Assembly: GCA_903836945.1 (NCBI GenBank)
Contig: CAILSO010000021.1
Coordinates: 1-32,601, forward strand
Source: an uncultured Actinomycetes bacterium
GTDB taxonomy: Bacteria; Actinomycetota; Actinomycetes; Nanopelagicales; Nanopelagicaceae
Direction: 5' to 3'
Length of the DNA stretch: 32,601 nt
The position numbers and the translations under genes are program-made. The notes under the pieces are model-generated. The model saw nothing but the letters and a program-made list of their open reading frames with translations, was not told the origin of the DNA and ran no database searches. Of the stretch, positions 1-32,601 are shown piece after piece (position 1 is the first letter of the stretch; the number at the start of each line of letters is the position of its first letter).

Positions 1-1575
1 ATAACTGATTTACTTTGGGCTATTTGGAGCAATGCCAAGAACTATGAAGGCGAGTCAATTGCAAATAGTTGGCGCAGCCGAGCGTTAAAGGGTGGAGTTC
101 GTGGGGCGGCTGCTGATCGAGATTTAGATGCGGTAATTCAATTATTTGAATCAGCTAGAAGATTTAGCGAACGACTACCAGATTCAAGGCCGGAGTTATT
201 CATAGATCAAATTCTTGGCGAATCAATTCTCTCCGATGCAATTACCCAAAGAGGCCAGCGCGAAGAGGTTGTTTCAATAACGACGGTTCACTCTGCAAAG
301 GGTCAAGAGTGGGATCTAGTCGCACTAACCGGATTGCAAGAAGGTATTTGGCCAAACCTGCGGCAACGTGGCTCTCTTCTTGGATCTGAAAGATTAGTTG
401 AGTCGATGCGAACCGGATTAACTTCTAGACAAGAGATTGAAGCATCTGCGGCAAGCGCACTGGTAGAAGATGAGCGACGACTTCTTCATGTTGCAATTTC
501 ACGGGCCAAACGCGGCTTGGTTGTAACTGCATTTTCTGAGGAAGACTCCGAGCCATCTGCCTACTTTGAAGAAATTTATTCGGCAGTTAAGGGAGTTACT
601 TCAGATGAAGCTCCCATCACAGAATTACCAAGAGCCTTAACCTCGCAAGCATTGGTCTCTGAGTTACGTCGCCAATTAATGACCGACCCCGGAGATAAGG
701 ATTTTGCTGCGGGATTGCTTCGGACCTTGGCAGAGGCCGGAATCGAGAGTGCACATCCAGATAATTGGCTTGGCGTTACGCCAATTAGCTCTACCGAACC
801 AGCTCTCCCAAAGGAGGCCAAGGTCTCGGTCTCGCCAAGTAATTTGCAGAGTTTTTCAGAGTGCGCCTTGAAATGGTTTATGGAGAAGAGCGGCGGAAAA
901 GATGGCGATTCAAGCGCGCAATTAGTTGGAACCGCAATTCACTCTCTTGCTGAACAATTATTTGAAAATCCAGAACTTTCACAAGAAGCGATGATTGCCA
1001 GACTGACTGAAAATTGGGCGCTAATAGACTCAAATGAAGGATGGGTTAAGAATTACGAACTTGGCCAAGCGCTGGTAAAACTTGGAAAGTTTTTTAGCTG
1101 GCAGAATTCAAAGAGCAAGACTTTGCATGCAGTTGAAGCCAAATTTAGTAAGGATATTGGCCGCGCAATTTTAAATGGATCGGTAGATCGCGTTGAGATC
1201 GATGATGATGGCCGAATTTATATTGTGGATCTCAAGTCTGGCGCACCTAGTGTGACAAATAAAAAGATTAATGAAAATTATCAACTTGCGGGGTATCAAT
1301 TAGCAGTACTTGAAAATGCCTTTGAAGAGCCTTTGCCAAGTACGCAGTCAAGTGGCGCTGTTTTGGTCTTCCTCGGTGATAAGGAATCGGCAAATGCTAC
1401 TGAACGCGTTCAACCACCAATTGATCACGCTGAGATAAAAGCGGTAGTTATGGAGAGTGCGGAGAAGATGTCGGCTGCGCAATTTACCGCGACCATCAAC
1501 TCCCGCTGCCGCACCTGCGCCCTTAAGTCATCATGCCCGGCGCAATCTCAAGGTAGGTCGGTGATTGAGGGATGA
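1..1575 (+). CDS. adnA: AdnA, helicase-nuclease subunit of the AdnAB DNA-end resection complex (5' end missing)
   Basis: The reading frame is open from the first base, so only the last 524 residues are present. It encodes the C-terminal part of a UvrD-type motor followed by a RecB-like nuclease. Motor motif V is visible as TTVHSAKGQEWD (about residues 94-105) and motif VI as EDERRLLHVAISRAK (about 155-169). The nuclease carries AIHSLAE, SVDRVE, a DLKSG catalytic stretch and a QLAGYQ motif. One Cys before the nuclease (SECALKW) plus three near the C-terminus (CRTCALKSSC) form the four-Cys set expected for an Fe-S cluster. In actinobacteria AdnA and AdnB form a heterodimer that resects double-strand breaks. 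The stop overlaps the adnB start as ATGA, implying coupled translation. Assignment as AdnA rather than AdnB rests on gene order (AdnA first in mycobacteria) and the four-Cys nuclease. Confidence 0.88.
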   Translation: MTDLLWAIWSNAKNYEGESIANSWRSRALKGGVRGAAADRDLDAVIQLFESARRFSERLPDSRPELFIDQILGESILSDAITQRGQREEVVSITTVHSAKGQEWDLVALTGLQEGIWPNLRQRGSLLGSERLVESMRTGLTSRQEIEASAASALVEDERRLLHVAISRAKRGLVVTAFSEEDSEPSAYFEEIYSAVKGVTSDEAPITELPRALTSQALVSELRRQLMTDPGDKDFAAGLLRTLAEAGIESAHPDNWLGVTPISSTEPALPKEAKVSVSPSNLQSFSECALKWFMEKSGGKDGDSSAQLVGTAIHSLAEQLFENPELSQEAMIARLTENWALIDSNEGWVKNYELGQALVKLGKFFSWQNSKSKTLHAVEAKFSKDIGRAILNGSVDRVEIDDDGRIYIVDLKSGAPSVTNKKINENYQLAGYQLAVLENAFEEPLPSTQSSGAVLVFLGDKESANATERVQPPIDHAEIKAVVMESAEKMSAAQFTATINSRCRTCALKSSCPAQSQGRSVIEG

Positions 1576-4500
1576 TCGAATTTAACGGCGAGATTAAATA
1601 CTCTGCAAAAGATATTGCAAAGGCGTTACGTGATGCGGGCGCAAAGGTGCACGACCCCACACCGGAGCAGGCCGCAATAATCCAATCGCTTCACTTTGGG
1701 CCAACCGTTGTAATTGCAGGTGCTGGATCTGGAAAAACCGAAACCATGTCAGCCAGAGTTCTCTGGTTAGTGGCTAATGGAATAGTTCGCCCTGATGAAA
1801 TTCTGGGACTTACCTTTACTCGTAAAGCTGCTGGTGAATTAGCTTCCCGTATTCGCATGCGTCTTCGCCAATTGCGAGCGGCCGGATATCTTCCAACAGA
1901 TGAAAAATCTGGATCTAGCGTTGACATTTCAGTAAGTGTTTCTACCTACCATTCATATGCCGGTCGAGTTTTAAGCGAACACGGGATTCGCATGGGAATC
2001 GATACCGATGCCGAACCAATTGGCGAGGCCGCGGCTTGGCAGATTGCGAATCGCATTGTGAGCAATTTTGATGGTAGCGCTGAAGCAATTAGCAGTAGCG
2101 TAAAAACGATCGTCGGAAAAGTTATGGATCTCTCAGCTGCTCTTGGCGAACATGGCAAGACCGTCGAAGATATCGAAGAATTCTCGTTAAATGAATTGAA
2201 AAAGTTTGACTCGATTTCAAATGCTAAATCAAATAAGGAAGCTCGCGAAGCAAAAGCAAATTTACTAGAGCGTCTGGCGATTCTGCCGATGGTGCAAGCT
2301 TATGACGCCTATAGAAAAGAGCAGGGCGCCCTTACCTTTAACGATCAAATGAGTTATGCAGCAGATTTAGTAAGTGGCGAATTCTCAAAGTCACTTTCCA
2401 AAGAAGATCGCTTGGAGTTGGCCAAGGAGATTTGCAACCTCGAACGCAGTAAATACAAGGTAGTTATCTTGGATGAATATCAAGATACCTCCTACAGCCA
2501 AGTACGTTTCCTCTCCGCTCTCTTCGGTCAGGGACATTGCGTCACCGCGGTCGGTGACCCAAATCAGGCGATTTATGGCTGGCGATCTGCTAGCTCGGAA
2601 ACTCTGGCAACATTCGGAAAGCATTTCACCGCCGGTTCAACTGCGATCTGCGAGTCTCGCACCTTGCTTACTACTTGGCGTAATGATGAAAATATTTTGC
2701 AGCTCGCAAATAAGTCCATCGATTTAATCGCCGAAGTTGGCCAAAAAATCGGCAGCAAAGTCACCGAAGTTTCAAAATTAAAGTTAAGCCCAAAAGCCGG
2801 CACCGGTGAAGTCGCGATTGGTCAATATGAGTCACTTTCAAGTGAAGCGCAGGCGATTGCTGAATATTTTAAGTTGGTATGGTTTGCGGTTGATCGCAAG
2901 GAGATTGCTGAAGATGAATTACAAACCTTTGCCGTATTGGTTAGAAGTAGAAAATATATTCCAGAGATAGAGCAAGCACTTCGCGTGGTTGGTCTTCCAG
3001 TTGATGTTATTGGTCTTGGCGGGCTTATCCATATTCCGGAAGTCGCCGATATTTTGGCCTTGGTCCGCGTTCTTACATTTCCGGATGCTGGAAGCTCGCT
3101 CATACGCCTACTCACTGGACCTAGATTGGCTTTAGGTGCCCAAGATTTAGCGGCCCTTGGAAGATTTGCCAGATCACTTGTGAAAGATGTCAGCCAATCC
3201 AAATCCAAGTCCTTGGTGGAATTACTTGCTAGTGGAAAATCATCGGCCATGGAGGCGGAAGATTTCGCAATTGGAAGTGCGATTGAAGCACTCGAAGTTT
3301 TTGAAAGCGCTGACCGTAAAGAATTTTCAGAGCCGGGTTACAAGCGGCTTGCCAAGTTTGCCAGGGAATTAACTTCACTGCGCCGCCAGATGGTGGGCTC
3401 GATTACTGATGTGCTTATCGAAGCCGAGAGATTTTTATTCCTAGATACCGAAGTTTTAGTAAGAGATGGTTGGCAACAAGGGCGTAAACATCTCGATAAA
3501 TTCTTAGATGAAGCGGCGAAGTTTCAAAGAAATGGCGGCACGATCTCTACATTCTTAGATTGGCTAAAGATCGCCGACTCAGAGGAGGGTGGTCTAAAGC
3601 CAACTAGCGTTGAGGCTAATAAGCATGCAGTACAGATTCTGACCGTCCATGCCGCAAAGGGTTCGGAGTGGGATTACGTTGCAGTACCTGGGTTAGTGAA
3701 GAAAAATTTCCCATCAGAGGCTAAAGCCTCAGATTTATGGACTAAGAATATTGGCTCACTTCCAATTGCACTTCGTGGAGATCGAGATCAATTGCAGGAC
3801 TTTGTATTTCCAAGCCCAGCCCCAACATTTGTTGAAGTAAGAAAAGCTTTAGAGAAGATTGAAGATTATTGGAAAGATCGTCGCCTTCAAGAGGAACTTC
3901 GACTTGCCTATGTTGCCTTTACTCGTGCCAAGCGAAATTTACTCTGCACGATGTCATGGTTTGGTGAAGGAATTGAAGCACTCGAACCAAGCGTGCTCTA
4001 CAACCTTGTAGAAGATCTCGCAACAATACAAAATTCGCAGGCGGTACTTTCAAAGATTGAAAAGCCAACAGGTGATAACCCGCTTAAGGAAAACCCACGT
4101 ACCGCTTCTTGGCCAAGAATTTCACCGCAATCTATTGCAATCACAAAGAGCGCAGAGCTAGTCCGAAGTGCGTCAAAGATTGAACTTTCCATAGTTACCG
4201 CGGATGCTGATAAGTCATCTTTTATAAGTGATGCTAATTCATTAATAAATGAGATCGCCGACCGAAGCAAGGATCTGACGGTCTATCTGCCTAATCGGAT
4301 TTCGGTTTCGACGATGATTAATTTAGCCAAGGATCCACAAGAGCTTGCCTTAAATATTCGTCGTCCAATGCCAAATCACATTGATAAATATGCCCGGCGG
4401 GGCACTGAATTTCACCTTTGGGTTGAGAAGCAGTTTGTAGATCCACAAATATTTGATGAAGATATCTTCGACACCAGGCCACCAAGTGAAGATGACTTAC

Positions 4501-4871
4501 CGCTCAAAGAACTCCAAGAAAAATGGCGAGCCAGTATTTGGGGAAGCAAGGTTCCAGTTCCCGGTGGAATTGAAGTTCCATTTGAAACGGTAATCGGCGG
4601 GGTCTTAATTCGTGGACGAATTGATGCGGTTTATAAGGATGGCGAACAATTCGAGGTTGTGGATTGGAAAACTGGAAAGGCCAAGAGCGGTGATGATCTG
4701 GCAACCGCGGCTATTCAATTGGCGATGTATCGCCTGGCGTATTCCAAGTTGTATGGCACCCCGTTATCAAAGATCAGCGCGGCTTTTCACTATGTTGGAA
4801 GTAACGAGACCATCCGCCCAGCTGATTTATACAGCGAGGATCAATTAATCTCGATAATCACCGGTAAGTGA
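1572..4871 (+). CDS. adnB: AdnB, ATP-dependent helicase-nuclease subunit
   Basis: This 1099-residue protein has the usual length of actinobacterial AdnB. It has an N-terminal UvrD/Rep motor and a C-terminal RecB-type nuclease. Walker A is GAGSGKTE (residues 50-57), motif Ia is LTFTRKAAGE, Walker B is LDEYQD (about 300-305), followed by VGDPNQAIYGWR and, later, TVHAAKGSEWD and the motif VI region LAYVAFTRAKR. The nuclease shows GRIDAVY, VDWKTG and IQLAMYRLAY near residues 1010-1060 and has no four-Cys cluster, in contrast to its partner. The motor motifs look complete, fitting AdnB as the main translocating subunit in the characterised mycobacterial enzyme. The ATG overlaps the adnA stop by four bases, so the two are one operon. 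The 3' end overlaps the convergent EEP gene by 31 bp. Confidence 0.92.
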   Translation: MIEFNGEIKYSAKDIAKALRDAGAKVHDPTPEQAAIIQSLHFGPTVVIAGAGSGKTETMSARVLWLVANGIVRPDEILGLTFTRKAAGELASRIRMRLRQLRAAGYLPTDEKSGSSVDISVSVSTYHSYAGRVLSEHGIRMGIDTDAEPIGEAAAWQIANRIVSNFDGSAEAISSSVKTIVGKVMDLSAALGEHGKTVEDIEEFSLNELKKFDSISNAKSNKEAREAKANLLERLAILPMVQAYDAYRKEQGALTFNDQMSYAADLVSGEFSKSLSKEDRLELAKEICNLERSKYKVVILDEYQDTSYSQVRFLSALFGQGHCVTAVGDPNQAIYGWRSASSETLATFGKHFTAGSTAICESRTLLTTWRNDENILQLANKSIDLIAEVGQKIGSKVTEVSKLKLSPKAGTGEVAIGQYESLSSEAQAIAEYFKLVWFAVDRKEIAEDELQTFAVLVRSRKYIPEIEQALRVVGLPVDVIGLGGLIHIPEVADILALVRVLTFPDAGSSLIRLLTGPRLALGAQDLAALGRFARSLVKDVSQSKSKSLVELLASGKSSAMEAEDFAIGSAIEALEVFESADRKEFSEPGYKRLAKFARELTSLRRQMVGSITDVLIEAERFLFLDTEVLVRDGWQQGRKHLDKFLDEAAKFQRNGGTISTFLDWLKIADSEEGGLKPTSVEANKHAVQILTVHAAKGSEWDYVAVPGLVKKNFPSEAKASDLWTKNIGSLPIALRGDRDQLQDFVFPSPAPTFVEVRKALEKIEDYWKDRRLQEELRLAYVAFTRAKRNLLCTMSWFGEGIEALEPSVLYNLVEDLATIQNSQAVLSKIEKPTGDNPLKENPRTASWPRISPQSIAITKSAELVRSASKIELSIVTADADKSSFISDANSLINEIADRSKDLTVYLPNRISVSTMINLAKDPQELALNIRRPMPNHIDKYARRGTEFHLWVEKQFVDPQIFDEDIFDTRPPSEDDLPLKELQEKWRASIWGSKVPVPGGIEVPFETVIGGVLIRGRIDAVYKDGEQFEVVDWKTGKAKSGDDLATAAIQLAMYRLAYSKLYGTPLSKISAAFHYVGSNETIRPADLYSEDQLISIITGK

Positions 4872-5650
4872 TCGCTAAATTCACTTCTGGTTGGGGCGAT
4901 AGCCGCTGTTTTGGTCTCATCAGATTTCAAATCAGTTAGAACATAATCAAAGGCGATGCTTGGTTTCCAAGATGGATAAGTCTTAAAGGGCGATAACGAT
5001 CGCCACTTTGAGAACTTCACCGGAAGGTTAAAGGGGAGATTTAGATCTCCGACTAAAAAGTGTTTGCCGGGTAATTTTCCAAGCCAGCGCTTAACTCGAA
5101 AGAGTTGATAGAGATTTACAAATGGCACAAATGAAAGATGTGTTACCGCAACGGTGTAGCCATTTTCAAGTTCGGCAGCGATTGCAATTCGCGGCTCATC
5201 CTTTACGTAAAGAAGTCGCATTCCTTTTTCTGAACCGACGGCAAGAGGTAAACCAATAATTGATCGGCCTAGTTCAATTTGGTGCCATTGCTTCACCGGT
5301 AGCTTTGAGATTAAGCCGATCCCATAAGAGCTCTCAAAAAAATTAGTAACCGGAGAATTATTGGTGATTAATTTAGTCTCAGCTTTTCTTAACTTACGCC
5401 ATATAACGCCGGGAGTTCCGATTACACATCGGCCATAACCCCAATCTTTGGCGCCGATTAACTTCGCTAATTCTTTGACTTGCGAAAGTTCGCCAGATCG
5501 CATTTGATTTTCATCGATCTCTTGAAGTGCTAAAAGATCGCCATCGATTAATGCGGCAATGCTCGCAAGGTCTACCGCCGGAGAATTGGAATTCTTGGGG
5601 TCGGCCACCAGCCTTTGGCCATGCAGTAAATTCCACGAAATTAGCCTCAC
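4841..5650 (-). CDS. Endonuclease/exonuclease/phosphatase (EEP) family protein
   Basis: The 269-residue protein carries the full catalytic set of the EEP (DNase I/ExoIII-like) fold: WNLLHG near the N-terminus (Asn), ALQEID (Glu, metal ligand), VTHLS (His), VGDLNLP (Asp/Asn), FDYVLTD and a C-terminal SDHLPV (Asp-His pair). The family hydrolyses phosphodiester bonds in nucleic acids or phospholipids, and the substrate cannot be told from sequence. No signal peptide or membrane segment is visible, so it is probably cytoplasmic. It starts with GTG and has no Shine-Dalgarno sequence. A TACTCT -10 element lies six bases before the GTG, suggesting a leaderless transcript. It is convergent with adnB and divergent from nudC, with only 36 bp between start codons. 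It may act in DNA repair given its neighbours, but that is inference. Confidence 0.8.
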   Translation of the reverse strand: MRLISWNLLHGQRLVADPKNSNSPAVDLASIAALIDGDLLALQEIDENQMRSGELSQVKELAKLIGAKDWGYGRCVIGTPGVIWRKLRKAETKLITNNSPVTNFFESSYGIGLISKLPVKQWHQIELGRSIIGLPLAVGSEKGMRLLYVKDEPRIAIAAELENGYTVAVTHLSFVPFVNLYQLFRVKRWLGKLPGKHFLVGDLNLPFNLPVKFSKWRSLSPFKTYPSWKPSIAFDYVLTDLKSDETKTAAIAPTRSEFSDHLPVIIEIN

Positions 5651-5656
5651 TTATAA

Positions 5657-5662
5657 AGAGTA
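5657..5662 (-). promoter_or_regulatory. Predicted -10 element of a leaderless promoter for the EEP gene
   Basis: On the minus strand TACTCT (matching TANNNT) is followed by six bases and then the GTG start, so transcription would begin at or next to the start codon. No convincing -35 hexamer is visible. Confidence 0.4.
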
Positions 5663-5686
5663 GCGGTGGGCTAGTAAGGTCGCCTT

Positions 5687-6670
5687 GTGAAGTCAGGCGC
5701 CGCGAATACTCGTTTAGATCTACCACTGGCCCGTGCGGCAGTAGACCGAGCTGGCGAGCTGCGGGTAAATCCAGATGAGCTTTCAAAGCTTTGGGATGCC
5801 GGTCGAATCCTGCACTTGTCTTCCGGAAAATTTTTAGTCGGGGTTGACGAACAACTTAACTTTCTAGGCGCTGCGGATATCGATGCTCTTAAGTTAACTG
5901 GGAAATTTGAAAGTGGCGAAAAATTATTTCTTGGAATCAATCAAGAGTCCGGGAGAGATATTGGATATTTCGCTTGGTGCGCCGATGCGATTGATGTTGA
6001 TGCTCACGAAAATAACGTTGAATTCCAAACCTTGCGAAGCATCGGGGATCACTTATCTGATTTAGAAATGGGCCTAGCAGTTCATGCCCAAGCTCTTTCT
6101 AATTGGCACCATACTCATCAACGTTGCTCAAAATGCGGATCCACAACAACAGCGGCAAATGGTGGTTCGCTTCGTAAATGTGACGCCGAGGGATCCGAGC
6201 TCTATCCCCGAACCGATCCAGCGATTATTGTTTTAGTAGCAGATCGCACCGATCGCATTTTGCTTGGCCGACAAAAAGTCTGGCCAGAAAATCGTTTCTC
6301 TTGCTTTGCTGGCTTTGTCGAGCCAGGTGAATCATTTGAACATTGCGCAGCAAGAGAAGTTGGCGAAGAATCTGGTGTGAGTGTTAGTGATATTTATTAT
6401 TTAGGTTCACAGCCTTGGCCATTTCCAGCAAGCATCATGATCTCCTTCCAAGCAGTCACCGATAACCCAGAGGCTGCCAGACCTGATGGCGATGAGATTG
6501 AAGAGATCCTTTGGTTTTCGCGCGAATCGATGAAGAATGCAATTGCTGAAAAAAACCTCCTACTACCACCTGCAATGAGCGTTGCCCGCAAGATGATTGA
6601 GGCTTGGTTTGCCTCAGATCAAAATTTCCAAGTTAGCGATCTAGTTGGTGGTGAGAGTTGGCGGGCATAA
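5687..6670 (+). CDS. nudC: NADH pyrophosphatase NudC (Nudix hydrolase)
   Basis: The 327-residue protein hydrolyses NAD(H) to NMN(H) plus AMP, and NudC enzymes can also remove NAD caps from RNA. It shows the NudC layout: an N-terminal domain, a zinc-ribbon region with C147, C150 and C165, the PRTDPAI strand, a complete Nudix box (residues 209-231, with REVGEE core) and the NudC signature SQPWPFP at 241-247. At the fourth zinc-ligand position of E. coli NudC there is Glu168 instead of Cys. The start is GTG with AAGG about nine bases upstream. It is followed by uvrD2 with a 13-bp overlap if the TTG start is used. nudC beside uvrD2 and adnAB matches the order in Mycobacterium tuberculosis (Rv3202c-Rv3198c). 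Confidence 0.93.
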   Translation: MKSGAANTRLDLPLARAAVDRAGELRVNPDELSKLWDAGRILHLSSGKFLVGVDEQLNFLGAADIDALKLTGKFESGEKLFLGINQESGRDIGYFAWCADAIDVDAHENNVEFQTLRSIGDHLSDLEMGLAVHAQALSNWHHTHQRCSKCGSTTTAANGGSLRKCDAEGSELYPRTDPAIIVLVADRTDRILLGRQKVWPENRFSCFAGFVEPGESFEHCAAREVGEESGVSVSDIYYLGSQPWPFPASIMISFQAVTDNPEAARPDGDEIEEILWFSRESMKNAIAEKNLLLPPAMSVARKMIEAWFASDQNFQVSDLVGGESWRA

Positions 6671-8331
6671 ATAACATTCATATGGCTCCGGCCATGGGAA
6701 TGGATGAGATTCTTGCTGGCTTGGATCCAGAACAGCGCGAAGCAGTAACTGCGATTCGCGGACCGGTCTGCGTTATTGCCGGAGCCGGCACTGGAAAGAC
6801 CCGCGTAATTACCCATCGAATTGCTTATGCAATTGCAGCTGGCGTTACTGATCCCAGTAGAACTTTGGCGCTTACCTTTACCGCCCGTGCGGCTGGTGAA
6901 ATGCGCGCCAGACTTCGCGGACTTGGTGTACCAAATGCAACCGCAAGAACATTTCACTCTGCTGCACTAAAACAACTCATGTACTTCTGGCCTTACTCAT
7001 TTGGCGGGTCATTTCCACAGTTACTAACGATGAAATCAGGTGCGATCGCTGAGGCGTTGACCAGAACCGATGCAACATTGGCGCCACAAACTTCTACTCT
7101 TCGGGAAATTGCAAGTGAAATTGAATGGGCCAAAGTTTTAGAAGTTGCACCGGATCAATATGTAGAAGCGGCGTTAGGCGCTGGCCGACAACTTCGAATT
7201 CCAAATAATCGAGCAAATAAAGATAACTTAGAAGAAGTTTCCAAGGTTTATCAGGCTTATGAAACGCTAAAGCAACAAGAGCGCGCCATAGATTTTGAAG
7301 ATGTTTTACTTCTGACAGTTGGCATGTTGGAAGAGGATCGTGATGTTCGCGAGCGAGTGCGCGATCAATATCGCTATTTCACCGTTGATGAATATCAGGA
7401 TGTTTCCCCGCTGCAACAACGATTGCTAAATTTGTGGCTCGGAAATCGCGATGATCTTTGTGTTGTGGGCGATGCTGCCCAGACAATTTATTCCTTCGCA
7501 GGTGCAACTTCTGGCTTTCTAACATCATTCACCAAGCGGTACCCAAATGCCCAAGTAATTCGCCTATCTCGAGGTTATCGATCAACCCCTGAAATTATCG
7601 GGACTGCAAATGCGATTTTGCGCCAAGGCGGAATGATTGGCGAACAAGGCCACGAGCTGGCATCCATGAATGAACATGGCGCCAAACCAGAGATTAAGAG
7701 ATATCCCAATGCCGCTGCCGAAGCGAAGGAAGTAGTTAAGTCGATTGCCCAATTGCGAGGTGAGTTAGGCGATCGAATTGAGATTGCAGTATTGACTAGA
7801 ACAAATAATCAACTAGATCATTTCGAACGCGAACTTGCGGCGGCTGGAATCTCATCGCAAATTAAGAGCAGTGAAAAATTCTTTGAGCGGGTAGATGTTC
7901 GCGATGCAATGCGGGCGATTAGATCAGCCTCGGTTCTGCCACCAGAAGGCGGGGATTGGTATGAGGATTTACTTGCAGTTCTTCGTCCCTTTGGCGAAAC
8001 TGATTATGTACATGCCTTCTTACGGTTAGCCAAGACCATGAAAGAGGATGGCGCAGTAAATATGCGCACGCTACTTCGGGAACTTGAAGATCGGGCTGAA
8101 CAAAATAATCCACCAACTTTGCCGGGCGTCGTGCTTTCAACCTTGCACGCCGCTAAGGGCTTGGAATGGGATCAAGTTTTCTTGGCAGGTGTAAACGATG
8201 GCATTTTGCCTATGGGTAACGATATTGATGAAGAGCGGCGCCTGTTTTATGTTGGCCTGACTCGAGCCAAGGCTAGATTGCATATTTCATACAACGCCGA
8301 GCCAAGCCCATTTTTAGCAGGGATCATCTAA
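6658..8331 (+). CDS. uvrD2: UvrD2-type ATP-dependent DNA helicase, short form
   Basis: A superfamily 1A helicase with all motor motifs: Walker A GAGTGKTR (residues 41-48 from the TTG start), Ia LTFTARAAGE, Walker B VDEYQD, III VGDAAQTIYSF, IV LSRGYRST, V STLHAAKGLEWD and VI RRLFYVGLTRAKAR. Its place after nudC and before whiB7 is that of mycobacterial UvrD2. It is 557 residues, against about 700 for M. tuberculosis UvrD2. It stops shortly after motif VI, so the C-terminal HRDC domain and the four-Cys module are absent. The start is uncertain: TTG 6658 (with GGTGAG just upstream), ATG 6682, ATG 6694 or ATG 6700 are all in frame. The conserved part begins at LAGLDPEQ, which favours one of the ATGs, but the overlapping TTG is given as the longest option. 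Confidence 0.88.
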   Translation: MAGINNIHMAPAMGMDEILAGLDPEQREAVTAIRGPVCVIAGAGTGKTRVITHRIAYAIAAGVTDPSRTLALTFTARAAGEMRARLRGLGVPNATARTFHSAALKQLMYFWPYSFGGSFPQLLTMKSGAIAEALTRTDATLAPQTSTLREIASEIEWAKVLEVAPDQYVEAALGAGRQLRIPNNRANKDNLEEVSKVYQAYETLKQQERAIDFEDVLLLTVGMLEEDRDVRERVRDQYRYFTVDEYQDVSPLQQRLLNLWLGNRDDLCVVGDAAQTIYSFAGATSGFLTSFTKRYPNAQVIRLSRGYRSTPEIIGTANAILRQGGMIGEQGHELASMNEHGAKPEIKRYPNAAAEAKEVVKSIAQLRGELGDRIEIAVLTRTNNQLDHFERELAAAGISSQIKSSEKFFERVDVRDAMRAIRSASVLPPEGGDWYEDLLAVLRPFGETDYVHAFLRLAKTMKEDGAVNMRTLLRELEDRAEQNNPPTLPGVVLSTLHAAKGLEWDQVFLAGVNDGILPMGNDIDEERRLFYVGLTRAKARLHISYNAEPSPFLAGII

Positions 8332-8343
8332 TTAATTAGCCCG

Positions 8344-8384
8344 ATTTAATTCACTTGCGCCCAGCAGGTGGCATGGGTTACCCT
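8344..8384 (+). promoter_or_regulatory. Predicted whiB7 leader promoter with an upstream AT-rich WhiB7-type element
   Basis: TTGCGC (8355-8360) and TACCCT (8379-8384) are spaced by 18 bp. An AT-rich ATTTAATT lies at 8344-8351, three bases before the -35. In mycobacteria WhiB7 recognises its promoters through an AT-rich motif placed just upstream of the -35 while bound to the primary sigma factor. This arrangement therefore predicts autoregulation. Transcription would start about seven bases after the -10, at the ATG at 8392. Confidence 0.55.
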
Positions 8385-8391
8385 TCTGGAC

Positions 8392-8568
8392 ATGTCACAA
8401 GCAATCATCTCAACAAGCGTTCGCAGCTTCGCTGCTGCGCCTAAGTGGCATGCCTTCACAACAACAGCTAAGCATCATGCGTCAAGCACAGCGGCCTATA
8501 AGAATTTTGCAGCTTATACAGCCTCTGCACCTAAGGCAGGATGCGGAACCTGGAGCCCTATCGGATAA
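8392..8568 (+). CDS. Leader peptide (upstream ORF) of the whiB7 attenuator, 58 aa
   Basis: A small ORF begins at or next to the predicted transcription start, so it would be translated leaderless. A GTG at 8368 is in frame but lies upstream of that start. The peptide is rich in Ala, Ser, Thr and Lys/His and has no Asp or Glu. No domain is recognised. Its TAA stop is the loop of a perfect 7-bp hairpin, and an intrinsic terminator follows 17 bases later, ahead of whiB7. Upstream ORFs coupled to terminators are known to control whiB7/wblC, where slowed translation by ribosome-targeting drugs lets RNA polymerase read through. That role is inferred from context. A secreted or modified peptide is a less likely alternative. 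Confidence 0.6.
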   Translation: MSQAIISTSVRSFAAAPKWHAFTTTAKHHASSTAAYKNFAAYTASAPKAGCGTWSPIG

Positions 8569-8575
8569 CCGATAG
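8558..8575 (+). promoter_or_regulatory. Hairpin enclosing the leader-ORF stop codon
   Basis: CTATCGG and CCGATAG form a perfect 7-bp stem with an ATAA loop, and the loop contains the TAA stop of the upstream ORF. A terminating ribosome would cover it, so it can sense ribosome position in the whiB7 leader. Confidence 0.6.
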
Positions 8576-8584
8576 CAAAGCCCC

Positions 8585-8623
8585 AGGGCCGCAAATCCTC
8601 CAAAGGATTAGCGGCCCTTTTTT
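8585..8623 (+). terminator. Intrinsic terminator (attenuator) in the whiB7 leader
   Basis: AGGGCCGC (8585-8592) pairs with GCGGCCCT (8611-8618). After one A-A mismatch five more pairs form (8594-8598 with 8605-8609), leaving a six-base loop. A run of six T follows directly. It sits about 100 bp upstream of the whiB7 start and downstream of the leader ORF, the position of known whiB7/wblC attenuators. Confidence 0.85.
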
Positions 8624-8720
8624 ATTTCCCAAAACCAAACTAAATAAACCAACTAACCGAGATAACCGAGAAAGATCTATTCGAGTGAGAGCTCGAGAGA
8701 AAAATATGGAGGTGAGAACG

Positions 8721-9068
8721 ATGAGCGTTCTCTTCAGCGAACTATTGGTACCAGGGTGGGCTGATGGCCCAGATGCGATGATCGGCATTCGTGAAGTAGC
8801 CGATGCCACATTTAAGCTCCCTTGCCATTCAACCGACCCCGAAGTTTTCTTCGCCGAGTCGAAGGCTGAAATCTCCTATGCCAAGGCGCTCTGCGGTGAA
8901 TGCCCAATGAAGGCGAAATGTTTAGAGGGCGCGCTCTCGCGCAATGAGCCTTGTGGAATTTGGGGTGGCGAACTCTTCGACAATGGCCGCGTGATTACGG
9001 AGAAGCGATCTCCGGGAAGACCGCGACTTAATACAGAAGCAACGCTAGAAAGTTCGATGGCGAGTTGA
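8721..9068 (+). CDS. whiB7: WhiB7/WblC-type Fe-S transcriptional regulator
   Basis: A 115-residue WhiB-family protein with four Cys for a [4Fe-4S] cluster (LPCHSTDP, then LCGECPMKAKC). It has the GIWGGELF turn and a C-terminal GRPR AT-hook, which marks WhiB7 among WhiB paralogues. WhiB7 binds the primary sigma factor and activates intrinsic antibiotic-resistance genes. The start at 8721 is chosen because a near-perfect Shine-Dalgarno GGAGGTGAG (8708-8716) sits eight bases upstream. An in-frame ATG at 8706 overlaps that site, and the frame reaches back to 8541 only through leader RNA. The position after uvrD2 is the same as in M. tuberculosis (Rv3197A). Expression is probably controlled by autoregulation and by the attenuator at 8392-8623. 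Confidence 0.92.
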   Translation: MSVLFSELLVPGWADGPDAMIGIREVADATFKLPCHSTDPEVFFAESKAEISYAKALCGECPMKAKCLEGALSRNEPCGIWGGELFDNGRVITEKRSPGRPRLNTEATLESSMAS

Positions 9069-9097
9069 GGACAGCCCTCAAAGATTCCCTCAAAGTC

Positions 9098-10321
9098 CTA
9101 GGTGATGCAACCACACTCCGGATTTGGTTTCCAATAATCAAAATCCGGAGTCAGTGGATGAAGTAAATCGATGTTGGCGCTGGCGCCAAGAAGTGGCGAC
9201 TTCTGGGTGGCCACAAATTCACAAATTTGCAGAACGATTATTCCGGCTAAGGCTGCAACCGCACTTGCCGGGATTTCCAACGGCTTAGAAATTGCACTTA
9301 GCAAATCCAATTTCTGATGCCTGGAATTTACCGAACTTCGCCAGAGTTCCAGGCACCGAAGACATGGAGTTCGACCAGGAATCACAATGGGACCGATTTG
9401 AAATTTTGATTCAATTAAAGTTCCGATTCCAAGGTGTGCAACGCCCTCACTCATCCATCGCTGAATTTGCGTCGGACTTAACCCAATGGTGGAGATCGCA
9501 AAATTTGCCGGGGAGGCATCACTCTTTGAATTGAAATTTGGCAGATGTATTAACTGCGCCGAACGTCGTAATTCTTCATATATATCAAGGGGTGCAGCGC
9601 CCAAATCGCTATTTCGTAGCGCCAGTCCGCAAATCATCTCAACAGTAATCTCTTTGGTGGGTTTTGACTCTGTAACTAAAAGCGCTTTGGTAAAGCCGCT
9701 GGCTTGAAGGAGAGTAAATAAAGTTATTGCCAATCGATTAGTGCCATGAATTTCAACTTTAAAGTTTGCCCTTGATTTAACTAAGCCAAGAGAATCCAAT
9801 TTGTGCAGTTGCTGCCAGGCAGCCAAATTTAATTCCGGGCGAATGCGCTTCTGGAAATTAATCTCACTCTGCGCCGTTAGCGGGGCGCCCTTATTTCCTG
9901 AAGTAGCGCCTGATGAAGTTCCGGTTCTTGTTGCAGAAGTAGTCTGCGATTTAGAAGAAGTAGAACTTAGCTCTAGCAAGTTAGCCCCAGCCAGGAGCGC
10001 CACAACTTCCTGGCAATCTTCCATGAAGTCGATCGCTTCTAATTTTGTGCCGCTGTCAGCGTTCTCGATACCAGCGTCCTCGACTCCAACATTGAAGTGC
10101 TCTTTAGCGATTTCGGCAATCTCAGATATCGTCCGCCGCCCATCAAGCAAGGAGATGATTAGAGAAGTTAGCTCTGGGTTGGGAGTTGAGATTTCAATGC
10201 CTCGATATAGCAAGCCAACGTAAATTTCACGATTCTCACATCCACCGCGAAGCAGATTGACCCCCGGCTTAAGCGTGGGATAGGTGAGAGGTGTTGGGCC
10301 CTTTTGATCTGATGAATTCAT
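9098..10321 (-). CDS. ThiF/TOMM cyclodehydratase-like protein (Rv3196-type)
   Basis: The 407-residue protein resembles the E1-like subunit found in RiPP cyclodehydratases and its actinobacterial homologues. The N-terminal part (about 40-80, with DGRRTISEIAEIAKEHF) looks like a small winged-helix, RRE/PqqD-like segment. A Ser/Thr-rich linker spans 118-150. A Rossmann-like part begins at about 186. The C-terminal part has PGRTPCLRCLELWR (C320, C323) and a final ECGC (C403, C405), a probable structural zinc site. The glycine loop of the Rossmann fold is degenerate (HGTNRLA), so ATP use is doubtful. No YcaO partner or precursor peptide gene is seen nearby. Homologues sit in the same neighbourhood in other actinobacteria, where they are also uncharacterised. 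Weak start context; ATG at 10321. Confidence 0.6.
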   Translation of the reverse strand: MNSSDQKGPTPLTYPTLKPGVNLLRGGCENREIYVGLLYRGIEISTPNPELTSLIISLLDGRRTISEIAEIAKEHFNVGVEDAGIENADSGTKLEAIDFMEDCQEVVALLAGANLLELSSTSSKSQTTSATRTGTSSGATSGNKGAPLTAQSEINFQKRIRPELNLAAWQQLHKLDSLGLVKSRANFKVEIHGTNRLAITLFTLLQASGFTKALLVTESKPTKEITVEMICGLALRNSDLGAAPLDIYEELRRSAQLIHLPNFNSKSDASPANFAISTIGLSPTQIQRWMSEGVAHLGIGTLIESKFQIGPIVIPGRTPCLRCLELWRSSVNSRHQKLDLLSAISKPLEIPASAVAALAGIIVLQICEFVATQKSPLLGASANIDLLHPLTPDFDYWKPNPECGCIT

Positions 10322-10388
10322 AGAGCGCCCAGTATTTATTAAGCACTATTTTCGCAGTTGCCGATCGTTTGCAAACTGTGGAGTACTC

Positions 10389-10425
10389 AAAAAAATAACG
10401 CCCACCGTGATCGGTGAGCGTTATT
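10389..10425 (-). terminator. Intrinsic terminator downstream of the zinc-ribbon gene
   Basis: AATAACGC (10394-10401) pairs with GCGTTATT (10418-10425). After a C-A mismatch five more pairs form around a TGAT loop. On the minus strand the stem runs into a T tract (complement of A at 10389-10395). It separates the 52-aa zinc-ribbon gene from the ThiF-like gene. Confidence 0.8.
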
Positions 10426-10454
10426 CGTAAAGCCTAGAAAATTAAGCTTCTCTT

Positions 10455-10494
10455 ACAAAGCTTATGCTTTACCCACAAAGCTTATGCTTTACCC
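10455..10494. repeat. Perfect 20-bp tandem duplication at the 3' end of the zinc-ribbon gene
   Basis: ACAAAGCTTATGCTTTACCC occurs twice in direct succession (10455-10474, 10475-10494). The right copy contains the last codons and stop of the 52-aa gene. The left copy is a duplicate downstream of the stop. Confidence 0.95.
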
Positions 10495-10640
10495 AAGATG
10501 CGGTTTACTTTGGTGCCACACACTGGGCAGATTCCTTGTGCCATACGGCGACCAGAATCAGAGACTTTTACGTGTCCTTCAAAGGAACGCTTCTCTTTGC
10601 ACTTAACGCAGTAGGCCTCACCCTTATATTCCTCAGCCAT
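10482..10640 (-). CDS. DUF5679-type zinc-ribbon protein, 52 aa
   Basis: This short gene encodes a zinc ribbon with two knuckles, YCVKCK (C11, C14) and ICPVCG (C38, C41), separated by a short Gly- and Arg-containing hairpin and ending in a basic tail. Small proteins of this kind (DUF5679) are common in actinobacteria and have no established function. RNA or DNA binding is only a guess. A good Shine-Dalgarno GGAGGG lies about six bases before the ATG. It is transcribed on its own or with the YgjP-like gene 163 bp upstream, and ends at the terminator at 10389-10425. Codon order around the stop was altered by the adjacent 20-bp duplication without changing the protein. Confidence 0.85.
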   Translation of the reverse strand: MAEEYKGEAYCVKCKEKRSFEGHVKVSDSGRRMAQGICPVCGTKVNRILGKA

Positions 10641-10803
10641 TATGACCCTCCAATCGCCGCACTCGAAAGTTCGGGAACATCCCGATCCCTCATGCGTATG
10701 AGAACACCATACCCCTAGACACGCTCACAAGCGGGGATTTCAACAGGGAATCACGCGGGAAAGAGCATTTATAAGGCTCAATTGGCCCTTGTTTCAGCCA
10801 ATT
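10641..10803. other. Intergenic region with a short dyad
   Basis: No gene is seen. It contains the perfect dyad CTCATGCGTATGAG (10689-10702) upstream of the zinc-ribbon gene. An inverted repeat near 10777-10800 (AATTGGC and GCCAATT arms) lies just past the YgjP-like stop and may be a weak terminator lacking a T run. Confidence 0.4.
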
Positions 10804-11484
10804 TCACCCTAGCTCGTCTAATTCCACAATATCTTGGCTAAAGGCGGCGCTGCCGGCCTCATAGCCCTCTAGAAATGATTCAGCGCGGGCCCGATCCGGG
10901 TGGCGCGAAAGAAGTTCTTCGAAATCCGAGCCGTGGCCGGGAATTCGAAGGTGGATTAGTTCGTGGAAAATCACATAACGAATCACATAATCCGGGGCGG
11001 TGGCCAATCGCTCTGAGATTCTGATGGTGCGATCGACCGTGGTGCAGGAACCCCAACGCTCGCGCATCGCCCGCCAAGTTAGCGAAGCTGGGCGCTCGCT
11101 AAATTCTGGGAGGTATTCGGCTAGAAGCGCATTGGCATGCTCTAGAAGTTGGGCATCGCTCTTTCTGGCCTTCTTCTCCCGCTTTAAAACTAGTTCGATC
11201 ATCTCTGGGACGATCTCAAACTCTTGTTTTCGAGTCAGGCGGTCTGGAATATGGATCTCAATTAGTCCGTTTTGTCGGAAAGCTTGGATACTGCGCTTTC
11301 GCCGGCCACTTCGGATCACTCGAAACTCAGGCAACCTCGATAAGAGCTCTTCGCGCTCGCGCTTTTCGGCGGCTCGTTGGGAGAGTTTTGGAATAGTTGC
11401 TGGCACGGGCGGCAAGATATCGGCGAAAATATCTTCTTGGATGAAGTTTTCCACGAAATCACCGGCCAAAGCTTTAAACCTCAC
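10804..11484 (-). CDS. YgjP-like zinc metallopeptidase domain protein
   Basis: The 226-residue protein belongs to the YgjP/DUF45 family of SprT/WLM-like gluzincins. It contains MRERWGSC, then ISERLATAP, and the zinc-binding HELIHLRIPGHGSDFEEL, an HExxH motif with a further His six residues on. The N-terminal half is highly basic (repeated Arg/Lys around residues 40-110), as in family members next to helicase or restriction genes. The substrate is unknown. The start is GTG at 11484 with GGGGA upstream on the minus strand. The basic N-terminus could suggest contact with nucleic acid, but nothing shows this directly. Confidence 0.8.
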   Translation of the reverse strand: MRFKALAGDFVENFIQEDIFADILPPVPATIPKLSQRAAEKREREELLSRLPEFRVIRSGRRKRSIQAFRQNGLIEIHIPDRLTRKQEFEIVPEMIELVLKREKKARKSDAQLLEHANALLAEYLPEFSERPASLTWRAMRERWGSCTTVDRTIRISERLATAPDYVIRYVIFHELIHLRIPGHGSDFEELLSRHPDRARAESFLEGYEAGSAAFSQDIVELDELG

Positions 11485-11537
11485 TTATCCCCATTTAATC
11501 CACAGGAGTTTGAACGTTATGAACAAGGTTATCAACA
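11485..11537 (+). promoter_or_regulatory. Cluster of DnaA-box-like nonamers
   Basis: Three nonamers differ from TTATCCACA by one base and share the same orientation: TTATCCCCA (11485-11493), TAATCCACA (11496-11504) and TTATCAACA (11529-11537). A fourth, TTATGAACA (11517-11525), differs by two. The cluster lies directly upstream of the YgjP-like gene. DnaA binding is inferred only from the match. Confidence 0.4.
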
Positions 11538-11695
11538 GAGCGAGCAAATTCTTTTAAATTAGAACTCTGTCGGGATAGAAATTTAAAAGATTTTGGTGGA
11601 GGTGGCCGCTTATATCTATTTCTCGCCAGAAATCAAATCAAATTAGGCGCGGTTTTTATTTGATTAAGTGGGGGAATCACTTTAAGTTTCGACTA

Positions 11696-11773
11696 CGAAC
11701 TCCTCGGATAACCGTTCATTGTTTGCAAGGGGAAGGCAAACAAAGAATCGTGCGCCCGGGGAGTTCGCTTTTT
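11696..11773 (+). ncRNA. Candidate structured small RNA ending in an intrinsic terminator
   Basis: A 12-bp helix joins 11696-11707 to 11756-11767 (one T-G pair, otherwise Watson-Crick). Inside it a second long hairpin forms: TTGTTTGC (11719-11726) with GCAAACAA (11736-11743), extended outward by TTC/GAA and CG/CG. The apical loop is AAGGGGAAG. On the plus strand the outer helix is followed by GCTTTTTC, a terminator-like T tract. No plus-strand gene precedes it, so it is either an independent RNA or, read on the minus strand, a 3' hairpin of the DUF2342 mRNA. It matches no RNA family that I recognise. Confidence 0.45.
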
Positions 11774-11774
11774 C

Positions 11775-13088
11775 TTAAAGCAGGCCAGATAAATCATCAG
11801 GAACGCTGGTACTTGCTAGGAACTTAGTGACATCACCTAAATCATTTGCGGTTGGAAGTAGTGCTGGATCTTCCCAACGATGATCGCGCCCAGCAAGATC
11901 TAATTCTGATTCAACTTCAAACCAAAATACCGCGCACTCACGCATCTTTCTTGGTGAAACTTCTAAGCCAAGTAACATCGCAAATAATTGTTGTGTTGGC
12001 GATTTTGTTGCACGACGACGGCGAAGTGATTCGCTTAGTGCGCCATAAGAAGGAAGTCGTTCGCCAGCTGCCTTAGTTGTCACGTGATCGATCCAACCTT
12101 CAATTAGCGCCAGCGCCATTTCAAGTTTTGCAAGGGCAGCTTCTTGAGTTGGGCTTTGTTCGGGCTTAAATAATCCAGCATTTATTGCAACTGAGATTGA
12201 ATCTGGATTATTCATATCCAATTCGCCGCTCTCCATTGCGCGCTGTGCTTGTTCTTGAATGGAATCGACATCAATTCGAATACCTTTTCCATAAGAAGTA
12301 ATGGCATCTTGAATATATTTTGAGAGCCAAGAAACATGTGTAAATAAGCGGGCCGCAGCCGCCTCACGGATCGCTAAAAAGATACGCACTTCATCGATTG
12401 GGAGTTCTAGACCCTCGCTCCAAAGGTCGATGTTTTGCGGAATTAAGCGAGCACTTACTTGGTCAAAGATTGGGATTGCAACATCATTTGCACCTGTAAC
12501 TGTGGTGGCTAATTGGCCAACTGATTGTCCTAATTGTGTTGCGATGAGCGAGCCCATGAAAGCTCGCATGATTGGGGTAATGCTCGCCATTGCAGGCCCA
12601 GTAGCAAGTGATTCATCAACGGTCTCATTTAAAATATTGGTTAGTGCGCCCGCCATGCCATCGGCTAGCGGTTCTAACAATTTCTGCCAGCCAGCCAAAG
12701 ATGCATCTAGCCAATCGCGACGAGACCAGGCGATATTTCGCGAAGTACCAACCGGAGCGCTTTGCGCATTGGCAGGAAAGACGGTTGCTTCATCGAGCCA
12801 GGTATTTGCAATAGCAAGTGCTTCAGCAGCCTTGCTTAAATCTTGATCGCCTATTGGAAGTTCCGGGCCAGTTGCTAGAAACTTTCGGGAAATTTCGCGA
12901 AGGGTTTCGATCGAGATTAGCGGCGCCCCCGGATTTGCCGCAGCAGCAAATAGTGTCTGCGGATTGAAGCCAAAATTGGCAAACTGAGCAAAGAGCTCTT
13001 GGTAATTAGGCAGATTCTTATCGCCAGAGTTCTCATCATCGTTACCGCCCGAACCAAAATCGTTCGGACCAAAGCCAAATGGAGTCAT
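11775..13088 (-). CDS. DUF2342 zinc-dependent metalloprotease family protein (Rv3195-type)
   Basis: The 437-residue protein matches the actinobacterial DUF2342 family, often labelled putative zinc-dependent metalloprotease or F420-associated hydrolase. Visible family landmarks are RLFTHVSWL, the EGWIDHVTTKAAG stretch with an Asp-His pair, an LRRRRATKSPT basic run, LLGLEVSPRKMRE and a C-terminal LLPTANDLGD. A Gly/Asn-rich, disordered start (FGFGPNDFGSGGND) precedes the fold. No signal peptide is seen. The biochemical role is not established. It is divergent from the small membrane protein, with 94 bp between starts. It has no Shine-Dalgarno sequence before its ATG. The block DUF2342, Lon-type protease and UPF0182 is conserved in M. 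tuberculosis as Rv3195-Rv3193c. Confidence 0.8.
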   Translation of the reverse strand: MTPFGFGPNDFGSGGNDDENSGDKNLPNYQELFAQFANFGFNPQTLFAAAANPGAPLISIETLREISRKFLATGPELPIGDQDLSKAAEALAIANTWLDEATVFPANAQSAPVGTSRNIAWSRRDWLDASLAGWQKLLEPLADGMAGALTNILNETVDESLATGPAMASITPIMRAFMGSLIATQLGQSVGQLATTVTGANDVAIPIFDQVSARLIPQNIDLWSEGLELPIDEVRIFLAIREAAAARLFTHVSWLSKYIQDAITSYGKGIRIDVDSIQEQAQRAMESGELDMNNPDSISVAINAGLFKPEQSPTQEAALAKLEMALALIEGWIDHVTTKAAGERLPSYGALSESLRRRRATKSPTQQLFAMLLGLEVSPRKMRECAVFWFEVESELDLAGRDHRWEDPALLPTANDLGDVTKFLASTSVPDDLSGLL

Positions 13089-13182
13089 GGTCTAGATAAC
13101 CACAAAAGTTGGCAAAATCTTCCCGAGTGAGCCAGTTGCAATACGAGCCGTCATTCTCAGCGAAAATTGTTAGGGTGAGCAG

Positions 13183-13488
13183 ATGGAACTCGCCCTAAAC
13201 GCTGCTGCAAAGGCGGCTCTGATCTGGTGGCTAGTTCCGATTGCGGCCGTTACCGGAGCAATCATTTACGTTATTTGGGTTTCCAAGTTTCAGGATAAAT
13301 ATGAGAATGAAACCAATCGCTCGGTTGATAAATTCTCTAGCTTCCAAAATACCTTCAGGGCTAACCCAACGGGCAAGTTAAATGAAACGGGCAAGTTAAA
13401 TGAAACGGGCAAGTTAAATGAAACTGGCAAGTTAAATGAAACTGGTAAGTTGAAAAAAGAGGATAAAAGAGATCAGCCCGATTCCTAA
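13183..13488 (+). CDS. Small membrane protein with a repetitive C-terminal tail, 101 aa
   Basis: An N-terminal membrane segment (about residues 14-34) is followed by a short polar region, DKYENETNRSVDKFSSFQ, that resembles small actinobacterial membrane proteins found beside DUF2342 and Lon-type protease genes. From about residue 62 the tail is five copies of TGKLNE, the last degenerate, encoded by an 18-bp minisatellite. Function is unknown. The ATG has GGGTGAG five bases upstream. The tail overlaps the upstream extension of the Lon-type frame, which runs +1 relative to this one. Copy number may therefore vary between strains without breaking this frame. Confidence 0.7.
   Translation: MELALNAAAKAALIWWLVPIAAVTGAIIYVIWVSKFQDKYENETNRSVDKFSSFQNTFRANPTGKLNETGKLNETGKLNETGKLNETGKLKKEDKRDQPDS
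13369..13458 (+). repeat. In-frame 18-bp minisatellite, five copies
   Basis: Units of ACGGGCAAGTTAAATGAA occupy 13369-13386, 13387-13404 and 13405-13422 without change. The fourth (13423-13440) has one difference and the fifth (13441-13458) has four. The unit length is a multiple of three and encodes TGKLNE. Confidence 0.97.
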
Positions 13489-13519
13489 GTACCTCACGAA
13501 ACCGCCACTTTTTATAACG

Positions 13520-14245
13520 GTGGCCTTTCTTTTAGTAGCTCTATTTGCACCAGAACCTTTTGTTTTAATCTCACCTGGCCCAGTAACAAATTTATTGGCG
13601 GGCCATATTTCTCTTGCTGGAAGTAATACCGACAAGGCAGTAGCTGGATCACTCTTTTCAACCTCGGTTCTAGTTAATAGTCCTAATTCAAAACCAAATG
13701 GAATCGAGGTAATTCGCGGTTGGATCGATGGTCAGATTTCGGTTGTGCCGTGGGAGGCGGTTTATCCCAAGAGCCAAAGCGCTAATAATGAAATTTCTAC
13801 CTCCAAGAAAGAGATGCTCGATTCCCAAGGAAATGCAGCCATAGCCGCTGCTAATTTTCTATCCAACATCTCGCCAAATTCGCCGGCGTTATTCAAACCA
13901 AATGATGTAAAGATCGAAATGAAAGATGTGAGTGGTCCAAGTGCGGGATTAGCCTTCGCCATTGCAATCATCGCAAAATTTGCCGATCCACAATTAATTG
14001 CCGGTCGCAAGATCGCGGTAACTGGAACAATCTCGCAATCAGGAGTTGTTGGAGCGATCGGTGGAATAAATCAGAAGCTAAATGGCGCCAAGAGCGCTGG
14101 GGCCGAGATTTTTATCGCACCAAAAGCAAATTGTCAGGACTTTACGCACCTACCAACCGGCCTAAAGTTGATCGCCGTTGCCAATTTAACGCAGGCGATC
14201 CATGCGCTGGCAGATTCTAGAATCGCCGACAACCTGCACTGCTAG
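13520..14245 (+). CDS. Lon-type (S16) membrane-anchored protease lacking the PDZ domain
   Basis: The protein has an N-terminal membrane segment, then SPGPVTN as in the YlbL/Rv3194c family, and a Lon-type catalytic domain. The nucleophile Ser is in DVSGPSAGLA and the catalytic Lys in GGINQKLNGAKSAGA. Family members are usually about 340 residues and carry a PDZ domain between the membrane anchor and the catalytic part. Here the sequence passes from a VVPWEAVYP-type segment almost directly to the Lon domain, so PDZ is missing and the protein has about 241 residues. The start is unclear: GTG 13520 falls inside the membrane segment. The frame is open back to 13454 and encodes a plausible longer N-terminus, but only with ATA/ATC/ATT codons as starts. 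It probably cleaves membrane or secreted substrates. Confidence 0.8.
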   Translation: MAFLLVALFAPEPFVLISPGPVTNLLAGHISLAGSNTDKAVAGSLFSTSVLVNSPNSKPNGIEVIRGWIDGQISVVPWEAVYPKSQSANNEISTSKKEMLDSQGNAAIAAANFLSNISPNSPALFKPNDVKIEMKDVSGPSAGLAFAIAIIAKFADPQLIAGRKIAVTGTISQSGVVGAIGGINQKLNGAKSAGAEIFIAPKANCQDFTHLPTGLKLIAVANLTQAIHALADSRIADNLHC

Positions 14246-14258
14246 GTAGAGTGGGACT

Positions 14259-17150
14259 ATGAGTTCATTCCAATTCCCTGGCAATCCCTTTAATAATTCA
14301 GGAGCAGGTGGCGCCGGCGGTTCGCGTCCGGCCTTTAAAAAGCCGGGACCGTTGGCCTACACGATTTTAACGTTGGTAGTTCTCTCGATAATTCTTCTTG
14401 CCTCAAGTGGCTTTTATGCCGACCTACTTTGGTTTAGATCAGTTAACTTTGTAAGTGTTTGGCGCACTGTATTGATGACAAAGATCGAACTCTTTATTGG
14501 TTTTGGTCTAATTACTTCATTGATAATTACTTCAAACGTTTACATCGCTTATCGCACTCGTCCGATTTACGTTCCGGTTAGCGTGGAAGCCGATAATTTA
14601 GAACGCTATCGCGGGCAATTAGATCCGATTAAGAAGTGGGCGCTTTTAGCAATTGCCGTTGTCTTCTTTTATTTCGCGGGTAATTCTGGAATTCGCCTCT
14701 GGACAACATGGTTGCAGTTTAAGAACGCAACCCCATTTGGCACCAAAGACCAACAATTTGGTTTAGATATTTCATTCTTTGCTTTCAAGCTGCCGTTCTA
14801 TCAAGCGCTTATTAGTTGGGCAATTTCTACTTTAATTCTGACCATTCTTGCTGCTACGGCAGTTCATTATCTTTACAGCGGAATCCGCCTACAAGTTAAA
14901 GAGGATCGCACAACAGTTGCGGCTCGTGTGCAGCTATCAGTCCTACTTGGAATTCTTGTACTTGTTAAGGCCCTTGCTTATTGGTTTGATCGCTACGCCC
15001 TGGCGCTAAAAACTGGCCGATTAATTACTGGGCTTACCTACACCGATGTAAATGCGGTTCTCCCTGCAAAAGCAATTTTGGCCGGGATTGCTGTTGTTTG
15101 CTCTCTTCTCTTCTTCGCAAATATCGTTCGCAGATCTTGGGTTCTTCCAGGCGCCGGAATTGGCCTATTAGTAATTTCATCGCTCTTGATCTCTGGCATT
15201 TACCCTTCAGCAATTCAGCAATTCACTGTTAAGCCTTCAGAGTCATCAAAAGAAGCTCCTTACATTCAACGAAACATTGACGCTACTCGCGCTGCATACG
15301 GATTAAGTAGCGTCTCGGTTAAGGATTATCAAGCCACAACTTTGCCAAGCGCCGGTCAACTAAAAAATGATGCAGCGACGATTTCAAATATTCGATTGAT
15401 TGACCCAAATGTTGTTCAATCAACCTTCCGCCAGCTCCAGCAAATCAAGCCTTATTACACCTTCCCAGATTCATTGGATATGGATCGCTACAACATTAAT
15501 GGTGTTAAGCGCGATGCTGTGGTCGCAGTTCGCGAATTAAATATTTCGGGCAACCCAGTACGTAACTGGATTAATGATCACTTGGTTTATACCCATGGAT
15601 TCGGTTTTGTTGCGGCTTACGGAAATACCGTCGATGCTGATGGCAAGCCAGCATTTGCAGTGGGAAATATTCCTCCGACAAATGGCCTTGGCACCTTCGA
15701 ACCTAGAATTTACTTCGGCGAGAATGTTCCAGATTATTCAATTATTGGTGGCACTAAGACCAGTTCCCCAACCGAACTTGATTACCCAGATGACAATTCA
15801 GCAAATGGGCAGAAGAACTACACCTATGCGGGTAAGGGTGGCGTGCCAATGGGCTCGCTCTTCTCTCGTCTGCTATTTGCGGTCAAATATAAAGAGCAGC
15901 GAATCTTGCTATCAAGTTTGATTAATAAAGATTCAAAGATTCTCTTTAATAGAAATCCAGCTACGAGAGTTCAAAAGGTTGCGCCATGGCTAACTCTGGA
16001 TGGAAATGAATACCCAGCAGTCATAAATGGCCGAGTTATGTGGATATTAGATGGCTACACAACCAGTGCGGGCTATCCATATGCCAAGCACACAAATCTC
16101 GCCGATGCCACAACGAACTCAGTAACAACGAGTTCAACTTCAGTCGCATCACTAGCGAGCAAGGATGTTAACTACATTCGCAACTCGGTGAAGGCAACGG
16201 TTGATGCCTACGATGGAACCGTAACTTTGTATGCGTGGGATTCGAAAGACCCAGTTCTTCAAACATGGAGCAAGTCATTCCCAGGCACATTGCAGCCAAA
16301 GAGTGCGATGCCCGCTGCTTTGTTAGATCACATTCGCTACCCTGAAGATTTGTTTAGCGTTCAACGTGATGTACTAAGTACCTATCACGTAGAGACAGCT
16401 AATGCCTTTTACGGCGGACAAGATTTCTGGCGCGTTCCAACCGACCCATCATCACTCGGTGCTAATTCCGGAACGCAACCTCCTTATTACATGACCATGC
16501 AGATGCCTGGTGCAACCAAATCTAACTTTGCACTTACAACTTCATTTGTGCCTAGGGGAAATCGTCAGAACTTAACCGCCTTTGCATCTGTTAATTCAGA
16601 TAATGGTCCGGATTACGGAAAGATCTCAGTTCTTCAATTGCCACGATCCACAAATATTTCTGGACCATCACAGGTAGCCTCAAACTTTGAAGCTAACCCA
16701 ACTGTGGCTCAAGCGCTCTCGTTATTGCGTCAAGGTGGTTCTGATGTAGTACTTGGAAATCTGCTGACTCTTCCAGTTGGTAGCGGCTTGCTTTACGTGC
16801 AACCAGTTTATGTACGTGCAACCTCTAACTCATCTTCTTATCCACTTCTTCAAAAGGTACTTGTCTCATTTGGAGATCAAATTGGTTTTGATAGTAATTT
16901 GAAGGGGGCGTTGGATCAGGTATTTGGTGGAAACTCAGGAACTATTTTGAATAACACCGGAACTTCAATTCCAACGACTGGTACTTCAACATCTCCAATG
17001 AGTTCTTCACTACGCGCCGCACTTCAAAGCGCACAACAAGCGCTATCTGATTCGCAAGCAGCGCTAAAGCGTGGCGATTTCACTGCATATGGTCAGGCTC
17101 AAGATCGCTTGAAGTCTGCGATATCTGCTGCAATAGCTGCGCAAAAATAA
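14259..17150 (+). CDS. UPF0182 family membrane protein (Rv3193c-type)
   Basis: The 963-residue protein has seven hydrophobic segments in its first third (about residues 33-55, 70-95, 124-148, 180-206, 224-248, 270-290 and 293-317). A large domain follows, probably outside the cytoplasm, containing RVMWILDGYTTS-type and LDHIRYPEDLF stretches typical of UPF0182. A Ser/Thr-rich linker (about 905-920) leads to an alpha-helical C-terminus with the ALKRGDFTAYGQAQ pattern that closes most family members. Function is not established for this family. It starts 13 bp after the Lon-type gene, so the two are likely co-transcribed, as in other actinobacteria. Length is close to that of M. tuberculosis Rv3193c (about 990 residues). 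Confidence 0.92.
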   Translation: MSSFQFPGNPFNNSGAGGAGGSRPAFKKPGPLAYTILTLVVLSIILLASSGFYADLLWFRSVNFVSVWRTVLMTKIELFIGFGLITSLIITSNVYIAYRTRPIYVPVSVEADNLERYRGQLDPIKKWALLAIAVVFFYFAGNSGIRLWTTWLQFKNATPFGTKDQQFGLDISFFAFKLPFYQALISWAISTLILTILAATAVHYLYSGIRLQVKEDRTTVAARVQLSVLLGILVLVKALAYWFDRYALALKTGRLITGLTYTDVNAVLPAKAILAGIAVVCSLLFFANIVRRSWVLPGAGIGLLVISSLLISGIYPSAIQQFTVKPSESSKEAPYIQRNIDATRAAYGLSSVSVKDYQATTLPSAGQLKNDAATISNIRLIDPNVVQSTFRQLQQIKPYYTFPDSLDMDRYNINGVKRDAVVAVRELNISGNPVRNWINDHLVYTHGFGFVAAYGNTVDADGKPAFAVGNIPPTNGLGTFEPRIYFGENVPDYSIIGGTKTSSPTELDYPDDNSANGQKNYTYAGKGGVPMGSLFSRLLFAVKYKEQRILLSSLINKDSKILFNRNPATRVQKVAPWLTLDGNEYPAVINGRVMWILDGYTTSAGYPYAKHTNLADATTNSVTTSSTSVASLASKDVNYIRNSVKATVDAYDGTVTLYAWDSKDPVLQTWSKSFPGTLQPKSAMPAALLDHIRYPEDLFSVQRDVLSTYHVETANAFYGGQDFWRVPTDPSSLGANSGTQPPYYMTMQMPGATKSNFALTTSFVPRGNRQNLTAFASVNSDNGPDYGKISVLQLPRSTNISGPSQVASNFEANPTVAQALSLLRQGGSDVVLGNLLTLPVGSGLLYVQPVYVRATSNSSSYPLLQKVLVSFGDQIGFDSNLKGALDQVFGGNSGTILNNTGTSIPTTGTSTSPMSSSLRAALQSAQQALSDSQAALKRGDFTAYGQAQDRLKSAISAAIAAQK

Positions 17151-17158
17151 TCTTCAGT

Positions 17159-17187
17159 TTGGGTTATTTCACACTTTCACCTAAGAT
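17159..17187 (+). promoter_or_regulatory. Predicted promoter of the initiator tRNA
   Basis: TTGGGT (17159-17164) and TAAGAT (17182-17187) are spaced by 17 bp, and transcription would begin about six bases before the tRNA 5' end. Confidence 0.5.
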
Positions 17188-17199
17188 TGCGCTTACCGA

Positions 17200-17273
17200 C
17201 GCGGGGTGGAGCAGCTCGGTAGCTCGCTGGGCTCATAACCCAGAGGTCATAGGTTCAAATCCTGTCCCCGCTA
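17200..17273 (+). tRNA. Initiator tRNA-fMet (anticodon CAT)
   Basis: A 74-nt cloverleaf. The acceptor stem pairs GCGGGG with CCCCGC and leaves an unpaired C1 opposite T72, the first-pair mismatch that marks initiator tRNAs. The anticodon loop CTCATAA is closed by three G-C pairs (GGG/CCC), the second initiator signature. The T arm GGTTCAAAT is canonical. The discriminator is A and the CCA end is not encoded. Confidence 0.96.
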
Positions 17274-17274
17274 C

Positions 17275-17334
17275 TAGAAGTAAATAGAAGTAAATAGAAG
17301 TAAATAGAAGTAAATAGAAGTAAATAGAAGTAAG
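17275..17334. repeat. 10-bp tandem repeat, about six copies, just after the tRNA
   Basis: TAGAAGTAAA repeats head to tail from two bases past the tRNA 3' end, with the sixth copy altered at its last base. The period is close to one helical turn. Related fragments (AAGTAGAAGCAAG) occur at about 17374. The rest of the gap up to 17411 holds an inverted GGTAC pair near 17347-17362 and no gene. Confidence 0.95.
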
Positions 17335-17411
17335 AATAAAAGCAATTGGGTACATAGAGGTACCTAAAGTTAAGTAGAAGCAAGATGCGCTACGAATTGG
17401 GCCGATAAGCG

Positions 17412-18140
17412 ATGATGGATTTGCATACAATTTACGATGCATCATCCGATCGTTTAATTGAACTAGCTGCCAAGAATACTTTTATTGCTATTAGCGCAGC
17501 TTGGTCCACAAATTCACAAGCCAACATTGTCCTAACCGGTGGCCGCACGGGCGCCAAGATCGCCGCGGCTCTTTCAAACGAGATTAGTGATGCAATAGAA
17601 AATTTCCCAGAGCAGGTCAAGGGAAAGAAGATTCACATCTGGTTTAGCGATGAGAGATTTGTTGCGGGAGATAATTCCGAACGTACCGATCTTGCCATCA
17701 TGCCAGAGTTGGTAAATGCGGCTTCAGTACTAGAGATTCATCAGATCGCAAATTCTTCAAAATCTACTTTAGAGCAAGCCGCGAGTTCTTATTCAGCAGA
17801 GCTAACAAAGATTTTAGCCGGCAAGAAATTTGATTCCGTAATCCTAAGTTTGGGCGAAGATGGCCACGTAGCTTCATGCTTTCCGGGGCAAGATGAGATT
17901 TTTAATTCAAGCACTGCGGCGATAGCCGTTTCTAATTCGCCAAAGCCACCGGCACAGCGCGTCAGCATCTCATTGCCAGCCCTCGGCCAAGCCGCCCAAA
18001 TCTTTCTCTTTGGTCTCGGTGAAGGAAAATTGCAGGCCGTTAAAGCGGCCCAAGAGAATGATGCGCAAGCAGTCGTTACAAAATTACGGCAGAATTCGCA
18101 GGCTGGAAAAATGTTTCTCCTAACGGATCGGAAAGATTAA
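17412..18140 (+). CDS. pgl: 6-phosphogluconolactonase
   Basis: Hydrolyses 6-phosphogluconolactone to 6-phosphogluconate in the oxidative pentose phosphate pathway. The 242-residue protein has the NagB/DevB-type fold with LTGGRTG (41-47), WFSDERFV (77-84) and the active-site stretch LGEDGHVASCFPG (147-159). ATG at 17412 and 17415 are both possible, and neither has a strong ribosome site. It is first in the operon pgl-gnd-zwf, with two bases between its stop and gnd, so the enzymes for all three oxidative steps come from one transcript. No opcA gene accompanies zwf, unlike many actinobacteria. Confidence 0.93.
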   Translation: MMDLHTIYDASSDRLIELAAKNTFIAISAAWSTNSQANIVLTGGRTGAKIAAALSNEISDAIENFPEQVKGKKIHIWFSDERFVAGDNSERTDLAIMPELVNAASVLEIHQIANSSKSTLEQAASSYSAELTKILAGKKFDSVILSLGEDGHVASCFPGQDEIFNSSTAAIAVSNSPKPPAQRVSISLPALGQAAQIFLFGLGEGKLQAVKAAQENDAQAVVTKLRQNSQAGKMFLLTDRKD

Positions 18141-18142
18141 AT

Positions 18143-19171
18143 ATGAGCGATAAGCCACTTCAATTAACCGTAATTGGATTGGGCCGAATGGGCGCCAATA
18201 TTGCTCGTCGCATTAAGCGCGAGATCAAATCACCGATCAATATCAGCGTCTTTGATGTAAGTCCGCAGGCCGTATCAACCATGAGCGCCGAAGGATTTAC
18301 CGGGCTTGCAACACTTGCAGATTTAGCAAAATATAACGATGCCGCAAATCCACAGATCGTTTGGGTGATGGTTCCAGCTGAAGTAACTGCGCAAACAATT
18401 AAAGATGTAGCAGAACACCTAGCTGCGGGCGCAACAATTATTGATGGCGGAAATACTTTCTATCGCGACGATATTGCAAATGCCGATTGGCTAAAACTCA
18501 AGGGCATTAACTTTGTCGATGTTGGAACATCAGGCGGGGTTTATGGATTGGATCGCGGATTTAGTTTGATGATTGGTGGCGAAAAGAATGTTTTTGACCG
18601 CCTAACTCCAATCTTCCGCGCCCTGGCTCCTGGTTTTGAATCAGCAGAACGGACACCTGGAAATTCTGGTGAAATCTCAAATGCTGAAGAGGGTTTCTTG
18701 CACTGCGGTCCAGTTGGTTCTGGTCACTTTGTAAAGATGGTCCACAATGGAATTGAATATGGCGCAATGGCGGCTTATGCCGAAGGGCTTAACCTGCTTG
18801 ATGCTGTGCGTAACGGCGTTAAGCACCCAACTTCTGTCGGTGATCATGATGAAACAAAATACGATTTGGATTTGGCTGACGTTACTGAGGTTTGGCGTCG
18901 TGGTTCGGTAGTAGCTTCTTGGTTACTAGATTTAACAGCCGAGGCCTTCAACGAAGATCCAAAGTTGGATAGTTATACCGGCGCAGTTGCTGATTCTGGT
19001 GAAGGTCGTTGGACCGTTGCTACAGCAATTGATGCTGGAACTCCGGCAAATGTTTTAGCTGCTTCACTCTTTAGTCGCTTTGCTTCACGTGGCAATGATT
19101 TATATGCAAATAAAGTTTTATCAGCAATGCGCAAGAAGTTCGGTGGGCATAAAGAGGCAGGATCTAAATGA
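18143..19171 (+). CDS. gnd: 6-phosphogluconate dehydrogenase (decarboxylating), short form
   Basis: Converts 6-phosphogluconate to ribulose 5-phosphate and CO2. The Rossmann loop is [12 protein letters not shown] (12-23). The substrate-binding segment [20 protein letters not shown] (128-147) and the catalytic Lys198 in [14 protein letters not shown] are present. At 342 residues it belongs to the short class rather than the 470-residue class. The second Rossmann strand ends in VFDVS with Asp38, a position that usually selects NAD over NADP; this suggests NADH output but is inference. A stretch at about 163-190 ([16 protein letters not shown]) is longer than I expect for short forms. The stop overlaps the zwf start as ATGA. 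Confidence 0.92.
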
Positions 19172-20562
19172 GTGTAAAAACCTTGAAGGGCAAGACCCCA
19201 ACGCCATGTGATGCACTGGTTCTATTTGGTGCTACCGGTGACTTAGCGAAGAAGAAGTTATTTCCAGCTTTGTACAACATGTCACTTCACAATGCGCTAA
19301 ATGCCGAAGTAATTGGTGTTGCCTCTACTCGCTGGGATAACGAACAATTTAGAGCCAATGCCTTTGAAGCGATTCGCGAAAGAGTCCCAAATTTGGACGA
19401 GGCGGTAATCGCAGATCTAAATACCAAGCTCTCACTTGTTGTAGGTAATTATGAAGATCCGCAGGTATATCAAGATTTAGCAAAGAAACTTGAGGGTAAG
19501 AAGAAGCCGGTAATTTACCTAGCTATTCCACCAGCTCTCTTTGAACAAGTAACCCAAGGTTTGGCTGCGGTTGGAATTACAAATACCGCCCGTTTGGTAG
19601 TTGAAAAGCCATTTGGTCGCGATCTGCAATCTGCGCAAAAGTTACAAGAATCTTTGGAAGCTGTTCTTCCAGAAGTTCGAATTTACCGAATCGATCATTA
19701 CTTAGGTAAAGAGTCGGTAGAAGATATTTTGATCTTCCGTTTTGCAAATTCAATTTGGGAACCACTTTGGAATCATCGCTACATCGAGAGCGTACAAATC
19801 ACGATGGCGGAAGATTTTGGTATCGAAGGTCGTGGCGCTTTCTATGATGGCGTGGGTGCCTTCCGAGATGTTCTTCAAAATCACTTGCTACAGGTGTTGG
19901 CGTTAATTGCTATGGAGCCACCTTCAGATCTAACTTCAGAGTTCATGGAAGATGAGAAGCTAAAGGTCTTCCGAGCAATCGATGCACTACGTCCAGAGGA
20001 AGTTGTTCGTGGGCAATACGTTGGTTATCTAGATGAAAAAGGTGTTGCCAAAAACTCCACTACTGAGACTTTTGCTGCTGCAGTAGTACACGTTGATAGT
20101 TGGAGATGGTCTGGCGTTCCGTTTTATCTACGAACCGGTAAGAATCTAAAAGAAACGATTCTGGAAGTTATTATTGAATTTAAGCATCCACCACGAATGC
20201 TCTTTGCGGAAACTCAAATCGGTTCACCAAATGTTCTGCGTTTTAGACTTGGCAAGCAAGATGGTGTCGATATTGAATTAATGGCGAAGGCACCGGGCGA
20301 TAAATTGGCAACAATTCCCGTTCAATTAAATGTGGAATTTAGCGCCGCCTTAGGTGAACGACAAGAGGCATACGAACGTCTTCTTCGTGCAGCTATGGCT
20401 GGTGATCACATGCGCTTTACGAGAATTGATTCAGTGCTAGAGACTTGGCGAATATTAGAAGGTGTAATCAACAACGAGACGCCGGTGCATCCTTACTTCA
20501 AAGGCACTTGGGGTCCAGGGAAAGTTGATGAACTCGTTCCACAAGGTTGGATCGAGCTTTAA
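19168..20562 (+). CDS. zwf: Glucose-6-phosphate 1-dehydrogenase
   Basis: Oxidises glucose 6-phosphate to the 6-phosphogluconolactone and is the entry step of the oxidative pentose phosphate pathway. The coenzyme loop is [16 protein letters not shown] (20-35), the EKPFG stretch is at 146-150, and the signature RIDHYLGKE with the catalytic His is at 174-182. Length (464) matches shorter actinobacterial Zwf proteins. An Arg after the second Rossmann strand (STRWD, about 54) is compatible with NADP. It is translationally coupled to gnd and its 3' end overlaps the convergent orphan gene by four bases. Confidence 0.95.
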
Positions 20563-21167
20563 CCTTCTTTAATAACCTCTTGTAACTTGTGGCTAACTTC
20601 AAATACGCCGTAGGCCAAGCCATCTATTCCTAAGATATAGATGCTATTTCCTTCAGAGAGGGCGTTTTCCACAATCGCACTTATTGACTCGGGAAATTTT
20701 GCGGTAGCTCTAGCCATGGCCAAGGTTGGGCCAAGTAGGGCATTTCGAACTAAGCCATTAACGATGACCTTCGCCGCTACGCCTTGAATCGCAGATTGAT
20801 TCCATTGCGTATATGCAATCGGAGTAATACCTTCGGCCTCTAAATCTTTAGCGATCGCAAGTAAGGCTTTCTGTTGATCTGAGGGATTTTCAAAGATCTT
20901 CGTTAGAAATTCTCTAAGTCCTACCAGAAGGGTGAGCGTAATTGTCTTCAAGATTGACTCGGCGATTTCTGAATCATCACCGGCCTTATAAGGACTTGAA
21001 ACAAAATGTTTGATATCTACTGAAAAAACTTCAACAAATTCAGGAATTGTGGGCTCAGATTTTCTGCGCCTCTTACGGCTGCGGACAAGAAGAGTGGCTA
21101 GCAAGATTAAAAGAAGCAAGCCTCCTGCGGCGGGGCCATACCAAATTGGCTTCGAAAAGTTACTCAC
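20559..21167 (-). CDS. Membrane-anchored protein of unknown function, 202 aa
   Basis: I do not recognise this protein. One N-terminal membrane helix (about residues 11-28, [18 protein letters not shown]) is followed by a strongly basic stretch (RSRKRRRK), placing the remaining 170 residues in the cytoplasm by the positive-inside rule. The soluble part is mostly predicted helix, ends in a mixed segment ([17 protein letters not shown]), and has no Cys and no evident catalytic motif. It lies directly after hisN with no gap, so it is probably the last gene of the aroA-rsgA-hisN transcript. ATG at 21167. Confidence 0.6.
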
Positions 21168-22031
21168 TTATTTGCCAAATACTTTTGCAATAAATTCTTT
21201 ATGGATTGCGCCATTGCTAGAGGTGGCACTTCCGCCATGAGGGCCACTTGCCCCCGAAGTGTTTGTAAATTTTCCACCAGCTTCGCAAACAATTACATCA
21301 AGAGCTGCCATATCCCAGAGCGCCAGGGATGGTTCAACAGCGAGATCAATCGCACCTTCCGCAACCAACATATGGGACCAGAAATCACCGATGCCACGGG
21401 TGCGCCAAATACTTTCTTGTAGGTCGATAAATTTCGAACGAGCGGCTCCCCAACCAACTAAATCAGAATGAGAGATTGAGGCATCAGCTAACTTCGATAC
21501 TCGCGAAACCGAAATCTTCTTCGTTACGACCTTCGAGGTTGCGGAATCGAGGCCGAGTTTAGTTGTGACAAATGCACCGTTATCTTTTGCGGCATGCCAG
21601 CGACGAGAGAGCGCCGGTGCGCTAACAACTCCAACAACTGGTTCACCTTTTGAATTACAAAGTGCGATGAGAGTTGCCCAAGTAGGAACTCCTCTTAGAA
21701 AATTCTTAGTGCCATCGATCGGATCGATTACCCAGTAAAAAGTTCCATCTGGGGTATTAGTTAAATCAATACCGTCTGGGCGACCAAATTCTTCTCCGAC
21801 AATAAAATCTAACGGACGAGATTTTGCCAATTCTGATCGGATTAGTTCTTCAACAGCCTTGTCCGCATCAGTTACCGGAGTTAAATCTGGCTTGGTCTCA
21901 ATTACCAAGTTATTTGCTTGATAGCGATCTAGGGTAATTTCATCTGCCAAATCAGCTAGTTTATGCGCAAGGGCCAGATCATCCAAGAGATTGCGACTGG
22001 CATGAGTTCCTTGGTTTGCAGTTGTGGACAC
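21168..22031 (-). CDS. hisN: Inositol monophosphatase-family protein, probably histidinol-phosphatase HisN
   Basis: Contains the family's metal sites: GEEFG (79-83), VIDPIDGTKNF (101-111) and a C-terminal WDMAALDVIVCEAGG. The N-terminal part (DLALAHKLADLADEITLDRY and ETKPDLTPVTDADK) matches actinobacterial HisN, which dephosphorylates histidinol phosphate in histidine synthesis, better than inositol monophosphatases. The aroA-rsgA-hisN order is shared with Streptomyces. The GTG start gives 15 residues before the conserved region. A TTG at 21986 is an alternative start, and neither has a convincing ribosome site. Substrate assignment is by similarity and context. Confidence 0.82.
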   Translation of the reverse strand: MSTTANQGTHASRNLLDDLALAHKLADLADEITLDRYQANNLVIETKPDLTPVTDADKAVEELIRSELAKSRPLDFIVGEEFGRPDGIDLTNTPDGTFYWVIDPIDGTKNFLRGVPTWATLIALCNSKGEPVVGVVSAPALSRRWHAAKDNGAFVTTKLGLDSATSKVVTKKISVSRVSKLADASISHSDLVGWGAARSKFIDLQESIWRTRGIGDFWSHMLVAEGAIDLAVEPSLALWDMAALDVIVCEAGGKFTNTSGASGPHGGSATSSNGAIHKEFIAKVFGK

Positions 22032-22065
22032 CTGCGAATTCTAGTTAATTAATTTAAAGTTCGTG

Positions 22066-23064
22066 TTAATTAAAACGGACTTGGCGTAGTAAACCGCGAA
22101 GGTTTTCCAGCCTTGACTTACTTTTTGGATCTAATTCCCAAGAATTTAGGGCGCAACTTTCTTCGTTGTGTGAACAGTTCTTGGGGCAATGTTCAATCGC
22201 CTCGCTAAATTCGCCAAAGGCTGCAATTACTCGATTGTTATCGACATGAGCTACTCCGAAGGATCGCACTCCTGGTGTATCGATTATCCAACCGGTCTCA
22301 TTTTCACCCGGAACTGGATTTAACTTTAGGGCCAAAGCTGACGAAGAGGTGTGGCGGCCGCGTCCGGTTACTTCATTAACCATTCCAGTCGCGCGATCGG
22401 CAGTCTCGACAAGAGCATTAACTAAGGTTGATTTACCAACGCCAGAGTGACCGAGAAGAACGGTGCGCTGGTTTGAGAGGGCTTTGCGAATTTGTGCAAG
22501 GTCGCCACCTTTTTGAATTCTAAAAATCTCCAAATCTAAGTTTTCATAATTAGATAGAAACTCAGTCGGATCAGCCAAGTCGCACTTGGTGATAATCAAA
22601 ATTGGTTTAATTCCTTGATCAAAGGCGACGACTAAAGCTCGATCGATAAAGCCATGACGTGGTTCGGGATTGGCTGCTGCTAAAACAATTCCCATTTGAT
22701 CTACATTTGAGACGATCATTCGCTCTAGATCTGCCGCATCATCAACGGTTCGGGTAAGTGCATTTTTGCGCGGTGCAACGGTCACGATCCGCGCAAGGGA
22801 TCCTTCGCTGCCGGTTAAATCTCCAACTACTCCTACAGTGTCACCAACGACTACTGACTTCTTGCCAAGTTCGCGTGCCTTCATGGTGGTAATCAGGCGC
22901 TTTGGATCCTCGTTAATTAAGACCGTTGTACGTCCACGATCTACGGCAATAACTAAGGCCTGCTCGGCATTTGTGTAATCGGGGCGATCTTTTGTGCGAG
23001 GTCTAGTAGAACGTGCTGGGCGAGAGCGAACATCGCTCTCATCGTATTGGCGCTTACTTGCCAT
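22066..23064 (-). CDS. rsgA: Ribosome small-subunit GTPase RsgA
   Basis: A circularly permuted GTPase that helps 30S maturation. The order of GTPase motifs is permuted as expected: G4 TKCD (159-162) comes before the P-loop GHSGVGKST (205-213), then GRGRHTS (234-240) and G3 DTPG (262-265). An OB-fold precedes the GTPase part. The C-terminal zinc knuckle is CPKNCSHNEESC (C293, C297, H299, C304), slightly shorter than in E. coli RsgA. Its ATG lies three bases after the aroA stop, so the two are co-transcribed, as in M. tuberculosis (Rv3227-Rv3228). Confidence 0.95.
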   Translation of the reverse strand: MASKRQYDESDVRSRPARSTRPRTKDRPDYTNAEQALVIAVDRGRTTVLINEDPKRLITTMKARELGKKSVVVGDTVGVVGDLTGSEGSLARIVTVAPRKNALTRTVDDAADLERMIVSNVDQMGIVLAAANPEPRHGFIDRALVVAFDQGIKPILIITKCDLADPTEFLSNYENLDLEIFRIQKGGDLAQIRKALSNQRTVLLGHSGVGKSTLVNALVETADRATGMVNEVTGRGRHTSSSALALKLNPVPGENETGWIIDTPGVRSFGVAHVDNNRVIAAFGEFSEAIEHCPKNCSHNEESCALNSWELDPKSKSRLENLRGLLRQVRFN

Positions 23065-23067
23065 TAA

Positions 23068-24357
23068 TTAATTCGCCCCGAGCATTGCGTGCCAAGCGCT
23101 TGGAAAATCAGGCAAAGTCTTTTGAGTGGTCTCAATATTTTCAACTTCAATTCCATTAACAACTAGGCCAAGCATTGCTCCGGCAGTTGCTAGGCGATGA
23201 TCTTCATATGAATGAAAAATTCCAGAGTGCAATGGAGCCGGGCTGATATGAAGCGCGCTCTCTTCTTCATCAACGTCGCCGCCGAGGGCATTTAATTCTG
23301 TGGCGAGAGCCGCTAAACGATCGGTCTCGTGCAACCGCAGGTGTCCGATACCTCGAAGCGATGAGGGCGAATCTGCCAATGCAGCTACTGCAGCAATCGA
23401 TGGCGTTAATTCACCAACATCATGTAGGTCTATATCAATGCCGTGAATTTCACCGCTTCCGGTTACCTTCAAGTCACTTCCAACGAATTCAATCTGGGCG
23501 CCCATTGATTTAAAGATCTGGCGGAGTTGATCACCTGGTTGGGTAGTTGTCTTTGGCCAATTTGCAATCGTTACTGAGCCACCGCAGATCATTGCAGCTG
23601 ACATGAATGGCGCAGCATTTGAAAGGTCTGGTTCGATTACTAAATCTAAGCCAGTTAATTCACCTGGATAAACCTGCCACTGATAACTACCAGAATTTGG
23701 ATCGCTAACATCCACCTTTGCACCAAATTCTCGAAGCATCTGAATGGTCATTTCGATATGTGGCATCGATGGAAGTGAACTCCCAATATGTTTTACGGTA
23801 ATTCCATTTTGAGTTGCTGGGCCGATCAATAGCAAGGCCGAAATAAATTGACTTGAAGCCGAGGCATCAATTTCTACCGCCCCGCCTTTTATGGAACCGT
23901 TGCCATTTATTGTCATTGGTAATGAATATCGATTGCCATGTTCGATGGTTATTCCCAGATCTTCCAAGGCAGAAATCACCGGACCTAGTGGTCTTTCATG
24001 ACTTCGCGGATCGCCATCGAAGTTAATTAAGCCATTTGCAAGGGCGGCAACCGGCGGAAGAAAACGCATGACCGTGCCGGCGTTGCCAACATCAATACTG
24101 GCTGGGCCAAAAAACTTTCCGGGCGTGATTTCGAGATCGCCATTTTCCAATTGATTAATTTTGCAACCAATCGCCTTTAGGCCGGCGATCATCAGGGTTG
24201 AATCTCGTGAATGAAGCGGCGCCCGAAGAGTTGATGGGGACTTGGCTAAGGCCGCGAGAATCAGTGCCCGATTGGTGACCGACTTTGATCCCGGAATCGT
24301 GATGGCAGCATCGATCGGTTTTAAACCGCGATACGGTGCTGGCCAGAGTTGATTCAC
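23068..24357 (-). CDS. aroA: 3-phosphoshikimate 1-carboxyvinyltransferase (EPSP synthase)
   Basis: Transfers the enolpyruvyl group from PEP to shikimate 3-phosphate in aromatic amino-acid synthesis. The N-terminus has PGSKSVTNRALILAAL (22-37), followed by NAGTVMRFLPPVAAL, RPLGPVISALEDLG, SSQFISALLL, and near the C-terminus LHETDRLAAL and YEDHRLA. These cover the substrate- and PEP-binding residues. Length (429) is typical for actinobacteria. It starts with GTG, 30 bp from the divergent SRAP gene, and heads the minus-strand transcript with rsgA and hisN. Confidence 0.95.
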   Translation of the reverse strand: MNQLWPAPYRGLKPIDAAITIPGSKSVTNRALILAALAKSPSTLRAPLHSRDSTLMIAGLKAIGCKINQLENGDLEITPGKFFGPASIDVGNAGTVMRFLPPVAALANGLINFDGDPRSHERPLGPVISALEDLGITIEHGNRYSLPMTINGNGSIKGGAVEIDASASSQFISALLLIGPATQNGITVKHIGSSLPSMPHIEMTIQMLREFGAKVDVSDPNSGSYQWQVYPGELTGLDLVIEPDLSNAAPFMSAAMICGGSVTIANWPKTTTQPGDQLRQIFKSMGAQIEFVGSDLKVTGSGEIHGIDIDLHDVGELTPSIAAVAALADSPSSLRGIGHLRLHETDRLAALATELNALGGDVDEEESALHISPAPLHSGIFHSYEDHRLATAGAMLGLVVNGIEVENIETTQKTLPDFPSAWHAMLGAN

Positions 24358-24374
24358 AGTCCAAGACTACCCGC

Positions 24375-24380
24375 TATCGT
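24375..24380 (+). promoter_or_regulatory. Predicted -10 element of a leaderless promoter for the SRAP gene
   Basis: TATCGT is followed by seven bases and then the ATG at 24388, and there is no Shine-Dalgarno sequence in between. A weak TTCACA lies 16 bp upstream of it. Confidence 0.4.
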
Positions 24381-24387
24381 TTAGTGC

Positions 24388-25113
24388 ATGTGCGGCCGTT
24401 ATGCATTGAGCAAACTTCCTAGTGAATTAATTGAGGAATTTGAAATCACCGCTGGCCATACAGGCGCAATTTTGCCGGCGGATTGGAATATCACGCCCAC
24501 TCGCGAGATCTACATAATTCGCGATAATCAAGAGCTAAAACGGGAATTAGTAAATGTATCTTGGGGATTGATTGCTCCGTGGAGTAAGGATGAAGTAGAA
24601 GCGGTGCGCTCTCAATCTCAAGCAATCAATGCCAGAACTGAAACGGTGGATGAAAAACCAACTTTCAAAAGGGCATTTCGATCACGACGTTGTTTGATTC
24701 CAGCTACGGGTTATTACGAATGGGCTACAGAACTTGGCAAGTATGAAACCAAGCAACCGTTCTATATTCACTCTCAATCAAATCAGAGTTTAGCCTTTGC
24801 TGGAATTTATGATCGTTGGGTAAATACAAATGGAGAAATATTTGAAAGCGCCGCAATTATTACTCGCGAGGCGGTTGATTTCTTAGCCGCGATTCATCAT
24901 CGAATGCCAACTTTTTTGCCAAAGGATCGTTGGGATAGTTGGCTTGATCCACGAATTAACGATGTGGCCGAAATTCGTAAACTGATGGAACTATCGGCCC
25001 CGGCGGCCGGACTTGCCGCCCATCCGGTTTCAACAATGGTAAATACGACTCGAAATAATGGGCCGGAGTTAATTAGTGAGATCGAACTAGGGGAGCCGAC
25101 AACGCTCTTTTAA
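24388..25113 (+). CDS. SOS response-associated peptidase-type protein (SRAP, YedK/HMCES-like)
   Basis: SRAP proteins bind abasic sites in single-stranded DNA and protect them by forming a covalent thiazolidine link through Cys2. This 241-residue protein keeps all four active residues: Cys2 (MCGRYAL), Asn81 (INARTET), Glu111 (YYEW) and His170 (HHRMP). WGLIAPW and GIYDRW are also typical. It is divergent from aroA, as is Rv3226c in M. tuberculosis, where sigH also follows nearby. It probably acts in DNA damage tolerance with the repair genes at the window's start, though there is no regulatory link visible. Confidence 0.93.
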   Translation: MCGRYALSKLPSELIEEFEITAGHTGAILPADWNITPTREIYIIRDNQELKRELVNVSWGLIAPWSKDEVEAVRSQSQAINARTETVDEKPTFKRAFRSRRCLIPATGYYEWATELGKYETKQPFYIHSQSNQSLAFAGIYDRWVNTNGEIFESAAIITREAVDFLAAIHHRMPTFLPKDRWDSWLDPRINDVAEIRKLMELSAPAAGLAAHPVSTMVNTTRNNGPELISEIELGEPTTLF

Positions 25114-25161
25114 GCCCGCGGCTGCATCATCCTGCCTTCAGCAACTCAAGTGTGGCGTTGT

Positions 25162-25187
25162 GGAATAAAACCCGCTCCCAGCAGGTT
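25162..25187 (+). promoter_or_regulatory. SigR/SigH-type promoter upstream of sigR
   Basis: GGAAT (25162-25166) and GTT (25185-25187) are separated by exactly 18 bases, which matches the SigR/SigH consensus GGAAT-N18/19-GTT. Transcription would start at about 25193-25196, at or next to the ATG at 25196. This predicts autoregulation of the redox-stress sigma factor and a leaderless message. Confidence 0.75.
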
Positions 25188-25195
25188 TTAGGGAT

Positions 25196-25873
25196 ATGAC
25201 GGTAACCTTGTGGCCGATGGCATCTGAAATTGAGGTTAAAACTCCGGCGGGGTTACTCGCAACTGAGAGCGCCATGGACCGTGCCAATCGCTTTACAAAA
25301 GATGCGATGCAATATACAAATCAACTTTATTCAGCCGCACTTCGTTACACCAAGAATGCACATGATGCTCAAGATTTAGTACAAGATACTTATGCCAAAG
25401 CCTTCACTTCGTTTCATCAATTTGAACCAGGTACAAATTTAAAGGCCTGGCTCTATCGAATCCTCACCACGACATTTATCAATACCTATCGCAAAGACCA
25501 ACGTCGGCCACAAATATCCGATGGCGAATTAGAGGATTGGCAGATTGCAGAATCTGCAAGTCATACAAGTGATCAAGGTAAATCTGCTGAAGATGAAGTT
25601 TTAGAGAATATGCCGGATGGCGATGTAAAAAATGCCTTAGGAGAAATCCCGGAAGAGTTTCGATTGGCGGTCTACTACGCCGATGTCGAAGGTTATTCAT
25701 ATAAAGAAATCGCCGATATTTTAGGAATTCCATCTGGAACCGTTATGTCACGCCTACACCGTGGCCGTAAATTACTTCGCGAACTTCTAGTTGCTTATGC
25801 AAAAGATCGCGGCTATGCGAAAGAGTTTGATGAGAATGGAAAGAAGAGTTCGCAAGCAGGTGATGAGTCGTGA
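25196..25873 (+). CDS. sigR: ECF sigma factor SigR (redox stress)
   Basis: The 225-residue protein has sigma region 2 (about 43-100, with [14 protein letters not shown] and [18 protein letters not shown]) and region 4 (about 150-198, ending in [19 protein letters not shown]). The partner gene rsrA overlaps by GTGA, and the promoter fits autoregulation, so the SigR/SigH class is well supported. The N-terminus is longer than the core by about 26 residues; Met8 and Met27 (25274) are alternative starts. In Streptomyces a longer, unstable form is made from the SigR-dependent promoter, and a similar two-form arrangement is possible here. It should activate thiol-redox genes when RsrA is oxidised. 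Confidence 0.92.
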
Positions 25874-26310
25874 GTAATAACAATTTAACTAATAGCAATA
25901 TGACCGAGAATCATGGCCAAAGCTCTTGCCAAGAAGTCTTAAATGCAATGATCTTTTTCATCGATGATGAGATTCACGATCAAGATCAATTAACCACACT
26001 TGAATTCCACATCCAACAATGCCAACCATGCTTGCAAGAGATGGAGCACGAACGCAAAGTTATTGCGCAGATGAAGAAATTACTTTCAAACGCATGTCAT
26101 GAAGAGGCGCCAGAAGAATTGCAGGCGCGGATTTCTGCTCAGACCGCCCTTTTAGCTGCCCAGATGTCGGCCCCAACGCAAATCATCACTGAATATCGCC
26201 AGAGCCAAACAACGGTTTACAGCGATGAATTTGGCGGTATTCGTATCGAAGAGACACACATTGAAATTCAAAGCACGAATGAGTTTGGCGGAGATTTTCC
26301 ACTCGCTTAA
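25870..26310 (+). CDS. rsrA: Zinc anti-sigma factor RsrA
   Basis: Binds SigR in reducing conditions and releases it on disulfide formation. The zinc anti-sigma motif is H47-x3-C51-x2-C54 (HIQQCQPC). C20 (SSCQEVL) fits the other redox Cys of Streptomyces RsrA. Only one Cys (C76) stands where RsrA has an adjacent pair. At 146 residues it is about 40 longer than RsrA, with a polar C-terminal extension after about residue 95 that I cannot assign. The start is GTG, overlapping the sigR stop. ATG at 25900 is an in-frame alternative, still before C20. Confidence 0.88.
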
Positions 26311-26356
26311 CCCGAATTCACACCACTTCTAAGTAGTTAGCAGTAGGTTAGTAACC

Positions 26357-26764
26357 ATGAATGTTGAGATGGTTCGCGGAGCTATTGGGATGGCTTCACT
26401 TACTGTACGGGCATCAGATACTTCAGTCGCACAGGCCTTAAATGATCTGCCAATTCTTGCAACCCCAACACTTATTAATATTCTAGAAGGTGCAACATCG
26501 GCCGCACTTGCCGAGCATTTGGAGTCTGGTGAAACCACGATCACTTCAGAGATAAGCGTTGCAACCAGTGCTGCCGTAGGAGTGGGGGCTGAAATTAGAG
26601 CCAATGCCACCTGCATTGATATTGAAGGTCAAATTATTCACTTCAATGTTGAGGTGCACCATGGCAGCAAATTAGTTGCCTCAGGAAAAATCTCACGCAA
26701 GATTGTCGATCGCGTCTCATTCACAGCAAGGATCGCAGCCGAATCCATCACCGCCCGCGACTAA
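26357..26764 (+). CDS. Hot-dog fold thioesterase-like protein
   Basis: The 135-residue protein resembles fluoroacetyl-CoA thioesterase-type hot-dog proteins: TPTLINILEGAT (Thr37 and Glu44 in the helix), a strand region ISVATSAAVGVGAEI, and FNVEVHHGSKLVASGKISRKIVD at the end. These proteins usually hydrolyse small acyl-CoA esters. The position of the His used by FlK-type enzymes appears to be Thr70, so activity may differ; my alignment is by eye. It lies 46 bp after rsrA and may be its co-transcribed neighbour. GGTTAGTAACC just before the ATG is an inverted repeat. Confidence 0.68.
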   Translation: MNVEMVRGAIGMASLTVRASDTSVAQALNDLPILATPTLINILEGATSAALAEHLESGETTITSEISVATSAAVGVGAEIRANATCIDIEGQIIHFNVEVHHGSKLVASGKISRKIVDRVSFTARIAAESITARD

Positions 26765-26812
26765 TTCTTAACTTTTTATTTCAACTCCGAAATCGCTTGC
26801 GAAAATTCCGCC

Positions 26813-26875
26813 ATAAAATAAGGTAGCGGACCCCTCGAGATAAAACCTCGGGTCTCCGCTTCATTATTTTATTTT
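26813..26875 (+). terminator. Hairpin terminator of the thioesterase gene with a shared 32-nt apical module
   Basis: ATAAAATAA (26813-26821) pairs with TTATTTTAT (26864-26872), then AGCGGA (26825-26830) with TCCGCT (26855-26860), CCC with GGG, and GAG with CTC around ATAAAAC. A short T run follows. The apex 26827-26858 is an exact inverted copy of 26952-26983. Confidence 0.75.
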
Positions 26876-26983
26876 CCGGAATTATCCCAAGCGCTTAAAT
26901 AGTTTAAATTGAAAAAGCCGGGCTAAGTATTCGGTAAGCAAAACATTGGAACGGAGACCCGAGGTTTTATCTCGAGGGGTCCG
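26827..26983. repeat. Perfect 32-bp inverted repeat (26827-26858 and 26952-26983)
   Basis: The two arms are exact reverse complements over all 32 positions, and match ends on both sides at the next base. They are 93 bp apart. Because the flanking genes converge, each arm reads in the same sense in the mRNA of the gene beside it. Confidence 0.97.
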
Positions 26984-27021
26984 GTCCCATGGTTTGCGGC
27001 GAAGACTTTGCCCGGCTTTTT
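26912..27021 (-). terminator. Long hairpin terminator of sodN with the same apical module
   Basis: AAAAAGCCGGGC (26912-26923) pairs perfectly with GCCCGGCTTTTT (27010-27021). One mismatch further in, AAGTATTCG (26925-26933) pairs with CGAAGACTT (27000-27008) with one mismatch. Imperfect pairing continues up to the 32-nt apex. Both strands end the stem in a T tract, so it can stop transcription from either side. It lies ten bases past the sodN stop. Confidence 0.85.
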
Positions 27022-27031
27022 AAAGCTGCAA

Positions 27032-27430
27032 TTACTTTTTGGTTGCCCAGAAGATCTCTGAGATTTCTTCGATCTTGGCAAGTAGCTTGTCAGCTACGGC
27101 AACATCATTTGATCCCTTTGTTCCGCCAGCGCCAGCAAGCTTGGTTGCTTCGTTGAAGAGAACATGAAGTTGTGGGTAGGTCTCAAAGTGTGGTGCCTTG
27201 AAGTAGTCGGTCCAAAGTACCCATAGGTGGTGCTTAACTAATTCTGAACGCTCTTCCTTGACCGCAACAGCGCGAGCCTTGAAATCTGCATCGCTAGAAG
27301 CTGCGTACTTCTCCATTGCAGCCTTTACTGATTGCGCTTCGATCTTTGCTTGTGCTGGATCGTAGATTCCACAAGGTAGATCGCAGTGTGCGTGGGCCAC
27401 TGTCTTTGGTGCGAAAATATTCTTGAACAT
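27032..27430 (-). CDS. sodN: Nickel superoxide dismutase precursor
   Basis: Removes superoxide using nickel. The nickel hook HCDLPCGIYDP begins at residue 15, after a 14-residue propeptide (ending AHA) that must be cut off to expose the His ligand. Cys16 and Cys20 are the thiolate ligands (Cys2 and Cys6 in the mature enzyme). The rest is the four-helix bundle, with SELVKHHLWVLWTDYFK as its recognisable core, and total length (132) is usual. The ATG has a good GAGGGAGAG ribosome site. The divergent neighbour is its likely maturation protease, with 29-53 bp between start codons. Confidence 0.97.
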   Translation of the reverse strand: MFKNIFAPKTVAHAHCDLPCGIYDPAQAKIEAQSVKAAMEKYAASSDADFKARAVAVKEERSELVKHHLWVLWTDYFKAPHFETYPQLHVLFNEATKLAGAGGTKGSNDVAVADKLLAKIEEISEIFWATKK

Positions 27431-27459
27431 TTCTCTCCCTCAATCAATTTCATCAATCA

Positions 27460-27837
27460 ATGTGGTGCAAGACTACTCTCCTGATGAAAAAGTTGCGATT
27501 TCAGTTCTTGCGGCTAACCGCGGTATCGGTCGACGGCACCTCGATGTCACCCTCATTCAATCACGGTGATTGGTTGTTATTTCGAACCCTGCGCTGGCCG
27601 GTGGCACCAACTCATGCCAAGCTGGCGGATTTGGTTGGCAAGGTTGTATTGGTTAGGCGTTCATCAGAGTTTGGCGATGACTTCCTTCAAATTAAACGCG
27701 TGATTCATGTAAATGAATCTGGCATCTGGGTTGAAGGCGATAACAAGGCGCAATCAACCGATTCACGTACTTGGGGCTACTTATCACCCAAAGAGATCAT
27801 CGCAATTTACTTTTTGCGTTATCGCCGCGCTCGTTAA
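27460..27837 (+). CDS. sodX: Nickel-type superoxide dismutase maturation protease (S26 family)
   Basis: An S26 signal-peptidase-type protein expected to remove the sodN propeptide. The catalytic Ser28 is in DGTSMSPSFNHGD and the catalytic Lys79 in LQIKRVI; GDNKAQSTDSR (93-103) is the usual third conserved box. It has no clear membrane anchor, as expected for an enzyme acting in the cytoplasm. ATG 27460 gives 125 residues; ATG 27484 (MKKLRF) is an equally possible start and neither has a clear ribosome site. Pairing with sodN is the basis for the name. It converges with kgd, with stop codons adjacent. Confidence 0.9.
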   Translation: MWCKTTLLMKKLRFQFLRLTAVSVDGTSMSPSFNHGDWLLFRTLRWPVAPTHAKLADLVGKVVLVRRSSEFGDDFLQIKRVIHVNESGIWVEGDNKAQSTDSRTWGYLSPKEIIAIYFLRYRRAR

Positions 27838-30800
27838 TTAACGAGTAAAGGCTTCAGTAATTAACGCGTGCTGCTCTTCCTCATGCAAGTGATGTGAACC
27901 AGTTGCAGGTGAAGCAGTTGCTCGGCGAGACACGCGACGCAATGTGCGACCTTCGAGAATCTCTTGAGTTGTAAGTGCAACATGTGGCCATGGGCCTTGG
28001 TTTGCTGGTTCATCTTGAACCCAGAGCAGATTTGCATTTGGATGCTTTGCTGCGATCGCTGCGAATTCCGTGGTTGGGAATGGATACAACTGTTCAACCC
28101 GAATAATTGCAGTAGAGCTCTCGTCTAACTTTGCGCGCTCTGCGATTAAGTCGTAGTAAACCTTGCCGGAACAATAAATCACGCGAGTGGCATTAGTGAC
28201 GGTTGGGTCATCAATAATTGGTCGGAAGGTTCCGGTTGTGAAATCGTTTAGTCCGGATGCCGCAGCCTTTAGACGCAACATTGATTTTGGTTCAAAGACG
28301 ATCAGCGGACGACGTGCTGGATTCTTCATGTGCCAACGAAGTAGATGGAAATAAGAGGCAGGTGATGAAGGTTGAGCAACGGTCATATTTAACTCAGCAC
28401 AGAGCGCTAGGTAACGTTCGATGCGAGCTGATGAGTGGTCTGGCCCTTGGCCCTCATAACCATGTGGCAATAGAAGTACGACTGAAGAACGCTCGCCCCA
28501 CTTTTGAAGTGCGGAAGAGATGAATTCATCAACGATGGTCTGCGCACCATTTGCAAAGTCACCAAATTGTGCTTCCCACATAACAAGTGCGTTATCGCGT
28601 TCAACGGAGTAACCGTATTCAAATCCCATTGCGGCATATTCTGAAAGTAATGAATCAAATACGAAGAATTGGTTTTCGTCGGAAATCAATCCGCGAAGTG
28701 GGGTCCAATCAGCACCGGTATTTTGATCAACGATTACGGCATGGCGATTTGAGAAAGTTCCGCGACGAACATCTTGTCCTGCCAATCGAATTGGATGACC
28801 TTCAAGAAGAAGTGATCCCATGGCAAACATTTCACCGGTTGCCCAGTCAACTGTTGCCTCATCCAGCATCTCAACTCGCTTTGCAAGTTGTGGTGCAAGT
28901 TTTGCGTGGGGAGTAAAGCCTTCTGGCATTTCAGTTTGGGTTGCCGCAATTTTGCGAAGGGTAGCTTCATCAACTGCGGTGTTAACACTTTCTGGAGCAG
29001 GCGCGGATGGAACCACAATGTTCTTGTGTTCTGGTTCGTTGTTATGAACCGCGTTGTAAACCGCATCAAGCTGGTTCTGATAATCCCGTAATACTTCTTC
29101 AGCTTCTTCGACAGTGATATCACCACGTCCGATTAAAGCTTCGGTATAAAGCTTGCGAGTAGAACGCTTTGCATCGATCAACTTGTACATAAGTGGTTGT
29201 GTGAAACTTGGCTCGTCTCCCTCGTTGTGACCGCGACGACGGTAACAAACCATGTCGATAACAACATCCTTCTTAAAGGCTTGGCGATATTGGTAGGCAA
29301 TTCGCGCAACACGAACCACGCTCTCTGGGTCATCGCCATTTACATGGAAGACCGGTGCTTGGATCATTTTTGCAATATCGGTTGAGTAAGTTGAAGAGCG
29401 AGCAGCATGTGGTGAAGTTGTGAACCCAACTTGGTTATTCACGATGATGTGAATTGTGCCGCCAGTGCGATAACCTTTTAAAAGTGAGAGGTTAAGAGTT
29501 TCTGAAACAACTCCTTGACCGGCAAAAGCTGCATCGCCGTGCATCAAGATTGGAAGCACTGAGAAAGCCTCTTTAATATTTAATTTATCTTGCTTTGCAC
29601 GAGTAATACCTTCAAGAACTGGGTTAACCGCCTCAAGGTGAGATGGGTTAGCCGCCAAGTAAATCTTGGTTGTTGCGCCAGATTCAGCGGTGAAAATTCC
29701 GGCAGTTCCAAGGTGATACTTAACATCGCCCGAACCTTGAACATCGTTATCGGCGTAGTGACCTTCAAATTCTTGAAAGATCTGCCCATGAGACTTACCG
29801 GCAATATTTGCCAGAACATTTAGTCGACCACGGTGTGGCATACCGATACATACTTCATCAAGGCCTTCTTCGGCAGCAGCCGAGATTACTGCATCAAGTA
29901 GTGGGATTACTGATTCGCCACCTTCAAGTGAGAAACGCTTTTGTCCAACATATTTAGTTTGTAGGAAAGATTCAAATGCTTCTGCGCTATTTAACTTGCG
30001 CAAGATACGAAGCTGTTCTTCGCGTGGTGTGCGCGGCGCACCAACTTCGACATGTTCTTGAATCCACTTACGTTCTTCTGGATTTTGCATGTACATATAT
30101 TCAACGCCGATTGTGCGGCAATATGAATCGCGTAAAATTCCAAGAATCTTGCGGAGCTTCATTACTGGTTTTCCACCGAAGCCACCGGTATTAAATTCAC
30201 GATCCAAATCCCACAATGAAAGTCCGTGAGTAACCACATCTAAATCTGGATGCTCGCGTTGTTGATATTCAAGTGGATCAATATCTGCCATTAAGTGGCC
30301 GCTTGTGCGATAAGCGGTGATTAATTGTTGGATGCGTGCAGAATTTTCTAGGTTGCCACTCTTCTCGGTTCCAAGATCAACCACCCAACGAATTGGGGCA
30401 TATGGAATACGAAGCGCAGAGAAGATCTCGTCATAGAAATTATCAGCACCGAGCAAAATTTCATGCATCCGCTTTAGGAAATCACCTGACTGCGCACCTT
30501 GAATGATTCGGTGATCGTAAGTTGATGTCAAAGTAATTACTTTGCTTATTCCAAGATTTGCCAGAGTCTCTTCTGATGCTCCTTGAAATTCAGCAGGGTA
30601 ATCAAGTGAGCCAACGCCAAGAATTAGCCCCTGACCTTGAACAAGTCGTGGAACTGAGTGAACGGTGCCAAGTGTTCCGGGATTGGTTAGGGAGACCGTG
30701 GTTCCGGCAAAGTCTTCAACGGTGAGTGATCCACCGCGCGCCTTGCGAACTGTCTCTTCATAGGAAGCCCAGAACTGTGCAAAATCTAAATCTTCACAAC

Positions 30801-31692
30801 CCTTAATAGATGGAACCAATAATTGGCGCGAACCATCTGGCTTTGCTAAATCGATTGCGATACCTAAATTAATATGTTCTGGTTTTCCAATTGCTGGCTT
30901 ACCTTCAAGTTCGCCATAGAAAGCATTCATCTCTGGCATTTGGCGCATCGCCTTGATCATGGCGTAACCGATTAAGTGGGTGAAAGAAACTTTTCCACCA
31001 CGTCCACGAGCTAAGTGATTGTTAATTACGGTTCGGTTGTCGATTAAAAGTTTTGCAGGAACTGCGCGAACGCTAGTTGCGGTTGGAACTGAGAGTGAAG
31101 CTTCCATGCTTTGTACAACGCGCGCACTAACTCCACGGATAGGTTCGAGTGATGAAGCACCAGGTGTAACAAGAGTTGGTATCGGCTTAACAACTGGATC
31201 GGCCGGAGTTGGGTTAGGAGTTGCCGGGGGATTTACAGGCGGATTTGTCATGGGCGTCGTTGTCTCCATTTTTTGAACTGGTGCGGGAGTAGAAATAACT
31301 GGTGCTACTGGTGTTGATGAAATAACTGGTGCTACTGCTGAAGCGGGTTGGACCTTGGTGGCTACTTGCGGAACAACTGGGGTTGTTGTTGCAGATTTTG
31401 GAAGTGGTGGCGTTCCGCCCTTTGGTGCATCGCCAAGAGTTGGGAGCTTTGGGGCAGCAGAATTATTTAAAGATGTATTTGCAGATGAATTATTAAATGA
31501 TGAATTATTTGCAGATAAAGGCGAGTAATCAGAGAAGAAATCCCACCAAGCTTTATCTACGGAAGTTGGGTCTGCGAGATAGCGTTCATACATCTCATCT
31601 ACGAGCCACTCATTTGGACCGAATGATCCACCGAAGTGATTCGCAGGTGTATTTGCTCCCGTAGCCGACACGCTTGTAAGTCTAATAGTCAT
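27838..31692 (-). CDS. kgd: Multifunctional 2-oxoglutarate dehydrogenase E1/E2 (Kgd)
   Basis: The 1284-residue protein is the actinobacterial fusion that serves as the E1 of 2-oxoglutarate dehydrogenase and carries an E2-like acyltransferase domain without lipoyl domains. In order: an OGDH N-terminal helix (FGPNEWLVDEMYERYL, about 24-39), a long Ala/Pro/Thr/Ser linker (about 60-175), the acyltransferase core (THLIGYAMIKAM to TYDHRIIQGAQSGDF), and the ThDP-dependent E1 (MPHRGRLNVLAN, HGDAAFAGQGVVSET, VNNQVGFTT) with its C-terminal transketolase-like part. M. tuberculosis Kgd (Rv1248c, 1231 residues) has the same plan. ATG at 31692 has no ribosome site. It is divergent from the SDR, 82 bp apart. 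Confidence 0.95.
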   Translation of the reverse strand: MTIRLTSVSATGANTPANHFGGSFGPNEWLVDEMYERYLADPTSVDKAWWDFFSDYSPLSANNSSFNNSSANTSLNNSAAPKLPTLGDAPKGGTPPLPKSATTTPVVPQVATKVQPASAVAPVISSTPVAPVISTPAPVQKMETTTPMTNPPVNPPATPNPTPADPVVKPIPTLVTPGASSLEPIRGVSARVVQSMEASLSVPTATSVRAVPAKLLIDNRTVINNHLARGRGGKVSFTHLIGYAMIKAMRQMPEMNAFYGELEGKPAIGKPEHINLGIAIDLAKPDGSRQLLVPSIKGCEDLDFAQFWASYEETVRKARGGSLTVEDFAGTTVSLTNPGTLGTVHSVPRLVQGQGLILGVGSLDYPAEFQGASEETLANLGISKVITLTSTYDHRIIQGAQSGDFLKRMHEILLGADNFYDEIFSALRIPYAPIRWVVDLGTEKSGNLENSARIQQLITAYRTSGHLMADIDPLEYQQREHPDLDVVTHGLSLWDLDREFNTGGFGGKPVMKLRKILGILRDSYCRTIGVEYMYMQNPEERKWIQEHVEVGAPRTPREEQLRILRKLNSAEAFESFLQTKYVGQKRFSLEGGESVIPLLDAVISAAAEEGLDEVCIGMPHRGRLNVLANIAGKSHGQIFQEFEGHYADNDVQGSGDVKYHLGTAGIFTAESGATTKIYLAANPSHLEAVNPVLEGITRAKQDKLNIKEAFSVLPILMHGDAAFAGQGVVSETLNLSLLKGYRTGGTIHIIVNNQVGFTTSPHAARSSTYSTDIAKMIQAPVFHVNGDDPESVVRVARIAYQYRQAFKKDVVIDMVCYRRRGHNEGDEPSFTQPLMYKLIDAKRSTRKLYTEALIGRGDITVEEAEEVLRDYQNQLDAVYNAVHNNEPEHKNIVVPSAPAPESVNTAVDEATLRKIAATQTEMPEGFTPHAKLAPQLAKRVEMLDEATVDWATGEMFAMGSLLLEGHPIRLAGQDVRRGTFSNRHAVIVDQNTGADWTPLRGLISDENQFFVFDSLLSEYAAMGFEYGYSVERDNALVMWEAQFGDFANGAQTIVDEFISSALQKWGERSSVVLLLPHGYEGQGPDHSSARIERYLALCAELNMTVAQPSSPASYFHLLRWHMKNPARRPLIVFEPKSMLRLKAAASGLNDFTTGTFRPIIDDPTVTNATRVIYCSGKVYYDLIAERAKLDESSTAIIRVEQLYPFPTTEFAAIAAKHPNANLLWVQDEPANQGPWPHVALTTQEILEGRTLRRVSRRATASPATGSHHLHEEEQHALITEAFTR

Positions 31693-31774
31693 GCGGGCGC
31701 AGCCATATTCCGGGTGGCGCCCCTGGGGTGTGAATCAGAGCGCATTTTCGAGGAAATCAGGGCAGAGTTGCGCA

Positions 31775-32476
31775 ATGAGATTGGCGATCGTTACTGGTGG
31801 TTCAAGAGGGCTTGGATTTGAAGTGGCTAAGGCCTTAATTGCCCATGGCGATCGCGTGGTGCTTGTTAGTAAAGATCCAGATCGCGCAGCTGCAAGTGCG
31901 GCGCAGCTTGGTTGCGATTTTGAATGCGTCGATCTAGAAGACTTGTCGGCGACTCGATCGACCTTTGAGGCGATTCAAAGCAAATATGGCGTTCCACAAG
32001 TACTAGTCCTGGCCCATGGCGTCATGAGCGAGAAGATGTCAAAGACGCTGCGCACAACAACTGAAGAATGGCGCCGAGTTATGGCGATTAATTTAGATTC
32101 AGTATTTGTCGCAGTGAACACAATTGGCCCAGCCATGGCAGAAGCGCGCGATGGTCGCATCATTATTTTCACAGCTTGCCTTGGTCGCATGTCCGGACCT
32201 GGGAATGCTGGGGGACTTGCGCCGTATCGAATTAGTAAGGCGGGAGTAAATGCCTTAGTTAGAAATTTAGCGCACGAAACTGGACTTGGCGCTCGCGGAT
32301 TATTAGTTGATGCGACCTGTCCAAATCATTCGCGTACCGATATGGGCGGCGCTGATGCACCGCGTTCTGCAGAAGAAGGTGCCGAGACTGCAATTTGGTT
32401 GGCAACGAGAGATTTTGTTACAGGAAGCGATCAAACGGGATTGTTTTGGGAAGACCGCGAAATTATCGATTGGTAA
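31775..32476 (+). CDS. Short-chain dehydrogenase/reductase
   Basis: A 233-residue classical SDR: coenzyme loop TGGSRGLG (7-14), VLAHGV in place of NNAG (78-83), Asn106 in INLDSV, and the catalytic pair Tyr151-x3-Lys155 (YRISK). The catalytic Ser position appears to hold Ala134 (IIIFTACLG, where relatives have VSSGLG). Substrate is unknown; a carbonyl or ketone reductase is likely by general similarity. The ATG at 31775 is chosen because the nucleotide-binding strand starts immediately after it and AGGG lies upstream. An upstream in-frame ATG at 31691 would overlap the divergent kgd start and adds 28 unlikely residues. Confidence 0.85.
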   Translation: MRLAIVTGGSRGLGFEVAKALIAHGDRVVLVSKDPDRAAASAAQLGCDFECVDLEDLSATRSTFEAIQSKYGVPQVLVLAHGVMSEKMSKTLRTTTEEWRRVMAINLDSVFVAVNTIGPAMAEARDGRIIIFTACLGRMSGPGNAGGLAPYRISKAGVNALVRNLAHETGLGARGLLVDATCPNHSRTDMGGADAPRSAEEGAETAIWLATRDFVTGSDQTGLFWEDREIIDW

Positions 32477-32481
32477 GTTTC

Positions 32482-32594
32482 TTTATTCTTTGTAACCAAC
32501 TTTATTCTTTGTAACCAACTTTATTCTTTGTAACCAACTTTATTCTTTGTAACCAACTTTATTCTTTGTAACCAACTTTATTCTTTGTAACCAA
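32482..32594. repeat. 19-bp tandem repeat, six copies, after the SDR gene
   Basis: TTTATTCTTTGTAACCAAC repeats without change from 32482 to 32576 (five copies). A sixth copy (32577-32594) lacks the last base. It starts five bases past the SDR stop. The array ends within the window (AGAGCGC follows). No gene is seen between 32477 and the window end. Confidence 0.97.
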
Positions 32595-32601
32595 AGAGCG
32601 C

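Follow-up and report, generated by a model that had tools for sequence, protein, structure and literature searches.

A probable whiB7-type transcription attenuator with a predicted leaderless sensor ORF in a small-genome actinobacterial lineage

Is the RNA leader in front of whiB7 in a small-genome actinobacterium a switch that reads the position of a ribosome, or is it only a stretch of RNA that carries a terminator? The window analyzed here, a stretch of 32,601 nucleotides, comes from an uncultured member of the family Nanopelagicaceae (class Actinomycetes) with a genome of 1.26 Mb in 56 contigs, a small-genome actinobacterium that probably lives in fresh water, to judge from its genome size and GC. 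The whiB7/wblC attenuators of mycobacteria and Streptomyces, which depend on an upstream open reading frame (uORF), were reportedly treated by Lee 2022. Ribosome-mediated whiB7/wblC attenuation in other actinobacteria is described in passages of PMC10727445, PMC11550727 and PMC13393426. We propose, with a probability of about 0.92, that the whiB7 5' leader of the window is likewise a ribosome-position-dependent transcription attenuator of the whiB7/wblC type. Judged by comparative sequence analysis, the element is a real and functional-looking member of this known class, and its variant feature is a predicted leaderless sensor ORF.

The gene downstream of the leader encodes a WhiB7 orthologue. 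Its product carries the Pfam Whib domain, five cysteines that include the four-cysteine WhiB pattern, a GIWGG motif and a PGRPR AT-hook-like tail; no NCBIfam model matched it at E<=0.001. At E<=6.2e-45, 24 of the 27 genus genomes carry an orthologue, the remaining three being 60-70% complete, and whiB7 matches extend to 140 of 151 family genomes (E<=1e-20) and 246 of 296 class genomes (E<=1e-14). The nearest named relatives among the matches listed are uncultured actinobacterial MAGs, with WhiB7 identities of 88% (L173) and 83% (L174). A uvrD2-like gene lies upstream of whiB7 and is preceded by a nudC-like gene for an NAD(+) diphosphatase. The locus is thus a nudC-uvrD2-whiB7 neighborhood, which we take to be the surroundings of whiB7 in M. 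tuberculosis as well.

The features that an initial annotation had listed for the leader (AT box, -35, -10, ATG at 8392, 58-codon ORF, 7-bp stop hairpin and ribosome-binding site) are all present at the positions it gave (Table 1). It had also counted a 13-bp terminator stem with a T tract; the terminator stands, but its stem (8585-8618) consists of 8+6 pairs around one A.A mismatch. The annotation's assignment to the whiB7 attenuator type, with a leader predicted to be translated and a terminator, is well supported by conservation and covariation; it had overlooked the antiterminator, on which any switching depends. All 23 genus leaders that reach far enough upstream share the whole layout, the stop hairpin being judged partly by eye; a 24th is truncated by a contig end. 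Loss of the terminator and ORF from relatives that keep whiB7, which the annotation had named in advance as counting against it, does not occur: both are kept in all 23.

Table 1. Features of the whiB7 locus, in coordinates of the window
Feature	Position	Strand	Basis
UvrD-family helicase gene (uvrD2-like), upstream of whiB7	6658-8331	+	profile matches
AT-rich box ATTTAATT, likely WhiB7 AT-hook contact site	8344-8351	+	sequence; genus conservation
Promoter: -35 TTGCGC (8355-8360), 18-base spacer, -10 TACCCT (8379-8384)	8355-8384	+	sequence; genus conservation
Leader (sensor) ORF, 58 codons + TAA, predicted leaderless; Ala/Ser/Thr-rich, no Asp/Glu/Leu	8392-8568	+	
Antiterminator 5' arm, last leader codons (AGGAU/GCGG/CCUGG/GC)	8538-8556	+	swap test, folding, covariation
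Stop-codon hairpin CTATCGG-ATAA-CCGATAG, 7 bp; loop AUAA holds UAA; apical part of antiterminator	8558-8575	+	
Antiterminator 3' arm, includes terminator 5' arm	8580-8599	+	swap test, folding
Intrinsic terminator: stem 8585-8599/8604-8618, T tract 8618-8623	8585-8623	+	folding, covariation
whiB7 ribosome-binding site GGAGGTGAG	8708-8716	+	sequence; GGAGGTGAG/GATGGTGAG-type sites likewise in genus leaders
whiB7, 115 aa	8721-9068 (stop codon 9066-9068)	+	ORF; Pfam PF02467, 58.9 bits; orthologue in 24/27 genus genomes

The antiterminator and the terminator are mutually exclusive because both use positions 8585-8599. Folding of the leader RNA is stronger than expected by chance (z = -2.9; matched by 1 of 200 shuffles), and nowhere else on the plus strand of the window does a run of six T follow 34 bases that fold at <=-18 kcal/mol; the minus strand has one such site, near 10395. 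Genus leader ORFs close with GCGGA[TAG]CCTGGAGC, complementary to GCCCCAGGGCCGC, which lies before and inside the terminator 5' arm, and elsewhere in the class the antiterminator pairs take forms such as CCTGGAG/CTCCAGG, CCTCGAG/CTCGAGG and CTTTGAG/CTCAAAG. In the window the paired 5' arm stops at 8556, nine bases short of the stop codon, and 8-9 bases lie between the two in the 23 genus leaders, the stretch searched for this arm itself stopping seven bases before the stop codon. In L114 (G321), 34 bases separate the leader stop codon from the terminator arm, one of the largest such distances in the class.

Folding also bears on the order of events. Nascent RNA ending at 8600 or 8612 adopts the antiterminator fold, whereas the full-length leader at equilibrium prefers the terminator, even with only upstream bases blocked, and the terminator remains when 8548-8581 is blocked; the two computed states (-31.4 vs -33.0 kcal/mol) differ by 1.6 kcal/mol. 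Because the full-length RNA prefers the terminator at equilibrium, the switch must be kinetic, with the first-formed fold deciding. In the mechanism that we propose, RNA polymerase would start on the leader AUG or no more than one or two bases from it, and a ribosome would follow closely. Once it had translated all 58 codons and reached the UAA, its footprint (assumed to be about 8548-8581), within which the antiterminator 5' arm ends, would cover this arm together with the stop hairpin; 8585-8618, left free, would then fold as the terminator and transcription would end near 8623. A ribosome stalled or slowed by about codon 44 or before would instead leave 8538-8556 to pair with 8580-8599 around the stop hairpin. 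The antiterminator would thereby take the terminator 5' arm before the 3' arm is made, polymerase would read into whiB7, and WhiB7 would probably then amplify its own promoter through the AT-rich box.

Whether the arms evolve together was assessed over 127 non-duplicate leaders (23 from the genus, 46 from other genera of the family and 58 from the rest of the class). These remained from 144 loci once duplicates had been collapsed and four loci discarded: L150, for which no hairpin was called, L126, where the wrong hairpin had been taken, and L023 and L037, which lie at contig ends; the terminator at each locus is the best hairpin chosen by search, and hence no independent proof of its existence. 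When 3' arms were exchanged between species, a comparison that retains shared ancestry, leaders paired better with their own arms. Own against exchanged arms gave -18.13 vs -15.61 kcal/mol across the whole set, -16.73 vs -14.30 kcal/mol (sd 0.36) among the other genera of the family and -17.94 vs -16.56 kcal/mol (sd 0.33) beyond the family; in none of the three did any of 2000 permutations do as well. Within the genus the arms are nearly invariant and the exchange is uninformative (1644 of 2000 as good). The weakest predicted antiterminator duplexes, at -9 to -11 kcal/mol, belong to L077, L078, L083, L074, L112, L132 and L152.

Covariation in alignments points the same way, with differing strength among the parts and with both selections of leaders favoring the structure. 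The family alignment (A3, MAFFT) holds 37 of the 69 genus and family leaders (13 from the genus, 24 others) and omits near-copies and several diverged g16, g2, g5, g6, g12 and g15 leaders. In it the antiterminator with the stop hairpin scores 0.155 against 0.112 +/- 0.008 shuffled (0/500) and 0.083 for the best slid control, and 11 of 17 pairs are changed on both sides; a one-base slide of the antiterminator has more changed cells, 23 vs 21. The class alignment (A4) holds 44 of 58 leaders, 14 without a clear motif being left out. There the seven core pairs of the antiterminator give a modest signal (0.259 vs 0.230 shuffled, 13/500); 73 and 100 of 500 shuffles do as well in pairs changed on both sides and in changed cells, respectively, and a one-base slide reaches 0.255 with more changed cells (28 vs 17). 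Covariation is also seen for the stop hairpin in the family, where both partners have altered in 5 of 6 counted pairs, and for the terminator in the class (0.102 vs 0.051 shuffled, 0/500). For the terminator in the family the evidence is mixed: no shuffle of 500 matches its score, but 347 of 500 do as well in the number of pairs altered on both sides.

These data also bear on a rival explanation, that the hairpin is a plain intrinsic terminator (e.g., of uvrD2 or of a small coding RNA), with whiB7 expressed by background read-through and the ORF incidental. The hairpin is a strong terminator and uvrD2 ends at 8331, 12 bases before the AT box, yet a frame of 50-73 codons stays open and a WhiB7-type promoter precedes it in all 23 genus leaders, and the antiterminator arms co-vary outside the genus. 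We regard a plain terminator as very improbable.

The promoter has the layout expected for WhiB7 control. The AT-rich box ends three bases 5' of the -35, in keeping with the three-base rule for WblC in S. coelicolor given in a passage of PMC7157823, and box, 18-base spacer and TTGC..TACNNT are present in 23 of 23 genus leaders. A generic consensus scan reported no sigma-70 promoter and no terminator at the whiB7 leader, so that the promoter assignment rests on the WhiB7-type layout and its conservation. Autoactivation by WhiB7 through the AT-rich box is plausible from this layout. A strict form of the promoter pattern was found at two sites in the source genome, whiB7 and one other (control, 0 forward and 1 reverse), and a second form at four (control, 3). 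Only the whiB7 site stands out from the controls, so the promoter pattern revealed no WhiB7 regulon in this genome.

The distance from promoter to start codon suggests that the sensor ORF is leaderless, as had been annotated, with RNA predicted to start at the first base of the AUG. Seven bases separate the -10 from the ATG in the window, and no Shine-Dalgarno sequence accompanies it. Leaderless initiation at this ATG has one competitor, in which the attenuator is real and its RNA begins further upstream or uses a weak internal initiation site. The start of transcription is placed by position, the generic promoter scan was silent, and in five of the six g17 leaders that were scored the gap from -10 to ATG is 9 bases, all of which would suit that explanation. 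Against it, the ATG stands 6-7 bases 3' of the -10 in 23 of 23 genus leaders, a position reached in 72 of 4600 trials when the 14 bases after the -10 were shuffled; no in-frame internal ATG or GTG with a Shine-Dalgarno match of >=5 occurs in any of the 23; and only 2 of 71 Shine-Dalgarno-led leaders have an ATG or GTG 5-9 bases after the -10. An upstream or internal start is thus unlikely, and we favor leaderless initiation.

By position and absence of a Shine-Dalgarno sequence, all 23 genus leaders appear leaderless. Among 46 leaders from other family genera, 18 were scored leaderless (one doubtful, L085, with 11 bases and an internal Shine-Dalgarno start), 25 Shine-Dalgarno-led and 3 were unscored; the 58 from the rest of the class comprise 46 Shine-Dalgarno-led, one leaderless and 11 without a promoter in the examined stretch. 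In all, a promoter was lacking within the 620 bases examined for 14 of 127 leaders. On a WhiB7 tree of 72 rows, built from a short protein with several long branches and including only 6 of the 58 class leaders, initiation mode needs 8 changes (7-9 over bootstraps), at least three of them forced by well-supported branches. The predicted mode has switched repeatedly, at least three times on this tree.

Relative to known systems, the element shares with the mycobacterial and Streptomyces whiB7/wblC attenuators an orthologous gene, a leader ORF (here predicted to be translated), a Rho-independent terminator and a WhiB7-type promoter (passages of PMC10727445, PMC11550727 and PMC4128351), as well as an antiterminator formed from overlapping uORF and terminator sequences. 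It differs in predicted initiation from the Shine-Dalgarno-bearing uORF of M. bovis and M. marinum, as excerpted from PMC4128351, and from the rest of the class, where 46 of 47 scorable leaders are Shine-Dalgarno-led. The portions consulted of the literature on whiB7 and leaderless initiation, a scope lying outside Lee 2022 and Poulton 2024, contained no leaderless whiB7 uORF, and top-ranked matches on the freshwater acI lineage held no mention of whiB7. A leaderless small ORF also serves as sensor in the polycysteine attenuators of M. smegmatis (Canestrari et al., as cited in parts of PMC13236596 and PMC9031893); those respond to cysteine supply and act on translation, whereas broad ribosome stress and transcription termination are proposed here. 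In trp/ilv-type amino-acid attenuators, such as ilvB1 of M. tuberculosis (a passage of PMC13236596), ribosome position likewise picks terminator or antiterminator; unlike them, the leader studied here precedes a stress regulator and has no short run of regulatory codons for a single amino acid. Finally, the E. coli toiL-topAI uORF responds, as a single uORF, to several drug classes; according to sections of PMC12121999, it acts on translation and indirectly on Rho, without Ala/Ser/Thr codons, and chloramphenicol induction was not observed for topAI.

The leader peptide had been described as unusually long, which is not supported: its 58 codons fall within the 50-73 of the genus and the 23-116 (mean 69) of the class. 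From the ATG after the -10 to the stop at the hairpin, the frame is open and predicted to be translated between promoter and terminator in all 23 genus leaders, although it was picked as the ORF ending near the terminator, so that absence of in-frame stops is by construction and no independent proof of existence. The other two frames hold 2.2 and 5.6 stops per 100 codons. Could the ORF then encode a functional small protein rather than a sensor? An open frame of strongly biased composition and a peptide end G[STA]WS.I in 22 of 23 genus leaders (the 23rd, L026, ends GSWSNLS) would be in keeping with one. This end overlaps the RNA arms and changes along with them (L113 ends FEDPL), and Pfam gave no match to the peptide at E<=0.01. 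With the last 14 alignment columns set aside, 1026 non-synonymous differences stand against 374 synonymous over 3491 codon comparisons, made between non-independent pairs at least 60% identical, and third positions show a mild excess of differences (804 vs 632 and 603). Peptide-level conservation outside the end is accordingly rejected; sequence drifts and composition stays. We regard a functional small protein as very improbable and retain the sensor reading.

That composition is strongly biased. Ala, Ser and Thr make up 50.9% of the window leader and 46.9% of genus leaders, compared with 24.0% in 26 window ORFs (mechanical ORFs, not annotated genes). The window value is reached by none of 8505 overlapping 57-residue stretches of these ORFs, and that for Ala alone by seven. 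Asp and Glu, absent from the window leader, account for 0.9% in the genus and 11.9% in window ORFs; Leu is strongly depleted along with them and Lys is not. Taking as paired control the longest upstream open frame of the same locus, not an annotated gene, Ala+Ser+Thr is higher in the leader in 23/23 genus, 43/43 family and 40/45 class leaders, and Ala alone in 23/23, 43/43 and 30/45. The genus share of 46.9% also lies above the 33.6% of leaders elsewhere in the class. Separately, the mycobacteria-like leaders L111, L112 and L152 are the richest in alanine (36-38%) among the 45 class leaders set against their control frames, and their antiterminator arms are irregular or weak (-14.9, -10.9 and -10.9 kcal/mol).

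The richness in these residues suggests, without proving, a trap for peptidyl-transferase drugs or alanine starvation. The proposal draws on the composition bias itself; the stalling preferences of chloramphenicol and linezolid, which stall best with Ala, then Ser or Thr, as the penultimate residue of the nascent chain (a passage of PMC8987054); the notable exception of whiB7 in M. tuberculosis under linezolid, where downstream coverage otherwise falls (part of PMC10937400); and the reported requirement for WhiB7 in the alanine starvation response (Poulton, as cited in an excerpt of PMC10727445). If the proposal is true, Ala/Ser/Thr would provide nascent-chain contexts in which chloramphenicol- and linezolid-type drugs stall ribosomes, these contexts together with a drain on alanyl-tRNA would explain the breadth of inducers, and leaderless versions would report elongation and not Shine-Dalgarno-dependent initiation. 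A codon-level prediction follows from the composition, namely phenicol and oxazolidinone stalls after Ala/Ser/Thr and no special macrolide motif; such stalls would fit the linezolid exception of whiB7 (PMC10937400, in the same part). Enrichment of the macrolide +X+ motif was rejected (5 seen in 23 genus leaders vs 10.7 expected from shuffles). A section of a 2025 paper (PMC12121999) states that antibiotic stalling of ribosomes within the whiB7 uORF had not yet been tested, and the portions consulted of the whiB7 uORF and stalling literature, with Poulton 2024 and Lee 2022 outside their scope, contained no proposal of an Ala/Ser/Thr trap for whiB7.

The same richness might instead reflect needs of the RNA, an unstructured leader with C at codon position 2, and not stalling. 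C at this position is common to most Ala, Ser and Thr codons, accessibility of the RNA presumably matters in attenuators, and beyond the family Ala alone is higher in the leader than in its control frame at no more than 30 of 45 loci; proline, also encoded by NCN, is nonetheless no commoner than elsewhere, at 2.4% compared with 4.8% in four window proteins, and the depletion of Asp, Glu and Leu, with Lys spared, also speaks against it. We consider RNA needs a quite possible explanation, still short of a probable one. That the leader is a stall trap selected for composition is a tentative reading on our part. We are similarly hesitant about the joint reading of a generic antibiotic trap, selected for make-up and not for sequence, together with repeated switching between Shine-Dalgarno and leaderless initiation in small-genome lineages.

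A covariance model of the leader RNA (R1) finds it in 25 of 27 genus genomes. G007 has the RNA at a contig edge and no whiB7 orthologue match, G018 has RNA and whiB7 on different contigs, both at contig ends, and G008 and G024 have neither. R1 matched in 35 of 60 genomes, the strong match being single in each, with 70 candidates per genome scored under stricter filters that could miss weak copies; ten genomes also give a second, weak match, which overlaps the first on the other strand and was rejected as a further copy. In G178 the match is weak (E 0.07). Against Rfam 15 at gathering score, the window yielded only a tRNA (17200-17273) and the leader was unmatched, as were the leaders of five distant whiB7 loci at E<=1; a sub-threshold guanidine-II match at L100:213-259 (22.6 bits, gathering 32) lies outside the leader. 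To the known class the present analysis adds an attenuator in a small-genome lineage, the repeated switch of predicted initiation mode, figures for the bias in composition, and the result that neither the window leader nor the five distant ones match an Rfam 15 family.

Several minor features surround the switch. The spacer between terminator and whiB7 (8626-8707) and its genus counterparts are A/C-rich and G-poor (22 spacers: A 50%, C 26%, G 13%, T 10%), range from 38 to 130 bases, and may have a Rho-loading or spacing role. Judged by eye, the spacers of L008, L026 and L075 contain short tandem repeats; that of the window has a single 9-base unit doubled. The whiB7 reading frame is open upstream through the terminator to 8541 (8541-9068, plus strand) and thus runs into the last part of the leader ORF, which is read in a different frame; this is probably chance. 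Converging on whiB7 from the minus strand is a 407-aa ORF (9098-10321) with a weak match to TIGR03882, a TOMM precursor leader peptide-binding protein (28.8 bits vs a cut-off of 36.9).
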